This document shows positions 1 through 64,000 of a DNA stretch of 64,000 bases, in pieces. The stretch lies in the NCBI GenBank assembly GCA_902798825.1, contig CADBYI010000011.1:124001-188000 (forward strand), written 5' to 3'. Under the pieces are notes generated by a model, which worked only from the letters and a program-made list of their open reading frames with translations, was not told the DNA's origin and ran no database searches. The position numbers and the translations under genes are program-made. The stretch comes from an uncultured Eubacteriales bacterium. Lineage in GTDB: Bacteria; Bacillota; Clostridia; Christensenellales; CAG-138. Each line of letters starts with the position of its first letter. Positions within the stretch are counted from its first letter, which is position 1.

Positions 1-191
1 GAGGCCCCCTTCAGGGCCTCGGCGGTGAGCCGGACCTTGTTGGTCAGCACCACGTCCGCCCCCCTCAACCGCTGGGGCACCAGAACGGGATCGGTCCGAT
101 CATAGAGGGACAACGTCCCCAAGGCCCGCCAGGGGGCCAGCTCCAGCTCCTCCACCTTCAGGGTCTTTGCGTCCAGGACCACGATCTGCAT
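1..191 (-). CDS. D-2-hydroxyacid dehydrogenase, N-terminal part only
   Basis: This is the start of a gene that leaves the window at base 1; 63 codons are visible. The visible N-terminus (MQIVVLDAKTL, then a stretch ending VVLTNKVRLTAEALKGA) matches the substrate-binding half of the NAD-dependent D-2-hydroxyacid dehydrogenase family (glycerate/hydroxypyruvate, D-lactate or 3-phosphoglycerate enzymes). The NAD-binding GxGxxG motif would lie outside the window, so the substrate cannot be named. The ATG at 191-189 is preceded by a GGGAG ribosome site, and a well-spaced promoter lies further upstream at 228-256. It is divergent from trkA. Confidence 0.72.
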   Translation of the reverse strand, partial: MQIVVLDAKTLKVEELELAPWRALGTLSLYDRTDPVLVPQRLRGADVVLTNKVRLTAEALKGA

Positions 192-227
192 ACCAATTCT
201 CCCTTTTTTTCGCACTTTTTCAGCCTC

Positions 228-256
228 ATTGTAGTCCCTCGGCTGGGGGGCGTCAA
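228..256 (-). promoter_or_regulatory. Sigma-A promoter for the 2-hydroxyacid dehydrogenase
   Basis: On the minus strand TTGACG (256-251) and TACAAT (233-228) are separated by 17 bp, which is close to the housekeeping consensus. It sits about 37 bases upstream of the dehydrogenase ATG. Confidence 0.6.
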
Positions 257-288
257 ATGAACTTTCCTTGAACGCTCCCCCCGCTTCG

Positions 289-320
289 TTGCCAAAATGA
301 GGGGAACATGATAGTATATA
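289..320 (+). promoter_or_regulatory. Possible promoter for trkAH
   Basis: TTGCCA at 289-294 is followed by an AT-rich stretch with TAGTAT at 17 bp spacing (312-317) or TATATA at 20 bp (315-320). Neither -10 option is ideal, so the exact hexamer is uncertain, but this is the only AT-rich patch between the two divergent genes. Confidence 0.4.
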
Positions 321-349
321 AGATAAATATTTTCATTGGGGGCATCGCT

Positions 350-1726
350 ATGTTTATCATCGTGGTCGGTCAGGGCAAGGTGGGCACCACCCTTTCCTCC
401 CAGCTGTGCGCGGAGGGCCATGACATCGTCATCATCGATCGGGAGGCCGATGTGCTCAAAAAGCTTCAGGAGACGCTGGACGTGGCCACCCTCTGCGGCA
501 ACGGCGCCGCCGGCTCCGTGCTGGAGGAGGCGGGCGCGGCCCGGGCGGATCTGCTCATCGCCTGCACCGACAGCGACGAGGTGAACCTGTTAAGCTGCAT
601 GGTGGCCCGAAAGCTGGGCACCAAGAACACCATCGCCCGGGTCCGGAACCCGGAGTACGACAGCGACCTTCGGCTGCTGAAGGACGAGTTTCACATCTCC
701 CTGTCCATCAATCCGGAGCTCACCTGCGCGAGAGAGATCTTCCGCATCCTCCGCTTCCCCGCCTTTTTGAAGCGGGAGACCTTCCTGCGGGACAAGGCGG
801 AGCTGGTGGAGCTGAAGGTGGCCCCGGGCAGCGAGCTGGACGGGCTCAAGCTCATGGATCTAAGGCGGCTCACCGACGAGAAGGCCCTGATCTGCGCCGT
901 GGAGCGGCAGGGCCAGGTGACCATCCCCGACGGCACCTTCGTCCTCCAGGGGAACGACAGGATCTCCCTCACCGCCGAGGCCTCGGGCCTGGTCCGGTTC
1001 ATGAACGATCTGAAGCTTCCGGCCCCCAGCATCCGCAAGGTCATGATGGTGGGCGGCAGCCGCATCGCCATCCACGTGGCCCGGATGCTGATCAAGAACA
1101 AGGGCCGGGTCACCATCATCGAGAACGATGCCGAAAAGTGCCGCCTGCTGACGGAGCTTCTCCCGGAGGCCACCATCATCAGCGGGAACGGGTCACTGCA
1201 GGAGGTGCTTTTGGCCGAGGGCGTGAAGGACACGGACGCCGTGCTGGCTCTGACGGGCTTCGACGAGGAGAATCTGACCATCTCCATGTTCGCCAACTAT
1301 CTGAAGGTGCCCAAGACCGTCACCAAGATCGACCGGACCGAGTATCTGGAGGTCTATTCCAACGCCGGTATCGACACCATCGTGTCCCCGAAGCTCCTCA
1401 CCGCCAACGAGATCGTCCGCTACGTTCGGGCCATGGGCAGCCGATCCGGCCAGTCCATGCTGGCCCTGAGCCGGTTCATGGACGGCAAGGTGGAGGCCAT
1501 GGAGTTCATCGTACCCGCCGGGGCCAACTACTGCGACATCCCCTTCAAGGCCCTCCAGGCCCGGAAGCGGAAGAACACCCTGGTGGCCGCCATCGCCCGG
1601 AACCGGCAGCTCATCATCCCCAGCGGCAACGACTGCCTGCTGCCCGAGGATCGGGTGGTCATCGTGGCCCCCAGGGACGTGACCATATCGGAACTTAAGG
1701 ACGTGTTTCCCGGAGGCAACGTATGA
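350..1726 (+). CDS. trkA: Trk potassium uptake system regulatory NAD-binding protein TrkA
   Basis: Cytoplasmic gating subunit of the Trk/Ktr potassium channel; it binds NAD(H)/nucleotides and controls the TrkH pore. The 458-residue length fits the family. Two tandem RCK units are visible: a Rossmann start (IIVVGQGKVG, residues 3-12) with a TrkA_C part, then a second Rossmann start (KVMMVGGSRIA, about 228-238) with a second TrkA_C part. I chose the ATG at 350 because a GGGGGC ribosome site lies 7 bases upstream; an in-frame ATG at 308 has no such site. The stop overlaps the trkH start (ATGA), so the two subunits are translationally coupled. Confidence 0.93.
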   Translation: MFIIVVGQGKVGTTLSSQLCAEGHDIVIIDREADVLKKLQETLDVATLCGNGAAGSVLEEAGAARADLLIACTDSDEVNLLSCMVARKLGTKNTIARVRNPEYDSDLRLLKDEFHISLSINPELTCAREIFRILRFPAFLKRETFLRDKAELVELKVAPGSELDGLKLMDLRRLTDEKALICAVERQGQVTIPDGTFVLQGNDRISLTAEASGLVRFMNDLKLPAPSIRKVMMVGGSRIAIHVARMLIKNKGRVTIIENDAEKCRLLTELLPEATIISGNGSLQEVLLAEGVKDTDAVLALTGFDEENLTISMFANYLKVPKTVTKIDRTEYLEVYSNAGIDTIVSPKLLTANEIVRYVRAMGSRSGQSMLALSRFMDGKVEAMEFIVPAGANYCDIPFKALQARKRKNTLVAAIARNRQLIIPSGNDCLLPEDRVVIVAPRDVTISELKDVFPGGNV

Positions 1727-3177
1727 ACGGCCGGGCCGTCAGATACTTCATCGGCCATATTCTGCGCTGGGAAGCCATATTGATGCTCCCCGCCCTCGTC
1801 ATCTCCATGATGGATCGATCCTGGGGGGCGGTGAACGGGTTCCTGATCACCATGCTCCTGCTGCTGGTCACGTCCTCGTTGCTGCTGTTCATCGGGCAGA
1901 AGGGGGACCACAGCATCCAGGCCCGGGAGGGGTTTTTGATCGTGGGGCTAAGCTGGGTCCTTCTGTCCCTCTTCGGCGCCCTGCCCTTCACCCTTTCCGG
2001 CCAGATCCCCCGGTACGTGGACGCCCTCTTTGAGACCGCGTCAGGCTTCACCACCACGGGGGCCAGCATCCTGACCAACATCGAGGGCCTGTGCCGGGGC
2101 CTGCTGTTCTGGCGCAGCTTCACCCACTGGATCGGCGGCATGGGCGTGCTGGTGTTCGTCATGGCCATCATCCCCCTCAGCAAGGGCAGCGGCGAAAGCA
2201 TGCACCTCCTCAGGGCGGAGAGCCCCGGCCCCGACGTGGGCAAGGTGTCCCCCACCATGCGCAAGACCACCCGTGTCCTGTACGCCATCTATCTGGGCAT
2301 CACCCTGCTGACCTTTTTGCTGCTGGTCCTGGGGGGCGACCCGGCCTTCGACAGCTTCTGCAACGCCGTGGGCGCCGCGGGCACCGGGGGCTTTGCCATC
2401 AAGAACGCGGGCATCGCCGCCTACAGCCACTATACCCAGACCGTTCTCTCCTTCGCCATGATGGCCTTCGGCGTCAACTTTTCCGTCTATTATCTCATTC
2501 TGACCCGGCAGGCCAAGCGGGCCCTGAAGGACGAGGAACTCCACTGGTATGTGGGCATCATCCTGGGGGTGCTGGTGATCTTGGTCCTGAACACCCGCAA
2601 ACTCTTCCCCAGCCTTGCCGAAGCCGTCCACCACGTGTTCTTCACCATCTGCTCCATCATCACCACCACGGGCTTTGCCACGGTGGACTTCAATCTGTGG
2701 CCGGAGCTGTCGAAATGGATCTTGGTGCTCCTTATGTTCATGGGGGCCAGCGCGGGCAGCACCGGCGGCGGCATGAAGGTGAGCCGCATCCTCATTTTGA
2801 CCAAGAGTCTGAAGAACCAGATCGCCACCATGCTGCGGCCCCGCAGCGTCCACACCGTCCGCCTCAACAAGAAGGTGGTGGAGGACGCCACGGTCCGGGG
2901 CGTCCACGTGTTCGCCCTGGCCTACTTCTTCATATTGGCCATCTCCGCCCTCATCGTGTCGGTGGACAACTTCGACGGGGTCACCACCCTGACCAGCGTC
3001 ATCGCCTGCATCAGCAACATCGGCCCCGGCCTCAACATGGTGGGCCCCACGGGGAACTACGCCGCCTTCTCGGATTTGTCGAAGATCGTGCTGAGCCTGG
3101 ACATGCTCTTCGGCCGCCTGGAGATATTCCCCATGCTGCTCCTCTTTGCGCCGTCCGCGTGGCGAAGGAACGGGTAA
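1723..3177 (+). CDS. trkH: Trk potassium uptake pore protein TrkH/TrkG
   Basis: Integral membrane K+ (or Na+) translocating subunit that pairs with TrkA. The 484 residues are mostly hydrophobic. The four pore-loop selectivity signatures typical of the SKT superfamily can be seen: ASGFTTTGAS (about 107-116), VGAAGTGGFA (about 217-226), ITTTGFATVD (about 315-324) and SNIGPGLNMVG (about 430-440), together with the family hallmark MGASAGSTGGG near 345. It begins inside the trkA stop codon. A KdpD/KdpE-like potassium-sensing pair sits 2.3 kb downstream on the other strand, which makes local control of this transporter plausible but unproven. Confidence 0.94.
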   Translation: MNGRAVRYFIGHILRWEAILMLPALVISMMDRSWGAVNGFLITMLLLLVTSSLLLFIGQKGDHSIQAREGFLIVGLSWVLLSLFGALPFTLSGQIPRYVDALFETASGFTTTGASILTNIEGLCRGLLFWRSFTHWIGGMGVLVFVMAIIPLSKGSGESMHLLRAESPGPDVGKVSPTMRKTTRVLYAIYLGITLLTFLLLVLGGDPAFDSFCNAVGAAGTGGFAIKNAGIAAYSHYTQTVLSFAMMAFGVNFSVYYLILTRQAKRALKDEELHWYVGIILGVLVILVLNTRKLFPSLAEAVHHVFFTICSIITTTGFATVDFNLWPELSKWILVLLMFMGASAGSTGGGMKVSRILILTKSLKNQIATMLRPRSVHTVRLNKKVVEDATVRGVHVFALAYFFILAISALIVSVDNFDGVTTLTSVIACISNIGPGLNMVGPTGNYAAFSDLSKIVLSLDMLFGRLEIFPMLLLFAPSAWRRNG

Positions 3178-3232
3178 ACGAACGGGACGGGCAAGCCCGT
3201 CCCCTACGGTTAGTCAAGCATAGTATGATGTA

Positions 3233-3262
3233 GGGGAGGGGCTTGCCCCTCCCGCTTTTTTT
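3233..3262 (+). terminator. Terminator after trkH (GGGGAGGGGC-type palindrome)
   Basis: GGGAGGGGC and GCCCCTCCC arms around TTG are followed by GCTTTTTTT, a rho-independent terminator for trkAH. The last T bases overlap the stop codon of the convergent HAD gene. The same palindrome recurs near 43530 and 48120. Confidence 0.7.
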
Positions 3263-3917
3263 ACCGGCGTTCCAGATAGTTTCCCAATTCACTGAGGTCC
3301 CGCAGCACCGGGACGCCGGTTTTCAGCAGCCGTTCCCGGCTTTGGTGGCCCCCCTCCAGCAGGACACAGGGGCAGCCGATGGCGGAGGACACCTCGAAGT
3401 CGTGGTCCGTGTCCCCGATGAACAGGGCCCGCTCCCGGGGGATGCCCTCCGATTCGATGAAATCCCGGGCCAGGGCCGCCTTGGAGAAAGCGTAGTGGTC
3501 CGTGAGGCCCAGCTTCCGCTCGAACCGGTCCCCCACGTCCCCGAAGGCCGCCACCTGCTCGAGAAGCTGGTCTCGCCTGGTGGCGGACAGGAGCACCTGC
3601 CGATAGCCCTCCCCGTTCAATCTGTCCAGAAAAGCCAGGATGCCCGGCCGCAGGACGGCGGTTCCATAGAGCCTGTCGTAGTGGACGATGAACTCGTCCG
3701 CCACGGACTCGTAGGGCTCGTCCCCGGGGCCGAAGCGATAGCCCATCTTTTCATAATAGGCCTTGATGGGGAAGCCGAACACCGCCCGATAGGCGTCCAT
3801 GTCCGGAAGCGTGGGGATGCCCCGCTCCGCCAGCATGATGTTGGCGATGGTCTTGCAGACCAGGGCGTCGTCCAGTATGGTCCCGTTCCAGTCCCAGATG
3901 ATCAGTTCAGGCTTCAT
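3261..3917 (-). CDS. HAD-family phosphatase (phosphoglycolate phosphatase-like)
   Basis: Soluble 218-residue hydrolase of the haloacid dehalogenase superfamily. Motif I is IIWDWNGTILDD (residues 5-16) with the nucleophile and acid/base aspartates, motif II is the LLSATRR region, and motif IV is LFIGDTDHD, which supplies the Mg-binding acidic residues. The cap is of the alpha-helical C1 type seen in Gph/PGP enzymes. The real substrate is unknown. The start at 3917 is chosen because a GGGAGGGG ribosome site lies just upstream; the reading frame stays open further upstream but without coding character. It is monocistronic, with its own promoter at 3946-3974. Confidence 0.85.
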   Translation of the reverse strand: MKPELIIWDWNGTILDDALVCKTIANIMLAERGIPTLPDMDAYRAVFGFPIKAYYEKMGYRFGPGDEPYESVADEFIVHYDRLYGTAVLRPGILAFLDRLNGEGYRQVLLSATRRDQLLEQVAAFGDVGDRFERKLGLTDHYAFSKAALARDFIESEGIPRERALFIGDTDHDFEVSSAIGCPCVLLEGGHQSRERLLKTGVPVLRDLSELGNYLERR

Positions 3918-3945
3918 AGGCCCCTCCCAGTGGATAGTGGCTATA

Positions 3946-3974
3946 AGTATACCCGACCCCGCCCGGTTTTTCAA
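3946..3974 (-). promoter_or_regulatory. Sigma-A promoter for the HAD phosphatase
   Basis: Minus-strand TTGAAA (3974-3969) and TATACT (3951-3946) are spaced by exactly 17 bp, about 30 bases upstream of the gene's ATG. Confidence 0.65.
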
Positions 3975-4155
3975 GGGGGGATGGCCCGCTTTCCCCCCTT
4001 TGCTGCGAAGGGTCCGGCTGCCAAAAAAGGCGCTAAGAAACCGGAAGGATTTGTCGCCTTTCGCCACAAAGAGAAGCGAATATGCTATAAAAAAAGGTAA
4101 GCCGATGTGGGAACATTCGCCCCGCATCGGAACAAAATGCGCAAGGAGGGTTTCT

Positions 4156-5427
4156 ATGGCAAACAATCAACCCAAGAAGGGCGGTATCCTGCGGGCATAC
4201 CTGAACTTCAACGTACTGTACAAGATCCTCATCGGTCTGGTCATCGGCGCGGTGGCGGGCATCATCCTGGCCATGAACGGCGTCACGGCTCTGCCCAAGT
4301 GGATCAGCATGTTCGGCACCATCTTCACCCGTCTCTTGAAGATGATCATCATCCCCATGATCGTGGGCTCCCTGGTGGTGGGCGCGTCCTCCGTGTCTCC
4401 CGCCAACGTGGGCAAGGTGGGCATCCGCGTGGTCATCATCTACCTGGTGACCTCCGCCTTCGGCGTCATCATCGGCCTGTTGATGGGCAACATCTTCCAG
4501 CCCCATGCTGAGCTGGCCGCCGTCACGCAGCTGGCCGCCGACGCCGCCGGCAAGACCGCCGAGACCAACGTGTGGGACATCATCGCCAACATCATCCCCA
4601 CCAGCGTCCTTTCCTCCCTGGTGAACGAGACCGTGCTCCAGGTGATCTTCTTCTCCCTGATCTTCGGCCTGTGCCTGTCCTTCATGAAGGTGTCCGAGGA
4701 TGAGCGCATCCGCACCATCTCCACCACCATGTACAACATCTTCGACTGCCTGGCCGAAGTCATGATGAAGATCGTGGCCGGCATCATGCAGTACGCCCCC
4801 ATCGGCGTGGCCGTGCTGATCTGCGAGGTGTTCGCCAAGAACGGCGCCAAGGTGGCCGCATCCACATCATCGCGGTCTATGGCGGCCTGCTCGCCATCTT
4901 CAAGATCAAGATCGGCACCTTCTTCAAGGAGGCCCGGACGCCCTTCATCACCGCGTTCGTCACCCGTTCCTCCAACGGCACCCTGCCCACCACCTTCGCC
5001 GCGGCGGAGAACCTGGGCGTGGACAAGGAGGTCTATGCCTTCTCCCTGCCTCTGGGCGCCACCATCAACATGGACGGCACGGCCATCTACCAGGGCGTGT
5101 GCGCGTTCTTCCTGGTCATGAGCTGCTTCGGCCGCGGGCTGACCATGGGTGAGATGGGCATGATCGTGCTGCTGGCCACCCTGGCTTCCATCGGCACCGC
5201 AGGCGTGCCCGGCGCCGGCGCCATCATGCTGGCCATGGTCATGCAGGGCATCGACATGCCCATCGAAGCGGGTTCCGTCCTGGCCGGCGCCTACGCCATG
5301 ATCCTGGGCATCGACGCCATCCTGGATATGGGCCGTACCGCCCTGAACGTCACCGGCGATTTGACCTGCACCTGCTGCATCGCCAAGAAGCTGGGCTTCC
5401 TCAAGGGCCGATTCCAAGATCAGATAA
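4156..5427 (+). pseudogene. Dicarboxylate/amino acid:cation symporter, frame-broken
   Basis: A DAACS-family (GltP/DctA/SstT-like) membrane symporter for acidic amino acids or dicarboxylates. The first 234 codons read cleanly from ATG 4156 (AAGGAGGG ribosome site) to about 4857. The rest of the family then continues in another frame from RIHIIAVYGG at about 4859, including the substrate-site motifs SSNGTLPTT and LGATINMDGTA and the later AGVPGAGAIM. Residues expected between NGAK and the IHIIAVYGG helix are missing, so this is a small deletion rather than a single-base slip. Near the C-terminus (about 5412) the frame also runs past a terminator, whereas a +1 shift gives a tidy stop at 5425-5427, suggesting a second indel. 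It could be a real pseudogene or assembly error. Confidence 0.85.
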
Positions 5428-5448
5428 AACCCGATCGCCAGACGAAAA

Positions 5449-5474
5449 AGGGGCAGCGCGCGCTGCCTCTTTTT
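5449..5474. terminator. Bidirectional terminator between symporter and kdpE-like gene
   Basis: A perfect 16-nt palindrome GGCAGCGCGCGCTGCC (5452-5467) is preceded by AAAAAG and followed by TCTTTTT, so it can end transcripts arriving from both convergent genes. Confidence 0.7.
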
Positions 5475-5487
5475 CCTTTCGCTGCAC

Positions 5488-6195
5488 TCATCTGTCCGCC
5501 AGTCGATAGCCCACGCCGATCTCCGTAAAGATATACCGTGGCTCGTTGGGGTCCGCTTCGATCTTCCGCCGAATGCTGGCCATGTGGACCCGCAAGATCT
5601 TGTTGTCCATGCTGACTGCCGGACCCCACAGCTCCCGCAGCATGGTCCGATAGGTGAGCACCCGTCCGGGATGCAGCCCCAGCAGGGCCACGATCCTGAA
5701 CTCATTTGGCGTCAGCTGGACGTCCTGGCCGCGGACATAGACCCGCCGCTTATTGTAGTCGATCGCCAGGTCCCCGACGGTGTAGATGCCCGTGAGCCCC
5801 AGCTGCTCGTTTTCCGCCGTGGTCCTGGTATGGCGCAGAGCGGTGCGGATGCGGGCCAGCAGCTCCACCGTACCGAAGGGCTTGACCATATAATCGTCCG
5901 CCCCCTGGTCCAAGGCCGTGGCCTTGTCCTGCTCCGTGTCCCGAGCGGAGATCACCAGGATGGGTATGCGGGTCCATTGCCGCACGCTCTGTATGATGCT
6001 GCCGCCGTCCATGTCTGGCAGTCCCAAATCCAGCAGGATGCAGTCCGGACAGTGGGAGGAGATGATGCTCAAGGCGCCCGTCCCGGTCCCGGCCAGGAGC
6101 ACGTCGTATCCCGCCGCTTTCAGCGTTGTTTTCAAAAAGGCGACGATGCCTTCGTCATCCTCTACGATCAGGATTTTGTTGTGTGCTTCCGCCAT
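5488..6195 (-). CDS. kdpE: Response regulator, KdpE-like (OmpR family)
   Basis: DNA-binding response regulator of 235 residues, partner of the kinase encoded immediately upstream. The receiver domain (about 6-120) has the acidic pair EDD, the phospho-acceptor in LLDLGLPDMDG, a conserved ISARD and the lysine in MVKPF. The C-terminal winged helix (about 135-230) shows LTPNEFRIVALLGLHPGRVLT and a final VGYRLAD, typical of OmpR/KdpE. The kinase stop and this ATG overlap (TGATG). No kdpFABC genes are visible nearby, so the target may be the trkAH genes or the symporter; that is inference from proximity. The ribosome site AGAAAGGAAA precedes the start. Confidence 0.88.
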   Translation of the reverse strand: MAEAHNKILIVEDDEGIVAFLKTTLKAAGYDVLLAGTGTGALSIISSHCPDCILLDLGLPDMDGGSIIQSVRQWTRIPILVISARDTEQDKATALDQGADDYMVKPFGTVELLARIRTALRHTRTTAENEQLGLTGIYTVGDLAIDYNKRRVYVRGQDVQLTPNEFRIVALLGLHPGRVLTYRTMLRELWGPAVSMDNKILRVHMASIRRKIEADPNEPRYIFTEIGVGYRLADR

Positions 6196-7256
6196 CAGCT
6201 TTTCCTTTCTGCAAGGGGTAGATAAAATCGGACGCAAAGACCCCCATGGGCCTTGCTTTTGCTCACCGAAAGCTCGCCCCCGTGAGCCCGCACGATGGAC
6301 CGGCATACGGAAAGCCCGATGCCCATGTTCCGCCTGTCGTCGGGCCGGGGCCGGACAGGGGCCACGGCTTCCCGCAGGGGCTGGGGTGGGAGCCCCGGGG
6401 AGATTCCGCAGCCGTCATCCTCGATGGACAGGGTGACCCGATCCCCCTCCTGTGCGATATGAAACCAAATCCGGGTGGCGCCTTCGGCGTGGGCGCTGAC
6501 GTTGTCAAACAGGTTCAGCAGCACCTGCTCGATGAGCGTGGCGTCCATGGGCACCAGCAGGATGTCCCTGGGCACATCCACCGACACGGGCAGGGCGGTA
6601 TCGCTGCGATGATACTTCAGCACCGCGCTGCCGACGATCTCCTCCAACACCTCGTCCTGCTTCTGCAGCCGCGCGTCGTTGCCGGAGAAACGGGTCACAG
6701 ACAGCAGATTTTCCGTCACCCGCACCAGCCATTTTGCATCCTTCTGGATGCTGTCGATCATTCCTCGCTGATCCTCCCCGGACAGCTCCTGCTCCTGCAG
6801 GGCGGACGCGGCCCCCAGGATGGAGGCCAGGGGCGTGCGGATATCGTGGGCCACGGCCCGCAGCAGGTCCGCGTGCACCCGTTCCCGCTCCATCTCCAGC
6901 CTAAGCTGCTCCTGGTGCTTGGCCCGGCTGGTCAGGGCGCTGATCAGGATGGATACGATCAGCATGACCATCACCGTCAACGGATATCCCGGATAGGTCA
7001 CGTCGAAGTTCCAGAATGGATAGGTGAATATGTAGTTGACGCAGAAGGTGCCAACCAAAGAGGCGCCGATGCCCCACAAATACCCTTCCGTGAACCGGGC
7101 CACCAGGGATACCGCCAGGATGAACACCGCCATGGCAAAGGGGTTGTTGTCGTCGTCCACCGTGGAAAGCGCTAGCGACAGCAGCACCGCCCCGGAAAGG
7201 ATCAGCACTGTCAGGCCCAGGTCTATAAGCATTCGTTTGGGAGAGGAACGGACCAT
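6195..7256 (-). CDS. kdpD: Sensor histidine kinase, short KdpD-like (DUF4118)
   Basis: Membrane histidine kinase of 353 residues. Four hydrophobic segments (about 10-110, DUF4118 of KdpD) are followed by the dimerisation/phospho-acceptor helix AVAHDIRTPLASILGAA (about 134-150) and an ATPase domain with DDGCGISPG and GIGLSVCRSIVRAHGG. It lacks the roughly 400-residue N-terminal KdpD/UspA sensor region of Escherichia coli KdpD, so it resembles only the C-terminal half of that protein. The N-box reads NLFDNVSAHAEG, slightly divergent but with the key asparagine. It overlaps the kdpE start by one base. An ATTCGTT/AACGAAT inverted repeat sits upstream of the gene. Confidence 0.87.
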   Translation of the reverse strand: MVRSSPKRMLIDLGLTVLILSGAVLLSLALSTVDDDNNPFAMAVFILAVSLVARFTEGYLWGIGASLVGTFCVNYIFTYPFWNFDVTYPGYPLTVMVMLIVSILISALTSRAKHQEQLRLEMERERVHADLLRAVAHDIRTPLASILGAASALQEQELSGEDQRGMIDSIQKDAKWLVRVTENLLSVTRFSGNDARLQKQDEVLEEIVGSAVLKYHRSDTALPVSVDVPRDILLVPMDATLIEQVLLNLFDNVSAHAEGATRIWFHIAQEGDRVTLSIEDDGCGISPGLPPQPLREAVAPVRPRPDDRRNMGIGLSVCRSIVRAHGGELSVSKSKAHGGLCVRFYLPLAERKS

Positions 7257-7266
7257 ATTGACCTCG

Positions 7267-7287
7267 ATTCGTTATATTTCAACGAAT
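7267..7287. promoter_or_regulatory. Inverted repeat upstream of the kdpD-like kinase
   Basis: ATTCGTT (7267-7273) and AACGAAT (7281-7287) form a perfect 7-7-7 inverted repeat just upstream of the kinase ATG and just downstream of a minus-strand TATGAT -10-like hexamer (about 7296-7291). It is a candidate autoregulatory operator; no experimental motif is known to me. Confidence 0.4.
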
Positions 7288-7394
7288 ATATCATACCACC
7301 TATTTTCGGTAAAAAAACGTGTAAAGCCCTTTCTTTCCGGAAAATTAGCGGACAGCTGTTGTATGATGAGAAAAAATTTGCAGGGGGAAAGAGA

Positions 7395-7568
7395 ATGTAC
7401 AGCGAAGAATACGAAGCTGCGAAAAAAGAATTCGTCAATTGTCTCGTGATGGGCTGGATCGGCTTGGGCATACCCTATGTGATCGCGTTCAAGGAATGGT
7501 GGCCCATCATGAAGCGGGAAAAGAAAAAGGCCCTGTCCCAGCAAGGGGCGGAACCTTCTCAAGCCTGA
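7395..7568 (+). CDS. Small single-span membrane protein of unknown function
   Basis: 57 residues starting MYSEEYEAAKKEF, with one hydrophobic span (about 14-33, LVMGWIGLGIPYVIAF) followed by WW and a lysine-rich tail, which predicts an inside-positive C-terminus. I chose the ATG at 7395 because an AGGGGGAAAGAG ribosome site precedes it; an in-frame ATG at 7359 would swallow that site. It is divergent from the kinase gene and ends inside the 5' stem of the candidate RNA structure at 7567-7735. I recognise no family. Confidence 0.6.
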   Translation: MYSEEYEAAKKEFVNCLVMGWIGLGIPYVIAFKEWWPIMKREKKKALSQQGAEPSQA

Positions 7569-7733
7569 CCGTAGGGAGAACGGACAGGCGCTCCTGCGAG
7601 CCCGCTTTGAGCACCACGCTATTTCAAAGCCAGGATAACCCCTCCTTACTTTGGCAAAGCGGGCTCGACGGGAGCGTACTTGACCCAACAGGAACTACGA
7701 TCATATATTCGCCTCTTAGTGGGCGTTTTTTAT
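7567..7733 (+). ncRNA. Candidate structured RNA ending in a terminator
   Basis: A short closing helix (GACCGTAG 7567-7574 with CTACGATC 7695-7702, 7 of 8 pairs) encloses a large internal bubble and a long terminal helix of about 22 bp (7588-7609 with 7655-7676) capped by a smaller CAAAG/CTTTG hairpin. CGCC-TCTTAGTG-GGCG followed by TTTTTT (7710-7731) can end the transcript. The shape recalls 6S-type RNAs, but I cannot match a sequence signature, and it could equally be another palindromic element of this genome. Its strand is assumed from the terminator. Confidence 0.35.
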
Positions 7734-7938
7734 TTGGGCCCGTCCAAAAGGGGAGCCCTTTTTTTCTCCCCGTCGCGGCTGCGCCGCCTGGTAGAGGGAG
7801 TATTTGGGATATGGCTGTGCGCCTCGCGCCAGTGCAGCGCCGTCCGGTCCAAGACCCTACGCTATCGGTTGGGCGAAGCGCGGGCCCTGTACCCGTTTTA
7901 TTCACAGTCTATTCATCGGCGGCGGGACCCCCCTGCCC
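7734..7938. other. Stretch without a recognisable gene between the RNA candidate and the ftsK promoter
   Basis: It holds a second terminator-like hairpin (AAAAGGG-GAG-CCCTTTTTTT, 7746-7765). The rest stays open in more than one frame but has no ribosome site and no family resemblance. I see no gene here. Confidence 0.5.
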
Positions 7939-7967
7939 TTGCAAGGGGCGGGCGGCGGGTGTATACT
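7939..7967 (+). promoter_or_regulatory. Promoter for the ftsK-rimO-pgsA-cinA run
   Basis: TTGCAA (7939-7944) and TATACT (7962-7967) are separated by 17 bp. Transcription would start near 7974, giving a leader of about 45 bases before the TTG start of ftsK. Confidence 0.7.
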
Positions 7968-8017
7968 ATTATGGAAATAATATGGGGTATGATCCCCGTT
8001 CGCAGGAGAGAAATAGA

Positions 8018-11000
8018 TTGGCACAGAAGAAGAAAACCGCCCCGAAGGGCGGAAAAAAGAACGCAAAAAAGCCGGCGGCCAGGAAGCAGCCCGCCAAGGC
8101 CCAGCCGAAGCTGACGGCGGCGGAAAAGAGGGCCCAGAAGGAGGCCGCCATCCAGGAGGCCACGGTCATGCAGCGGGTGGGCTCGGAGGTGATGGGCGTG
8201 GTGCTCATCGCCATGGGCATCCTGCTGGGGCTGTACCTGTATCGAACCACGGACGCGCCCTTGGGCGTGGCGCTGCAAAAGGTGCTCTTCGGGGCGGTGG
8301 GCGTGGTGGCCTTTGGGCTGCCCCCCTTCTTCCTGCTCCTGGGCGTCTTCGCCATCGCGGGCCGCAAGCGGATGCCTGCCTCCGGGCGGGCGCTGGTCAG
8401 CGTGCTGCTGGTGGTGTTCATGGCGGCGCTGATGCAGCTTTTGACCCAGATCAGCGCCCGGGACGTGGAGGGCAAGGCCATCCCCATCGCCAAATTCATC
8501 GTGGACTGCTTCGACCGGGCAGCTTCCCCCACCATGATGGCGGCCGATAAGAGCGGCGGCGGCGTGGTGGGCGGCCTGATCTGCTATATTTTGGAGCTTG
8601 TCGGCGGCCGGACCCTGTGCTCGGTGGCGGTCATCGCGGGCATCGTGGTGTGCCTGCTCTTCATCACCCGCATCAGTCTCAAGACCTTCCCTGAGCTTTT
8701 GAAGAACAAGATGGTGGAGACCATCGAACGGCTGGACGCGGAGGCGGCGGACGAGGACTATGACGAGATCGCCTCCGAATCCAACCTGCCCGCCCGGAAG
8801 CAGAAGCCCCTGTTCATCCAGTCCGTGGAGGACGAGAAGGCGGAACCCCAGCCGGAGGTGGACCCGGATCAGCTGGGCCATCTGGAAAACATCCCCCAGC
8901 CCGGCGGCCGGAGCCGGACCCCCGTTCAGGAGGCCCCCGCCCCCAAGAAGAAGGGGAAGGTCCCCTTCGACGAGGCCTTTTTCGTGCCCGAGGCGGACAC
9001 GCCCCGGAAGGGGGAGCAGGCTGGGGACGGTCTGTCCTTCTTCCCGGCCGGCCCCTTGACCAAGAAAGCTAACCCCAACGGCCCCGCCTTTTTGGACGAG
9101 CCCATGGACGACGTGCTGCGGCTGCCCGGGGACGGCCCCCTGCCCGCCAACAAGCCCGTGCCCGATTTGAGCCCGGAGCTGCCCAAGGAGGACTTGTTCA
9201 AGCTTCCGCCCCGCCGGTCCAAGATGAGCCGGATCGCCGAGGAGGCCAAGGCCCCCCTGACGATAGAGGAGCCCAAGCCCGCGGCCCCCACGCCCCTGGA
9301 GGAGCTGACCGTCTTCAACGGGGCCCCCGAGCAGGAGAAGGAGGCGCCGGGCGGTGCCAAAACGCGCCCGGTCGACCCCTGCGATCGCCCGGGCGATCCC
9401 TTGAATATGACCATGGACGATCTAAAGGCCTTCACCGAGGCCACCCCCTATGCCGAGGGGGAGGCGCCCCTGCCCGAGCCCGAGCGGGCCCCGGACAAGA
9501 AGTTCGTCTACCATGACGAGGCCACCGGCGAAGCGTTGCCCGAGCCCATGGAGGCCCCCAAGAAGGAATATCAGCGGCCCTCTCTGGACGTGCTGAAGAC
9601 CCCGGAGAAGAACTACCGCACCGCCTCCGAGACCCCGGAAAAGACCATGGAGCTGCTGATAGAGACATTGGCCAGCTTCAACATTGAGGCCAAGCCCCTG
9701 GGCTGGTCCGTGGGTCCCGTGGTCACCCGGTATGAGCTGCAGCCTGCCAGGGGCGTGCGGGTGAACCGGATCACCACCCTGAGTAACGATTTGGCCCTGG
9801 CTCTGGCCGCCCCCCGGGTGCGCATCGAGGCCCCCATCCCCGGCAAGGCCGCCGTGGGCGTGGAGGTGCCCAACAAGACCGCCGCCACGGTGCTCTTGAA
9901 GGAGATCTTGGACACCGACGAGTTCCGCAACGCCAAGTCCCCCGTGACCATGGCCATCGGCAAGGACATCGGCGGCAAGATCGTGGTGGCGGACCTTAGC
10001 AAGATGCCCCATATGCTCATCGCCGGCTCCACCGGCTCCGGCAAATCCGTGTGCATCAACGACATCATCCTGTCCATGATCTACAAGTCCGCCCCCGAGG
10101 ACCTGCGTCTCATCATGGTGGACCCCAAGCAGGTGGAGCTCTCCGTGTACGCCACCCTCCCTCACCTGCTGATCCCCGTGGTCACCGACCCCAAGAAGGC
10201 CGCCAGCGCCCTTCGCTGGGCTGTCAACGAGATGACCATGCGGTATAAGAAGTTCAGCGACGTGGGCGCCCGGGAGATCACCCGGTATAACGAGCTTCAG
10301 GATGACCCCAAGAACCGGCTGCCCCGGATCGTGGTCATCATCGACGAGCTGGCCGACCTGATGATGGTGGCCCCCGACGAGGTGGAGGACTGCATCTGCC
10401 GCATCGCCCAGCTGGGCCGGGCCGCCGCCATCCACCTGATCGTGGCCACCCAGCGGCCGTCGGCGGACGTCATCACGGGCCTCATCAAGGCCAACATACC
10501 CAGCCGCGCGGCCTTCGCCGTCAGCTCTGCCATCGACTCCAGGATCATCCTGGACTGCACCGGCGCGGAGAAGCTCTTAGGGCGCGGCGACTGCCTCTTC
10601 CATCCCAATGGGGCGGCCAAGCCCACCCGGCTTCAGGCGGCCTTCGTCTCCGATGAGGAGGTGGAGGCGGTGGTGGCCGACATCAAGGCCCAGAATGGGG
10701 ACGAGCAGAAGTTCGACTCCGAGGCCGAGCAGGCCATGACCGGCGGGACCGGCGGCGCCAAGGGCGGCGTCTTCGGCGAGGGCAAGCAGGAGGACGAGCT
10801 TTTGGGCGAGGCGGTCCGGATCGTGCTGGACTCCGGCCAGGCCTCCATCTCCATGATCCAGCGGAAGCTCCGGGTGGGTTACGCCCGGGCGGCACGGCTG
10901 GTGGACATGATGGAGGAGCAGGGCTATGTGTCCGGTTTCGACGGCAGCAAGCCCAGGAAGGTGCTCATCAAACGCGCCCAGTGGGAGGCCATCTTCGGCG

Positions 11001-11083
11001 ACGGCAGCTATGTGCCCGATGAGGACGAGGCTGCCTCCGAGGACGACGCGGCCCCCTGGGACGAGGAAGAGGAAAAGGAATGA
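8018..11083 (+). CDS. ftsK: DNA translocase FtsK/SpoIIIE
   Basis: Septal DNA pump that clears chromosomes at division or sporulation. Product of 1021 residues: lysine-rich N-terminus, about four membrane spans (about 55-220), a long acidic/proline-rich linker (about 240-540), then the motor with Walker A AGSTGSGKS (about 669-677) and Walker B IVVIIDELADL, and the C-terminal winged-helix gamma domain (EDELLGEAVRIVL onward) that reads orienting sequences. I chose TTG 8018 as start: it has AGGAG nine bases upstream and lies just after a good promoter. An ATG at 7982 is in frame but has no ribosome site. The stop overlaps the rimO start (ATGA). Confidence 0.93.
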   Translation: MAQKKKTAPKGGKKNAKKPAARKQPAKAQPKLTAAEKRAQKEAAIQEATVMQRVGSEVMGVVLIAMGILLGLYLYRTTDAPLGVALQKVLFGAVGVVAFGLPPFFLLLGVFAIAGRKRMPASGRALVSVLLVVFMAALMQLLTQISARDVEGKAIPIAKFIVDCFDRAASPTMMAADKSGGGVVGGLICYILELVGGRTLCSVAVIAGIVVCLLFITRISLKTFPELLKNKMVETIERLDAEAADEDYDEIASESNLPARKQKPLFIQSVEDEKAEPQPEVDPDQLGHLENIPQPGGRSRTPVQEAPAPKKKGKVPFDEAFFVPEADTPRKGEQAGDGLSFFPAGPLTKKANPNGPAFLDEPMDDVLRLPGDGPLPANKPVPDLSPELPKEDLFKLPPRRSKMSRIAEEAKAPLTIEEPKPAAPTPLEELTVFNGAPEQEKEAPGGAKTRPVDPCDRPGDPLNMTMDDLKAFTEATPYAEGEAPLPEPERAPDKKFVYHDEATGEALPEPMEAPKKEYQRPSLDVLKTPEKNYRTASETPEKTMELLIETLASFNIEAKPLGWSVGPVVTRYELQPARGVRVNRITTLSNDLALALAAPRVRIEAPIPGKAAVGVEVPNKTAATVLLKEILDTDEFRNAKSPVTMAIGKDIGGKIVVADLSKMPHMLIAGSTGSGKSVCINDIILSMIYKSAPEDLRLIMVDPKQVELSVYATLPHLLIPVVTDPKKAASALRWAVNEMTMRYKKFSDVGAREITRYNELQDDPKNRLPRIVVIIDELADLMMVAPDEVEDCICRIAQLGRAAAIHLIVATQRPSADVITGLIKANIPSRAAFAVSSAIDSRIILDCTGAEKLLGRGDCLFHPNGAAKPTRLQAAFVSDEEVEAVVADIKAQNGDEQKFDSEAEQAMTGGTGGAKGGVFGEGKQEDELLGEAVRIVLDSGQASISMIQRKLRVGYARAARLVDMMEEQGYVSGFDGSKPRKVLIKRAQWEAIFGDGSYVPDEDEAASEDDAAPWDEEEEKE

Positions 11084-12375
11084 AGGTAGGCGTCGTCAGC
11101 CTTGGCTGTGCCAAGAATCAGGTGGATACGGAGCGGATGCTGGGCCTGCTCAGCCGCTTCGGCTATTCCTTCACCCCCGACCCCGGGGCGGCGGAGGTGC
11201 TGATCGTGAACACCTGCGGCTTCATCGACCCGGCCAAGGAGGAGAGCATCAATACCATCCTGGAGATGGCCCAGTATAAGCAGACCGGCAATTGCCGCGT
11301 CCTGGTGGCCACCGGGTGCCTCACGGAACGGTACCGGGAAGAATTGACGGCCGAATTGCCGGAGATCGACATCCTCCTGGGGGTCCGGGAGTATGAGAAG
11401 CTGCCGGCGCTGCTGGCCAAAAAGCTGCAGACGCCCCTGCCCAAGCTGAGCTGCGGCCTGGGGGATCGGCTGCTGACCACGCCCCCCTACCGGGCCTTTT
11501 TGCGCACCGGCGACGGCTGCAACAACCGCTGCACCTACTGCGCCATCCCCCTGATCCGGGGGAACCTGCATTCAGAGCCCATGGAGCAGCTGATCGACGA
11601 AGCCAAGGGCCTGGCGGACCGGGGCGTCACGGAGCTCACCGTCATCGCCCAGGACACCTCGGGCTACGGGGTGGACCGATACGGAAAGTCCATGCTGGTG
11701 CCCCTGTTGAAGGAGCTGAACGGCATCGACTCCCTTCACTGGGTCCGGGTCCTGTACACCTATCCCGACACGGTGAACGAGGCGCTGCTGGACACCCTGG
11801 CCCAGGGGGAGAAGCTGATCCCCTATCTGGACATCCCCCTGCAGCACATCGACGACGACATTTTGCAGCGCATGCATCGCCGGGGCAGCGGCGCCTATAT
11901 CCGCTCCCTCCTGGATTACCTGTACAAAAACTATCCCGACTTCACCCTGCGCACCACCATGATGGTGGGCTTCCCCGGGGAGACGGATCGGCAGTTTGAG
12001 ACCCTGCTGACCTTTTTGCGGGACTATCCCTTCGACCGGGTGGGGGCCTTCGCCTTCTCCCCCGAGGAGGGCACGAAGGCGGCTGAGATGCCGGACCAGG
12101 TCCCGGACGAGGTGAAGCAAGCCCGCCTATCCGCCCTTATGGCCCAGCAGAGGCCCATCTCCCTGAAGCGGAACGGGCGCTGGGTGGGACGGCAGACGGA
12201 GCTGCTCATCGAGGAGCTGACGCGGACCCACGCCGTGGGCCGGACCCCCCGGGAGGCCCCGGACGTGGACGGCCGGGTCCTGATCCCCCGGAAAAGCTAT
12301 CACGCCATCGGCGAATACGAACCCATCACGCTGACAGAAGCCCACGAGTACGACATGAAAGGAGAGTCTTTATGA
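11080..12375 (+). CDS. rimO: Ribosomal protein S12 methylthiotransferase RimO
   Basis: Radical-SAM enzyme that adds a methylthio group to the conserved aspartate of ribosomal protein S12. The 431 residues show the N-terminal UPF0004 domain with its cluster cysteines (SLGCAKNQVD, NTCGFID, TGCLTERY), the radical-SAM CNNRCTYC motif at about 147-154, and a C-terminal TRAM domain from about 365. The SLGCAKNQVD start is the RimO signature and separates it from the tRNA enzyme MiaB. It overlaps ftsK upstream and pgsA downstream by ATGA, so the genes form one translation-coupled operon. Confidence 0.95.
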   Translation: MKVGVVSLGCAKNQVDTERMLGLLSRFGYSFTPDPGAAEVLIVNTCGFIDPAKEESINTILEMAQYKQTGNCRVLVATGCLTERYREELTAELPEIDILLGVREYEKLPALLAKKLQTPLPKLSCGLGDRLLTTPPYRAFLRTGDGCNNRCTYCAIPLIRGNLHSEPMEQLIDEAKGLADRGVTELTVIAQDTSGYGVDRYGKSMLVPLLKELNGIDSLHWVRVLYTYPDTVNEALLDTLAQGEKLIPYLDIPLQHIDDDILQRMHRRGSGAYIRSLLDYLYKNYPDFTLRTTMMVGFPGETDRQFETLLTFLRDYPFDRVGAFAFSPEEGTKAAEMPDQVPDEVKQARLSALMAQQRPISLKRNGRWVGRQTELLIEELTRTHAVGRTPREAPDVDGRVLIPRKSYHAIGEYEPITLTEAHEYDMKGESL

Positions 12376-12914
12376 AGAACATGAATCTTCCCAACAAGCT
12401 CACCATCCTGCGCATCCTGCTGGTCCCCTTCATCATTCTCTGCTTCTATCTGCCCCCTTCCTGGGGGATGTGGGTCGGGGTGGTCCTGTTCGTGGTGGCC
12501 GCCGCCACGGACACCCTGGACGGCCGCTATGCCCGCTCCCACAACATGGTCACGGACTTCGGCAAGTTCATGGACCCCATCGCCGATAAGCTGCTGGTGA
12601 ATTCGGTCCTGGTCATGCTCACGGCCCAGGGAACGGTGCCCCCGGTGGTGACCATCCTGTTCATCGCCCGGGAGTTCGTGATCTCGGGGCTCCGGCTGGT
12701 GGCCGCGGGCAAGGGCGTGGTGCTGGCCGCGGGCAATTTGGGCAAGATCAAGACCACGCTGCAGGATATCGCCCTGCCCTTCCTCATGGTGGGGGACAGC
12801 TGGAAGCCCTTCAAGATCATCGGCCTGATCCTGCTGTACGCGTCCCTGTTCATGTCGGTTTGGTCCGGCTGGGATTACCTTTATAAAAACAGACAACTGA
12901 TCGCACAGGAGTAA
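12372..12914 (+). CDS. pgsA: CDP-diacylglycerol--glycerol-3-phosphate 3-phosphatidyltransferase
   Basis: Membrane enzyme making phosphatidylglycerophosphate, the committed step to phosphatidylglycerol and cardiolipin. 180 residues with several membrane spans and the CDP-alcohol phosphotransferase motif D-G-x2-A-R-x8-G-x3-D-x3-D seen as DGRYARSHNMVTDFGKFMD (about 52-70). The NKLTILRI start is typical of PgsA. The AAAGGAGAG ribosome site lies inside the end of rimO. Confidence 0.93.
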   Translation: MKNMNLPNKLTILRILLVPFIILCFYLPPSWGMWVGVVLFVVAAATDTLDGRYARSHNMVTDFGKFMDPIADKLLVNSVLVMLTAQGTVPPVVTILFIAREFVISGLRLVAAGKGVVLAAGNLGKIKTTLQDIALPFLMVGDSWKPFKIIGLILLYASLFMSVWSGWDYLYKNRQLIAQE

Positions 12915-12917
12915 ACT

Positions 12918-14144
12918 ATGATCGCGGAAATCATTTGTGTGGGCACGGAGCTGCTCATGGGACAGATCGTGAATACCAACGCCCAGTTCATGGCCGAAAA
13001 GCTGGCCCCCCTGGGCGTGGACCTGTACCGGCAGCAGGTGGTGGGCGACAACCCCCAGCGGCTGACGGAGGCGGTGCTGACGGCCCTTGATCGGTCCGAC
13101 GTGGTGCTGTTCTCGGGCGGCCTGGGGCCCACGGAGGACGATCTCACCAAGGAGACCGTGGCGGCGGCCATGGGCCTCGACCTGGTCTTCTACCCCGAGG
13201 AGTGGGCCAGGATCGAGGAGCGGTTCCGGGGCTTCGGCCGCCGGCCCACCCCCAACAACAAAAAGCAGGCCATGTTCCCCGCCACCCACGGCACCATCCT
13301 CCCCAACCCCCGGGGCACGGCCCCCGGCTGCCTCATGGAGAAGGACGGGAAGGCGGCCATCCTGATGCCGGGCCCGCCCCGGGAGCTTCGGCCCATGTTC
13401 ACGGACTACGTGATGCCCTATCTGGAGCAGCGCAGCGGGCACAGGCTCTATACCCACATGCTCCGCATCTTCGGCAAGGGCGAGAGCGACGTGGAATATG
13501 AATTGAAGGACTTGATCGATGGCCAGACCAACCCCACCCTGGCCACCTACTGTGAGACCGGCGAGGTGAAGCTGCGCATCACCGCCCAGGCGAAGGACGA
13601 CGTCCAAGGCGAGGCCCTCCTCTCCCCCGTCATCCGGGAGGTGGAGAAGCGCTTCGGGGACGTGGTCTATTCCGAGAACGACGAGGAGCTTTCGGCGGTA
13701 TGCCACCGGCTGCTCATCGAGAAGGGCGCCACCCTTGCCTGCGCCGAAAGCTGCACGGGGGGGCTCCTGTCCTCCGCCTTCATCGACCTGGCGGGCAGCT
13801 CCGCCTACTTTATGGAGGGGGACGTGACCTATTCCAACGAGGCCAAGATGGCCGCCCTGGGCGTGAGGAAGGAGACGCTGGACCAATACACCGCCGTGTC
13901 CGAGGAATGCGCCCGTGAGATGGCGGCGGGCATGCGCAGCAAAGCCCATACGGACTACGCCCTGGCCACCACGGGCTACGCCGGCCCCGACGGGGAGCAG
14001 GTGGGGCTGGTGTTCGTGTCGCTGGCCAGCCGTGACGGCGTACAGGTGAAGGAGCTGCATCTCACCGGGGAGCGGAGCCGCATCCGGCGGCTGGCCGTGC
14101 TCCACGCCCTGGACCTGCTCAGGCGAAAGCTCATGGAAAAATGA
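12918..14144 (+). CDS. cinA: CinA: competence/damage-inducible protein, nicotinamide-nucleotide amidase
   Basis: 408-residue two-domain protein. The N-terminal MoaB/MogA-like pyrophosphatase domain has ICVGTELLMGQIVNTN (about 5-20) and SGGLGPTEDDLT (about 70-81). The C-terminal amidase domain has the catalytic region ACAESCTGGLLSSAF (about 275-289) and TTGYAGPDG, used in recycling nicotinamide mononucleotide to NaMN. It sits three bases after pgsA and 94 bases before recA, the classical Firmicutes order, but recA has its own -10 element. Confidence 0.94.
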   Translation: MIAEIICVGTELLMGQIVNTNAQFMAEKLAPLGVDLYRQQVVGDNPQRLTEAVLTALDRSDVVLFSGGLGPTEDDLTKETVAAAMGLDLVFYPEEWARIEERFRGFGRRPTPNNKKQAMFPATHGTILPNPRGTAPGCLMEKDGKAAILMPGPPRELRPMFTDYVMPYLEQRSGHRLYTHMLRIFGKGESDVEYELKDLIDGQTNPTLATYCETGEVKLRITAQAKDDVQGEALLSPVIREVEKRFGDVVYSENDEELSAVCHRLLIEKGATLACAESCTGGLLSSAFIDLAGSSAYFMEGDVTYSNEAKMAALGVRKETLDQYTAVSEECAREMAAGMRSKAHTDYALATTGYAGPDGEQVGLVFVSLASRDGVQVKELHLTGERSRIRRLAVLHALDLLRRKLMEK

Positions 14145-14201
14145 TCGGTTTATGGGACCCTATTTGTGGAGAAACCCCTGTACGAACTGACCGGATTATG
14201 G

Positions 14202-14207
14202 TATACT
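14202..14207 (+). promoter_or_regulatory. -10 element of recA
   Basis: TATACT lies 32 bases upstream of the recA ATG. The matching -35 (TGTACG at 14179-14184, 17 bp spacing) is poor. No GAAC-N4-GTTC LexA box of the Gram-positive type can be seen between cinA and recA. Confidence 0.45.
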
Positions 14208-14238
14208 GAATCGAAGAAACAAGAAGGACGGTATCGCT

Positions 14239-15333
14239 ATGCTGGATAAGGAAAAAGCCCTTGAAATAGCCCTTGCGCAGATCGAAAAGCAGTTCGGCAA
14301 GGGAGCCATCATGAAGCTGGGGGGAGCCATCATGAAGCTGGGGGACGCCTCGGCCAATCTGAACATCTCCGCCATCCCCACGGGCTGCATCGACCTTGAT
14401 ATCGCCCTGGGCGTGGGCGGCATCCCCCGGGGCCGGATCATCGAGGTCTTCGGGCCCGAGTCCTCCGGTAAGACCACCATCGCCCTGCACGTGGTGGCCC
14501 AGGCCCAGAAGATGGGCGGCACGGCGGCCTTCATCGACGCGGAGCACGCTTTGGACCCCATCTACGCCGAGAGTCTGGGGGTGAACGTGGACGATCTGTA
14601 CGTGTCCCAGCCCGACACCGGCGAGCAGGCCCTGGAGATCACCGAGTCCCTGGTCCGTTCCGGCGCCATCGACGTGGTGGTGGTGGACTCCGTGGCGGCC
14701 CTGGTGCCCAAGGCGGAGATCGAGGGCGACATGGGCGATTCCCACGTGGGTCTGCAGGCCCGGCTCATGAGCCAGGCTTTGCGCAAGCTCACCGGCGCCA
14801 TCAACAAGTCCAACTGCGTGGTCATCTTCATCAACCAGCTGCGGGAGAAGGTGGGCGTCATGTTCGGCAACCCCGAAACCACCCCCGGCGGCAAGGCGCT
14901 GAAGTTCTATGCCTCCGTGCGGCTGGACGTGCGGCGGATCGAGACCCTGAAGGCCGGCGGCGAGGCCATCGGCAGCCGGACCCGGGTGAAGGTGGTCAAG
15001 AACAAGGTGGCCCCGCCCTTTAGGACGGCGGAATTCGATATGCTCTACGGGGAGGGCATCTCCCGGGAGGGCAGCATCATCGACCAGGCCGTGAACCGGA
15101 AGATCATGACCAAGTCCGGCGCCTGGTTCAACTACGGCGAGATGCGCATCGCCCAGGGCCGGGACAACGCCCGCCAGTTCTTGAAGGACAATCCGGAGCT
15201 GTGCGACGAGATCGAAGGAAAGATCCGCCAGCAGGTGGAGGAGGAGAAGCAGAAGGCCCAGGCCGAGGCCGAGATGAAGCGGGCCGCCCGGCGGGCCATG
15301 CTGGACGCCGCCAACGCCAAGCCCGAAGCGTGA
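14239..15333 (+). CDS. recA: Recombinase RecA
   Basis: ATP-dependent strand-exchange protein and SOS co-protease. 364 residues with Walker [10 protein letters not shown] (about 75-83), Walker [11 protein letters not shown], the L2 loop and MAW-like region [21 protein letters not shown], and a charged C-terminal tail. Normal RecA reads GKGxIMKLGD near residue 25; here GAIMKLG appears twice in tandem (residues 22-28 and 29-35) because of an exact 21-bp duplication at 14301-14342. Everything else matches a functional RecA. A terminator follows at 15349. Confidence 0.95.
14301..14342 (+). repeat. Exact 21-bp tandem duplication inside recA
   Basis: The 21-base unit at 14301-14321 is repeated exactly at 14322-14342, adding seven residues (GAIMKLG) in frame at the border between the N-terminal helix and the ATPase core. 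Confidence 0.95.
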
Positions 15334-15348
15334 TCGATGGAAAAAATT

Positions 15349-15377
15349 GCGCTCTGCCTGCGGGCAGGGCGCTTTTT
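15349..15377 (+). terminator. Terminator after recA
   Basis: GCGCTCTGCC (15349-15358) pairs with GGCAGGGCGC (15363-15372) with one wobble around TGCG, followed by TTTTT. Confidence 0.7.
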
Positions 15378-15394
15378 GTGAGGCAAGGAAGGCC

Positions 15395-16150
15395 ATGAAA
15401 GCACAGAACTATACCGTATCCCGAAACGGATACAACGTGAGCTGCAAGCTCTATTGTGAGGACAGGAAGGCCATTCGGGGCGTGGTCCTCTTCGGCCACG
15501 GCTTCGGCGGCCACAAGGACAACAGGGCGGCGGAACGGTTCGCCCAGCGGGCTCTCGACAAGCTCCATCTGGCCACAATTTGCTTCAACTGGCCCTGCCA
15601 CGGGGACGACGTGCGCAAGAAGCTGCGGCTGAAGGATTGCGACGGGTATCTCACCGCCTTGCTGGAGGACACCCGGGCCCGGTATGACGATCCGGCCCTC
15701 TACGGCTATGCCACCAGCTTCGGAGGCTTTTTGTTTCTCAAATACCTGCTGGACCACGGCAACCCCTTCCGGCGGGTGGCTCTGCGGTGCCCGGCGGTGG
15801 ACCTGTACCGGGTCCAGACGGAGCGCATCATGTCCCCGGAGGAGCTGGAGAAGGTCATGAAGGGCAAGGAGGTGCCCGTGGGCTTCGATCGGAAGGTGGC
15901 CCTGGATAAGACGTATCTGGAGGAGATACGGGCCGTGGACCTGCTTCACCGGGACTTCACCGCCTATATGGACGACGTGCTGATCCTCCACGGCACGAAG
16001 GACGAGATCGTCCCCTTCGACGGGGTCCGCGCCTTCGCCGACGAGCAGCTCATGGAGTTCGTCCCCATCGAGGGCGCCGACCATCGCTTCCAGGACCCCC
16101 GGACCATGGACGAGGCCATCAAGGTCATTTTGGAGTTTTTCGGGGATTAG
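15395..16150 (+). CDS. Alpha/beta hydrolase (acyl esterase/peptidase-like)
   Basis: 251-residue serine hydrolase of the alpha/beta fold. An oxyanion-type VLFGHGFGGHKDNR (about 33-46) precedes the nucleophile elbow, which reads YGYATSFGGF rather than GxSxG (Y-A-T-S-F-G-G, about 105-112); the aspartate is in LHGTKDEIVPF and the histidine in GADHRF. It resembles cinnamoyl-esterase or BAAT-type fold members, and the substrate cannot be deduced. ATG 15395 has AAGGAAGG immediately upstream; the frame opens earlier but over the recA terminator. It is monocistronic and convergent with DUF896. Confidence 0.8.
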   Translation: MKAQNYTVSRNGYNVSCKLYCEDRKAIRGVVLFGHGFGGHKDNRAAERFAQRALDKLHLATICFNWPCHGDDVRKKLRLKDCDGYLTALLEDTRARYDDPALYGYATSFGGFLFLKYLLDHGNPFRRVALRCPAVDLYRVQTERIMSPEELEKVMKGKEVPVGFDRKVALDKTYLEEIRAVDLLHRDFTAYMDDVLILHGTKDEIVPFDGVRAFADEQLMEFVPIEGADHRFQDPRTMDEAIKVILEFFGD

Positions 16151-16152
16151 GT

Positions 16153-16322
16153 TCTATTCAAAGCACGCACCTTTTTTGTAAAAGAAGGTGAACCGCTTTC
16201 CCTTACGGGAAATCGGCGCCAAAAAACTGTAAGAAGGGAGTATGGCTTTTGCAGGAATACCATACTCCCTTCCTTGCTTTTCTTTTTGCGCCGCTTTTTC
16301 CTTTCTCATGAAAGAGTGCGGA
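16153..16322 (+). repeat. Dispersed poly-pyrimidine hairpin element, copy 1 (decayed)
   Basis: Between the convergent alpha/beta hydrolase and DUF896 genes lie a GCACC...GGTG hairpin, a CCAAAAAACT linker, a GGGAGTATGG/CCATACTCCC hairpin (16236-16269) and CTTTTCTTTTTGCGCCGC followed by a partly decayed stem. The same order of blocks occurs at 39936-40083 and, inverted, at 61823-61940. A 76-codon open frame on the minus strand here is not credible. The remaining bases to 16442 show nothing further. Confidence 0.6.
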
Positions 16323-16442
16323 GTCGAGCGCTGCCTGTGGCAGATGCAGCGAGACGAAGCACGGGCAAAGCAAGGAGAAAGCAAGCGGCAGCGCAGCTTT
16401 GACTATGCTTTGGCCCTGGTCAAAAGCGGCAAAGAAAACATC

Positions 16443-16649
16443 TCACATCTTCGGCTTCAGCTTCGTCCGCCGCCCATCCGGGGTCTGGATGTAGGTGTTG
16501 TCCAGCTGGGCCCGGAGGCTCTCCCGAAAGGCCGCCACATATTCCTTGCGCAGGGCGTCCCGTTCGGCAAGCTCCGCCTCGGTCAAAGGCTCGCCGCTCT
16601 TATACTTCTTTGCCAGCTCGTTGAGCCGGAGGATCCGTTCGTCCGTCAT
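16443..16649 (-). CDS. DUF896 family protein (YnzC-like)
   Basis: Small basic helical protein of 68 residues, full family length. It starts MTDERILRLNELAKKYKSGE and ends NTYIQTPDGRRTKLKPKM, both hallmarks of UPF0291/DUF896 (Bacillus YnzC), which is a helical-hairpin protein of unknown function linked in some Bacilli to the SOS region. It begins one base after the stop of the M42 peptidase gene, so they form an operon. Confidence 0.88.
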   Translation of the reverse strand: MTDERILRLNELAKKYKSGEPLTEAELAERDALRKEYVAAFRESLRAQLDNTYIQTPDGRRTKLKPKM

Positions 16650-16652
16650 GGC

Positions 16653-17681
16653 TCAGCCCTCCATCACCGCGCACAATAGCCGATAGGTGTTTTCGAGTGC
16701 GTCCCGGTGGGTGCGCTCGTAGCCGTGGGTCTCCAGGACCCCGGGGCCGATGAGCCCGTGGCGGGCGTCCACGCCGGCCCGCATGGCCACGTCCGCGTCG
16801 GAGCCGTAGTGGGGGACCATGAGATCGATGACGAAGGGGATGCCCCTCTCCTCGCACAGGTCCGCCAGCTCCTTCACGAACTCCCCGTTGTAGGGGGCGG
16901 AGGCGTCCTGGGCGGTGATGGTGACCTTATGCTCGTGGGAGCAGGTGTCGGGGCTGACGCAGCCGATGTCCACGGCCAGGTAGTCCACCACGTCCTCGGG
17001 AATGGCGCAGGCGCCGCTCATGCCGATCTCCTCCTGCTGGCCGAAGAGGACGTACACCTTCCGATTCAGCTTCACCTGGCCGGCGGCCACGGCGGCCATG
17101 GCCGCAAGGATGACGGCGCAGCTGGCCTTGTCGTCCAGGAACCGGCTCTTGATGTATCCGCTGTCCGTCTCCACCAGCCGGGGGTCCAGGGCCACCATGT
17201 TCCCGGGCTCCACGCCCAGGGCCTCGGTGTCGGCCTTGGTGTATACGGGCTCGTCCAGCGTGACGCAGACGTTCTTTGCGTAGTCCATGGGCTCGTTTCG
17301 ATCCGCCAGGGGGACGATGTGTAGGCTGGGGCTCCGGCGGCGGACGGTGCCGGTCAGGATTCGGCCACGGCGGGTATAGACCCGGACGTTCTCATGGATG
17401 GTCTGGAAGGGGGGATTGCCGCCCACGTTGTAGACCTCCAGCGTGCCGTCGGGCAGGATGCGCCGAACCATGAGGCCGATGTCGTCCCCATGGGCGGTGA
17501 GAAAGAGGGGCCGGCCCTCGCCGCCCAGGTCCACCCGGACGCCGCCCTTGTTGAGCCGCCGGGGGACGAAGCCCAACGCCCGGCACTTTTCCATCAGCAG
17601 CGCGTCCAGCGGCCCCGAAAAGCCGGTGGTGCTGTCCACCAAGAGAAGGTCTCTAAGGTCCGTCAGGATACTTTCTATCAT
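16653..17681 (-). CDS. M42 family metallopeptidase (glutamyl aminopeptidase/endoglucanase-like)
   Basis: Cytosolic dinuclear metal aminopeptidase of 342 residues. Metal and catalytic motifs in order: TAHGDDIG (about 63-70), FLDDKASC (about 181-188), FGQQEEIGMSGA (about 213-224), VDIG (about 239), and the final histidine in ETHGYERTH near the C-terminus. The start at 17681 is preceded by AAAGGAAA; an in-frame ATG five codons upstream overlaps that site. It is followed immediately by DUF896 and preceded by a long hairpin array. Confidence 0.9.
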   Translation of the reverse strand: MIESILTDLRDLLLVDSTTGFSGPLDALLMEKCRALGFVPRRLNKGGVRVDLGGEGRPLFLTAHGDDIGLMVRRILPDGTLEVYNVGGNPPFQTIHENVRVYTRRGRILTGTVRRRSPSLHIVPLADRNEPMDYAKNVCVTLDEPVYTKADTEALGVEPGNMVALDPRLVETDSGYIKSRFLDDKASCAVILAAMAAVAAGQVKLNRKVYVLFGQQEEIGMSGACAIPEDVVDYLAVDIGCVSPDTCSHEHKVTITAQDASAPYNGEFVKELADLCEERGIPFVIDLMVPHYGSDADVAMRAGVDARHGLIGPGVLETHGYERTHRDALENTYRLLCAVMEG

Positions 17682-17732
17682 GGTGTTTCCTTTCATATAT
17701 GTACATCCCCCCTTTCAAGCAGGGGGGATTTT

Positions 17733-17922
17733 GGCGAGATGTTGCTCCGCAACGCGATATATTTCCAATTCTTTGGAAATGCGATATATCGTCGCTGCAC
17801 GCGACGATGCGATATGATATAGATCCTATCACGCCCGCAGGCATATCGCATCGAAGATATATCGCGCCCCGAAGGGGCATATCGCAGATCCGACAGGATC
17901 TATATCGCTGAGGGCTTCGCCC
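17733..17922 (-). repeat. Chain of small hairpins joined by GCGATAT/ATATCGC, copy 1
   Basis: Read on the minus strand from the potD stop: hairpins with stems GAGGGC, AGATCC/GGATCT, GCCCC/GGGGC, ATC/GAT and GCCTGC/GCGGGC are separated by GCGATAT, followed by hairpins separated by ATATCGC, ending with GTTGC/GCAAC. It begins directly at the potD stop, in potD's direction, and shares order and linkers with 54284-54416. Two hairpins (about 17761-17808) are extra in this copy. Confidence 0.85.
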
Positions 17923-19041
17923 TCAATTCCCCATAGCGGTCTTGAACTCCTCCCAGGCGCTGTTATAGAGCTCGATGTCCGCGCCCAGATCGTGATACAC
18001 GCCACAGCGGGCCAGCGTCTCGTCGGAGGGGTTGAAGGCCGGGTTCTCCAGCAGCTCCTCGTCGATCCGGTCCATGGCGCCCTGGTTGGGGGTGGAGTAA
18101 TAGATGAACTCCGTGTTCCGGGCGGCCAGGTTCGCGTCGTTGAGGAAGTTAATGAACGCCAGCGCCGCGTCCACGTTCTTGGCGGTCTTGGGGATGACCA
18201 CGTTGTCGAACCAGACGTTGCTGCCCTCCTGGGGGATGGCGTAATCGAGGTCCTCGTTCTCCTCCATGCACAGGATCGCGTCGCCGGCGTAGATCACGGC
18301 CAGGGCCGCCTTCCCGTTGATCATGGAGGACCGGATGTTGTCGGTGCCCAGACCCTTGAGCAGGGGGATCTGCCGTATCAGCTCCTCCTTGGCGGCGGCC
18401 ACCTCGTCGGCGTTGGTGGTGTTCATGTCGTAGCCCAGCCGCAGGAGGGACACGGCCATGGCGTCGCGGACGGAGTCATACTGCCAGATCTTCTCGGCGT
18501 ACTTCTCATTCCAGAGGATGTCCCAGCTGTCCACGGGGTCGTCCACCATCTTGGTGTTGTAGAGGATGCCCATGGTGCCCCACATATAGGGCAGGGAGTA
18601 CTTGTTGCCGGGATCGAAGGTGTTGGTCACCTCGTACATCCGCTGGGAAATGTTCTTGGCGTTGGGGATCTTGGCCATGTCCAGCTCCAGCAGCAGATCG
18701 TCCTTTATAAGCTTTTCGATGATATAGTCAGAGGGGAAGCACATGTCGTAGGGGTTGTCCGCGCCGCGAAGCTTGATGAGCATCTCCTCGTTGCTGGTCA
18801 TCTCGGTGTAGTTCACCTTGACGCCGGTCTCCTTTTCGAAGATGCTGATGAGCTCGGGGTCGATATACTCGCCCCAGTTCAGCACGTTCAGCTCCCCGCC
18901 GATCTGGTCATACTGGTCCCCGTCGGCGAAGCTGTAATCCGCCGCTTCCTCGTCCTCCACCTCCGCTGCCTCCTTCTTGGCGCAGGCAGCCAAAGACAGC
19001 ACCATGAGGGCGCACAGCAGGATCGCAAGCCATTTCTTCAT
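17923..19041 (-). CDS. potD: Spermidine/putrescine ABC transporter substrate-binding lipoprotein PotD
   Basis: Extracellular polyamine receptor of 372 residues anchored as a lipoprotein: signal peptide with lipobox LSLAAC and mature cysteine near residue 20. The body begins LNVLNWGEYIDPELISIFEKETG, the PotD/PotF signature, and has the acidic polyamine-binding pattern (SDYIIEKL, YMWGTMGILYN, later EGSNVWFDN). It is the last gene of potR-potA-potB-potC-potD, one base after potC, with its GGGAGG ribosome site inside potC. Confidence 0.93.
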   Translation of the reverse strand: MKKWLAILLCALMVLSLAACAKKEAAEVEDEEAADYSFADGDQYDQIGGELNVLNWGEYIDPELISIFEKETGVKVNYTEMTSNEEMLIKLRGADNPYDMCFPSDYIIEKLIKDDLLLELDMAKIPNAKNISQRMYEVTNTFDPGNKYSLPYMWGTMGILYNTKMVDDPVDSWDILWNEKYAEKIWQYDSVRDAMAVSLLRLGYDMNTTNADEVAAAKEELIRQIPLLKGLGTDNIRSSMINGKAALAVIYAGDAILCMEENEDLDYAIPQEGSNVWFDNVVIPKTAKNVDAALAFINFLNDANLAARNTEFIYYSTPNQGAMDRIDEELLENPAFNPSDETLARCGVYHDLGADIELYNSAWEEFKTAMGN

Positions 19042-19042
19042 T

Positions 19043-19918
19043 TCATTTTCCTCCCTTATCCTTGAGTTTTACCTTTTTGTTCTGTATCTCATACTCCCGC
19101 TCCTTGGCGATGCGCCTGAGGTTCACGATGAGCAGCAGCGTCACCAGCGGGATGAATATGACCGTGGCCAGGGCCGGGTTCACGCCCTTGGCGCCCCGGG
19201 CAGCGGAGTAGATGTAGACGGACAGCACGCTCTTTAAGTCGCTGACGAAGTAGCTGACCACGAAGTCGTCCAAGCTCATGGTCAAGGCCATGACGAAGCC
19301 CGAGGTGATCCCCGGCAGAATGTCCGGGATCACGGCCTTGAAGAGGGCCTGCATGGGCGAGCAGCCCAGGTCCATGGCCGCCTCATACAACAGGTCCGAG
19401 CTCTGCCGCAGCCGGGGCATGACCGAGAAGATCACATAGGGGATGCTGAAGGAGATGTGGGCGATGAGGAGCTTGGTCATGTCCCCCGCCTGCTTCAGGC
19501 TCAGCTTCACCAGCACCGAGTTCACGAAGGCGAAGAGCATCATGAACGTGATGCCGGTGACCAGATCCGGGTTCACCATGGGCAGCTGGGACACGTTCAG
19601 CACCAGGTTCCGGGGGCCCTTCTTCATGCTGTAGATGCCGATGGCCGCAGCGGTGCCGATGAGAGTGGCCAGGATGCTGGTGATGCCCGCCACCTCCAGG
19701 GTGAGGAGCAGGGCCTGGCCCGCCTCGCCGGTGAAGAGGGTGGTGTAGTTGTGGAGGGTGAACCCCTTCCAGGCGCCCAGATTCGCGTAGCTGATCCGCC
19801 GCCCCGTGGAGAAATCGTTGAAGGAGAACACGATCAGATACAGGATGGGGATGTACAAAAACAGGATCATCAGCGCCAGATACACATATTTTAAGGAGCG
19901 AGCCGCCTTTTTCACCAC
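19043..19918 (-). CDS. potC: Spermidine/putrescine ABC transporter permease PotC
   Basis: Inner-membrane permease of 291 residues with about six spans and the EAA loop seen as EAAMDLGCSPMQALFKAVIPDI (about 178-200, quoted with its A/G core), which contacts the ATPase. The start is GTG; two adjacent GTG codons (19918 and 19915) are possible and both overlap the potB stop. The second gives the classic GTGA overlap. A GGGGGG ribosome site lies within potB. Confidence 0.9.
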   Translation of the reverse strand: MVKKAARSLKYVYLALMILFLYIPILYLIVFSFNDFSTGRRISYANLGAWKGFTLHNYTTLFTGEAGQALLLTLEVAGITSILATLIGTAAAIGIYSMKKGPRNLVLNVSQLPMVNPDLVTGITFMMLFAFVNSVLVKLSLKQAGDMTKLLIAHISFSIPYVIFSVMPRLRQSSDLLYEAAMDLGCSPMQALFKAVIPDILPGITSGFVMALTMSLDDFVVSYFVSDLKSVLSVYIYSAARGAKGVNPALATVIFIPLVTLLLIVNLRRIAKEREYEIQNKKVKLKDKGGK

Positions 19919-20724
19919 ATCTGCCCCCCTTCCTTCTGGTCCTTGTCAAAATGGTTCATGATGATCGTGGACACCACCACACAGATCAGCAGAATGATGG
20001 AAAGCGTGGAGCCCACGGCGTAGTCCCCCTGGCCGGACAGGGTCTTGAAGGCCAGCTCGATCTCGTTGCCGTAGAGGTAGTATTTCCCGTTGCCGATGAG
20101 GGCGGGCACGGTGAAGGCCGTGATGGCGGGGATGAACACCATGGTGATGCCGGACACGATGCCGGGCACGGACAGGGGCAACACCACCCGCAGGAAGGTG
20201 ACCACGCTGTTGGCCCCCAGGTCCCGGGCGGCCTCCAGAAGGGACTTATCCAGCTTCGCCAGGGTATTGTACAGGGGCATGATCATGAACGGCAGGAAGT
20301 TGTACACCAAGACCATGAGCACCGCCGCCTCCGTGCCGGTGAGGGTGCCGTCCTTCATGCCCAGCAGATTCGGCAAAAAGTATTCCAGAATGGCCTGCCA
20401 GGCGTAGGTCCTGAGCACGAAGTTCATCCACATGGGCACGAAGAACAGGACGGACAAAAACCCGGCCACGGTCTTGTTCATGTTGGACAGGATATAGGCG
20501 ATGGGGTACCCCAGCAGCAGGCAGATCACCGTGGTTTTGAAGGCCATGACCACACTGGTCCAGAGGATGTGCCACTTCCCCGCGTCGCTGAGGGTGGCCC
20601 AGGCCTTGGTGATGGTCCACTCGCCCCCCACGTTCACCGCGTAATAGAAGATGAACAGCATGGGCGCCACGATGAACAGGATCATCCACACGATATAGGG
20701 ATAGGCAAAGAACTTGCGCTTCAT
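19912..20724 (-). CDS. potB: Spermidine/putrescine ABC transporter permease PotB
   Basis: 270-residue membrane permease, partner of PotC, starting MKRKFFAYPYIVWMILFIVAP with a strong first membrane span. The EAA loop EAARDLGANSVVTFLRVVLP (about 164-183) is complete. It starts six bases after the potA stop and overlaps potC at its end, so all subunits should be made together. Confidence 0.92.
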   Translation of the reverse strand: MKRKFFAYPYIVWMILFIVAPMLFIFYYAVNVGGEWTITKAWATLSDAGKWHILWTSVVMAFKTTVICLLLGYPIAYILSNMNKTVAGFLSVLFFVPMWMNFVLRTYAWQAILEYFLPNLLGMKDGTLTGTEAAVLMVLVYNFLPFMIMPLYNTLAKLDKSLLEAARDLGANSVVTFLRVVLPLSVPGIVSGITMVFIPAITAFTVPALIGNGKYYLYGNEIELAFKTLSGQGDYAVGSTLSIILLICVVVSTIIMNHFDKDQKEGGQMW

Positions 20725-20730
20725 GGGGCC

Positions 20731-22104
20731 TTACTCCTTCTTGTCGGTGAGGAGCAGGTCCGCGGCGTCCACCAGGATGCCCACCTCTTCGCCGTCCTCC
20801 ATGAACTCCTCGGAATGGGCGATCCAGTCGTTCTCCTCGCAGGAGATGGTGATCTGGTAGTGGGTGCCCAGGAACATGCAGCCCTTGATGGTGCCGGTGA
20901 GCTTGGCGTCCTGGGGGTTCACGATCTGCACCTTCTCGGGGGCGATCTCCACCAGGGCGATCTCCTTGTTGTCGTATTCCTCCAGATCGTTGGCGGCAAA
21001 GCCCACGTTGTCGATATAGATCATGCCTTCGCTGGGCCAGACCTCGGCGTCGAACAGGTTCTTTTCCCTTGTCTTCTTCATGACGTGGATGGCGTCGGGC
21101 GGGATGGAGATGCCCACGGTGTCGCCCACGGCGGCGTAGTCCGTGGAATGGATCACCCACTCGTAGCCGCCGCAGTCCACATCGATCTCATAGTGGACGC
21201 CCATGAACACCACGGACACCACCTTGCCCACCACCCGGGCCTTCTCCGGCGGGACGATGTCGATATCCTCGGGGCGGATGACCACGTCCACCTCCACGTT
21301 CTTGCCGAAGCCCGCGTCCACACACTTGAAGGTCAGGCCCTTGAAGCGGACCTTGTAATCCTCCAGCATGACGGCGGGGACGATGTTGCTCTCGCCGATG
21401 AAGTCCGCCACGAAGGGGTTGTTGGGCTCGTTGTAGATGTCGGTGGGGCGGCCGATCTGCTGGATGACCCCGTCCTTCATGACCACGATGGTGTCGGACA
21501 TGGTCAACGCCTCCTCCTGGTCGTGGGTCACGTAGATGAAGGTGATGCCCAGCTGCTGCTGCATCTTCTTCAGCTCCACCTGCATCTCCTTGCGGAGCTT
21601 CAGATCGAGGGCCCCCAAGGGTTCGTCCAGGAGCAAAACCTTGGGCTGGTTCACGAGAGCCCGGGCGATGGCCACCCGCTGCTGCTGGCCGCCGGAAAGC
21701 TGGTCGATCCAGCGCTTGCCGTAGCCCTCCAGGTTCACCAGCTTCAGCATGGCCTCCACCTTCTTCTCGATCTGATCCTTGGGGGTCTTCTTGATGCGAA
21801 GGCCGAAGGCAATGTTGTCGAACACGTTCAGATGGGGAAACAGGGCGTACTTCTGAAAGACCGTGTTGATCTCCCGCTTGTAGGGGGGCACCTTGGCGAT
21901 GTCGGTGCCGTTCATCAGTATCTGGCCCGTGGTGGGCATGATGAAGCCCGCGATGAGCCGGAGCATGGTGGTCTTGCCGCAGCCGGAGGGACCCAGCAGC
22001 GTTAAAAACTCACCGTCGTTGATGTACAGATTCACGTGGTCGAGGGCCAGATCCCCGTCGTATTCCTTGGAGACGTCCTTCAGCTCGATCAATCTTTTGC
22101 CCAT
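20731..22104 (-). CDS. potA: Spermidine/putrescine ABC transporter ATPase PotA, with a doubled C-terminal TOBE-like domain
   Basis: ATP-binding subunit of polyamine import. Walker [10 protein letters not shown] (about 38-46), signature [15 protein letters not shown] (about 136-150), Walker [13 protein letters not shown] and switch histidine in VTHDQEEAL are intact. At 457 residues it is about 90 longer than the usual 350-380. The extra comes from a second copy of the regulatory beta domain: [15 protein letters not shown]...WVIHS...GDTVGI is echoed by [15 protein letters not shown]...WIAHS...GEEVGI. It follows the regulator gene by 21 bases. Confidence 0.92.
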
Positions 22105-22125
22105 GTTGCTTTCCTCCCGAAATAT

Positions 22126-22668
22126 TTAGAAGGAAGGGGGCGTGCTCACCCAGAGCACCTTCCCCGTCCTCTTGCCGCTGTTGGTCAAATAGTGTACCCC
22201 GGTGGGGCGAAAATAGAAGGCGTCCCCCTGCCGGACCCGGCGCTTCTGCTCCCCGCAGACAAGGGTGACGATGCCGGAGAGCACATAGCCGAACTCCTCC
22301 CCCTCGTGGGGGTCCTGCTGCTCGGTGGAGGCCCCTGGGGCCAGCGTCACCAAGATGGGCTCCATGGCGTTCTTCTGGGCGTTGGTCACCAGCCAGCGGA
22401 TGCTGACGCCGGCGGCCTCGTCCTCCTTGATGAACATATCCTCCGCGGTGTAAATCGCCAGGGCGTCCTCCTCCCGCTCGCTGAAAAACTCGCTCACATT
22501 GGTGCCCAAGGCCTCCAGGATGTCCATGAGCGTGGCGATGGAGGGGGAGGTGATGTCCCTCTCCAGCTGGGAGATGAAGCCCTTTGTCAGCTCCGTGCGC
22601 GCCGCCAGCTCCTCCTGGGTGAGCCCCAATCGGACCCGCAGCCGCTTGATTTTTCCGCCGATTTCCAT
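22126..22668 (-). CDS. XRE-cupin transcriptional regulator of the polyamine operon (PuuR-like)
   Basis: 180 residues: an N-terminal helix-turn-helix (IKRLRVRLGLTQEELAARTELTKGF, about 6-30, in parts) and a C-terminal cupin sensor domain (about 105-175: DPHEGEEFGYVLSGIV, then YFRPTGVHYLTNSG). This architecture is that of PuuR-type regulators that head pot operons in Clostridia, where polyamines are the probable ligand. It is the first gene of the operon and its promoter region holds a TTTAGT-N8-ACTAAA palindrome that it may bind to control itself. Confidence 0.9.
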   Translation of the reverse strand: MEIGGKIKRLRVRLGLTQEELAARTELTKGFISQLERDITSPSIATLMDILEALGTNVSEFFSEREEDALAIYTAEDMFIKEDEAAGVSIRWLVTNAQKNAMEPILVTLAPGASTEQQDPHEGEEFGYVLSGIVTLVCGEQKRRVRQGDAFYFRPTGVHYLTNSGKRTGKVLWVSTPPSF

Positions 22669-22687
22669 GTGTAAGCCTTTCTAAACT

Positions 22688-22707
22688 TTTAGTTTACAAT
22701 CACTAAA
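22688..22707. promoter_or_regulatory. Candidate operator of the pot operon
   Basis: TTTAGT (22688-22693) and ACTAAA (22702-22707) form a perfect 6-8-6 inverted repeat in the 5' leader of the operon, just downstream of the predicted start (about 22715), a position suited to roadblock repression by the XRE-cupin protein. Confidence 0.55.
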
Positions 22708-22721
22708 CGAAATCATACAGA

Positions 22722-22750
22722 TTTATACCAGATGCGCCCCTGTTTGTCAA
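22722..22750 (-). promoter_or_regulatory. Promoter of the pot operon
   Basis: Minus-strand TTGACA (22750-22745) and TATAAA (22727-22722) with 17 bp spacing, near-consensus for the housekeeping sigma factor. Confidence 0.7.
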
Positions 22751-22811
22751 TGGGTGCGACCATAATAATCTGTCTGATTCGACAGAATATTTTTTGGGAC
22801 GCAGGTTTTGT

Positions 22812-22841
22812 TTGACAGGGGCGACAGGTTGGTTGTATACT
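22812..22841 (+). promoter_or_regulatory. Promoter of the SPT-like/SDR pair
   Basis: TTGACA (22812-22817) and TATACT (22836-22841) with 18 bp spacing, 45 bases before the ATG. It is divergent from the pot promoter. Confidence 0.75.
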
Positions 22842-22885
22842 GAACCATCCATTCAAAAAGTTTGAACCTTCAAAGGAGGGCGCCT

Positions 22886-24064
22886 ATGGATCTGTTTGCA
22901 AAATGTTACGCCCCTTCCCTGGCGGATGAATACCGGCAGAAGGGCATCTATCCCTATTTCCGCGCCCTGGAGACCCGGCAGGGGCCCGAGGTCGTCATGG
23001 AGGGCCGGCGGCGGATCATGCTGGGGTCCAACAACTATCTGGGCCTCACCAGCTGCCCCGAAGTGGTGGAGGCCGGCATCCGGGCCCTGGAGGACTTCGG
23101 CACGGGCTGCTCCGGCTCCCGGTTTTTGAACGGCACGCTGACCATGCATCTGGAGCTGGAACAGGAGCTGGCCCGGTTCCTTCGCAAGGGGGCGGTCATG
23201 ACCTTCTCCACGGGCTTCCAGTCCAATTTGGGCATCATCTCCGCCCTGGTGGGCCGAAGCGACTATATGATCCTGGATCGGGAGAACCATGCCAGCATCT
23301 ACGACGGCACCAGGCTCAGCTTCGGCAAGATGCTCCGCTACCGGCACAACGACATGGCGGATTTGGAGCGGTGTTTGCAGCAGGTCCCCGAAACCGCGGG
23401 GGCCCTGGTCATCACCGACGGCGTGTTCAGCATGGGCGGCGACATTGCGGACCTGCCCAACATCGTCCGATTGGCGAAGCAGTACGGCGCCCGGGTCATG
23501 GTGGACGACGCCCACGGCCTTGGGACCATCGGCGAAGGCGGCCGGGGCACGGCCAGCTATTTCCACCTGGAGGATCAGGTGGACGTGTACATGGGCACCT
23601 TCTCCAAGTCGCTGGCCAGCCTGGGCGGATACATGGCCGCCGAGGAGCGGGTGGTGGACTATGTGCGCCACAACTCCCGTCCCTTCATCTTCTCCGCCTC
23701 CATCCCCCCCGCCATCTGCGCCACGGCTTTGGCGGCCCTGCGGTATCTTATGCAGCACCCGGAGCTGCCAACGCGGCTCTCCGAGCTTAGCGACCACTTC
23801 CGGGCCGCCCTCACCAGCCGGGGCCTGGCCATCCGGGAGAGCAAGACCCCCATCGTGCCCATCTTCACCTACACCATGGATCGGACGCTGCAGGTGGCCA
23901 AGGACCTGTACGACAACGGGGTCTATGTGAACACGGTCCTGCCCCCCGCCGCCCCGGCGGACGGGTGCATGCTGCGGACCAGCCTGATGGCCACCCACAC
24001 CGAGGCGCTGCTGGACGAGGCGGCGGACGTGCTCCAGCGGGTGCTGAGCGAAAGCCATGAATAA
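22886..24064 (+). CDS. Alpha-oxoamine synthase, serine palmitoyltransferase-like
   Basis: PLP-dependent enzyme of 392 residues that condenses an amino acid with an acyl thioester. Family marks: LGSNNYLGLT (about 50-59), GTGCSGSRFLNGT (about 79-91), PLP-stacking histidine in DRENHASIYDG, VDDAHGLG, and the Schiff-base lysine in TFSKSLASLGG (about 240-250). The SGSRFLNGT, FSTGFQSNLG and HASIYDGTRLSFGK strings are of the serine-palmitoyltransferase type, not BioF or Kbl. ATG 22886 has AAGGAGGG upstream; a TTG at 22862 is in frame but upstream of that site. It overlaps the reductase gene by 8 bases, suggesting a 3-ketosphinganine synthase and reductase pair. The exact acyl donor is unknown. Confidence 0.82.
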   Translation: MDLFAKCYAPSLADEYRQKGIYPYFRALETRQGPEVVMEGRRRIMLGSNNYLGLTSCPEVVEAGIRALEDFGTGCSGSRFLNGTLTMHLELEQELARFLRKGAVMTFSTGFQSNLGIISALVGRSDYMILDRENHASIYDGTRLSFGKMLRYRHNDMADLERCLQQVPETAGALVITDGVFSMGGDIADLPNIVRLAKQYGARVMVDDAHGLGTIGEGGRGTASYFHLEDQVDVYMGTFSKSLASLGGYMAAEERVVDYVRHNSRPFIFSASIPPAICATALAALRYLMQHPELPTRLSELSDHFRAALTSRGLAIRESKTPIVPIFTYTMDRTLQVAKDLYDNGVYVNTVLPPAAPADGCMLRTSLMATHTEALLDEAADVLQRVLSESHE

Positions 24065-24827
24065 GGTTGCTATCGTCACCGGCGGCACCAGCGGCATCGG
24101 CCTTGCTGCGGTGAAGGCCCTGCGGGAGCAAGGCTGCACGGTCTACGCCCTGAGCCGCCACGGGGACGTGGTCTGCGACGTGTCGGAGGAGCAGAGCGCC
24201 CGGGCCGCCGTGCAGGCGGTCCTGGAAAAGGAGGGCCGCATCGACGTGCTGGTGAACTGCGCCGGGTTCGGCATCTCCGGGGCCGCGGAGCTGACGCCCC
24301 TGGAAACGGCAAAAAAGCAGTTGGACGTGAATCTGTTCGGCACGGCCAACATGGTGAACGCGGTGATCCCCGCCATGCGCCGGCAGGGCGGTGGGCGGAT
24401 CGTGAACGTGGGGTCCGTGGCCGGGTTCGTGCCCATCCCCTTCCAAACCTGGTATTCCGCCAGCAAAGCCGCCGTCCAGTCCTACACCATGGCCATGGGG
24501 AACGAGCTGAGGCCCTTCGGCATCACCCTCTCGGCCGTGCTGCCCGGGGACACCAAGACCGGCTTCACCGCCGCCCGCAGCAAGATCGACGACCCCGAAA
24601 ACCTCTATCAGGGCCGGATCCAGCGGTCCGTAGCGCGCATGGAGCACGACGAGCAAACCGGGGTCCCCGCCGAAAGGGTGGGCAAGTTGATTGCCAGGGT
24701 GGCCCTGAAGAAGCGGGTCAAGCCCCTCTATATCCCGGGCCTTGGCTACAACGCCGTCAACGTCCTGATGCGCCTTTTGCCCAGCGGGATAGCCAATGCC
24801 CTCATCGGGACACTATACGCCAAATAG
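24057..24827 (+). CDS. Short-chain dehydrogenase/reductase, candidate 3-ketosphinganine reductase
   Basis: 256-residue NAD(P)H-dependent oxidoreductase of the classical SDR family: TGGTSGIG cofactor motif (about 8-15), NCAGFG (about 67-72), catalytic serine in NVGSVAG and YSASK (about 142-146). The C-terminal third (PLYIPGLGYNAVNVLMRLLP) is hydrophobic, as in SDRs acting on lipids at the membrane. Its start lies inside the SPT-like gene. The natural partner reaction is reduction of the ketone made by that enzyme; this is inference from context, as SDR sequence alone does not fix the substrate. Confidence 0.8.
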   Translation: MNKVAIVTGGTSGIGLAAVKALREQGCTVYALSRHGDVVCDVSEEQSARAAVQAVLEKEGRIDVLVNCAGFGISGAAELTPLETAKKQLDVNLFGTANMVNAVIPAMRRQGGGRIVNVGSVAGFVPIPFQTWYSASKAAVQSYTMAMGNELRPFGITLSAVLPGDTKTGFTAARSKIDDPENLYQGRIQRSVARMEHDEQTGVPAERVGKLIARVALKKRVKPLYIPGLGYNAVNVLMRLLPSGIANALIGTLYAK

Positions 24828-24841
24828 CATACGCAACAGAA

Positions 24842-24875
24842 AAGGGATTGCCTGAAACGGCAATCCCTTCTTTCC
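24842..24875. terminator. Terminator after the SPT-like/SDR pair
   Basis: AAGGGATTGCC (24842-24852) and GGCAATCCCTT (24859-24869) form an 11-bp stem around TGAAAC, followed by CTTTCC and more T-rich DNA; AAAA precedes it, so it may also serve the convergent fructokinase gene. Confidence 0.7.
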
Positions 24876-24888
24876 TGTTTTCTTCCTG

Positions 24889-25860
24889 TCACGGATTCCG
24901 GGACAGGATCGCATGGATCTGCTCCGGCTGGGGCATGGAGCGGATGGCGCCTTTCTTGGTGGTGACCAGGTAGGCCGCGGCGTTGGCGAAGCGGAGCATG
25001 TCCGTTAAGCTCTGTTCACTGCGGCTTTCGACGCCGTTGCTCAGCACGTCATGGAGCACGCAGGCGCAGAAGGTGTCCCCCGCGCCGGTGGTTTCGATGG
25101 TGCCGCCCAGGCGGAAGGCGGGGACGAAGGCGCGGTGCCCGCTGCAGAAGGAGATGGCCCCGTCCGCGCCCAGCGTGACGTTCAGCAGCCGGATGTTCGG
25201 ATACTGTTGCAGCAGGATCGCCGCCCCCTTGTCGTAGTCCGTTTCGCCGGTCAAAAAGACGATCTCGTTGTCGGCGATCTTCACCACGTCGGCCCGGGAC
25301 AGACCCCACTCGATACATTCCTTGGCCAAGGCTTCGCTGCTCCACAGGGGCGGGCGCAGGTTCGGATCGAAGGAGATCAGGGCGCCTGCCTCCCTGGCGG
25401 TTCGGACGGCGGCTTTGGTGGCCTCCCGGACGCCCTCATGGGTCATGGAAAGGGTGCCGAAATGGAAGATGCGGCAAGCTTTCAGCCTGTCTTCGGGGAG
25501 CTCCTCCCTTTTCAGCATCATGTCCGCGCCGGGGTTGCGATAGAAGGAGAAATCCCGATCCCCGTTTTCAAAGGTGTGCACCACGGCAAGCGTCGTATGC
25601 ACTTCGGGATCGAACAACAGCGCGGCTGTGTCGATGCCTGCCTCGGTCACAACGTCCCGAAGCTGTCTGCCGTAGACGTCGTTTCCCACCTTGCCGATGA
25701 AGGCGGTTTTTCGGCCGAGCTTGTTCAGCATGGCCAGCACGTTGCAGGGGGCGCCGCCGGGGTTGGCCTCCCAGAGGGGGTTCCCCTGCTCGCTGGTGCC
25801 GCTTTCGGTGAAGTCGATCAGCAGCTCGCCCAGAGCCACCACGTCAAAGCTTTTATCCAT
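24889..25860 (-). CDS. PfkB-family sugar kinase, probable fructokinase
   Basis: 323-residue cytosolic kinase. N-terminal ALGELLIDF and GGAPCNVLAMLNKLG (substrate side) and the C-terminal PfkB signature with catalytic aspartate TTGAGDTFCACVLH (about 251-264, anion hole GAGD) are complete. Bacterial fructokinases of this group lie beside GH32 enzymes, and this gene is the last of the fructan operon, directly after the cytosolic GH32, so fructose to fructose-6-phosphate is the likely reaction. ATG 25860 is chosen with AAGGAAGG upstream; the frame continues 17 codons further without a ribosome site. Confidence 0.87.
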   Translation of the reverse strand: MDKSFDVVALGELLIDFTESGTSEQGNPLWEANPGGAPCNVLAMLNKLGRKTAFIGKVGNDVYGRQLRDVVTEAGIDTAALLFDPEVHTTLAVVHTFENGDRDFSFYRNPGADMMLKREELPEDRLKACRIFHFGTLSMTHEGVREATKAAVRTAREAGALISFDPNLRPPLWSSEALAKECIEWGLSRADVVKIADNEIVFLTGETDYDKGAAILLQQYPNIRLLNVTLGADGAISFCSGHRAFVPAFRLGGTIETTGAGDTFCACVLHDVLSNGVESRSEQSLTDMLRFANAAAYLVTTKKGAIRSMPQPEQIHAILSRNP

Positions 25861-25894
25861 ATCGATCTGCCTTCCTTTTCTTCCGTTTTTCACA

Positions 25895-27373
25895 CTACGC
25901 CTCGATATCATATTTTTCCACGTCGATGATGGCGGCTCCGTCCGCAGAGAAGGAGATGGAGTCGGCGGAGATCGGCGTGTAGATCACGAAGGACGCCGCC
26001 TGCTCCCCATCGTTGACGAAGATCTCCAGGCTGTAGCGGTCCAGGATGAGACGGAGCTTCAGCTCGTCGCGGGAGGCGATGGGAAAATCCCTGACGTTGA
26101 CGATGTCGTGGGGGAAGCCGGAACGGCTTCGATCCACGCGGATGGTGTTGTTCTCCGGCTTGTGGCGGATGGTGGTGGCCCGCTCCCCGTCCTTGGCCAC
26201 GCTGATCCTGAAATAGCGGTACATATGGTTGGTATTCCCCGGACGAACGCGGACCGTCATGTCGAGGAAGCGGCCGGAAACCCCCTGCAGGTTGGTTTCG
26301 TCGGATATGACCACGTTTTGATAGCTGACCTTGACGCTGCGGAAGCTTTCCAGCTCGCGCACCGGGTTTTGGATCAGCCGCCCGTTGCGGACGGACAGCT
26401 CCCGGGGCAGGGTCATCTGGCCGAAGAAGGGCAGGCCCTTGACCTTGCAGCCGGAGGATTCCCAGCTTTGCATCCAGGCGATCATCACCCGGCGGCCGTC
26501 CGGGGTCTCCACCGTCTGCGTGGCATAGAAATCCGTGCCGTAATCGATGGCCTGTGTGTTCTCCCGCAGCAGATGCTTTTTGTCCCGGTCGTACTCTCCG
26601 AGGATGCAGAGGGTGGCGTTGCCCGGGTGAAACTCCAAGCCCATGGAGGTCATGTCCTGGGGGCTCGTCAGCAAAACGTGCTTGCCGTCCAGGGGGAAGA
26701 AGTCGGGGCATTCCCACATCTTGCCGTATTGATTGTGGCAGGAGGCCAGGACCGAAGAGAAGCGCCACGCTATGGCGTCGTCGCTTTCGAACAGGAGGAC
26801 GGACCCGCTGCCGTCGGCCGGGCGATTGCCCACCACCGCCCAGTATTTGCCGTCCTCGTACCAGATCTTCGGGTCGCGGAAATCGTGGGCGCTCCCCCCC
26901 TCCGGCAGCTCTTTGGCGTCGATCACCGGGTTCGCCTCCAGCTTTCGATAGTCCACCCCGTCGCCGATGGCGATGCACTGGGTCTGATAGCTGGTCATGG
27001 CGCCGTTGGACCGCCGCACGTTGCGGACGCCGGTATACATGAGCAGATGCTGTCCGTCAGGCAGGGCGATGGCGCTGCCGGAGAAGCAGCCGTCCTTGTC
27101 GTAGCCCATGTCCGGGGCCAGGGCGCAGGGCAGCCGGTCCCAATGGAGAAAGTCCCTGGTCTTCACGTGACCCCAGTGCATGGCCCCCCATTTCACGTCG
27201 TAGGGGTAATACTGAAAGAACAGATGATACTCCCCCTCGTATACGGAGAAGCCGTTGGGGTCGTTTATCCAGCCCACTCCGCCGGTCACGTGGAAGCGGG
27301 GCTGATCGTCCTTCGACAGGTTCTGAAGATATTTTTTTTCGAAATCTCTCGCTTTTTGCAGATCGTTTTTCAT
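25895..27373 (-). CDS. GH32 beta-fructosidase (sucrose/fructan hydrolase), cytosolic
   Basis: 492 residues, no signal peptide. GH32 five-blade propeller with the nucleophile in GWINDPNGFS (about 34-43), the transition-state stabiliser in DFRDPKIW and the acid/base in MWECPDFF, then the C-terminal beta-sandwich ending in YSLEIFVNDGEQAASF. It would cleave imported fructo-oligosaccharide or sucrose to fructose for the adjacent kinase. Its ATG overlaps the stop of a 10-codon open frame (27372-27404) that itself overlaps the upstream gene, which may couple translation. Confidence 0.92.
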   Translation of the reverse strand: MKNDLQKARDFEKKYLQNLSKDDQPRFHVTGGVGWINDPNGFSVYEGEYHLFFQYYPYDVKWGAMHWGHVKTRDFLHWDRLPCALAPDMGYDKDGCFSGSAIALPDGQHLLMYTGVRNVRRSNGAMTSYQTQCIAIGDGVDYRKLEANPVIDAKELPEGGSAHDFRDPKIWYEDGKYWAVVGNRPADGSGSVLLFESDDAIAWRFSSVLASCHNQYGKMWECPDFFPLDGKHVLLTSPQDMTSMGLEFHPGNATLCILGEYDRDKKHLLRENTQAIDYGTDFYATQTVETPDGRRVMIAWMQSWESSGCKVKGLPFFGQMTLPRELSVRNGRLIQNPVRELESFRSVKVSYQNVVISDETNLQGVSGRFLDMTVRVRPGNTNHMYRYFRISVAKDGERATTIRHKPENNTIRVDRSRSGFPHDIVNVRDFPIASRDELKLRLILDRYSLEIFVNDGEQAASFVIYTPISADSISFSADGAAIIDVEKYDIEA

Positions 27374-27404
27374 GCAGCGGCCTCAAATACTGTATAAGTC
27401 ATTC
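27372..27404 (-). CDS. Ten-codon mini-ORF bridging the yesL-like and GH32 genes
   Basis: ATG at 27404 encodes MTYTVFEAAA and stops with a TGA that overlaps the GH32 ATG; its own ATG overlaps the stop of the YesL-like gene, and GAGGGAGGAACG upstream is a fair ribosome site. It is too short to call functional by itself; the double ATGA overlap suggests a translational coupler rather than a product. Confidence 0.35.
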
Positions 27405-28043
27405 TCGTTCCTCCCTCTCCACGCGCTCCCTGTCCTCCGGCCTTAGATGCTTCCTGAACACGGCCTCTATGGGGAACGAGGCCCCCCAGTAGACCGTGGC
27501 GGGCACAAAGATCACCAGCGCCGGCACCGTCAGCGTCACCGCGATGCCGCCCAGCACCAGGGCAACCACGGAGAGCATCTTCACGGGATGGGCTCGCAGC
27601 AGCATAAAGCTGAAGCGGAGCACCTCCTTCACCGTGCCGTTGAACCGGGCGGCGTAGGCCGAAAGATACACGGTCCAGGTCAAAGTCAGCACCAGCAGCG
27701 CCAGCGTGACCCCGTACAGCCAGCCCATGGGATACCCCTTCAGAATCAGGCTCCGCAGGATCAGCGCATCCCCGGTGAGGAGGCAGAGCACCAGCAGCGC
27801 CACCAGCCAGCAGAGGGTGGACCGCTTGAAGTTCTCCTTGAAGGCGTTGAAGAAGCTGGCCCACAGGTAGTCGTCCCCCCGGCGCACGTGGGTGAAGGCG
27901 GCGCTGTAGAGGGCGGCGGAGGCGGCGCCCATGGTGAAGACGGGCAGGGAAAACAGGGCCCACAGCACGCTCAAGGCCATCAGGTCGAAAACGGCCGTCA
28001 GAAACCGTATGATGGGATTGTTGATATCCAGCAGGCGGCGCAT
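27399..28043 (-). CDS. YesL-like membrane protein (DUF624)
   Basis: 214 residues with about five membrane spans, beginning with NPIIRFLTAVFDLMALSVLW and containing SLPVFTMGAASAALYS, the signature of DUF624/YesL. Such proteins accompany LplB/LplC-type sugar ABC transporters and polysaccharide loci across Firmicutes; the molecular role is unknown. It lies between the two GH32 genes and ends in a highly charged EREERE tail. Confidence 0.88.
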   Translation of the reverse strand: MRRLLDINNPIIRFLTAVFDLMALSVLWALFSLPVFTMGAASAALYSAAFTHVRRGDDYLWASFFNAFKENFKRSTLCWLVALLVLCLLTGDALILRSLILKGYPMGWLYGVTLALLVLTLTWTVYLSAYAARFNGTVKEVLRFSFMLLRAHPVKMLSVVALVLGGIAVTLTVPALVIFVPATVYWGASFPIEAVFRKHLRPEDRERVEREERE

Positions 28044-28056
28044 GGGCCCTCCTTTT

Positions 28057-29610
28057 TTATCGGGTGTACAGCTTCAGGTTGGACAGGGTGACGGTGTTGT
28101 TCTCCGCGAACAGGCGCACGGGGCGGCCGGTCACGCCGTAGAGCCGAACGGTCAGGGCGGCCAGGCCATCCACATAGAACACGCCCACGGAGCCCTCCTG
28201 CATATAGGTGAAGGTGTACTCCTTCCCCGCCTCCAGAGGCGCGACCGTCTCGGTGATGAGGGTGCTGCCCTCGTTGAACTGGAGGGACAGCGTGCCCTTG
28301 GCGGGGTCCAAAACGACGGTCTTGTACTTGTCCTGCCGGCCGCTGTAGTCGAAGGCCAGGCCAAAGCTGCCGGTCTTCTCGAACGTCAGGGTGCCGGTGA
28401 GCACATAGCTTTCATAGGCCGTGAACAGCTCCGCGTAGTTATAGGCGGAGCCGGCGGCGACCTGGGCATCCATGGTGTCCACCAGCAGCTGGCGGCGGGC
28501 GGTGTGCTGGCCGATCACGGCGTCCACAGGAGCCAGGTACAAGGTGCCGTCCGGGTTCTGCAGCAGCCGCTGCACGGCCAGGTTCCCCGCCCAGCCGTTC
28601 ACGTCCTGGGTGGAGGACACGGATTCCGAGCGGCGGGCCCAGCCCACCATGTAGGCGTTCTGGCCGTCCTCCACGTGCTTGGCGGCGTAGAACAGCTTGC
28701 CGTCCAATCGCACGGGGTCGCCGTAGGGGCCGTAGGGCCCGTCGGACACAGCATACCACAGGGTATCATCCTGGGCCGAATAGGTCAAGTAATACTTGTC
28801 GCCCAGTTTAAAGGTGTCGGTGCACTCCAGGTTCCAGAAGGAGCCCACCGGGTCGGTGAAGATGATGCCGTCATAGGTGGCGGTCTTCAAATCCCCGGAC
28901 AGGGTGAACTTCAAAACCCGGGCCTTGTTGCTCTGGGCGGCGGTGACGGTCAGGGTGATGGTGTCCGTGGCCTCGTCGTAGTAGGCCTGGGGGTCGCGGA
29001 AATCGTTCTTCTGGCCCAGGTCGGAGGGGGGCACCAGCTCCCAATCCGCCACCTTCTCGAAGGAGGTCAGGCTGTCTCCCTTGGCCACCAGGATCTTCTC
29101 CTTGAATTCATAGCTGTCGGAGAAGGCGTGGCCGGTGTAGAAGAAGTAATAGACGTCCTTCACCTTCACCACGGAGCCGGTGCCGATCCAGCCGTCCTGG
29201 CCGCCGGAGCGGGAGGCCTCCAGCACCACGTCGTCCTTCTCCGTGTAGGTGACGAAGTCGGGAGTGGTGGCCAGATAGATGGAGTGGTTGTAGGAATCGC
29301 CGCCCTCCTTCAGGTAGTAGATGTAATAGGTGCCGTCCTCGTAGTATGGCATGGTATCCCCCACGTAGGGCTGGGCGGTGCCGTCCACGGCGGGCAGGAA
29401 GAAAGTCCTGTAAGAATAGGCGGCCTCCTGGCTGCCGGGGGTCCGGAGAGCGGCAAAGTCCGTTTCGTTCTCCGGGAAGACGAAGGCCTCCCCGTCCGCC
29501 GCCACGTTGGCGGGGGCCGCAGGCGCCGCCTCCTCCTTCCCCTTGCAGCCGAAGGCAAGGCTCATGAGGAGCAGAATCGCCAGACAGAGGGCAAGAGTTT
29601 GTTTCTTCAT
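28057..29610 (-). CDS. Surface GH32-type fructan hydrolase lipoprotein
   Basis: 517 residues with signal peptide and lipobox LAFGC (cysteine about 22), so it is attached outside the membrane. The catalytic propeller carries the three GH32 acids in divergent form: VGDTMPYYEDG (nucleophile region, about 83-93), NDFRDPQAYYD (about 205-215) and WNLECTDTF (about 262-270). The C-terminal half (about 350-517) is a jelly-roll module ending NTVTLSNLKLYT. It probably shortens levan or inulin at the cell surface to products the ABC transporter can import. Preference for beta-2,6 or beta-2,1 bonds cannot be read from the sequence. Confidence 0.85.
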   Translation of the reverse strand: MKKQTLALCLAILLLMSLAFGCKGKEEAAPAAPANVAADGEAFVFPENETDFAALRTPGSQEAAYSYRTFFLPAVDGTAQPYVGDTMPYYEDGTYYIYYLKEGGDSYNHSIYLATTPDFVTYTEKDDVVLEASRSGGQDGWIGTGSVVKVKDVYYFFYTGHAFSDSYEFKEKILVAKGDSLTSFEKVADWELVPPSDLGQKNDFRDPQAYYDEATDTITLTVTAAQSNKARVLKFTLSGDLKTATYDGIIFTDPVGSFWNLECTDTFKLGDKYYLTYSAQDDTLWYAVSDGPYGPYGDPVRLDGKLFYAAKHVEDGQNAYMVGWARRSESVSSTQDVNGWAGNLAVQRLLQNPDGTLYLAPVDAVIGQHTARRQLLVDTMDAQVAAGSAYNYAELFTAYESYVLTGTLTFEKTGSFGLAFDYSGRQDKYKTVVLDPAKGTLSLQFNEGSTLITETVAPLEAGKEYTFTYMQEGSVGVFYVDGLAALTVRLYGVTGRPVRLFAENNTVTLSNLKLYTR

Positions 29611-29673
29611 GGATTCCTCCTATATATGGGACAAGGGGGATGGTGAACCATCCCCCAAATACGGTCTATCCGA

Positions 29674-31500
29674 TCACATCACGGGCATCTGATAGATGGT
29701 GACGCCGGTGAACTCGATGGTCACGCCGTCCAAAGCTGCCGTGGCTTCGGAGCCGAACTGGAACAGGAGCTCACAGGGCATTTCGGTGATGAAGATGTCC
29801 TTGGTCTCAAAGGTGAAGGTCTGCTCCTCGGTGGTGAAGTCCATACCCTCGGAGAGGCGGGGGTCCCAGCCGCCCTGGGGATTCAGGAAGAAGCCGCAGG
29901 ACACGGGCTTGTCGGCCTTGGCCTTGATCTCCACGATGAAGTAGCTGTCGGAAGGCAGGGTGACGGGGCAGATCAGCTTGTTGTGCCAATCCACGGTGCC
30001 GCCGTCGTCGATGCGATAGAACAGGCTGCCGTCGGCGGTCCAGATGGTGCCCACGCCGCGCTCGTTGTCCTCGTCGGTGCCGTTGAAGGTCTGCCAGGGG
30101 TACTTCTCCTTGTCCACGTTCTCGGTGTACATACCGAAGGGCGCGAAGGCTTCCAGGGTCTTCTTGGTCTCCTTATCGCCGCCCACCTTGTTGAACACGA
30201 AGTTCTTCACGGTGATCTTGTTGGCGGTGACGCCCTCGTTGGGGTTGCCGATCTGCATGCGCAGCACGGGGTCGTCCACGTTGGCTTCCGCGGTGAAGGT
30301 CTTCTCCACGGTCACTTCCTGGCCGGCCTCCAGACCGAGGCCGTTGAAGTTGGCCCGGGCTTCCCAGGACTTCTCGTTGCTTTCCACCAGCGCCTCGCCG
30401 CCCTGGCCGTTCTCGGCCACCACGGTGAAGCTGTAGTTGTACTTCTCACCCTGGACGACGGAGATGCCGGGCAGCTCCAGAACGGCCTGAACGCTCCACA
30501 CGCCGCCGCCCTCGCCGGGGTACTTGTCGATGGAGAACACGGCCGCGCCGTCCTCAAAGGCCACGCTGGCTTCCGCACCGTCGCCCGCAGAGGCGAAGGC
30601 GCCGCTGGAAGCGAAGTCGGCGGTGTACAGGGGCTCCAGGACCTCATCGCCCACGATCTCGTAGATCTCCACCTTGTCGATGGTGACGGTGAAGTTCTCG
30701 GGGGTGGTGTCGGCGGGGTTGTCGGGGTTGGGGGTGATCTTGCCCAGGTGGAGGCGGAGCTCAGCTACGCCGTCCTCGGGGGCCGTGAAGTTGGACTCGA
30801 CGCAGGAGATCTTCGCGTCCAGACGGGCGTTCCACACTTCGCCGCCGAAGGTCTTCCACTCCTCGGTGGAGCCGTCCTTGGGAATGAAGTGGGCATAGGT
30901 GGGGGCGCTGGACTTGGCCCAGATCTTCACCTTATAGTCGGCGCCGGCCTTCACGTCCAGGGACTTGACGAAGCGAACGTTGCCGTCCCCCTCGCCGGGG
31001 TTCACGATGTCGATGACGAAGGCGCCGTCCTTCAGGGCGCCGGTGGCCTCGGCTCCGTCGACCACAGCTTCCCAGCCGTGGGCGTCGGTGGCTTCCACGG
31101 TGGAGAAGTCGAATTCCTTCAGGACCGTGGCTTCGCCGGTCTTCTTGGTGACGGTCAGCGTGGCATAGGCTTCCGCGGTGGCGCCGGCCTTGTCGGTGAC
31201 GGCGTACACCAGCTCATAGGAACCGGCGGTCTCCGGGGTGGCCTTGCCGCCCTTGAAGTCCAAAGTGGGGGTGGATTCCACGGTGATCATGGCGGTGAGA
31301 TCCCCATCCTCCGCATCGGAGGCGGTGACGCCGGCCAGGGCGTCGTAGGCCTGACCCGCTTCCACGGTGCCGTCCTGAACGCCGCTGATGGCAGGCTTCT
31401 GATTCTCGGCGGAAGCGGCGGGCGCTGCTTCCTTCGCCCCGCAGGCGGCCAGGGAGGCCAGCATCAACAGGGACAGCAGGATTGCCAATGCTTTCTTCAT
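29674..31500 (-). CDS. Multi-module carbohydrate-binding lipoprotein
   Basis: 608 residues without a catalytic signature. Lipobox LAAC at about 17-20; an immunoglobulin-like domain of the DUF5011 type (KPAISGVQDGTVEAG... to about 110); then three jelly-roll CBM-like modules (about 125-285, 290-440 and 450-608) with repeating features such as ADYKVKIWAKS, EKYNYSFTV and DSYFIVEIKAK. The overall composition is acidic and lysine-balanced, as for exported proteins. Placed between the solute receptor and the surface GH32, it probably holds fructan on the cell surface, a Gram-positive counterpart to SusE/SusF. Binding specificity is inference from the locus. Confidence 0.75.
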   Translation of the reverse strand: MKKALAILLSLLMLASLAACGAKEAAPAASAENQKPAISGVQDGTVEAGQAYDALAGVTASDAEDGDLTAMITVESTPTLDFKGGKATPETAGSYELVYAVTDKAGATAEAYATLTVTKKTGEATVLKEFDFSTVEATDAHGWEAVVDGAEATGALKDGAFVIDIVNPGEGDGNVRFVKSLDVKAGADYKVKIWAKSSAPTYAHFIPKDGSTEEWKTFGGEVWNARLDAKISCVESNFTAPEDGVAELRLHLGKITPNPDNPADTTPENFTVTIDKVEIYEIVGDEVLEPLYTADFASSGAFASAGDGAEASVAFEDGAAVFSIDKYPGEGGGVWSVQAVLELPGISVVQGEKYNYSFTVVAENGQGGEALVESNEKSWEARANFNGLGLEAGQEVTVEKTFTAEANVDDPVLRMQIGNPNEGVTANKITVKNFVFNKVGGDKETKKTLEAFAPFGMYTENVDKEKYPWQTFNGTDEDNERGVGTIWTADGSLFYRIDDGGTVDWHNKLICPVTLPSDSYFIVEIKAKADKPVSCGFFLNPQGGWDPRLSEGMDFTTEEQTFTFETKDIFITEMPCELLFQFGSEATAALDGVTIEFTGVTIYQMPVM

Positions 31501-31521
31501 GGAAATTATCTCTCCTTTTCT

Positions 31522-33216
31522 TTACTTGCCCAAGTAGCGGTCATAGGCGTCCTGATAGACCTTCTGGATGCCGCCGATGTTGCACTTGCCGTTGAGATCG
31601 TTCTGGAAGGTCTCCCACTGGGCATCGCTGACACCGCCGCCCATGAGCCACTTGATCAGGTTGGTGCGGATGTAGTCGTTCAGGTTGGTCTCATAGTTGG
31701 AGAGGGTGTTGAGCTCGTCCAGGGTGAACTGCAGATTGGGGCAGGGCTTCACGTTGGCGGGCATGAAGGGGGCGGCATGGGCGTTGAGCCGATCCAGACG
31801 GAGCTTGGCCCGGGGCTCCATGTTCACCACGTTGTTCCAGGCGTAGTCGGACAGGTAGATGATGCCAAGAGGCGCGTTCTGCAGCCGCAGCTCGTCGGAG
31901 GTGATGCCCTCGGGCAGGGGCTTCTGCACCAGCATGCCCTTCTCATCCAGCTGCTCCTCATAGACGATGCCGATGGGGCCGTAGTTGATCTGGGCGGAGA
32001 TCATGGGATCATAGTACCGATCGAAGTAGGCCAGCAGCACCTCCACGTTGGGGCAGTCAGCAAAGACGATGACCTCGCCCGCGCCCACCTCGGGGTTGTT
32101 GGAGATGCACAGGGTCTGATCGCCGTGAGGCCCGATGATGGGGTTGCAGACGATGTAGTTCTCGGGGTTGGAGACAACGGTCTCGCTCTCCCACCAGTAG
32201 AAGGCGCCATAGGTCTCCAGGCCCTTGCCGTTGGCCAGGAAGTTGTCCTGGGACAGCTCGAAGGACACCTTGTCGATCAGGTTCTCCTTGACCCAGTTGG
32301 CCAGGAAGTTGGTGGCCTCCTTGAACCGCTCGTCCTGAACGGTGTAGGTGATCTTGTCGTCCACGATGATCCGGTGCTCCAGATTGTCGTTGAGGCCGAA
32401 CATGCCGTAAAGGTCGCACTGATTGCCCTGCCAGTTGTTGTACACGAAGCTCAAAGGCCGCTCGTCGCCGGCGTTGCCGTTGCCGTTCATGTCGTTGTCC
32501 CGGAAGTAGGTGAGCAGAGCTTCCATCTGATCGCAGGTCAGGTTGATGCCGTCCTGCAGATCAGCCTCGGTGATGCCGCTGACCGCACCGGCGTCGATGG
32601 CGGCCTTCGTCCAATTCTTGTTGAGGAAGAGGATGTTGGGGTTCTGCAGCAGGCCCATCTCCTCGATGCGGGGGAGGGAGTAGATCTTGCCGTCCTCCAC
32701 GTTGATGAGCTGGTTCTTGATGTCCGGGCGCTCCTCCAGGATCTTGGAGAAGTTGGGCATATACTCGAGATAGTCGCTGATGGGCAGCAGGACCTTCCGC
32801 TTGGCGTACTTGATGATCTCGCCGGCGCCCATGCCCGCGTGGTAGATGGCGTCGGGCCGGTTGTCAGCGTTGCCGAAGATCAGGTTCTTCTGCTGGGAAT
32901 AGACGGACTCGGACACGTTCTCCCAGGACACGAACACGTTGGTAGCCGCGAACAGGTCCTGCATGATCTTCATGTCGTTGTAGTCCAGCGCGGACGCGTT
33001 CTTGGAAGAATAGATGTTGAAGGACAGCTCCTTGGCGCCTTTCTCGTTGAGGATGGGGGCGCTGGGGTCCTTCCACTGGAAGCCGTAATCCGCCACCAGC
33101 TTTTCCACGCCGGCGCTCTCCTGCTTGTCAGCGGCCTTCTTGCTGCTGCCGCCGCCGCAGGCCACGGCCGTGAGGATCATCAGAGCCGCCAGGATCAAAA
33201 CCAACAGTTTCTTCAT
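31522..33216 (-). CDS. Carbohydrate ABC transporter solute-binding lipoprotein (LplA type)
   Basis: 564 residues, longer than the usual 420-450 solute receptors and typical of the LplA/YtcQ group that captures oligosaccharides. Signal peptide with lipobox TAVAC (cysteine about 20). The body has the KELSFNIYSSKN start and the DMNGNGNAGDERPLSF calcium-like loop (about 252-267) common in this family. The start at 33216 is set by an AGGAGGAAAAGC ribosome site; the frame stays open upstream without coding character. It is followed by the carbohydrate-binding lipoprotein. Confidence 0.9.
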   Translation of the reverse strand: MKKLLVLILAALMILTAVACGGGSSKKAADKQESAGVEKLVADYGFQWKDPSAPILNEKGAKELSFNIYSSKNASALDYNDMKIMQDLFAATNVFVSWENVSESVYSQQKNLIFGNADNRPDAIYHAGMGAGEIIKYAKRKVLLPISDYLEYMPNFSKILEERPDIKNQLINVEDGKIYSLPRIEEMGLLQNPNILFLNKNWTKAAIDAGAVSGITEADLQDGINLTCDQMEALLTYFRDNDMNGNGNAGDERPLSFVYNNWQGNQCDLYGMFGLNDNLEHRIIVDDKITYTVQDERFKEATNFLANWVKENLIDKVSFELSQDNFLANGKGLETYGAFYWWESETVVSNPENYIVCNPIIGPHGDQTLCISNNPEVGAGEVIVFADCPNVEVLLAYFDRYYDPMISAQINYGPIGIVYEEQLDEKGMLVQKPLPEGITSDELRLQNAPLGIIYLSDYAWNNVVNMEPRAKLRLDRLNAHAAPFMPANVKPCPNLQFTLDELNTLSNYETNLNDYIRTNLIKWLMGGGVSDAQWETFQNDLNGKCNIGGIQKVYQDAYDRYLGK

Positions 33217-33251
33217 ATTTGCTTTTCCTCCTGATTTGTCTTGTTTTTGTA

Positions 33252-34160
33252 TTAGCCCTTCAGGGAGCCGATCATGACGCCCTGAGCAAAGTACTTCTGA
33301 ACGAAGGGGTAAAGGAGCAGCACCGGCACGCTGGACACGATGACCGACACATACTTGAGCTGGTTGGCCAGCCGGTACTGCTGCAGGATGGTCTCGCCGC
33401 TGCCGCCCACGGTGCTCTCGGAGGCGATCAGGATCTCCTTCAACACCAGCTGCAGGGGGTACAGGTTCTCGTTCTGCAGGAAGATCATGGCGTTGAAGTA
33501 GCTGTTCCACTGGCCCACGGCGTAGTAGAGGGCCATGACCGCGATGATGGCCTTGGACAGCGGCAGCACCACCTCGCCGAAGATACGGAAGGACCCGGCG
33601 CCGTCGATGGTGGCCGCCTCTATGAGGGTGTCCGGAATGCTGGACTGGAAGAAGGTCTTGGTCATGAACAGGTTCCAGACCGACAGGATGGCGGGCAGCA
33701 CGATGGACCAGATGGTGTTCACCAGGCCCAGGCTGCTCATCACGTTATAGAACGGGATCAGGCCGCCGCCGAAGAACATGGGGATGATGAAGTAGATCAT
33801 GAACGCCTTCTGGCCGGGGAGCGTCTTGCGGCTCAGGGCCCAGCCGGCGGGGACGGTGACGATGATGGACAGGATGACCGTCAGGGCCGTGTAGAGGATG
33901 GTGTTCCGATAGCCCAGCCACACGTCCTTGCGCTCCATGATCTTGGCGAAGCCCTCCATGGTGATCCGCACGGGGTAGAGCACCACGTCGCCGGCCAGCA
34001 CCGCGTCAGGGTCGGAGATGGCGGCGATGACGATGAAGTACAGGGGGTACAGCACGATCAGGGCCAGGATCCCCAGCACGATGGCGTTGATGGTATAGAA
34101 GATCTTGTCGCCCGTGGTGTCCCGCAGGGCCATTTTTTTCACTTGTTGTCTCTTTTCCAT
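33252..34160 (-). CDS. Carbohydrate ABC transporter permease (LplC/YtcP type)
   Basis: 302-residue inner-membrane permease with about six spans and the EAA loop EAATIDGAGSFRIFGEVVLP (about 192-211). The PMFFGGGLIPFYNVMSSLGL stretch is the mark of the LplC/YtcP group. It pairs with the LplB-type permease 13 bases upstream and with the ATPase of the same operon. Confidence 0.93.
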   Translation of the reverse strand: MEKRQQVKKMALRDTTGDKIFYTINAIVLGILALIVLYPLYFIVIAAISDPDAVLAGDVVLYPVRITMEGFAKIMERKDVWLGYRNTILYTALTVILSIIVTVPAGWALSRKTLPGQKAFMIYFIIPMFFGGGLIPFYNVMSSLGLVNTIWSIVLPAILSVWNLFMTKTFFQSSIPDTLIEAATIDGAGSFRIFGEVVLPLSKAIIAVMALYYAVGQWNSYFNAMIFLQNENLYPLQLVLKEILIASESTVGGSGETILQQYRLANQLKYVSVIVSSVPVLLLYPFVQKYFAQGVMIGSLKG

Positions 34161-34173
34161 GTTGCGCCCCTCC

Positions 34174-35154
34174 TTACCACAGGGAGTTCTCGGAGAACTT
34201 CTTGCTGGTGGTGTTGGCGATGATCAGCAGCACCACGTTGATGATGGAATTGAACAGGCCGATGGCCGTGGCATAGGCCTGATCCGGCACGCCGGTCAAA
34301 CCGCGCTTGTACACGTAGGTGGAGATGAGCTCGGAAACCGCCAGGTTGCCGTCGGTCTGCATAAGCAAAGCCTTCTCATAGCCCACGCCCATGAGGCCGC
34401 CGATGGACATGATGAGCATGACGCTGACCATGGGCATGATGGCGGGCAGATCCACGTGCATGACCCGCTGGAACCGGGTGGCGCCGTCCAGGATGGCCGC
34501 CTCATGCTGCTGCGGGTCCACGTTGGACAGGGCCGCGATGTAGATGATGGCGCTCCAGCCAAAGTCCTGCCAGTTGCTGGAGAGGATGTACATGGGCCTG
34601 AAGGCCTTGCTCTCCAGGAAGTAGGAGTAGCGCTCGCCGCCGAAGTGGGCCGCGATGTTGTTCACGAGACCGTAGCGGCCGAAGAACAGGGTCAACATAC
34701 CGACCAACACCACCAGGGAGATGAAGTGGGGGCCGTTGAAGATGGTCTGCAGCACCTTCGCCGTCTTCTTGCCCTTCATGGCGTTGAGCATGAGGGACAC
34801 GATGATGGGCAGCGGGAAGCCGATGACGAAGCCGATGATGCAGATGAGGAAGGTGTTCTTCATCAGGGGCCAGAACTGGGGATCGGAGAAGAACCGCTCG
34901 AAGTTCTGGAACCCGACCCAGATGGTGGAATCGGAGAGGATCTTGTCGCCGGGCATGAAGTCCTGGAAGGCGATGAGCACGCCGTAGATGGGCAGGTAGT
35001 TGAACAGGAACACGATCAGCACCGCCGGCAGGATCATCAGCAGATAGGGGGAGTTGTCCTTGAAGTAGCGGATGCGCTTCTCCCTTGTCATCTTTTTCCT
35101 GGGCGCCTTTTCCTTCTTGGTCAGCGCCGGTTGTTTCATGGTTTTTGCTTCCAT
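34174..35154 (-). CDS. Carbohydrate ABC transporter permease (LplB type)
   Basis: 326-residue permease with a basic N-terminus, about six spans beginning YLLMILPAVLIVFLFNYLPIYG, the typical GFQNFERFF segment and an EAA loop reading HEAAILDGATRFQRVMHVDLP (quoted in part, about 228-247). It is the partner of the LplC-type permease. It follows the ATPase gene by ten bases. Confidence 0.93.
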   Translation of the reverse strand: MEAKTMKQPALTKKEKAPRKKMTREKRIRYFKDNSPYLLMILPAVLIVFLFNYLPIYGVLIAFQDFMPGDKILSDSTIWVGFQNFERFFSDPQFWPLMKNTFLICIIGFVIGFPLPIIVSLMLNAMKGKKTAKVLQTIFNGPHFISLVVLVGMLTLFFGRYGLVNNIAAHFGGERYSYFLESKAFRPMYILSSNWQDFGWSAIIYIAALSNVDPQQHEAAILDGATRFQRVMHVDLPAIMPMVSVMLIMSIGGLMGVGYEKALLMQTDGNLAVSELISTYVYKRGLTGVPDQAYATAIGLFNSIINVVLLIIANTTSKKFSENSLW

Positions 35155-35164
35155 GCCGACCTCC

Positions 35165-36319
<1,155 letters not shown>

Positions 36320-36358
36320 CCTTCTGTTTCCTCCTTCTGGGTTCCTTTCCGATTTGAT

Positions 36359-36371
36359 TTACAAATGTGAA
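36359..36371. promoter_or_regulatory. LacI-type operator-like half-palindrome
   Basis: TTACAAATGTGAA resembles the perfect site TTACAAATTGTAA at 36457-36469. It would lie in the 5' leader of the sugar operon. Confidence 0.35.
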
Positions 36372-36407
36372 ATCGCGCACAATTCTACTTATGCTCTATT
36401 CACTTGC

Positions 36408-36436
36408 ATTATATAGATATCTTTACATTCTGTCAA
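36408..36436 (-). promoter_or_regulatory. Perfect-consensus promoter of the fructan operon
   Basis: Minus-strand TTGACA (36436-36431), 17 bp, TATAAT (36413-36408): an exact match to the housekeeping consensus. Such strength implies tight repression when the sugar is absent; the -35 lies within an inverted repeat (36423-36447). Confidence 0.85.
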
Positions 36437-36447
36437 CACTAATGTGA
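36423..36447. promoter_or_regulatory. Inverted repeat over the -35 of the fructan operon
   Basis: TTACATT (36423-36429) and AATGTGA (36441-36447) are inverted with one mismatch and enclose the -35 hexamer; a likely site of competition between repressor and polymerase. Confidence 0.45.
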
Positions 36448-36456
36448 ACTTTTTCT

Positions 36457-36469
36457 TTACAAATTGTAA
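36457..36469. promoter_or_regulatory. Palindromic operator candidate in the lacI/ABC divergent region
   Basis: TTACAA-A-TTGTAA is a perfect 6-1-6 inverted repeat between the two divergent promoters. Confidence 0.5.
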
Positions 36470-36536
36470 TATTTTTGACGAAAGCGCCGGTTTTCACGGG
36501 ATATGCGATCCGTTGCATGTTTACATTTTGCACATC

Positions 36537-36565
36537 TTGATTTTTTGTATATGATATGATATAGT
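36537..36565 (+). promoter_or_regulatory. Promoter of the LacI-family regulator
   Basis: TTGATT (36537-36542) and TATAGT (36560-36565) with 17 bp spacing, 40 bases before the regulator ATG. Confidence 0.65.
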
Positions 36566-36604
36566 AAAATACAAGCAAAATAACAGGAAAAAGGAATCGT
36601 CGGT

Positions 36605-37636
36605 ATGGCATTGAAACGGGTCACCATTCAGCAAATCGCGGACGCCTGCGGATTGAGCCGCAACACGGTCTCCAAGGTCTTCAACAACCGGGGCGCCGTG
36701 CCGGAGGCCACGAAAAAGGCCGTGATCCAAAAGGCCCAGGAGCTGGGCTACTATCAGCTGCCCGAGGAGGGCCACATGGCGCCTGCCGACGGCCAGGGCC
36801 GCAACATCGCCCTGTTGACCCAGTCCCAGCCCCTGAACCACAACTTCGGTTCCTTCTTCGTCACCGGGTTCACGGATCAGATCTGTCGGGCGGGGTATAC
36901 CCTGAAAATGTATGAGATATCCCCCGAGGAGCTGGCAAATCGGGCCCTGCCCCCCCACCTGCTGCTGAAGGACACGGCGGGCATCCTGGGCATCGAGCTC
37001 TTCGACAAAGGGTATTTGGACATGCTCTGCTCCGTGGGGCTGCCCACCATCTTCATGGATTCCTTTGCGGACGCGGGCCGCAACTTTCTGGGCAGCGATC
37101 TGGTCTGCATGGAAAACTATTCCAGCTCCATCGCCCTCACCAAGCGGCTCATGGAAGCCGGGGCAAGGGAGATCGGCTTCGTGGGGGACATCACCCACTG
37201 CATGAGCTTCGAGGAGCGGTGGATGGGCTATCAGGCGGCCCTGACGGAGGCGGGCCTCTCCCCCAGCCTGGCCTGCTCCATTTTGGCCGAGGACAGCGAC
37301 GACTATGGGGACGTGGATTGGGTGCTGGACAGGCTCTCCGCCATGCCCCATATGCCCGACGCCTTCGTATGCGCCAACGACTATCTGGCCATCCACCTGA
37401 TGTCCGCCCTCAAGCGAAAGGGGCTGTCCATCCCCGAGGACGTGATGATCACGGGCTTCGACGGCTCCCCGGAATCCGCCATCGTGGAGCCCCAGCTGAC
37501 CACCGCCGCCATCCCCAGCGCGGACATCGGCCGGGTCACGGCGGACATCCTGTTGAACCGCATCCAGAACCCGGACCGCCCCTTCCTGCGCACCTACGTC
37601 AAAACCACGCCGATCTTCCGCGGCAGCACCCGGTAA
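36605..37636 (+). CDS. LacI-family transcriptional regulator of the fructan locus
   Basis: 343 residues: an N-terminal LacI helix-turn-helix (TIQQIADACGLSRNTVSKVF, about 6-25) and a periplasmic-binding-protein-like sensor domain (about 65-340) with CANDYLAIHLMSALKRKG and SIPEDVMITGFDGSPES, the usual core of LacI/GalR proteins. It is divergent from the ABC-GH32-fructokinase operon across a 285-bp region holding a perfect promoter and several TTACA/TGTAA repeats, so it is the likely repressor or inducer-responsive regulator of that operon. Confidence 0.92.
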   Translation: MALKRVTIQQIADACGLSRNTVSKVFNNRGAVPEATKKAVIQKAQELGYYQLPEEGHMAPADGQGRNIALLTQSQPLNHNFGSFFVTGFTDQICRAGYTLKMYEISPEELANRALPPHLLLKDTAGILGIELFDKGYLDMLCSVGLPTIFMDSFADAGRNFLGSDLVCMENYSSSIALTKRLMEAGAREIGFVGDITHCMSFEERWMGYQAALTEAGLSPSLACSILAEDSDDYGDVDWVLDRLSAMPHMPDAFVCANDYLAIHLMSALKRKGLSIPEDVMITGFDGSPESAIVEPQLTTAAIPSADIGRVTADILLNRIQNPDRPFLRTYVKTTPIFRGSTR

Positions 37637-37664
37637 GGGTCGGCCCTCCTCCTGAAAACAGAAA

Positions 37665-37694
37665 AAAGGCCCACGGAAAAATCCGTGGGCCTTT
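37665..37694. terminator. Bidirectional terminator between lacI and the DUF4179 gene
   Basis: AAAGGCCCACGGA (37665-37677) and TCCGTGGGCCTTT (37682-37694) form a perfect 13-bp stem with an AAAA loop, flanked by A-rich and T-rich DNA. Confidence 0.8.
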
Positions 37695-37706
37695 CCTATG
37701 GGACAA

Positions 37707-39386
37707 TCAGAATCCGAACAGCTTTTGGTACGCCCCGTGCTGGGCGTCGCCGGGGATGAAGTCCGACTTGTGGAGGGTGAAGGTGACTTCGCTGCCGTTA
37801 TAAGCGACCGTTACGTCGAAGCTGTCGGGGAGGAGCCGCAGGGCGGGCGCGTAGAGCCAGAAGCCGATGCGGTTGTTTTTCTGGTCATAGCCGCCCATGA
37901 AGTCGTTGGGGGTCTGGATATAGTTGGTGTGGTTGTTCAGCTTCACGCCGTTCAGCGTGACAACGGGCTGCCGGTCCATGCCATAGAGGGGCTTGTCCAC
38001 GGCCTCGTCCGTCTCCACCACCAGGCCGAAGTACCCGGCCCAGCCGTTGAAGTAGATGACCTCTGAAACGGTGAAGGTGTCCGCCTTGGCGCTCACCTTG
38101 GCCATATAGTCCGTGCCGTAGTCCGGGGCCGAGAGCTCCATGCTCTCCTTCCGCCAGGCCTCGTACTCCGCCTGGTCCTTGGGCCCGGTGACCTTTCCCG
38201 TGGCCCACTCGATGCGGAAGACCACGCCCACCAGGGACACCAGGGATTCCCTGGGCAGGTTCCCGTCGTCATAGGGGAAGTAGGCCCGGTAGATGCCGTG
38301 GTGGACGCCGTTCTCGTCGTCGGAGGCGCTGACGAACTCGAACTCGTAGAGCATGCCGTCCACCGCCACCCAAAGGCCTTCGTCGTAGGTATCGTAGGGG
38401 GCGCTGGGGTGGTCCTTGCCCGCGGGCCAGGCGGGGTCCAGGGTGTCCACGTAGTAGATAAAGTGGTCCGCCAGGGCGATCTCCTCCACCAGATATCCGC
38501 GGCCGGTCACGTTCACGGGGATGGTCTCGTCCGGGATGGCATCGATGACGGCGCCGATGGCGCTCACCTCCTGAAGCTGGGTCTGGCGCAGCTGCTCATA
38601 CTTTTCCTGGGTGAAGTCGTAGGTCAGGGTGAAAGCTTCGCCGTTGAGCTTGCCGGTGAGGGTGAAGGTGGTCCCGGCCCGGAGGGGATTCCCCGCCAGG
38701 GGGAAGGTCAGGTAGTTGGTGTCGCTATCGTCCATGCTCCAGGCCTCAAAGGGCGTGGGCGTGACACGGTTCCAGTGGTTCTGCTCCCATTCCATCTCCG
38801 CCTTGGTCTTCAGGGGCTCCCCGCCATCGATGCTGAGCCGGATCTCGGTCAGGCCGTAGGGCACGGGCTTGGCCCCCTCCACGATGAGGTAGCAGGCCAG
38901 CTGGTCGAACTCCGTTCGGGAGATCAGGCTGTCCAGCCGCACCGTGAGCCCGCTCGCCTGGGCGGTCACGTCGATGTCCGGGATGGTGTCCGGCAGCCAC
39001 TTGCCCTCCTCGTCGGCCTGAAACTGGGCGTAGGTGATGTAGGGGGACGGCACGGGCACGCTATTGCCCGGCAGCTCCACCGTCTCCGGTACCCCCTGCC
39101 CTTCCAGCACCGCCTGATAGGAGGCGATGGCGGTTTGGGCCCGGTTCCGGGCGCCGATCATGGCGTTGATGCCGATGGCCAGGGCCGTGCCGGCCATGAG
39201 CAGGATGGCCGCGGCGATAAGGATGGTCAGCGTCCGCTTCCTCACCCGCCGGGGGACGCTGACGGGCGCGCGCCGCGCCACGGGTTCCTCTATCTCGTTC
39301 AGCTCCCGCATACGGTCGACCATGCGCGCCTTGAAGCTGTCGGACGCGCGCACCTGGTCAAAGGCGCTGCTGTATCTGTCTTCCAT
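37707..39386 (-). CDS. Anti-sigma factor-like membrane protein with DUF4179 domain
   Basis: 559 residues. A cytosolic N-terminus of about 50 residues (MEDRYSSAFDQVRASDSFKARMV is its start, quoted in part) is followed by one membrane span (LTILIAAAILLMAGTALAIG, about 52-71), and a large extracellular region rich in aspartate and aromatic residues with the DUF4179-type ITYAQFQADEEGKW and later TFTLTGKLNGEAFTLTYDFT segments. Such proteins are encoded with ECF sigma factors and hold them at the membrane. The gene overlaps the sigma gene by 29 bases. Confidence 0.8.
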   Translation of the reverse strand: MEDRYSSAFDQVRASDSFKARMVDRMRELNEIEEPVARRAPVSVPRRVRKRTLTILIAAAILLMAGTALAIGINAMIGARNRAQTAIASYQAVLEGQGVPETVELPGNSVPVPSPYITYAQFQADEEGKWLPDTIPDIDVTAQASGLTVRLDSLISRTEFDQLACYLIVEGAKPVPYGLTEIRLSIDGGEPLKTKAEMEWEQNHWNRVTPTPFEAWSMDDSDTNYLTFPLAGNPLRAGTTFTLTGKLNGEAFTLTYDFTQEKYEQLRQTQLQEVSAIGAVIDAIPDETIPVNVTGRGYLVEEIALADHFIYYVDTLDPAWPAGKDHPSAPYDTYDEGLWVAVDGMLYEFEFVSASDDENGVHHGIYRAYFPYDDGNLPRESLVSLVGVVFRIEWATGKVTGPKDQAEYEAWRKESMELSAPDYGTDYMAKVSAKADTFTVSEVIYFNGWAGYFGLVVETDEAVDKPLYGMDRQPVVTLNGVKLNNHTNYIQTPNDFMGGYDQKNNRIGFWLYAPALRLLPDSFDVTVAYNGSEVTFTLHKSDFIPGDAQHGAYQKLFGF

Positions 39387-39876
39387 GATTGCCTCCTTCC
39401 AATAGGGCTTTGAGCTTTTTCCGGGCCCGGGACAGCCGGGAGCTGACGGTGCCCTCGGGCTCCTTCAGCAGATGGCCGATCTCCTTCACGCCGTAGCCCT
39501 CGTAGTAGTAGAGATACACGGCGTACCGGTCCTGGGTCGGCAGGGTCTGGACCGCGTCGATGACCTCGTAGGTTTCGTCCCCATATTCACCGGCGACGGT
39601 CTCGTCCAGGGGCAGCGTCCCGTGGCGGCTCTGGGCCCTAAGGTCCGTCAGACACAGGTTCACCGCCACCCGTATGAGCCAGGCCTTCTCGTGGGCCGGG
39701 CTCTCGAAGATGGGCCGCCGGCGCATGAGCCGCTCGAATACCATCTGCACGATGTCCTCCGCCGCGGGCAGGCTTTTCACCCGGTTCAGGGCGATCCGAA
39801 GCAGCATATCCGAATAGGTCTCCACAATGCGGACGATGTCGCCGTCAGATAGGTATTTGTCTTTTCTTTTCTCCAT
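39358..39876 (-). CDS. ECF-type RNA polymerase sigma factor (module 1)
   Basis: 172 residues. Region 2 (about 20-85: YSDMLLRIALNRVKSLPAAEDIVQ...FERLMRR) binds core polymerase and the -10 element, region 4 (about 110-162: LPTQDRYAVYLYYYEGYGVKEIGHLL then SSRLSRARKKLK) binds the -35. No region 1 or 3, as expected for group 4 sigma factors. It overlaps the DUF4179 anti-sigma gene downstream; its own target promoter is unknown. Confidence 0.9.
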   Translation of the reverse strand: MEKRKDKYLSDGDIVRIVETYSDMLLRIALNRVKSLPAAEDIVQMVFERLMRRRPIFESPAHEKAWLIRVAVNLCLTDLRAQSRHGTLPLDETVAGEYGDETYEVIDAVQTLPTQDRYAVYLYYYEGYGVKEIGHLLKEPEGTVSSRLSRARKKLKALLEGGNHGRQIQQRL

Positions 39877-39935
39877 GTCCGCCTCCTTTCGCCACTAATA
39901 CGTCGGAACGGGGTATTTCCTTGCAGAGGAATTTA

Positions 39936-40083
39936 TTAAAAGCATGCACCCTTTCTTGAAAGAAAGGGTGCAACCCAAAGAACTTTTAAGAATACTAAGA
40001 TTTAGGGAACGGTCCAGTTTAACCCGGTTTGCTTTTCTTTTTGCGCCGCTTTTTCTTTTCTCACGAAAAGAAAAAGCGGCAAA
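39936..40083 (+). repeat. Dispersed poly-pyrimidine hairpin element, copy 2
   Basis: Hairpin GCACCCTTTCTT/AAGAAAGGGTGC, the linker AACCCAAAGAACTTTTAAG, a weakly paired middle section and CTTTTCTTTTTGC followed by a 16-bp stem GCCGCTTTTTCTTTTC/GAAAAGAAAAAGCGGC. The blocks recur in order at 16153-16322 and inverted at 61823-61940. Confidence 0.75.
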
Positions 40084-40094
40084 AGAAATCCCAA

Positions 40095-40739
40095 TTATCC
40101 CCCCGCCTTGGTCTTCTCCCGCTCGAAGCGCTCGGCCAGGACCTTGGTGGTCAGATACGCCGTGATGGCGTCGATGGCCATGGGGTTTTTGCCGCCCCGC
40201 ATGATGGCGAAGTCCGCGTCGTTGATGTAGTCCTTGATATACTTTTCGAACATGGGCTTCACGGTGGCCAGATACTGCTCGGAAATGTTCTCGATGGTCC
40301 GGCCCCGGCTCTTGATGTCCCGGAAGATCCGGCGCAGGAGGCACACGTCGATGTCCACGTGCATATACACCTTCAGGGCCATCATCTCGCAGAGCCGCTT
40401 GTCGTAGAAGATGTGGATGCCCTCCAGGATCAGGACCTCGGGCGGATAGATCAGCTCCTGGGAATCTTCCCTAAGGTGCCGGGCGTAGTTGTACCCCTTG
40501 CGGGTGATGGGCTGGCCCGCGGAGAGGGTCTTGAGGTCCTCGATCATCTCATCATAGTTGAAGATGGTGGGCTCGTCATAATTGAGGTGCACCCGCTCCT
40601 CGAAAGGTATCTCCGGAAAGCTCTTGTAATAGCAGTCCTGGCCGATGATCTCACAGCTGCAGGACAGGGCCTCCTTGATCCGCCGTGCCAGGGTGCTTTT
40701 GCCGCTGCCGGATGCGCCGCATACGCCTACGATGATCAT
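40095..40739 (-). CDS. udk: Uridine kinase-like P-loop NTPase
   Basis: 214-residue cytosolic kinase phosphorylating uridine/cytidine in pyrimidine salvage. P-loop GASGSGKSTLA (about 9-19), QDCYYKSFPEIPFEERVHLNYDEP (quoted in part), the LILEGIHIFYD Walker-B-like stretch (about 103-113) and the lid RRIFRDIKSRGR match uridine kinase. Some family members with this pattern act on other nucleosides, so the substrate is likely but not certain. The ATG at 40739 has GGGGGAACGGGA upstream and a separate promoter at 40769-40796. Confidence 0.88.
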   Translation of the reverse strand: MIIVGVCGASGSGKSTLARRIKEALSCSCEIIGQDCYYKSFPEIPFEERVHLNYDEPTIFNYDEMIEDLKTLSAGQPITRKGYNYARHLREDSQELIYPPEVLILEGIHIFYDKRLCEMMALKVYMHVDIDVCLLRRIFRDIKSRGRTIENISEQYLATVKPMFEKYIKDYINDADFAIMRGGKNPMAIDAITAYLTTKVLAERFEREKTKAGG

Positions 40740-40768
40740 TCCCGTTCCCCCTTATATCCGTTTGCACC

Positions 40769-40796
40769 ATTGTACCACAAATCGACAGCTTTGCAA
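40769..40796 (-). promoter_or_regulatory. Promoter of udk
   Basis: Minus-strand TTGCAA (40796-40791) and TACAAT (40774-40769) spaced by 16 bp, 30 bases upstream of the ATG. It lies downstream of the structured element at 40850-41039, so that element is not part of the udk leader from this promoter. Confidence 0.6.
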
Positions 40797-40849
40797 CGGA
40801 AACCGACGCCCAGAAGATGAAATGACGCGCACCACAGGGGATGCGCGTC

Positions 40850-41039
40850 AGGCTGTCGAAAAAGGCGGCAGACCATTTGCGGCAAAGATGAACAAGGGGA
40901 TACAGGTAGGTAGAAATGGCGCAAACCGCCATTTCTTTTTAAAGATGCCGCAAATTAACGGCGTTTTCGCCCTCTCGCAGTACCTTTGTACAGCTTCGGG
41001 GCGAAGAACGCCGTTTCTGCCATCCTTTGCTGACAGCCT
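40850..41039 (-). ncRNA. Structured palindromic element with covarying stems, copy A
   Basis: 190 nt bounded by inverted ends AGGCTGTC / GACAGCCT. Read on the minus strand: linker AAAGGATGGCAGAA; stem ACGGCGTT/AACGCCGT with an inner CGCCC/GGGCG helix and GTAC/GTAC tip; stem TTTGCGGCA/TGCCGCAAA enclosing hairpin GAAATGGCG/CGCCATTTC; linker AAATGGTCTG. Each stem has a base-paired but different counterpart in copy B at 56096-56282. It is flanked by 14-bp direct repeats AAATGACGCGCACC (40820-40833 and 41045-41058), each part of a small hairpin. It fills the 349-base gap between the beta-propeller and udk genes, where I see no protein gene. Confidence 0.7.
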
Positions 41040-41088
41040 TCTCTAAATGACGCGCACCCTTTGAGGTGCGCGCCGTTATTCATACATC

Positions 41089-42951
41089 TCAATATCTGCT
41101 GGTGAGCTGACGGGAAAGGGCCTGGTTGCAGAGGGCGATGCCGCTCTTGTGGAAGATCAGGGCCTGCTCCCCGACGAACAGGACCCGCAGCTCCCGCTGC
41201 TCCGCCTCGTTGTGGTCGTAGAACACCTGGGTCTCTCCCCGAAGGGTGATGTTCCCCTCCTCGTCGATCAGGTAAGGGTACACGTTCTGCCCCGCCGGGA
41301 TCGCCAGCCGATTGGTGTCCGGATCGAAGGCCAGCCGGGACAGGTCCTCCGGCAGGGGGCCCAGCTCCCCGTTCCGGGTCCGGACGCTCCCCAGGGCCTC
41401 CAATTGGGCGCCCAGCGCCACCAGCTGCAGCGTCCCGTCGGCGCTGAGCAGCAGCCCCCGCTGATCCGTCAGCCGGACGAAGGCGTCCCCGGCGACGGCC
41501 AGGGACCTATCCCCTGCGGCCGTAAGGTAGTGGAGACCATCCGCCGTCAGGACCGCGGCCCCGTCCCCGTACACCTGGCCCCAGCTGACTTGGCCCACGC
41601 CCCGGGCCGCAGCGCCGCCCGTTTCGTTTAGCTCCTCGTCCAGAGTCAAAAATTCCGCGTCGCTGCCGTTCTGCAGCAGCAGGGCGAACCCCTCCCCTCC
41701 CAGGGCGGAAAGGACGGTCCCGGGCCGGGTGCTTTCCGAGGCCAGCGTCAGTCCCTGATCCCCCAGGGACAGGACGTACAGCTCGGTTTTCTCCTCTCCG
41801 GCCCACAGCAGCAGCCGATCGTCCCCGGTCTCCACGGCCCCCCGAACCGGCGAAAGCAGGGCCAGCCGGGCGGAGAAGTCGTCCCCCTGCCCCGGCTCAT
41901 AGACGGTGATCAGGGCGAAGGTGTCTCCGGGTCGCTCCCGATCCAGCAGCACCCGATCGAAGTCCAGCCGCGCCCCGTTCACCCAGGGCAAGGGCTCCTC
42001 CTCGGTGGCGGCGTAGAGGGAAAGGATATAGAGCCGACCGTTCATCTCCCAGGCCCCCAGCAGCGTCCCGCTCTGGGTCATGTCCGGCAGATGCTTCGGG
42101 GATTTCCAGTCGCTCACGTCGAAGCGCAGCAGCTCCGTCTCCCCGTTTCGGGTCCGCAGGGCCAGCAGCTCCCCATCGATCCAGAAGACGTTCTCCACCT
42201 GGGTCCCCTTCTCCCGCAGGGTCAGGGAAAACAGGTTGCTGATCTTCCGATCCGCGTATTCCACGATATGTACCTGCTCCAGGGTGGGCAGGAACACGGC
42301 ATAGAGATCATCCCGCCGGATGACCTTCCCCCGGGGATAGGCTGCGGTCTCGGCCGCCTCCCCGGCGGCGGTACCTTCGGTCGCCGCGGGCAACTGGGTC
42401 GGCGCAGCGGTGCCGGCGGCCTTGGCCTGGGCCAGGGGCGCTTCGGCCTGGTTTTCCGCCCCAGGCACCCCGGCGTCCTCCCGCAGGGTGTCGAAGCGGA
42501 CGGCGTTCTCCACCTCCGCCTCGTCCAAGGCAAAGTGGGTGCCCTGGGGCGCCTCCTCTGCGGGGGCCGCCAGCATCATGGCGGGGAATTCGGTGGCGGC
42601 TGGGGCCGTGTCCGCCTCCGCCTCGTATAGAATGGTTTCCTCCTCAAGGGATTCGGCGGCCAAGTCCGCCGCGCCCTCCGTCTCCACGGACGCCTCCGCC
42701 ACGGCCGTCCCCTTGCCCAGACCTCTGCTCCGGGTGTAGAGCATCACGGAGCCCATGCCCACGCCGATGCACAGCAGGATGCCGGCGGCTGCGGCCACGA
42801 ACCTGGCCCAGGTGGGGAAGGCCCTGACCTTCTGCTCCGCCTGCTGGGCCTGTTCCGCGGCCCACTTGGCCTCCAGCTCCTGCAGCAGCTCCTGCCGGGG
42901 ATGGATCCGGTCGTTCGACTGGGTATACTCTTTTTCAAACTGCCGGTTCAT
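41089..42951 (-). CDS. Membrane-anchored beta-propeller protein, probable anti-sigma partner
   Basis: 620 residues: about 45 cytosolic residues rich in Q/E/A, one membrane span (FVAAAAGILLCIGVGMGSVML, quoted from about 51-71), an acidic alanine-rich stalk (about 80-195) and a C-terminal beta-propeller domain (Beta_propel type; blades with KVIRRDDLYAVFLPT, GRLYILSLY, NRLAIPAGQNVYPYLID). It follows an ECF sigma gene with an ATGA overlap, which suggests it restrains that sigma factor. The ATG at 42951 is preferred over GTG 42954 because of spacing from GGAGG. Confidence 0.8.
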   Translation of the reverse strand: MNRQFEKEYTQSNDRIHPRQELLQELEAKWAAEQAQQAEQKVRAFPTWARFVAAAAGILLCIGVGMGSVMLYTRSRGLGKGTAVAEASVETEGAADLAAESLEEETILYEAEADTAPAATEFPAMMLAAPAEEAPQGTHFALDEAEVENAVRFDTLREDAGVPGAENQAEAPLAQAKAAGTAAPTQLPAATEGTAAGEAAETAAYPRGKVIRRDDLYAVFLPTLEQVHIVEYADRKISNLFSLTLREKGTQVENVFWIDGELLALRTRNGETELLRFDVSDWKSPKHLPDMTQSGTLLGAWEMNGRLYILSLYAATEEEPLPWVNGARLDFDRVLLDRERPGDTFALITVYEPGQGDDFSARLALLSPVRGAVETGDDRLLLWAGEEKTELYVLSLGDQGLTLASESTRPGTVLSALGGEGFALLLQNGSDAEFLTLDEELNETGGAAARGVGQVSWGQVYGDGAAVLTADGLHYLTAAGDRSLAVAGDAFVRLTDQRGLLLSADGTLQLVALGAQLEALGSVRTRNGELGPLPEDLSRLAFDPDTNRLAIPAGQNVYPYLIDEEGNITLRGETQVFYDHNEAEQRELRVLFVGEQALIFHKSGIALCNQALSRQLTSRY

Positions 42952-43454
42952 CACGCATCCTCCTTCAGGACCTTGCGCAGGGCCTCCCGGGCCCGGTGCA
43001 GGTGGGACTTCACGGTGGAGGGCTTGGTGTCCATCATGCGGCCGATCTCCTCCACGGAATATCCCTCATAATAGAACAGGTGCACGGCGGTGCGATACTT
43101 CTCCGGCAGGCCCATGACGGCGGTGTACACGGTGTCGTCCGTGTCGTCCTGGGTGGACAGGGTCTCCAAAGGCTCGGCCCCGGCCCCGTGGCGGCGGTCG
43201 GCCCGGGTCAGCAGGCTGTTGCTGGAACGGATGGCCGCGGTGATGAGCCAGGCCTTCTGGTGCTCCTGGTCCCGGAACTCCGGCTGTCGGCGCAGGCACC
43301 GAAAGAACACGTCCTGCAGCACGTCCTCCGCGTCCGAGCGGTTTTTGGTGCGCACCAGGGCCAGCCGGTAGATCATGTCGGCATAGGCCTCGTAGAGGGG
43401 GCCCAGCTCCAGCGGCACGGCTCCGTTCCCCACGGGTATCGTCCTGTCTTCCAC
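42951..43454 (-). CDS. ECF-type RNA polymerase sigma factor (module 2)
   Basis: 167 residues. Region 2: YEAYADMIYRLALVRTKNRSDAEDVLQDVFFRCLRR (about 21-56, quoted in family terms by its DAEDVLQDVF core); region 4: LPEKYRTAVHLFYYEGYSVEEIG (core YEGYSVEEIG) and STVKSHLHRAREAL. The product is close in length and layout to the sigma factor at 39358. Its stop codon overlaps the start of the beta-propeller gene. Confidence 0.9.
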   Translation of the reverse strand: MEDRTIPVGNGAVPLELGPLYEAYADMIYRLALVRTKNRSDAEDVLQDVFFRCLRRQPEFRDQEHQKAWLITAAIRSSNSLLTRADRRHGAGAEPLETLSTQDDTDDTVYTAVMGLPEKYRTAVHLFYYEGYSVEEIGRMMDTKPSTVKSHLHRAREALRKVLKEDA

Positions 43455-43524
43455 CCCATGCTCCCTTCTTCATCTACAACACCCCGCAACGGGTCAAAGG
43501 GTTGCGGGGGGAGAAATGATTTCT

Positions 43525-43558
43525 ATTATCGGGAGGGGGCAAGCCCCTCCCCTGCAGT
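43525..43558. repeat. GGGGAGGGGC-type palindrome
   Basis: GGGAGGGGG-CAAG-CCCCTCCC lies just downstream of the YARHG gene on its minus strand, without a T-run. A second hairpin CCGCAAC/GTTGCGG precedes it (about 43485-43506). The palindrome matches those at 3233 and 48120. Confidence 0.5.
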
Positions 43559-45100
43559 TTATCCCTCTTTTATGAGCTTCTCCATGGCCTTGAGAAAGTC
43601 GATGTTCTCGGCGGCCACCGGGTACTTCGTCTGGATGGTGGTGAAGCTGACGCTGCCCTTGGGCTGATACCAGGGGTAGTTGGCGTAGAACCGGGTGTAG
43701 ACGCTGGTGTCGGAAAACTTGTTCCCGCAGCGGGCGAAGATCTCGTTCCGGCCGAAGCCCAGCAGATCCAGCAGGGTCTTGTCGGCGGGAATGGCCAGCG
43801 ACCACACGTCCCCCTGGGTGATCCGGCTGGTCAGGCTGTCGGGGAACAGAAGGCCGTCCTGGTCGAAGGGTTCCGCGCCGCCGTCCTCCGGGTAGACCAT
43901 GGCCCCCTCTGTCAGCACCTGAAGCGCATACTGGGCCGGGTCCAGATCCCCGGTCCCCAAAGCCTCCTCACGGGAGGCCTTCACCGCCAGCTGCACGTCG
44001 GCGGGGGCGGGCTGCCCCTCCCAGGTCAAATCAAAAAGGTCCGCCACCAGAAATTCCGTTCCGCCGGCAGTGGTGATGGCATATACGACTCGAAAGACGT
44101 TCCTGTGGGCCGCCCCCTCCCCCGTGGCCACGGCGAAGCAGTTGCCGATGATCTCGCTGCCCTGCAGGCTCGCGCCGTAGCGCTGTTCCTTGGCCAGCCG
44201 GATGGCGGTGCGGGCGGGGGTCTGATCGAAGTGATAGAGGCTGGTGAGCAGCCCCTGTCCCTGGGTTTCCCCGGATTGGGCCATGGCGGGCTCCGTCTGG
44301 GGGGCGGGCTCCTCCACGGGCGGATGCTGTTCCTCATAGAGGGCCTCCACCTCCGCCATGGTATAGGTCCAGGTGGTGTCCGTCAGCTTCACCCCGTTCT
44401 CCAGGAGCATGGCGTACACGTTCTCCAATGTGCTGCTGGTCTCCACCAAAAACCCCTCCACCAGGGGCGTCACATAGTACCCCAAACTCAGCACCGCCCG
44501 ATAGCCCGTGTGGGCCTTGCGGACGTCCTCGTCCTCGGGCAAATCCCAGCCGCAGGCGCGCAGCAGCCGCTCGTGGTCCACGGTGAGCACATAGCTGTCC
44601 ATGCTGTTCTTATTGCAAAGCACGTATTTCTTCATGCTGAGCTTCCGGGGGTATTCGAGGCCCGCCCGATAGGCGTTCTTCATGTCCGTCTCGGTCCAGG
44701 TCCACTCCGTGTTCACCAGCTTCAAACCGCCCCTTCTCAAATCCGCGGCGGCGGTGGGCCGATCGCTCCCGGTCTGGATGGTCCAGCCCCCCTCCTCCCG
44801 GGGGGTCACCAGGAAGGTGAGGGAATAGACCGTGGCCACGTCCGGATAGCGGGACAGGTCCAGCGTGGTGCTCTTGGGGTTGGGCAGGTGCATATCCCGA
44901 ACGATGGCGTCCGCGTCCACGGACACGGTGTACACCTCGTCCTCCATCTCCACCTTGGCATATTTTTGCATGTCCACGTCCCTTAGGTTCATGCCCCGGC
45001 TATAGTAGCCGTAGGACAGCAGCACCCCGGCCGCCAGCACCACCAGGCACAGCAGCACGGTCAGGACCATGAACAGGGTCTGTTTTCCTTTGCCGTCCAT
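43559..45100 (-). CDS. Membrane-anchored protein with C-terminal YARHG domain
   Basis: 513 residues: N-terminal membrane anchor (LFMVLTVLLCLVVLAAGVLLS, about 9-29 in parts), an extracellular region of mixed alpha/beta type, a proline-rich joint (EEQHPPVEEPAPQTEPAM, about 258-275) and a C-terminal YARHG-like domain (GRNEIFARCGNKFSDTSVY and NYPWYQPKG, about 447-485). YARHG domains occur in exported bacterial proteins of unknown role, probably cell-wall associated. The consensus YARHG reads FARCG here. It is six bases downstream of the zinc-ribbon protein gene, in one operon. Confidence 0.7.
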   Translation of the reverse strand: MDGKGKQTLFMVLTVLLCLVVLAAGVLLSYGYYSRGMNLRDVDMQKYAKVEMEDEVYTVSVDADAIVRDMHLPNPKSTTLDLSRYPDVATVYSLTFLVTPREEGGWTIQTGSDRPTAAADLRRGGLKLVNTEWTWTETDMKNAYRAGLEYPRKLSMKKYVLCNKNSMDSYVLTVDHERLLRACGWDLPEDEDVRKAHTGYRAVLSLGYYVTPLVEGFLVETSSTLENVYAMLLENGVKLTDTTWTYTMAEVEALYEEQHPPVEEPAPQTEPAMAQSGETQGQGLLTSLYHFDQTPARTAIRLAKEQRYGASLQGSEIIGNCFAVATGEGAAHRNVFRVVYAITTAGGTEFLVADLFDLTWEGQPAPADVQLAVKASREEALGTGDLDPAQYALQVLTEGAMVYPEDGGAEPFDQDGLLFPDSLTSRITQGDVWSLAIPADKTLLDLLGFGRNEIFARCGNKFSDTSVYTRFYANYPWYQPKGSVSFTTIQTKYPVAAENIDFLKAMEKLIKEG

Positions 45101-45106
45101 AGTACT

Positions 45107-45841
45107 CTACCTTTTTTTCCCGCAGTGGGGGCAGTATTCGGCGCTGCGGCTCATTTCGCTGCCGCAGAAGATGCAGCGGACGGTGTCCTCCCTGTCGGCG
45201 CCCTTCGCCGGGGCCTCGGGCGCCTGGTCAGCGTCCCGGACCGCTTCCGCTTCGGGGGTCACGGGAAGCTCTTCCGCCTCCGCTTCCCAGGTCTGCTCCG
45301 GCTCCTCCTGGGGCCGGGGCGCCTTCTTCTCCTTCTTTACGGGGGGCTCCCGGCGGCTCACGGCCACCTGGTCCGGACGGTCGGCCACCCGCTCCCGCTT
45401 CCGCTGGGCAGGGGGCTCCTCCCCCTTGCGCCGCTGGGGCTTGGGCTCCGTCCTGGGCCGGGGCCGGGCAAATTCATCCTCCGCCTCCCGGCGGGACCGG
45501 CTCTGCTCCGCCAGGCGCCCCTGCTCCACGGACCGGCTCACCCGGCGATAGGGCTCCTCGCTGCGGACAGCCACGGGCCGGGTCTGGTGCCGGGGCTGGA
45601 AGCTCTCCTCTTCCTCCTCGTCCTCCTCGTCGTCGGTGCTGGCGATGGCCACGGACAGGATGATGGCGATGAGCAAGAAGGCGCAGCCCATGACCAGGGC
45701 CACCACGAAGGTTTGGTCGAAGCCCTGATAGATGGTGCGCTGTATGAAGGCCGCGCTGCGGCGGACGCTGAACCAGGCCACCAGCGCAAAGGTCAGCAGC
45801 ACGGCGGACAGGGTGGCGATGATCGTGCGGATCGTTTTCAT
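45107..45841 (-). CDS. Two-span membrane protein with C-terminal zinc ribbon
   Basis: 244 residues: two membrane spans (about 8-24 and 46-67), then an acidic patch DDEEDEEEEE-like, a long arginine/proline/glutamate-rich, probably disordered segment (about 80-215) and a zinc ribbon with two CxxC knuckles (CIFCGS and CPHCGKKR, about 221-243). No enzymatic motif is visible. It lies between two genes for YARHG proteins, so all three may act together at the envelope. Confidence 0.65.
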   Translation of the reverse strand: MKTIRTIIATLSAVLLTFALVAWFSVRRSAAFIQRTIYQGFDQTFVVALVMGCAFLLIAIILSVAIASTDDEEDEEEEESFQPRHQTRPVAVRSEEPYRRVSRSVEQGRLAEQSRSRREAEDEFARPRPRTEPKPQRRKGEEPPAQRKRERVADRPDQVAVSRREPPVKKEKKAPRPQEEPEQTWEAEAEELPVTPEAEAVRDADQAPEAPAKGADREDTVRCIFCGSEMSRSAEYCPHCGKKR

Positions 45842-45893
45842 ATCAATTTCCCATACCTTTCCATGTGAGCTCTCTCACACATGATATACCATT

Positions 45894-47159
45894 TTATGCA
45901 TCCAGCAGGGCCTTCAGGTCCCGCACCAGCTCCAGATTGCGCCGCTCCGTGGTGGTCATGAACCGTTCCGGGGCGTCCTCGGTGGGGCTGTACCAATAGC
46001 AGGCGGAATAGTGCGCCCGATAGGCCTCCTGACCGGGATCGGGGAAGGTGTAGCCGTGGCGGGCGTAGATCTCCATGGCCACCCATTCGAGAAGCTCCGT
46101 CATGGTATACTCCCCGTTGCCCACCAGCCGCCACAGATCGTCCTCCTCCAGCAGGTCGTAGCTGGGGGACCAGAGGCTCCCGTCGGGCAAGGGATGGCTC
46201 ATGGGCAGGCCCACGAAGCGGACCATGCCGTTGTAGTCGAAGGTGGGCCGCCCCTCCGTCACCACGCTGCCGCCGGTAAGCTCGAACATGGCGCAGCCGG
46301 CAAACTCCCCGGAAAGGTCCAGCGCCTCCGCCAGGCTGTCGTACATGGCCACCTGGGATCGGGCGTAGTCTACCCCGGTGCCGGCCCCATACACTAGGTC
46401 CAGCACGTCCACGGTGAAATAGCAGCTGCCCACGGACCGGCCCTCCTGGGCGCCCGTTTCCCGCAGGGAGTAGACGGCCCGGTAGCAGTTCCTGCGCTGG
46501 CTTCCCGCCGGGTAGATCAGGAAGTAGACCTTCTCCTTCCTGGCCAAATAGCTGCTGCCGAATATCTCCTTTGAGAGCCGGTCCCGCTCGAAGTGGACCC
46601 GTTCGCAGACCTTCCGAAGGTTCAGGCCCTTCCCCTCCTCGTCCAGCAGGGAAGCGAGATACCCCTCCGTCTGGATCGTCTTGGGGTGCTCCACCTCCTG
46701 GGGGGGCTCCGGCGTCTCCTCCTGGGGCCCGGTCCGGGGCAGGACCTTGGCCGCGGCGGTCCAGGTTTTCTCCTTCAGGGTGATACCCTGCCATTTGAGA
46801 CGCCCCTCGCTGACCAGGGCGGTCACGGTCATCACATCCGGCTCCTCGGTGAAGGCAAGCTCCAGCTGCATATTCAGCAGGGCCCTCACCGCCCCGTTCT
46901 TCAGGGCCTTTTCGTCCACCCGGGGGTTGGGCAGCTCCAGCTCCGCCAGCAGACTTTCCATGTCCAGCACCGCCGTCACGGTCTCCCCGGATCGGGTCAG
47001 GGTGGTGAAGGCAGCCAAGTCCGCCGTCCGGCGGGTGATCCGGCCCAGGAACAGGGCCCAGGCCAGGGCCAGCAGGATGATCCCTACGGACAACACCAAT
47101 ATGAGGACCAGCCGGCCCGGATGCTTCACGGTATAGGTGATTTTCTTGTCCTGCTCCAT
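45894..47159 (-). CDS. Membrane-anchored protein with C-terminal YARHG domain
   Basis: 421 residues with an N-terminal anchor (LVLILVLSVGIILLALAWALF in parts, about 18-38), an extracellular region and a C-terminal YARHG domain with the exact core MEIYARHGYTFPD (about 357-369) followed by ACYWYSPT. It resembles the 513-residue protein two genes downstream in layout and in the YFTVDVLDL/FLVADLFDL-type strand, so the two are probably diverged duplicates. The ATG at 47159 is preceded by GGGAGAAG; the frame continues upstream without such a site. Confidence 0.7.
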   Translation of the reverse strand: MEQDKKITYTVKHPGRLVLILVLSVGIILLALAWALFLGRITRRTADLAAFTTLTRSGETVTAVLDMESLLAELELPNPRVDEKALKNGAVRALLNMQLELAFTEEPDVMTVTALVSEGRLKWQGITLKEKTWTAAAKVLPRTGPQEETPEPPQEVEHPKTIQTEGYLASLLDEEGKGLNLRKVCERVHFERDRLSKEIFGSSYLARKEKVYFLIYPAGSQRRNCYRAVYSLRETGAQEGRSVGSCYFTVDVLDLVYGAGTGVDYARSQVAMYDSLAEALDLSGEFAGCAMFELTGGSVVTEGRPTFDYNGMVRFVGLPMSHPLPDGSLWSPSYDLLEEDDLWRLVGNGEYTMTELLEWVAMEIYARHGYTFPDPGQEAYRAHYSACYWYSPTEDAPERFMTTTERRNLELVRDLKALLDA

Positions 47160-47290
47160 GGGCGCTTCTCCCGTCAGATAAGGATACTTTGGCTGTATTA
47201 TACGCGAATCGGCGATCAAATTCAAGGAAACGACTTCCTCCCCGCCCCGATTCCGGCAAAGTTAAAGGTTCGTTAACAAATCCCCCGCCC

Positions 47291-48043
47291 CTACAGCTCG
47301 TCCGGGTCCAGGTCGATGACCTGCACCTCTCCTGCGGGCGGCTCCGCCCGGTAGTTCAGCAGGGTGTTTCGCTGCCGATCCCGGCGGGCGGCCAGGGCCA
47401 TGCTCACCACCTGTCTCACGATGCCGGACGCGGCCACGGGCCCATCGCTTCGCTGTTCGTCCCGCTTTTCCCAGGCGCGGATCAGGGCTTTCCAGTCCCG
47501 GACGGGGTGCTGACCTACCTGCCAGCCGGTGGCGGCGTAGTAATTATAGAAGTAATCCGGGTCGATGCCGTTCTTCCGTTCCCTGCAATAGGTCTCTATT
47601 TCCTCCCGCTCAGGTATGTGTGTGTCCGCCGCCGCCCTTTGGTCATACACATACTCCTGAGCATGCTCCTGATCTTGCTCTTTCTCTTTTTCCTGGTCCT
47701 GATATTGTTCCTGTTCTTGGTCCGCTTCGTTGACGTCCGTTCCGGTCCGTTCGCCTTGGTTCGCTTCCGTTGCCGTCCCTTCCGCAGGTTTTATCTTCCG
47801 TCTCGCTTCGCCGCTGCGCTTGCCCGCCGCCCGGGAAGCCTGCACCTTGCTCTCGTAGGCGGCGGCCTCCTGATCGATGGTCCGCCGGGCCACGGGCCAC
47901 AGGAAGCGCTCGTTGCCCTCCAGCGCTATCTCGGCTCCGTCCATGGCATAGCTTAGCATGGCTTCGAACAGCCGTCCCTTCTCCTCCGCGTTCAGGGGCT
48001 CCATGAGCTCCCGAAAATCCGTGAATACCTTCAAATATGTCAT
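47291..48043 (-). CDS. DUF6291-like protein with a phage replisome-type C-terminus
   Basis: 250 residues. The N-terminal 65 residues (FTDFRELMEPLNAEEKGRLFEAML core, then GNERFLWPVARRTID) match the DUF6291 pattern found in phage and plasmid replication-initiation proteins. A low-complexity E/Q/D run follows (about 108-130), then a DnaD-like end (FYNYYAATGWQVGQ and DWKALIRAWEKR, about 167-195). It stands alone among hairpin repeats with no integrase nearby, so it is perhaps a relic of an integrated element. It has a plausible start at 48043 with GAGGGAG upstream. Confidence 0.6.
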   Translation of the reverse strand: MTYLKVFTDFRELMEPLNAEEKGRLFEAMLSYAMDGAEIALEGNERFLWPVARRTIDQEAAAYESKVQASRAAGKRSGEARRKIKPAEGTATEANQGERTGTDVNEADQEQEQYQDQEKEKEQDQEHAQEYVYDQRAAADTHIPEREEIETYCRERKNGIDPDYFYNYYAATGWQVGQHPVRDWKALIRAWEKRDEQRSDGPVAASGIVRQVVSMALAARRDRQRNTLLNYRAEPPAGEVQVIDLDPDEL

Positions 48044-48441
48044 AGCTCCCTCCTGTACCCATAGTGTACCGCACGGAGGGGGCCCCTGCCTCCGATAATC
48101 CGTTCATATTTGGACGCAAAAAAGGAGGGGCAAGCCCCTCCCTATCTTGTAGAAAAGAACAACGAAGAAGTGTGGCAACGGATTTAGAGATGCCAACGTC
48201 TGGCTTAAATCCTGTCAAATTCAGCGACATGCGCGCGTGAATACAAGAACGCGAAGCGTTCTTGCGACCCCTTGCAGGCCTGGTCGCAATCATAGATTGC
48301 TCCCCGCTCCGCTACAAACATACCACCGGTATGTTTGCTTAACGCATCGCGTGCCCGGTACGCCATAGGCGTATAGGCGGGACCTGGAAGCGAAGCGAAG
48401 GCGGAGCCTTAGTCTGCTGAAAAACTGCGTTTTTCAGCAGA
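48044..48441. other. Gene-free stretch made of palindromes
   Basis: It holds a GGGAGGGGC-type palindrome that is a good minus-strand terminator (about 48115-48142, T-run on the minus strand) and a run of hairpins: AAGAACGC/GCGTTCTT (48245-48263), CGACC/GGTCG, CAATC/GATTG, AAACATACC/GGTATGTTT (48316-48336), TACGCC/GGCGTA, AAGGC/GCCTT and AGTCTGCTGAAAAA/TTTTTCAGCAGACT (48411-48443). The last two recur in altered form at 49922-49979. No protein gene is evident. Confidence 0.6.
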
Positions 48442-49709
48442 CTAAAACGCGAAGTTCCCGTTCCGGAACACGGGGACGCAGCGGCCGTCCTGGGTGTAGC
48501 CGTCGATGAGCGGCCGTCCTGGGTGTAGCCGTCGATGCTGAGGTCCGCCGTGCCCACCATAAAGTCCACGTGGGTGATGGAGGCGTTGAGACCGTGCGCT
48601 ATCCGCTCCTCCTCCGTCATGTCCATGGCCCCCTTCACCGTGGTGGGATAGGCCTCGCCGAAGGCCAGATGGCAGGCGGCGTTCTCGTCGAAGAGGGTTT
48701 CGAAGAACAGGGTCTTCGCATTGCTGATGGGGGAATCATAGGGCACCAGGGCCACCTCGCCGAAGCGGGAGGCGCCCTCGTCCACGGAGATGGATTTTTG
48801 CAGCAGCTCCTCATTGGCGGTGGCCGTGGCCTCCACGATCCTGCCCTCCTTCACCACGAAACGGATGTTCTCGATCACGTTTCCGTCCTTGGAAAGGGGC
48901 AGGGCCGCGTAGACCACGCCCTCGCACCGGTTTCGATCCGGGGCGGTGAACACCTCCTCCGTGGGCATGTTGGGCATGAAGAACTGGCCCCTGGGGGTGC
49001 TTTCCCCGCCGGCGCACCAGATGTGGTCCCGGCACAGGCCCACCGTAAAGTCGGACCCCAGGGCGTTGTGGTAGTGGAGCCGATCGAAGGCGTAGCCGTT
49101 CAGGATCTCCACATGGCGCTGGAGATTCTGCTGATGCTGCCGCCATTTCTCCACGGCGGTGCCGTCCCCCGTGACCCGGACGGCCATGAATATCTTCTCC
49201 CACAGGGCCGCCACGGCCTCCTTCTCGGAGAGGTTCGGGAACACCAGCTTCGCCCAGGAGGGAGAGGCCAGGGCCCCGATGCTCCAGGGGAAGAAGCTCC
49301 CCATGCCCAGCTCCCGATACCGCTTCATCTGGCGGCCGTAGGCCCGCTGGAACCGCTCGAGACGGCCCGGGTCCACCCCCTTGAGATTCTCCGGGTCCGA
49401 GGACACCAGGTGCAAAAAGCAGGCGTTGTTCTCGGCGTAGTCCGTGCTGAACCGGATTCGATACTCCGGGAGGGAGTCGAAGACCTCGTCGGCGGCCCGC
49501 AGATACCGCATGCGGGTCAGCTCGTCGTCGGACCAAAGCATGTCCACCTGCTTTGCCCCGGCGTCATAGGCCGCCTGGGCGCAGAGCCGGGCGAAGGGGG
49601 CCTGGTCCACCTGGCTGGTGATGACCACGTCCTGGCCCTGCTGCACGTTCACGCCCACCCGAACCAGCAGCTGGGCATATTCCTTCAGCTTGTCTTCAAA
49701 AGTGTACAT
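48442..49709 (-). pseudogene. M29 family aminopeptidase, C-terminus shifted by a 29-bp duplication
   Basis: Metal-dependent aminopeptidase of the AmpS/aminopeptidase T family: LKEYAQLLVRVGVNVQQGQ start, metal-ligand regions ARIVE-like KEGRIVEATATANEE, FGEVALVP, NAACHLAFGEAYP and THVDFMVGTADLSIDGY. After DGYTQDGR the frame is lost: a 29-bp unit (48480-48508) is repeated exactly at 48509-48537. Removing one copy restores DGRCVPVFRNGNFAF and a TAG at 48442-48444, the normal family ending, and gives 412 residues. As written the frame runs to 48339 with a spurious tail. The metal ligands lie before the shift, so partial activity is possible. Confidence 0.88.
48480..48537 (-). repeat. Exact 29-bp tandem duplication in the M29 aminopeptidase gene
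   Basis: Two identical 29-base units, 48480-48508 and 48509-48537. Since 29 is not a multiple of three, the extra copy frameshifts the last 20 codons. Confidence 0.95.
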
Positions 49710-49768
49710 AGATTGAAATCCTTTCTGTTTTCAAGCCAGAAGCACCTCATCCACCACTTCGTGGTCCC

Positions 49769-49919
49769 GGGGCTGTTAAAATAGTCCTGTCATTCTGAGC
49801 CGAAGGCGAAGAATCTCTGAACACAGGTGCGAAAAAGCACCGATTTACCCATTTTTAGTTCTGAGATCCTTCATCGCTTCGCTCTTCAGGATGACATTTA
49901 GGACTTTTTTAACAGCCCC
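49769..49919. repeat. Fold-back element of about 150 bp
   Basis: The left end GGGGCTGTTAAAA-TAGTCCT and right end AGGACTTTTTTAACAGCCCC are inverted, and inside them CTGTCATTCTGAG...GAATCTC is mirrored by GAGATCCTTC...AGGATGACA. Similar TGTCATTCTGAGC / GAGATCCTTCG palindromes are a common dispersed repeat in many bacterial genomes. It lies between the aminopeptidase and UMF1 transporter genes. Confidence 0.75.
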
Positions 49920-49921
49920 CT

Positions 49922-49979
49922 TTTGAGGCGCGAAGGCGGAGCCTCAGTCTGGCGAATCCGCAGGATTCGGCAGACTGAA
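49922..49979. repeat. Pair of hairpins related to 48400-48443
   Basis: AGGCGCGAAGGCGGAGCCT and CAGTCTG...GAATCC/GGATTC...CAGACTG directly abut the UMF1 gene stop. The outer AGTCTG/CAGACT and the AGGC/GCCT hairpin match those at 48400-48443, while the inner stem differs in sequence yet still pairs. Confidence 0.55.
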
Positions 49980-51293
49980 TTACTCGGCTTTGTTCAGGCT
50001 TTTCTGCTTGGAGGAGATCACCAGGAACAGGAACCCCAGGGCGAAGAAGATGGCCAGGGAGGCCACGGCGATGTTGATGGTGCCGCCCGCCAGCTTGACC
50101 CAGGCGATGACGGCGGAGCCCAGGAAGGACGCGCCCTTGGCGAAGATGTCGTAGATGCCGAAGTATTCGCCGGAGTTCTCCGGGGGGATGATCTTGGAAT
50201 AGTAGGACCGGGACAGGGACTGGATGGAGCCCTGGAAGCAGCCCACGCCGAAGGCCAGGATGCCGAAGTGGAGCAGCGTCTTCAGGGTCAGGGCGTAGAG
50301 GCAGACGGCGAAGTAGCCCGCGATGCACACCAGAATAAGGGGCACGGTCCTGTACTTTTTGGAGAGCTTGGCGAACACCAGCGAGCCGATCCAGGCCACC
50401 ACCTGGGTGGCCAGCAGGAACACCACCTGGCCCACCGTGGGAAGGCCCAAATCGGTGCCGATGTTGATGCAGTTGTCGATGATGGTGCCCACGCCGTCGA
50501 TGTAGAGGAAGAAGGCGATGAGGAAGAACAGGACCTTCTTGTCCTTCAGGGCGATCTTCTTCAGGGTGCCGAAGATCTTTTTGAACACCTGGCCCACGCT
50601 GGTGTGGGTGGTCTCCACATAGTTGTTCTGCTTATAGTTGCGGATGAGGGGCAGGGTCACCAGCATCCACCAGACGGCGGTGACGCCAAAGCCGATGATC
50701 TTGCCGACCAGGGGCGAGAAGACCATGAGGCTCTCGGACAGGCCGCCGCTCAAAATGTAGGCCACCATGGCCACCAGGAAGGGGATGCAGGAGCCGATGT
50801 AGCCCCAGGCGTAGCCGTAGGAGGAGACCGCGTCCATGCGGTCCTCGCTGGTCACGTCGTTGAGCATGGAATCGTAGAAGGTGAGGGAGGCCTGATAGAG
50901 GATCTTGGTCAGCACGTAGATGACCAAAAACGCCATCCAGCTCCAGGCGAAGCTGTTGAGCACGCAGCCGATGACGCCGGCGGCCACCGTGGTCTGGAAG
51001 AATATCTTCTTGGAATCCTTCCGATCCGCCAGGGCGCCGAAGATGGGCCCCAGCAGCGCCACGATCACCGTGACCACGGAGATGGCGATGGAATAATAGG
51101 CCGTGGCCTTATCGCCCGTGATCTGGCCCGGGTTGGTGCCGATGGCCAGCTCCTTGAACCAGATGGGGATCAGCGAGCAGGCCAGCATGGTATACGCGGA
51201 GTTGCCCACGTCATACAGCACCCAGGAGAATTCCTGGGCCGTGAGATCGCGGAACGTCTTGGTTTTGTTCAGCCAGTTAAATAAGCCCTTCAT
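49980..51293 (-). CDS. MFS transporter, UMF1/Atg22-like
   Basis: 437 residues with about 12 membrane spans. Family marks: SWVLYDVGNSAYTML (about 17-31), ALLGPIFGALADRKDSKK (loop 2-3 MFS motif, about 81-98), DSMLNDVTSEDRMDAVSSYGYAWGYIG (core, about 139-165) and FGVGCFQGSIQSLSRSYYSKIIPPENSGEYFG (core GSIQSLSRSYYSKIIP), all typical of UMF1 proteins, which include amino-acid effluxers. Substrate unknown. The ATG at 51293 has AAGAGGG upstream. Confidence 0.88.
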   Translation of the reverse strand: MKGLFNWLNKTKTFRDLTAQEFSWVLYDVGNSAYTMLACSLIPIWFKELAIGTNPGQITGDKATAYYSIAISVVTVIVALLGPIFGALADRKDSKKIFFQTTVAAGVIGCVLNSFAWSWMAFLVIYVLTKILYQASLTFYDSMLNDVTSEDRMDAVSSYGYAWGYIGSCIPFLVAMVAYILSGGLSESLMVFSPLVGKIIGFGVTAVWWMLVTLPLIRNYKQNNYVETTHTSVGQVFKKIFGTLKKIALKDKKVLFFLIAFFLYIDGVGTIIDNCINIGTDLGLPTVGQVVFLLATQVVAWIGSLVFAKLSKKYRTVPLILVCIAGYFAVCLYALTLKTLLHFGILAFGVGCFQGSIQSLSRSYYSKIIPPENSGEYFGIYDIFAKGASFLGSAVIAWVKLAGGTINIAVASLAIFFALGFLFLVISSKQKSLNKAE

Positions 51294-51412
51294 GAACATC
51301 CCTCTTATTTCGTCAGATTTCGGCATACGCCCGCATATATTATTGCCATAAATCGACCGGTTGCACAAGAGGCAATTTGCTCAAAAAATGAAAAAGGCCG
51401 ATCCTGGGGGAA

Positions 51413-51453
51413 GAAAAACGACCATGCAGGGCCGTAAATGCCCCCATGGTCGT
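51413..51453 (-). terminator. Terminator after the PepSY gene
   Basis: ACGACCATG (51418-51426) pairs with CATGGTCGT (51445-51453); on the minus strand the stem is followed by TTTTTC. Confidence 0.65.
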
Positions 51454-51504
51454 TCGCTCTTTGGGACAGGTCCCTGCGCAGGGCCCTGCATTTGGGTGAG
51501 AGGG

Positions 51505-52428
51505 TCAGTCGTCGTCCCTCTCCTTCTCCTGTTTCAGGACGGCGCCGGTGGCGGCGTCGATCTCATACTCATATTCATAGCCGTCGGCCTTGAATTCCAC
51601 CTCGTACACGGTCCGGCCGTCCTCCCTATCCTTCTCCACCTTCACCTGTCCCGCGTCGTCCGGGGATATCCCGGCGTTTTTCAGGGCGGCGGACAGGGCG
51701 TCGTCCCGGCCGATGGTCTCGGCCGCGTCCTTGGCGGTGGGCTTGGCGGTCGGCTTGGCGGTGGCCTTGGGTCGAGCGGTGGACTGGCGGGGGGTCCGGA
51801 CCTTCTCCCGCTCGCTCTTCACTATCTCGCCGGTATAGGCATCGACCTCATATTCGTATTCATAGCCTTCGGCCACGAATTCCACCTCATACACCGCCCG
51901 GCCGTCCTCCCGGTCGGCCTCCACCCTGACCCTCTGCGCCTGGTCCGCCTGTATGCCGGCGTGCTTGAGGGCAAGGGTCAAAGCTTCCTCCTCCCCCAGA
52001 GGCTCCTCGGGCATCGCGGAGGGCTGGGTCTCGGACGGGGCCTCCGTCACAGCGGGGGCCGGCTCCCTGGGCGCGGCGACGGCCACGGCCGTGGGGGCCT
52101 GGGTCTGAGCCGGGGCGGTGGGGTCCGGCTGGGACGGTCCCTCCTTCACGGGGCGGGCCAGGGCCGGGTCCGTGGCCACCTGGCTGGCGGCCAGACCGGC
52201 ATCGCTGTCCGGGCGGGCCCCCCAGCCGTGGAGAACGGCGAAGCCACAGAAGAACACCATCACGGCGGCTGCGGCGGCCATGGCCCAGTTGAGGGCCGGA
52301 TGCTTCCGCCGGCGAACGGGGGCCGCCGCCTGCCGGGCCGTCCGGATCACGGGGTCCATCCCCGGCATCTCGGGCGCCGCATGATCGAAGGCGTCCCGTA
52401 TCCTTTGCTTGATCTGCTGATTATTCAT
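51505..52428 (-). CDS. Single-span protein with two PepSY domains, probable anti-sigma partner
   Basis: 307 residues: about 60 cytosolic residues (MNNQQIKQRIRDAFDHAAPE start), a membrane span (NWAMAAAAAVMVFFCGFAVLHG core, about 57-77), a proline/alanine/threonine-rich stalk, and two PepSY domains (about 145-205 and 235-300) that are close copies of each other: EDGRAVYEVEF...YEYEYEVDAYTGEIV against EDGRTVYEVEF...YEYEYEIDAATGAVL (cores). A K/T/A-P repeat links them. It follows an ECF sigma gene by 19 bases, suggesting control of that sigma factor. Confidence 0.82.
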   Translation of the reverse strand: MNNQQIKQRIRDAFDHAAPEMPGMDPVIRTARQAAAPVRRRKHPALNWAMAAAAAVMVFFCGFAVLHGWGARPDSDAGLAASQVATDPALARPVKEGPSQPDPTAPAQTQAPTAVAVAAPREPAPAVTEAPSETQPSAMPEEPLGEEEALTLALKHAGIQADQAQRVRVEADREDGRAVYEVEFVAEGYEYEYEVDAYTGEIVKSEREKVRTPRQSTARPKATAKPTAKPTAKDAAETIGRDDALSAALKNAGISPDDAGQVKVEKDREDGRTVYEVEFKADGYEYEYEIDAATGAVLKQEKERDDD

Positions 52429-52447
52429 GATATGATCTCCTTTTTCG

Positions 52448-53002
52448 TTATGAGAGCAGGACACGAAGCTTTTTCATGGCCCGACGGTACCGGGAGAGCA
52501 CGGTGGAAAGGGGCTCTCCCGTGAAGGAAGCGATCTCACGGAAGCGGAATCCGCCCAGCACATGGAGCAGAACAGCCTGCTGCTCGCTTTCGCCCAGCCC
52601 CTCCAGGCAGGATCGGATCACCAGCCGATCCTCCGGGGAAAGGCCGCCGGCCGGATAGCCGGGCTCCTCCGGCAGGGACGTTTCCCCCCGGCGCTGGCGA
52701 AACCGCAGCCGATCCAGGCACAGATTCCGCACGATGCGCAGCAGAAAGGCCATGGGCTTGCCCTCCGCCCGATAGGCCGAGGGGTCGGCGCACAGCTTCA
52801 GATAGCACTCCTGCAGCACGTCCTCCGCGTCGTGGGCGTTTTTCAGCAGGGACAGGGCATAGCCGTACACCGCCGCCCGGGTCCGGTGATAGAATTCGCC
52901 CAGGGCGCCTTCGTCCCCGGCGCTCATCCGCCCGAGGCACTCCTCCAGCGACACGTCTGCCGCGGGACTGCTTGCATACCGATCCGATCGATTGTTTGAC
53001 AT
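52448..53002 (-). CDS. ECF-type RNA polymerase sigma factor (module 3)
   Basis: 184 residues. Region 2 core YGYALSLLKNAHDAEDVLQE (about 47-66) with FLLRIVRNLCLDRLR (about 85-99); region 4 core ESEQQAVLLHVLGGFRFREIA and STVLSRYRRAMKKL. The start at 53002 is chosen for its GGAGCGG ribosome site; an ATG four codons upstream is also in frame. A minus-strand promoter lies at 53080-53108. Confidence 0.88.
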   Translation of the reverse strand: MSNNRSDRYASSPAADVSLEECLGRMSAGDEGALGEFYHRTRAAVYGYALSLLKNAHDAEDVLQECYLKLCADPSAYRAEGKPMAFLLRIVRNLCLDRLRFRQRRGETSLPEEPGYPAGGLSPEDRLVIRSCLEGLGESEQQAVLLHVLGGFRFREIASFTGEPLSTVLSRYRRAMKKLRVLLS

Positions 53003-53079
53003 GATCCGCTCCATTCACCCGGTTAACGAACGAAACCGCCCTTTTATTGCACCACGAAAAATATTTTTGCTTTTAAGCC

Positions 53080-53108
53080 ATGCTACCTTATCCCGGGGCG
53101 AAATGCAA
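53080..53108 (-). promoter_or_regulatory. Promoter of sigma module 3
   Basis: Minus-strand TTGCAT (53108-53103) and TAGCAT (53085-53080) with 17 bp spacing, about 78 bases upstream of the sigma gene. Confidence 0.5.
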
Positions 53109-53239
53109 GGGCCCGCCCCGGCGGGAGAGATATCTGTCTTGTTTGCGGCCAAGGTGACTTCCTCTGGCGAAACCATCCTTCCCTTTTTTTCGTGTGCTAT
53201 GCTCCTGCTCAGCTTCATAGAAAGGGGGTCCTTCGATCC

Positions 53240-54283
53240 ATGCTTCGTTCCCTGCGCCTGTTGCTTTTGACCATTGTGGTGTCCATGTCCATTCCCGCTG
53301 TCCGCTGCGACGCGGAGAAGACCTCTGCCCACTATGCCGGCGGGCCCACGCCGCTGAAGGTGGAGGTCCGGCTCCAGGCCGCCAGCCAGCCCAGCCTGAA
53401 GCCCAGTTCCACCCCGACCGCTACCCCGTCCCCCACGCCCACGCCCACGCCTACGCCCACGCCCACCCCGGAGCCCACGCCCTTCTCCCTCTACTGGGTC
53501 AGCGACACCCAGGTCTACGCCTATCGCTACCCCAAGGTCTTCAACAAGATGTTCGCCTATATGGCCAACACCGCCGAAGAGCAAAACGCCCTGGGCGTGG
53601 TCATGACCGGGGACATCGTGGACAATCGAAACGAGCAGCGGCACTGGGACCACGCCAGATCCGCCATCGGCCTTTTGGATGGAAAGCTCCCCCTGTGGTG
53701 CGTGGCGGGGAACCACGACGTGGGGGCGGATCGGGCGGACTATTCCGCCTTTTTATCCTGCGGCTTCTGCGCCGCCGAGGAGGGGGATCTGCTCTACAGG
53801 GACGGCGTCTGCTGGTACGACACCTTTGAGGCGGCGGGCCAGGACTTTCTGCTGCTGGGCATCGGCTGGCAGACCGACAGCGACTATCTGCCCTGGGTGA
53901 AGGGGGTGCTGGAGACCTACCCGGACCACACGGCCATTCTGCTGGTCCACAGCTTTCTGACGGACAAGGGGAATCTGACCGGCACGGGGAAGAATCTGGA
54001 GAAGGAGCTGCTGGGGGCCTACCCCAATCTGCGGCTGGTCCTGTGCGGCCACAACGACGGGTCCGCCCGCTGGCAGAGGACCTATGAGGACGGGCACTGC
54101 GTCAACGCCCTCATGTACAACTTTCAGGACGACAAGAAGTACGGGCTGGGATACCTGCGCATTTTGACCTTCGACCCAATGGATCGGTCGCTCCACGTGA
54201 CCACCTACTCCCCCTGGTTCGACGATTACAACTATTACAGGGACGAGGCGCGGGATACGTTCACGCTGACGGAGGCCTGGTAA
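53240..54283 (+). CDS. Secreted calcineurin-like metallophosphoesterase
   Basis: 347 residues: signal peptide (LRLLLLTIVVSMSIPAVRC, about 5-23), a Pro-Thr linker encoded by (CCCACG)n-like DNA (about 72-95), then a phosphoesterase domain with all dimetal motifs: WVSDTQ (D..), TGDIVDN, AGNHDVG, LVHSF and CGHNDG (about 100-275). The role is probably hydrolysis of a phosphate ester outside the cell. The ATG at 53240 is preceded by GAAAGGGGGTCC; the frame is open upstream without such a site. A hairpin array starts right after its stop. Confidence 0.85.
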   Translation: MLRSLRLLLLTIVVSMSIPAVRCDAEKTSAHYAGGPTPLKVEVRLQAASQPSLKPSSTPTATPSPTPTPTPTPTPTPEPTPFSLYWVSDTQVYAYRYPKVFNKMFAYMANTAEEQNALGVVMTGDIVDNRNEQRHWDHARSAIGLLDGKLPLWCVAGNHDVGADRADYSAFLSCGFCAAEEGDLLYRDGVCWYDTFEAAGQDFLLLGIGWQTDSDYLPWVKGVLETYPDHTAILLVHSFLTDKGNLTGTGKNLEKELLGAYPNLRLVLCGHNDGSARWQRTYEDGHCVNALMYNFQDDKKYGLGYLRILTFDPMDRSLHVTTYSPWFDDYNYYRDEARDTFTLTEAW

Positions 54284-54416
54284 AAGCAGCTTCGCTGCTT
54301 TTAGCGATATACATCCTGCTGGATGTGCGATATACCCCCTTCGGGGGCGCGATATGTCTTCGACGCGATATGCCTGCGGGCGTGACCATATCGCGTTGCG
54401 AAGCAACATATCGCCG
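54284..54416 (+). repeat. Chain of small hairpins joined by GCGATAT/ATATCGC, copy 2
   Basis: From the stop of the phosphoesterase gene: AAAGCAGC/GCTGCTTT, AGCGATAT, ACATCC/GGATGT, GCGATAT, CCCCC/GGGGG, GCGATAT, GTC/GAC, GCGATAT, GCCTGC/GCGGGC, ATATCGC, GTTGC/GCAAC, ATATCGC. This is the same order as the minus strand of 17733-17922, with stems that differ but still pair. Confidence 0.85.
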
Positions 54417-54420
54417 TCAA

Positions 54421-54461
54421 AGAGCTGCCCTAAAAATCAACGCTGATTTCCGGGCAGCTCT
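54421..54461. terminator. Hairpin between the convergent phosphoesterase and PIG-L genes
   Basis: AGAGCTGCCC (54421-54430) pairs perfectly with GGGCAGCTCT (54452-54461); the T-run is weak on either strand. Confidence 0.45.
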
Positions 54462-54467
54462 GCGTAT

Positions 54468-56000
54468 TTATCCTTCCTTCTTCTTCCCATGGTGCGCCCT
54501 TTTGAGCTGCCTGCCAACGACCGCCGCAGCCAGGACGCTCACGACGATGCCCGCGATGACGGGGGCCCGATCCGAGGCCCAGCGGGCTCCCTCCTCCGCC
54601 CTGTCCCAGGGGCCGGAAGGCGGCGCAGGGGTATTTGTAGGCGCGGGGCTAGGCTTGGCCGTAGGCTCGGGGCTGGGCGTCGCCCTCGGTTCAGCCCCTT
54701 CGGGTGCTGAACCCGGGGGAGTTTCCTCGGTGCCCTCGGAAACGTCCGGCACGTATCCCGCCAGCATGTCCTCGGGGATATGCTCGAACAGGTCGTTCCC
54801 CGTGTCCGGTCCCACGGCGGAATATGTCAGCCCGAAGTGGACGATGTCCCCCCGATTCGCCTGGGGGTTGCCGCCGAAGTGGACGATGTCCCCCCGATTC
54901 GCCTGGGGGTTGCCGGGGCGGAAGGGGGTCCGAAACTGGGTCCGATGGGCCTGGAACGCGGCCTTGGCCACCTCCAGGGCGGTCCGGCCCCCGTAGTGTG
55001 AAAGGGGCGTGTCCACGTCCAGCTCCACCTGGCTCATGCCCTGGGCGAAGTGCTGATAGACCTTCTGAACGGTCCAGGTCCCCTGCCGGGCGGCTGAGTC
55101 CGGATCGAAGGCGGGGTCGGCCGCCAGGGCCACGGCGTCGAAGGCGGCCTGGGCGGACAGCTTGTGCTGCCAGTGGCCGTATTCCCCGTTCTCCGGGTCC
55201 TGGGTCACCACCACCAGGGGCCGGATCTGTCGGTACAGCCGCACCAGCGCCAGTGTCACGTCCTCCTGCTTGCACCGCTCCCGCAGCCTCCTGGGGGAGC
55301 TTTGGTCGATGTCCGGGAAGCCCAGAAAGAAGGGATGGGTCCCCACGCCCCCCAGCCACAGGCCGTTGATGCTCTCGTGGGCCCGCTCCCAGCTGGGGAG
55401 GGTCATGTAGACCACGGCGCCGGCAAGGCCCCTCTCCCCGCCGTAGAGGGGATAGACGCCCCCCAGGAACACCCACTCGTCGTCGGGATGGGTGGACACC
55501 AGCAGAAAATCCACCTTGTCCGGGGCCGGCGCCGGGTGGGGTACGTGATCGGGCACGGCCCCGGGGCCGAAGACGGCGGCCTCGGCGATCCGCAGATGGT
55601 CCGCCAGGGGGAAGAGCTGGATCGCCCGGCAGCCCGGCTTAAGGGCAAGGGTCAGCGCCAGGGCGTCGGTCCGCAACGTCCGGACCCGAAGGGGCAGCCC
55701 CCAGGCGTCCTGCTCCACCAGGACGAAGGCGGATTCCGTCTTGGACAGTCGCAGCACCAGTGAGCCCATGTCCGAGGGGGCCCGGATGGTCAGCCGGTCC
55801 TGCTCCTCCAGACGGCTGGAATTGGCCGTGCGCCCGTCCGTCAGCAGGCCCTCCTGCTTTTTGGCGCTGCCCGTGAAGGTGAAGACGCAGCGGCCTGTCA
55901 AATCCTCCGCCGTTTCCTCTGCCCGGGTGACGCCGGGCCGCAGCAGCAGAAAACAGACGAGGAGCAGCCCCGCCCGTATCCAGCCCGCCCGTTTGCCCAT
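54468..56000 (-). CDS. Exported PIG-L family deacetylase with C-terminal membrane anchor
   Basis: 510 residues: signal peptide (GLLLVCFLLLRPGVTRAEE, about 11-29), a discoidin-like N-terminal part, then a PIG-L/LmbE zinc deacetylase domain with the metal motif STHPDDEWVFLGG (about 169-181) and a later HWQHKLSAQ (about 280). The C-terminal end has a P/T/E linker (about 435-465), one membrane span (APVIAGIVVSVLAAAVVG) and a KRAHHGKKKEG tail, like a cell-envelope anchor. Such enzymes remove acetyl groups from N-acetyl sugars. Two oddities: a 42-bp exact tandem duplication (GNPQANRGDIVHFG twice) and an 86-bp palindrome-bearing segment in the linker. Confidence 0.85.
   Translation of the reverse strand: MGKRAGWIRAGLLLVCFLLLRPGVTRAEETAEDLTGRCVFTFTGSAKKQEGLLTDGRTANSSRLEEQDRLTIRAPSDMGSLVLRLSKTESAFVLVEQDAWGLPLRVRTLRTDALALTLALKPGCRAIQLFPLADHLRIAEAAVFGPGAVPDHVPHPAPAPDKVDFLLVSTHPDDEWVFLGGVYPLYGGERGLAGAVVYMTLPSWERAHESINGLWLGGVGTHPFFLGFPDIDQSSPRRLRERCKQEDVTLALVRLYRQIRPLVVVTQDPENGEYGHWQHKLSAQAAFDAVALAADPAFDPDSAARQGTWTVQKVYQHFAQGMSQVELDVDTPLSHYGGRTALEVAKAAFQAHRTQFRTPFRPGNPQANRGDIVHFGGNPQANRGDIVHFGLTYSAVGPDTGNDLFEHIPEDMLAGYVPDVSEGTEETPPGSAPEGAEPRATPSPEPTAKPSPAPTNTPAPPSGPWDRAEEGARWASDRAPVIAGIVVSVLAAAVVGRQLKRAHHGKKKEG
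54661..54746 (-). repeat. 86-bp in-frame palindromic segment, copy 1 (in the PIG-L gene)
   Basis: It encodes DVSEGTEETPPGS...EPRATPSPEP in the linker. A hairpin GGTTCAG...CTGAACC lies in its middle. The segment at 62695-62780 has the same length and reading frame and is nearly identical apart from the hairpin tip, where both copies keep pairing. Confidence 0.8.
54832..54915 (-). repeat. Exact 42-bp tandem duplication in the PIG-L gene
   Basis: The unit 54832-54873 is repeated exactly at 54874-54915, adding 14 residues (GNPQANRGDIVHFG) in frame near the end of the deacetylase domain. Confidence 0.95.
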
Positions 56001-56095
56001 GGATCACGCCTCCCTGTGAAGATGGGTCCAGTATAGCACGAAACCCCTTGCCCCGCAACGGGCAGGAAAAAGCGGCGCATGCCGCGGACCACAAA

Positions 56096-56282
56096 GACTG
56101 TCAGAAAGGATGGCAGAAGCGGCGTTCTTCTTCCCGAAGCTGTGCTTCGCACCGCGAGAGGGAGAAAACGCCGCTAATTTGTGGCGTACAATCAAAAGAA
56201 ACGGCGTTGAAGGCGCCGTTTCTACCTGCCAGTATTCAATTAGAATAATCGCCACAAATGGTCTGGCGCCTTTATGACAGTC
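56096..56282 (+). ncRNA. Structured palindromic element with covarying stems, copy B
   Basis: 187 nt bounded by GACTGTCA / TGACAGTC. Same block order as copy A (40850-41039): linker AAAGGATGGCAGAA; stem GCGGCGTT/AACGCCGC with TTCCC/GGGAG inside and tip GTGC-TTC-GCAC; stem TTTGTGGCG/CGCCACAAA enclosing GAAACGGCG/CGCCGTTTC; linker AAATGGTCTG. It lies between the PIG-L start and the cyclophilin stop, ending four bases before that stop codon, on the strand opposite to both genes. No protein gene is seen in this 285-base gap. Confidence 0.7.
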
Positions 56283-56285
56283 GTC

Positions 56286-56966
56286 TTATTTCCCCGGAAG
56301 TTTCTCCGGCTCGCCGTATTCCACGCCCCAGGTCTCCACCCGGACGGTCTCCATGATCTGGTCCTTGTAGGGCTTGTCCCGGGAGTCGGTGGTGGTCTTG
56401 GCGATGGCGTCCACCACGTCCATGCCGGAGATCACCCGGCCGAAGGCGGCGTACTGGCCGTCCAGATACGTGCCGTCCTCGTGCATGATGAAGAACTGGC
56501 TGCCGGCGCTGTCGTAGGGCTGGGCCCGGGCCATGGACAGCACGCCCCGGACGTGGGAGATGTCGTTCTTCACGCCGTTGGCCGCAAACTCGCCCTTGAT
56601 GGAGTAGCCGGGTCCGCCGGTGCCCCTGCCGTCGGGGTCGCCGCCCTGGATCATGAAGCCCGTGATGACCCGATGGAAGATGAGGCCGTCATAGAAGCCG
56701 GCATTGGCCAGGGAGATAAAGTTCTTCACGCTCTCCGGCGCCGTCTCCGGGTACAGCTCCAGTTCAATGACGCCGCCGTCCTTCATGGTGATGGTGGCGA
56801 CGGGATGGGTCTTGTCCACTTCCGTATCCTCCTCCGTCTGGTCGGGGTCCGCCCCGGTGGTCTCGTTCGTCTTCGCCGCCTCGGCGGAAGCCTCCCCCGT
56901 CTTGCCGGCGCAGGCCAGGGACAGGGTCAGCAGGGCCGCCAGCAGCAGCACGATCAGCCTCTTCAC
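56286..56966 (-). CDS. Cyclophilin-type peptidyl-prolyl cis-trans isomerase, lipoprotein
   Basis: 226 residues: signal peptide with lipobox LSLAC (cysteine about 19), a short acidic linker, then a compact bacterial cyclophilin domain (about 58-226) with the core motifs FHRVITGFMIQGGDPDGRGTGG (core FHRVI and GGDPDGRGTGG, about 97-118), SMARAQPYDSAGSQFFIMH (core SAGSQFFI) and YAAFGRVISGMDVVD. It would assist folding of exported proteins outside the membrane. Confidence 0.92.
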   Translation of the reverse strand: MKRLIVLLLAALLTLSLACAGKTGEASAEAAKTNETTGADPDQTEEDTEVDKTHPVATITMKDGGVIELELYPETAPESVKNFISLANAGFYDGLIFHRVITGFMIQGGDPDGRGTGGPGYSIKGEFAANGVKNDISHVRGVLSMARAQPYDSAGSQFFIMHEDGTYLDGQYAAFGRVISGMDVVDAIAKTTTDSRDKPYKDQIMETVRVETWGVEYGEPEKLPGK

Positions 56967-56987
56967 GTTTGCTCTCTCCTTATGGTT

Positions 56988-57929
56988 TTATTCTTCCGCA
57001 GGCTCCTCCGCCTCCGGCGCAGCCAGCGCGTCCCGGATATCCAGCCCCAGGGCGTCGGCCAGCAGGGACAGGAAGTTGTTCACCACCTGGGACCGATAGT
57101 TCCCCCGCTGGACCAGCAGGCAATAGCGGGCGGCCAGGGAGGCCCCGTCGCTGATCTGCTTCACGGCCAGCCCCTCCGCCTTCATCTTTTCGGCGGCCAG
57201 GGAGGACACCAGGGCCACGGCGAGACCGGCTTTGGCCATCCTCACGGAAACGGCAGGGCTGCTGGACAGGGATTTCAGGTAGAAGCTGGCGTCCTTGGCC
57301 TTGAAGGCGGCCCGGACCGGCCCCTGATACATCTCCTCCGTGGCGATGGGCACCGCGGACAGCTGGCTGATGCTGACGCTCTCCTTCCGGCCCTTGTCCA
57401 GAAGGCCCGCGCCGGGCTTGTACAGGGCCACGGTGGGAGAGGTTTCGGTGGCCAGCAGGTTCAGATTGTCGGGGATCTCGCCCATGGTCTTCACCAGGGC
57501 AGTCTCGATGATGCCGTTTTGCAGCATCTTGTACAGGTCCATGGGGCTGGCTTCGATATACTTGATGTCGATCTTGGGATACTTCTCCGCGAAGGCCAGC
57601 AGCGCATCGTCGATCTTGCCCCCGGCCAGGGCGGGCGCCACGCCCACCCGCAGCAGGCCCTTTTGACCGGAGAAGCCGCTGACGATCTCGTTCTGGGCCT
57701 CCTGCTCGATCTCGCACATATGGCGGGCCTTCTGGTACAGGATCTTGCCGGCGTCGGTAAGCTCCAGCCGCCGGGAGCCCCGGAAGAAGAGGCGGGTGCC
57801 ATACTTCTGCTCCATAGCCTTGATCTGGTTCGACAGGGCCGGCTGGGCGATATGCAGCTTCCGAGAGGCAGCGGTCAGGCTCCCCTCCTCCACGATGGTG
57901 ACATAGTTGTAATAATACTGCAGATTCAT
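56988..57929 (-). CDS. LysR-family transcriptional regulator
   Basis: 313 residues: N-terminal winged helix (YYNYVTIVEEGSLTAASRKL core, about 5-25, and QPALSNQIKAMEQKYGTRLF) and a substrate-binding domain (about 90-295) beginning GLLRVGVAPALAGG. The inducer is unknown. The ATG at 57929 follows GGAGGAGGAGC. It is oriented away from the Lgt-like gene across about 170 bp, and LysR proteins often control the divergent gene, so control of 58100 onward is possible. Confidence 0.9.
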   Translation of the reverse strand: MNLQYYYNYVTIVEEGSLTAASRKLHIAQPALSNQIKAMEQKYGTRLFFRGSRRLELTDAGKILYQKARHMCEIEQEAQNEIVSGFSGQKGLLRVGVAPALAGGKIDDALLAFAEKYPKIDIKYIEASPMDLYKMLQNGIIETALVKTMGEIPDNLNLLATETSPTVALYKPGAGLLDKGRKESVSISQLSAVPIATEEMYQGPVRAAFKAKDASFYLKSLSSSPAVSVRMAKAGLAVALVSSLAAEKMKAEGLAVKQISDGASLAARYCLLVQRGNYRSQVVNNFLSLLADALGLDIRDALAAPEAEEPAEE

Positions 57930-58050
57930 GATGCTCCTCCTCCAAAATATCGCTCTGTGATAGTATAACAAACAACGATACGGGATTCAAGACCCATTCT
58001 TGTGAATTATATCTGTTCCCCCTGCCCTTCCTCTTTTCGGCGCGCCCATC

Positions 58051-58080
58051 TTGCCATGGTCCCGGGAAACGTAGTATACT
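58051..58080 (+). promoter_or_regulatory. Promoter of the Lgt-like/MFS/GH2 genes
   Basis: TTGCCA (58051-58056) and TATACT (58075-58080) with 18 bp spacing, 20 bases before the ATG at 58100. Confidence 0.6.
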
Positions 58081-58099
58081 GTTTTGATCAGGGGGACCC

Positions 58100-58834
58100 A
58101 TGGATACGATCGTTGCTTTCATTCTTTCATACGGCGGCATGGCCACGGTGGGGCTGCTCTGCGCAGCGGGCTGCGCCATCGCCCTGGGCGTCCGCGAAAA
58201 GCTGGACTGGCCCGTGCTGTTCCCCATCCTGTCACTGAGCCTGGTGCCCCTGTATCTGGGGGCGAAGCTCTTCGGGGTCCTGTCCCTCATGACCTATCGG
58301 CTGAAGCTGGGGCTGCCCGTGGACCTGCCTTCCCTGGTGGCGGACAGCGGCATCGTGTTCTACGGGGGGCTGCTGTTCTTCCTGCTGTCGGCGTATCTTT
58401 CGATCCGCCGGTTCGTGCTCTTCAAGCGGGCGTCCAGCTGGGGGTTGGTGGCCCTGATCGTGCCGCTGTTTCACGGGTTCGCCCGGATCGGCTGCTACTT
58501 TGGCCACTGCTGCTACGGGGCAGTGATGGAAGGGACCTTCTTCGCCCATTTCGACCAGCATCGGCTGCCGGTGCAGCTGATCGAAAGCGGATTCAACTTT
58601 TTGCTGTTTGTGGTCCTGCTGTTTCTCTATTATTATAAAAAGAGCAGCCGGGGAAAGCTGGTGCGGGTGTACCTCTGGGCCTACGCCTCCTTCCGGTTCC
58701 TTATAGAATTCTTCCGGGCCGATGCCGTGCGCGGCGGCATAGGGCCCCTGTCCTTCTCCCAATGGGTCAGCCTTTGCATCCTTTTGGGGCTGACTCTCCG
58801 CGCCATCCTGCGCCATAGGAGGCAAGCTGCATGA
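58100..58834 (+). CDS. Lgt-like membrane protein (prolipoprotein diacylglyceryl transferase family)
   Basis: 244 residues with about seven membrane spans. Family marks: SGIVFYGGLL (about 87-96, matching the Lgt HGGLIG region but with tyrosine for histidine), HGFARIGCYFGHCCYG (about 131-146; the Lgt signature has GRxGNFxNxE) and LPVQLIES then RFLIEFFRAD near the end. It keeps the R/G core and the terminal RPDE-like part but lacks the canonical Lgt histidine and asparagine, so it is a paralogue with an uncertain lipid-transfer substrate. Its stop overlaps the MFS gene start. Confidence 0.72.
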   Translation: MDTIVAFILSYGGMATVGLLCAAGCAIALGVREKLDWPVLFPILSLSLVPLYLGAKLFGVLSLMTYRLKLGLPVDLPSLVADSGIVFYGGLLFFLLSAYLSIRRFVLFKRASSWGLVALIVPLFHGFARIGCYFGHCCYGAVMEGTFFAHFDQHRLPVQLIESGFNFLLFVVLLFLYYYKKSSRGKLVRVYLWAYASFRFLIEFFRADAVRGGIGPLSFSQWVSLCILLGLTLRAILRHRRQAA

Positions 58835-60102
58835 AGAAGCGAACCTGGCTGGCCCTGGTCCTGGTGGGGCTGGTGGGCCAATTCGCCTGGACCATCGAGA
58901 ACATGTATTTCAACGTGTTCCTCTACAACGCCATCGCCCCCGATCCCACGGCCATCGCCTGGATGGTGGCCCTGAGCGCCGTGGCCGCCACGGTGACGAC
59001 CCTGCTCATGGGCGCGGCTTCGGATCGGGTGGGCAAGCGGAAGGTGTTCCTTTCGGTGGGCTACATCCTCTGGGGCGTCAGCGTCATGGCCTTCGCGCTG
59101 CTGGCCCGGCCGGAGCGGCTGTCGTCCTTCCAGGCGGCCTACGCAAAGGGCATCCTGACGGGGCCCATCCTGGTGGTTGTCCTGGACTGCGTCATGACCT
59201 TCTTCGGGTCCACGGCCAACGACGCCGCCTTCAACGCCTACGTCACCGACGTGACCACCGAACAGAATCGGGGCCGGGCGGAGAGCGTGCTGGCCATCCT
59301 GCCCCTCATCTCCATGCTGGTGATCTTCGGCGTCTTCGACAGCTGGACCAAGCGGGGCGACTGGTTCAGCTTCTTCCTGTTCTTCGGGGTGCTCATGAGC
59401 GCCACGGGCGTCGTCTCCCTGTTCCTGGTCCGGGACAGCGAAGCGCTGAAGCCCAAACGGGACAGCTATTTTGAGAATCTTTTGTACGGGTTCACCCCCA
59501 GGGTGATCCGCAAACTCCCGGAGCTGTACCTCTCCCTCCTGGCCTTCACCCTGTTCTCCATCGGGGTGCAGGTGTTCTTCCCCTACCTCATCGTCTACTT
59601 CCAGCACTATCTGAAGATGGACGACTACGCCCTGGTGCTGGGGGTGGTGCTTTTGTTCGCGTCGGGGGTCAGCGTGCTGGCGGGGAGGTATCTGGACAGA
59701 TACGGGAAGCTGCCCTTCGTCCTGCCCGCCGCCGGGATCATGGTGGCGGGGCTGGTGGGGCTCTTCTTCGTCCGGTCCACGGCGGGCGTCATGGTGGCGG
59801 GGGCCGTCATGATGTCCGGGTATATGCTGGTGACCGCCGCCCTCTCGGCCCTGATCCGGGACTACACGCCCAAGGACAAGGCGGGCCATTTTCAGGGGGT
59901 GCGCATGGTGTTCGCCGTGTGCCTGCCCATGATCGTGGGGCCCTTCATCGGCTCGGCGGTGATCAAAAGCGGCGGCGGGGTCTATGAGGATCTGGGCGTG
60001 GTGAAGCACGTGCCCACCCCCGGCATCTTCCTGGCGGCGGCGGTGTGCGTGCTGCTGCTCGTTTTGCCCGTCATGGCGCTGTACAGGAGGAAAAAGGCAT
60101 GA
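58831..60102 (+). CDS. MFS transporter, probable glycoside importer
   Basis: 423 residues with about 12 spans. It begins with TWLALVLVGLVGQFAWTIENM, the pattern of SLC45/GPH-like sugar porters, and has the loop 2-3 signature MGAASDRVGKRK (about 61-72). It starts inside the stop of the Lgt-like gene and ends inside the start of the GH2 gene (ATGA overlaps), so it likely imports the substrate of the following beta-glycosidase; that link is inferred from the coupling. Confidence 0.85.
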   Translation: MKKRTWLALVLVGLVGQFAWTIENMYFNVFLYNAIAPDPTAIAWMVALSAVAATVTTLLMGAASDRVGKRKVFLSVGYILWGVSVMAFALLARPERLSSFQAAYAKGILTGPILVVVLDCVMTFFGSTANDAAFNAYVTDVTTEQNRGRAESVLAILPLISMLVIFGVFDSWTKRGDWFSFFLFFGVLMSATGVVSLFLVRDSEALKPKRDSYFENLLYGFTPRVIRKLPELYLSLLAFTLFSIGVQVFFPYLIVYFQHYLKMDDYALVLGVVLLFASGVSVLAGRYLDRYGKLPFVLPAAGIMVAGLVGLFFVRSTAGVMVAGAVMMSGYMLVTAALSALIRDYTPKDKAGHFQGVRMVFAVCLPMIVGPFIGSAVIKSGGGVYEDLGVVKHVPTPGIFLAAAVCVLLLVLPVMALYRRKKA

Positions 60103-61814
60103 AGACCGTTTGGGGCGAGCAGCTGAAGGAGAACAGCGTCCTGCCGGAATATCCCCGGCCCCAGCTGAAGCGGAGCAGCTTTCTGAATCTGAACGGGCCC
60201 TGGTCCTTCTATATGGGGCCGGCGGAGGAAAGGCCCGAGAAGCTGCCGGAGACCATCCTGGTGCCCTTCTCCCCGGAAAGCGAGCTGTCCGGCATCCGGC
60301 GGAAGAAGGGCCGGGGGGACATACTGTGCTATCGGCGCAGCTTCCTCCTGCCGGAGGGCTTTATGCGGGGGCGGGTGCTGCTCCACTTCGGGGCCGTGGA
60401 CCTGGTGGCCACCGTGTTCGTCAACGGCCGGGAGTGCGGCACCCACCGGGGCGGATATTGGCCCTTTTCCTTCGACATCACCGAGCATCTTCGGGAGAAG
60501 AACGTGATCGAGGTCGCCGTGGAGGACGACGGGGCGGAGTCGAACCTGGACGCCCGGGGCAAGCAGAGCAGCAAGCCCGGGGGCATCTGGTACACCGCCC
60601 AGAGCGGCATCTGGCAGACCGTGTGGCTGGAGAGCGTGCCGGAGGCGTATATCACGAATCTTCGGATCACGCCCCTATTCGACGAGGAGGCGGCCCGCAT
60701 CGAGGTGGAGACCAACGCCCCGGGCAAGTGCCTCATCCATCTGGACGGGATGATCTATGCCGCCGCGCCGGGGACGCCCGTCCACGTGCCGGTGGAGCAT
60801 ATGCGGCCCTGGAGCCCGGAGGACCCCTATCTGTACCGGTTCACCGTGATCTTCGGCGAGGACCGGGTGGAAAGCTATTTCGGCATGCGCTCGTGCTCCG
60901 TGGAGAAGGACGACAAGGGCGTGCCCCGGCTGTGTCTCAACCATAAGCCCCTGTTTCACAACGGTCTGTTGGACCAGGGCTACTGGCCCGACGGGCTCTA
61001 CACGGCCCCGGCGGAGGACGCCATGGTCTGCGACATCCAGACCATGAAGGCCCTGGGGTTCAACATGCTGCGCAAGCACATCAAGATCGAGCCTTTGCGG
61101 TGGTATTATCTCTGCGACACCATGGGGATGCTGGTTTGGCAGGACATGGTTTCGGGGGGCGGGCCCTACAGGCCCACCGTGGTGAACCTGCCCGTGGCGG
61201 GCATCTTCCCCCACCGGGTGGACAACGGATACAAGGCCTTCGGCCGCCGGTCCGAGGGGAGCCGGCTCCGGTATTATGAGGAGCTGGAGGGGACCGTGAA
61301 GCTCCTGTACAACTGCCCGTCCATCGTCATGTGGGTGCCCTTCAACGAGGGCTGGGGCCAGTTCGACGCCCTGGAGGCGGTTCGCCGCATCCGTGAGCTG
61401 GACGACACCCGGACCATCGACCACGCCTCCGGCTGGCACGACCAGGGGGGCGGCGACGTGTTCAGCCGCCACGTGTACTTCCGCAAGTTCCGGTTCAAGC
61501 GGGACCGGGCCGGCCGGGCGGCGGTGCTCAGCGAGTTCGGCGGCTACGCCTGCGGCATCGAGGGGCACCGGTGGTCCAGGAAGGATTTCGGGTATCGGAT
61601 GTTCGACGGGGAGGAAGCCCTGACAGAGGGGATCGTGAAGCTGTACAAACGGGAGATCCGGCCCGCCAAGGAGCAGGGGCTGTCCGCCGCCGTCTATACC
61701 CAGCTTTCCGACGTGGAGCAGGAGATCAACGGCCTGCTGACCTACGATCGGAAGGAGCTGAAGGTGGAGCCCGACGAGATCATCGCCATGAACCGGCGGT
61801 TGATGGAGGAATAG
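60099..61814 (+). CDS. GH2 beta-glycosidase (beta-galactosidase/glucuronidase family)
   Basis: 571 residues, no signal peptide, so cytosolic. The N-terminal jelly roll has RSSFLNLNGPWSFY and VFVNGRECGTHRGGYWPF (core), the middle immunoglobulin-like domain follows, and the TIM barrel has NGLLDQGYWPDGLYTAP, LRKHIKIEP, the acid/base in WVPFNEGWGQ (about 415-424) and the nucleophile in LSEFGGYA (about 475-482). It is shorter than LacZ (about 1000) and like the compact GH2 enzymes of gut Firmicutes. The exact sugar is not deducible. The ATG at 60099 overlaps the MFS stop; the frame opens earlier inside that gene. Confidence 0.9.
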   Translation: MKTVWGEQLKENSVLPEYPRPQLKRSSFLNLNGPWSFYMGPAEERPEKLPETILVPFSPESELSGIRRKKGRGDILCYRRSFLLPEGFMRGRVLLHFGAVDLVATVFVNGRECGTHRGGYWPFSFDITEHLREKNVIEVAVEDDGAESNLDARGKQSSKPGGIWYTAQSGIWQTVWLESVPEAYITNLRITPLFDEEAARIEVETNAPGKCLIHLDGMIYAAAPGTPVHVPVEHMRPWSPEDPYLYRFTVIFGEDRVESYFGMRSCSVEKDDKGVPRLCLNHKPLFHNGLLDQGYWPDGLYTAPAEDAMVCDIQTMKALGFNMLRKHIKIEPLRWYYLCDTMGMLVWQDMVSGGGPYRPTVVNLPVAGIFPHRVDNGYKAFGRRSEGSRLRYYEELEGTVKLLYNCPSIVMWVPFNEGWGQFDALEAVRRIRELDDTRTIDHASGWHDQGGGDVFSRHVYFRKFRFKRDRAGRAAVLSEFGGYACGIEGHRWSRKDFGYRMFDGEEALTEGIVKLYKREIRPAKEQGLSAAVYTQLSDVEQEINGLLTYDRKELKVEPDEIIAMNRRLMEE

Positions 61815-61822
61815 ATAGTATT

Positions 61823-61940
61823 ATGCGACTTTTTCTTTTCGGAAGAAAAGAAAAAGTCGCCCAAAAAGAAAAGTCAAGATAAGTAAGAGGGAAGAGGCAA
61901 CATAGCTTCTTCCCTTTTCTGATAGTTCTTTGGGGCCGGC
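61823..61940 (-). repeat. Dispersed poly-pyrimidine hairpin element, copy 3
   Basis: Inverted relative to the copies at 16153 and 39936: on the minus strand a CCCAAAGAACTATCAG linker, a GAAAAGGGAAGAAGC/CTTCCCTC-type hairpin, CTTTTCTTTTTGG and a 16-bp stem GCGACTTTTTCTTTTC/GAAAAGAAAAAGTCGC. The last stem differs from copy 2 by paired changes near its base. It fills the gap between the convergent GH2 and SpoIIP-like genes. Confidence 0.75.
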
Positions 61941-61946
61941 TTTCAA

Positions 61947-62951
61947 TCAATCCTTGCTCCAAATCAGGGTTTCCGCCAGCGCGTCCGCCAGATACGGGAT
62001 AGAGTTCTGGGCGTCCTCAAAGGTGTTGGCGTTGTGACCCAGCTCGATCAGCATAGACAAGGGGCTCACGTGCTGGTTGTAGCGGCCCACCTTCAGCCGG
62101 ATATCCAGGGCGAACCGGGGGGTCACGGTCCTAAGCCGCTCCGTCACCGCCTTGGCCAGGGCGTAGTTCTGCTGCCAGTCATGGGCGGTGTCGTATTCCC
62201 CCTCATGGGTGCCGATGCCGGTGCCCACCACGAAGAACATCCGGGCGCAGCGCCGCCCGTCCAGCTCCACCACATCGTCCTTCTTGGCCCGGACGTTGGC
62301 CGTGTTCCGGTGCAGATCGATGTATACCGTGGCCTCCGGATATTTCTCCATGACCTCCAGCGAGCGGGAATAGGCGGACCGTATCTCCGGGGGCTCCACG
62401 TCCGTGTCGTCGTGGATCACGGCAAAGCCCCGCTCCTCCAGGGCGGCCTTGAGCAGCTCCCCCAGAGCCGCCACGGACTTGGTCTTGTCCAGAGTCTTGT
62501 AGGTCTCGGGCCCCGTCTCCTCATAGGTGTAGCCCCGGGTCTGCCGGTACGCCTCCTCGGCGTGGGTGTGGTAGATCAGCACCACCGGCCGAGAGGGCAG
62601 CGGGAACTCCGTTTGTGTGAAGGAGGCGTACAGGTCCCCGTTGATGATAAGGTCGCTGCTGCCCTCCTCCTTGGGCACGAACAGGGGGGTGGGCGTAGGC
62701 TCGGGGGTGGGCGTAGCCCTCGGTTCAGGTTCTTTGGAACCTGAACCCGGGTGAGTTTCCTCGGTGCCCTCAGAAACGTCTTTGGGAGGCGTCTGTGGCG
62801 CCGTGGGCAGGGGGGTGGGTTCGGCGGTGGCCGTGGCCGCCGCCGTAGGCGAAGATGTCTTGGCAGACTCCTTCATTGCTTCTCTGTTCTCCTTTCCTCC
62901 GCAGCCCAGCAGCAACAGGCAGCATAGCAGCAGGAGCGTCAGCCGCCTCAC
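61947..62951 (-). CDS. SpoIIP-like N-acetylmuramoyl-L-alanine amidase lipoprotein
   Basis: 334 residues with a short signal peptide and lipobox LLLGC (cysteine about 16), a low-complexity A/T/P/E linker (about 30-110) and a SpoIIP-type amidase domain (about 135-330) with the zinc motif LIYHTHAEEAY (H, E), VYIDLHRN (H) and LIELGHNANTFEDA. SpoIIP cuts peptidoglycan stem peptides during engulfment; here the protein may serve that or another wall-remodelling role. The start is GTG 62951, overlapping the M32 peptidase stop (GTGA). Its linker contains the second copy of the in-frame palindromic segment (62695-62780). Confidence 0.85.
   Translation of the reverse strand: MRRLTLLLLCCLLLLGCGGKENREAMKESAKTSSPTAAATATAEPTPLPTAPQTPPKDVSEGTEETHPGSGSKEPEPRATPTPEPTPTPLFVPKEEGSSDLIINGDLYASFTQTEFPLPSRPVVLIYHTHAEEAYRQTRGYTYEETGPETYKTLDKTKSVAALGELLKAALEERGFAVIHDDTDVEPPEIRSAYSRSLEVMEKYPEATVYIDLHRNTANVRAKKDDVVELDGRRCARMFFVVGTGIGTHEGEYDTAHDWQQNYALAKAVTERLRTVTPRFALDIRLKVGRYNQHVSPLSMLIELGHNANTFEDAQNSIPYLADALAETLIWSKD
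62695..62780 (-). repeat. 86-bp in-frame palindromic segment, copy 2 (in the SpoIIP-like gene)
   Basis: It encodes DVSEGTEETHPGS...EPRATPTPEP. The central hairpin CAGGTTC-TTT-GAACCTG-type stem (62723-62742) pairs perfectly; the flanks match 54661-54746 almost base for base. Confidence 0.8.
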
Positions 62952-64000
62952 AGGCCGTACACCTCGGTGTATTTGTTCTTCAGGTAGTCCACGTAGTAAT
63001 GGGGATCGAAGGGGGCCTCGCAGGCCTTGACGATCAGCTCGTTGGGCTTGAGGAGGCAGCCGTATTGGTAGATCCGCTCCGTGAGCCAATTGACGATGGG
63101 CTTCAGCTCTCCCTTTGCCACCAGCTCCCACACGGGGATGTCCCGCTCCATGACCTTCAGCATCTGGGCCCCGTAGGCGCTGCCAAGGGCGTAGGAGGGG
63201 AAATAGCCGAAGGAGCCGCCGGACCAGTGGGAGTCCTGCAGCACGCCCATGGTGTCGTTGGGCACGTCCACGCCCAGATACTCCTTGTAGAGCCGGTTCC
63301 AGGCTTCCGGCAGGTCCTTGACCTGGAGGGTGCCCGCGATGAGCTGCTTTTCCAGCTCGTAGCGGATCATGATGTGGAAGCTGTAGGTGAGCTCGTCCGC
63401 CTCCGTGCGGATGAGGGAAGGCTCGCTCTTGTTCACAGCCAGATAGAAATCGTGGGCGGAAACATCCTTCAGGGCCCGGGGGCCGAACCGCCGGATGTCG
63501 GGCAGGATATAGGCGAGGAAGGGCTCGCTCCGGCCGATGATGTTCTCGAAGAACCGGCTCTGGGACTCATGGATGGACATGCTGGCGCCGCCGCCCAGGG
63601 GGGAGTACTTGATGTCGTCCCCGATGTGCAGCTCATAGAGGGCATGGCCGCCCTCGTGGATGACGGAGTACATGCTGGAGGCGAAAGCCTTCTCATGGTA
63701 GTGGGTGGTGATGCGCACGTCGTCCTTGGAGAAGTTGGTGGTGAAGGGGTGCTCCACCTCGCCGATGGTGCAGTGGTTCCGATCGATGGTCATGACCTCC
63801 ATGAGCCGGTCGGAGAGCTTGCGCTGCTTGGGGAGGGAGAACCGGGCCCTGAGGAAGGAATCGTCCACCACGGGGCCCTTTTTCACCACGGCCTCGACCA
63901 CGGGCAGCAGCTCCTTGCGAAGGAGAGCGAAGAAGCCGTCCAAGGTCTCCATGGTGAGGCCCTTCTCGTATTGATCCAGGAGCACGTCGTAGGGGGCCTT
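62948..64000 (-). CDS. M32 family metallocarboxypeptidase, C-terminal part (5' end outside window)
   Basis: About 350 C-terminal residues of a Taq-type carboxypeptidase; the gene continues past base 64000 (reading KAPYDVLLDQYEKG at the edge, typical of the middle of the family). The zinc site HEGGHALYE (HExxH-like HEGGH), the HESQSRFFEN helix with the third ligand, and the family motifs IGRSEPF and EADELTY are complete. It releases C-terminal residues from peptides in the cytosol. The SpoIIP-like gene starts within its stop codon. Confidence 0.92.
   Translation of the reverse strand, partial: KAPYDVLLDQYEKGLTMETLDGFFALLRKELLPVVEAVVKKGPVVDDSFLRARFSLPKQRKLSDRLMEVMTIDRNHCTIGEVEHPFTTNFSKDDVRITTHYHEKAFASSMYSVIHEGGHALYELHIGDDIKYSPLGGGASMSIHESQSRFFENIIGRSEPFLAYILPDIRRFGPRALKDVSAHDFYLAVNKSEPSLIRTEADELTYSFHIMIRYELEKQLIAGTLQVKDLPEAWNRLYKEYLGVDVPNDTMGVLQDSHWSGGSFGYFPSYALGSAYGAQMLKVMERDIPVWELVAKGELKPIVNWLTERIYQYGCLLKPNELIVKACEAPFDPHYYVDYLKNKYTEVYGL

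Follow-up and report, generated by a model that had tools for sequence, protein, structure and literature searches.

The window analyzed here, a 64,000-nt stretch of the genome designated G000, carries two ~190-nt folded sequences, copies A and B, for which the original prediction offered two alternatives, a functional RNA or a foldable mobile DNA. The question raised by this locus is which of the two accounts for a repeat of this kind. Both alternatives gained support from the analysis described below, which combined the search for further copies in related genomes with the comparison of their folds, flanks, and neighboring genes.

Structure of the two copies and covariation of their fold

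Both copies were located in the window, with the common block order and linkers first described for them, and their ends were corrected by 1–2 nt. They are 78% identical over ~190 nt, and each contains an exact occurrence of AAAGGATGGCAGAA; when up to two mismatches were allowed, this sequence gave 3 matches, compared with 0.3 expected. Copy B (positions 56095–56282, plus strand) scored 181 bits with covariance model R1 (CM R1), built from the copies of G000, and its folding energy of -90.9 kcal/mol (z = -8.5) was equaled by none of 200 shuffled sequences. Its outer stem P1 pairs positions 56096–56103 (GACTGTCA) with 56275–56282, and the 5′ strand of P1b (56105–56118) corresponds to the conserved AAAGGATGGCAGAA. 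The long arm P2 (56118–56175) contains a conserved internal loop (GAAGCTGT..CGCGAGAGG), and the 5′ strand of arm P5 (56176–56186, AATTTGTGGCG) has its partner at 56250–56259. The 3′ strands of P5, P1b, and P1 occupy positions 56250–56282, all of these parts being on the plus strand. Copy A, whose body lies on the minus strand (40850–41039), scored 223 bits with the same model. Among the related-species loci examined, no ortholog of copy A or copy B carrying the element was found.

The consensus fold predicted with RNAalifold from 11 copies of G000 comprises the two-part outer stem P1 and a three-way junction, whose arms are the long P2 and P5, the latter enclosing an inner hairpin. The compensatory stem differences originally noticed between A and B hold in these 11 copies and in 97 copies from related species. 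In the alignment of 97 copies (91 distinct), which was fitted to the covariance model, 94.8% of the cells in the 61 proposed pairs are paired, 47 of the 61 pairs show two-sided compensatory changes, and double-changed cells number 580, whereas shuffles gave 167 and slid partners no more than 67. When 80 copies were aligned by sequence alone, 4,481 of 4,968 cells paired, as against ~1,960 to 2,380 with slid partners. Thus, base pairing in the element is under selection, as had been proposed from two copies, because covariation extends over many species.

G-T cells outnumber A-C cells both in the model-fitted alignment (213 vs 64) and in the 80-copy, sequence-only alignment (228 vs 156). This excess indicates that it is probably the element's plus strand that folds, as RNA or possibly as single-stranded DNA. 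Moreover, at one orthologous site (L045/L070) the element is ~98% conserved, differing at four unpaired positions and at no pair, between flanks that are 86–90% identical; these observations lend support to the RNA alternative. At another site (L010/L022), 56 pairs are identical in spite of differences at 27 of 70 unpaired positions. Such in-place conservation could owe something to gene conversion or to repeated insertion at the same site.

Distribution of the family and insertion at terminators

A nucleotide search of G000 (2.28 Mb, 68 contigs) detected the element at 16 places, corresponding to at least 14 copies or pieces, and many more were present in relatives. Of 103 genomes of the taxonomic family that were searched with CM R1, 35 gave matches. 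These carriers comprise every one of the 12 genomes in the genus of G000, 22 of the 23 in a second genus, and one genome of a third genus, in which the match was weak. The multi-copy family deduced from only two copies is therefore large and dispersed. Those carrier contigs that have names are mainly metagenome assemblies of rumen and gut Clostridia. The earlier failure to recognize a known family was borne out, since no Rfam covariance model matched above its gathering score, also when 20 further loci with diverged copies were included. A phage or plasmid origin was considered and rejected, as no phage or plasmid record matched the element and five viral contigs picked by pattern failed CM R1. 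The literature on insertion into terminators yielded no description of such an element. Some copies (L014/L015, at C10:23124–23460 of G000, L281, L282, and L324) have the tip of the P2 arm interrupted by a GC-rich stretch of ~100–120 nt.

Four features emerged beyond the original prediction: the targeting of terminators, an extra 5′ hairpin, the division of the copies into two classes, and a predicted antisense terminator. The 5′ hairpin, CAGCnTGTCAAAA..TTTTGACAnGCTG followed by AGCAGGCTGTC, is present on many copies. In recently inserted copies it adds ~33 nt upstream of the ~190-nt body, giving a full unit of ~223–225 nt; copies A and B lack it. Carrier genomes contain its pattern, whereas the four non-carrier genomes tested do not. 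The two ends of the element are alike in an inverted-repeat-like manner, with CAGCnTGTCAAAA on the left and CAGnCTGTCGAAAA on the right, read inward. No gene was found inside the element.

Hairpin-bearing copies lie between two copies of one and the same host hairpin in 26 of 32 cases, compared with 0.12% of mismatched flank pairs, when target duplications are counted at a score of at least 12. The duplicated host hairpin is usually an intrinsic terminator, and the duplicated piece is the palindrome itself plus 0–3 nt, ranging from 14 bp (L292, AAGTATGATATACT) to 34 bp (L281). At the 3′ end of groEL, a lone terminator is present in nine sister species, whereas G000 has the element with two terminator copies; at the metK site, the element is missing from sister species. 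The single-terminator sites in the sisters, together with the duplications, demonstrate that these copies are insertions. The family is mobile, and the locus-specific target duplications and the empty site are what the mobile alternative of the original prediction called for. Copy A looks like an old class I copy, flanked on the minus strand by two host hairpins that represent a diverged target duplication, one on its 5′ side (41051–41073, GCGCGCACC..GGTGCGCG) and one on its 3′ side (40824–40849, GACGCGCA..TGCGCGTC).

These insertions provide a clear case of a mobile element that duplicates its target according to DNA structure instead of a fixed stagger, so that cruciform targeting can be put to a direct test. 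They also show that a repeat unmatched in Rfam, whose RNA-like fold is strongly selected, is mobile and has spread across two genera of rumen bacteria.

Class II copies and the predicted antisense terminator

Class II copies have neither the 5′ hairpin nor a target duplication. When 600 nt upstream were searched, a duplication accompanied 2 of 55 copies without the 5′ hairpin, both of them degraded class I copies, and even the near-identical class II copies of genome G038 had none. Taking genes as uncurated open frames, the distance between the right end of a class II copy and the opposing gene's stop codon is -3 to +6 nt in 26 of 50 cases; for class I copies it is mostly 27–48 nt. Copy B fits the class II pattern, its 3′ end lying 3 nt from the stop codon (56286–56288) of a cyclophilin-type prolyl isomerase gene (56286–56966, minus strand; Pfam PF00160, E = 2.3e-47). 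In G038, class II copies that closely resemble one another (at least 20, L351–L370) occupy repeat-rich intergenic regions and contig ends, and some are arranged in tandem, separated by short linkers such as GTCATA.

An A-rich run (at least 5 A in 8 nt) precedes the inner hairpin in 72 of 90 copies, and a T-rich run follows it on the plus strand in 2 of 90. In copy B, the conserved A-run (56190–56197) and the inner hairpin (56198–56222) appear on the minus strand as a hairpin with a T-run after it, and the terminator scan classified this segment (56190–56222) as resembling an intrinsic terminator. The element is accordingly predicted to carry an intrinsic terminator on its antisense strand, which a gene that ends on its 3′ side would encounter within the element. 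Such a mobile repeat suggests a route by which bacteria could acquire ready-made terminators at gene ends.

The position of class II copies at opposing stop codons, the antisense terminator motif, and the conservation of the L045/L070 copy above its flanks could also be accounted for by a regulatory or 3′-end RNA useful to the host (a terminator, an mRNA-protecting element, or a trans-acting RNA), whose functional state would be class II and whose spread would be a by-product. However, place and orientation vary widely among copies, clear in-place constraint was seen at one orthologous pair only, and the predicted terminator lies on the antisense strand, whereas the G-T bias indicates the sense strand. 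We therefore consider a host RNA unlikely as the main explanation.

Proposed mechanism and search for the moving enzyme

The explanation that we favor, with a probability of about 60%, is a non-autonomous element (~190 nt, or ~225 nt with the 5′ hairpin) whose insertion sites are palindromes, intrinsic terminators in most cases, and which is moved in trans and has a selected RNA-like fold. An enzyme supplied in trans would act on an extruded cruciform, joining the element's ends to both 3′ feet of this structure, and attack at these feet would yield a duplication equal to the palindrome, whatever its length. The sense-strand fold, as RNA or single-stranded DNA, would either be needed for movement or serve a separate function. 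Insertion would cost the host little, because the terminator is duplicated and the element brings a predicted antisense terminator of its own. With age, copies would shed their 5′ hairpin together with the terminator duplicates and remain as the 3′ end of a neighboring gene. Counting against this explanation are the class II copies, which have no duplication even when near-identical as in G038, the failure of the searches described below to find an enzyme with matching ends, and the fold, since ordinary miniature transposons are not known to require a conserved internal structure.

A more far-reaching version can be put forward only tentatively: the element may belong to a new kind of transposable element, in which the covarying RNA-like fold takes part in movement and an undescribed recombinase, trans-acting or host-encoded, reads extruded hairpins and duplicates exactly the palindrome, leaving a working terminator on each side.

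Three copies (L013, L224, and L231) are 5′-truncated or internally deleted with repeats on both sides, which is not expected of a two-ended transposase and likewise counts against the favored explanation. The 5′-truncated copies with flanking repeats, although few (L013, with a 21-nt direct repeat, and L224), suggested spread driven by a reverse transcriptase, that is, a SINE-like retroelement whose folded RNA would be copied into nicked terminators by an enzyme acting in trans; the G-T bias of the sense strand and the variable duplication length are consistent with this. The searches argued against it, since no RVT_1 protein was found in G000 or in 30 of the 35 carriers (genomes incomplete), the domain being present in 5 of 35 carriers vs 28 of 68 non-carriers, and four reverse transcriptases from carriers (L306, L310, L314, and L315) appear retron-like on reading of their sequences. 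Furthermore, a retroelement would have no need of inverted-repeat ends, and we regard a SINE-like origin as improbable. Three of these four reverse transcriptases share one type and have a C-terminal extension, and the fourth has a protease-like extension.

Among known systems, the REP/BIME palindromes of enterobacteria are multi-copy, folded intergenic repeats at gene 3′ ends that are moved in trans. The element resembles them in copy number, folding, and intergenic location at gene 3′ ends, and would share their movement in trans, but has a much larger structured body and a target duplication. Group IIC introns are structured RNA elements that insert at intrinsic terminators, as the element does. 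To our knowledge, introns make no target duplication, whereas the element duplicates its target; moreover, it has no Rfam intron match, and an intron reverse transcriptase is missing from most carriers. Bacterial MITEs are small, gene-free, and intergenic, with inverted-repeat ends, folding transcripts, target duplications, and many copies (PMC10969869). The element shares with them its small size, the absence of genes, the intergenic location, the inverted-repeat ends, the target duplication, and the copy number, but its duplication tracks the length of the palindrome instead of being a fixed number of bases, and its three-way-junction fold shows strong covariation. It also differs in having no detected parent: an end-pattern search of eight genomes gave no transposon with the same ends, and the 1.6 Mb of loci examined contained no longer unit in which such ends and a duplication occur together.

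Insertion sequence IS1272 also targets hairpin-forming inverted repeats (22–30 bp) near gene ends; it has its own transposase and replaces the target repeat, leaving no duplication (PMC5678879), whereas the element keeps and duplicates the hairpin. If the 5′ feet of the cruciform were attacked instead, the palindrome would be lost, an outcome that would agree with the reported replacement of repeats by IS1272 (PMC5678879). The element might alternatively descend, in miniature form, from an IS1182-type insertion sequence, since some members of that group target palindromes and a hairpin with a similar end type lies near a degenerate IS1182 transposase (L192). We regard this origin as improbable, and IS1182 was rejected as the driver: the transposase domain DDE_Tnp_1_6 (PF13751) is absent from G000 and all 12 genomes of the genus and occurs in only a few of the second genus, and intact IS1182 copies (L191 and L195) have other ends.

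A cargo-carrying autonomous form was considered for L012 and L016, which together make up one copy holding ~870 nt with a methyltransferase-like gene. This insert belongs instead to a second mobile family, because its ends also turn up at many sites beyond the element. The second family, with right end CTTGACARANCNCCTNY, repeatedly enters the element at one position (before GAANCCG) as well as other sites. It was observed at L012/L016 (the end of C50 and the start of C16 in G000), L145, L148, L071, L215, L321, L324, and L331; its cargo is the methyltransferase-like gene in G000 and a TnpV-like protein in L071, and the GA dinucleotide at its junction would fit a large serine recombinase.

Two further observations concern viral sequences. 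A viral contig (L241, IMG/VR 3300006201_000011) carries another element of ~160 nt with the same end type, flanked on both sides by the terminator hairpin GGGAGAGGTTAGCAAACCTCTCCC, and in a gut phage record (L371, MT838447.1, 4574–7606) a terminator-like hairpin is immediately followed by a solitary hairpin, CAGCCTGTCGAAAAAGCTTTTTCGACATGCTG.
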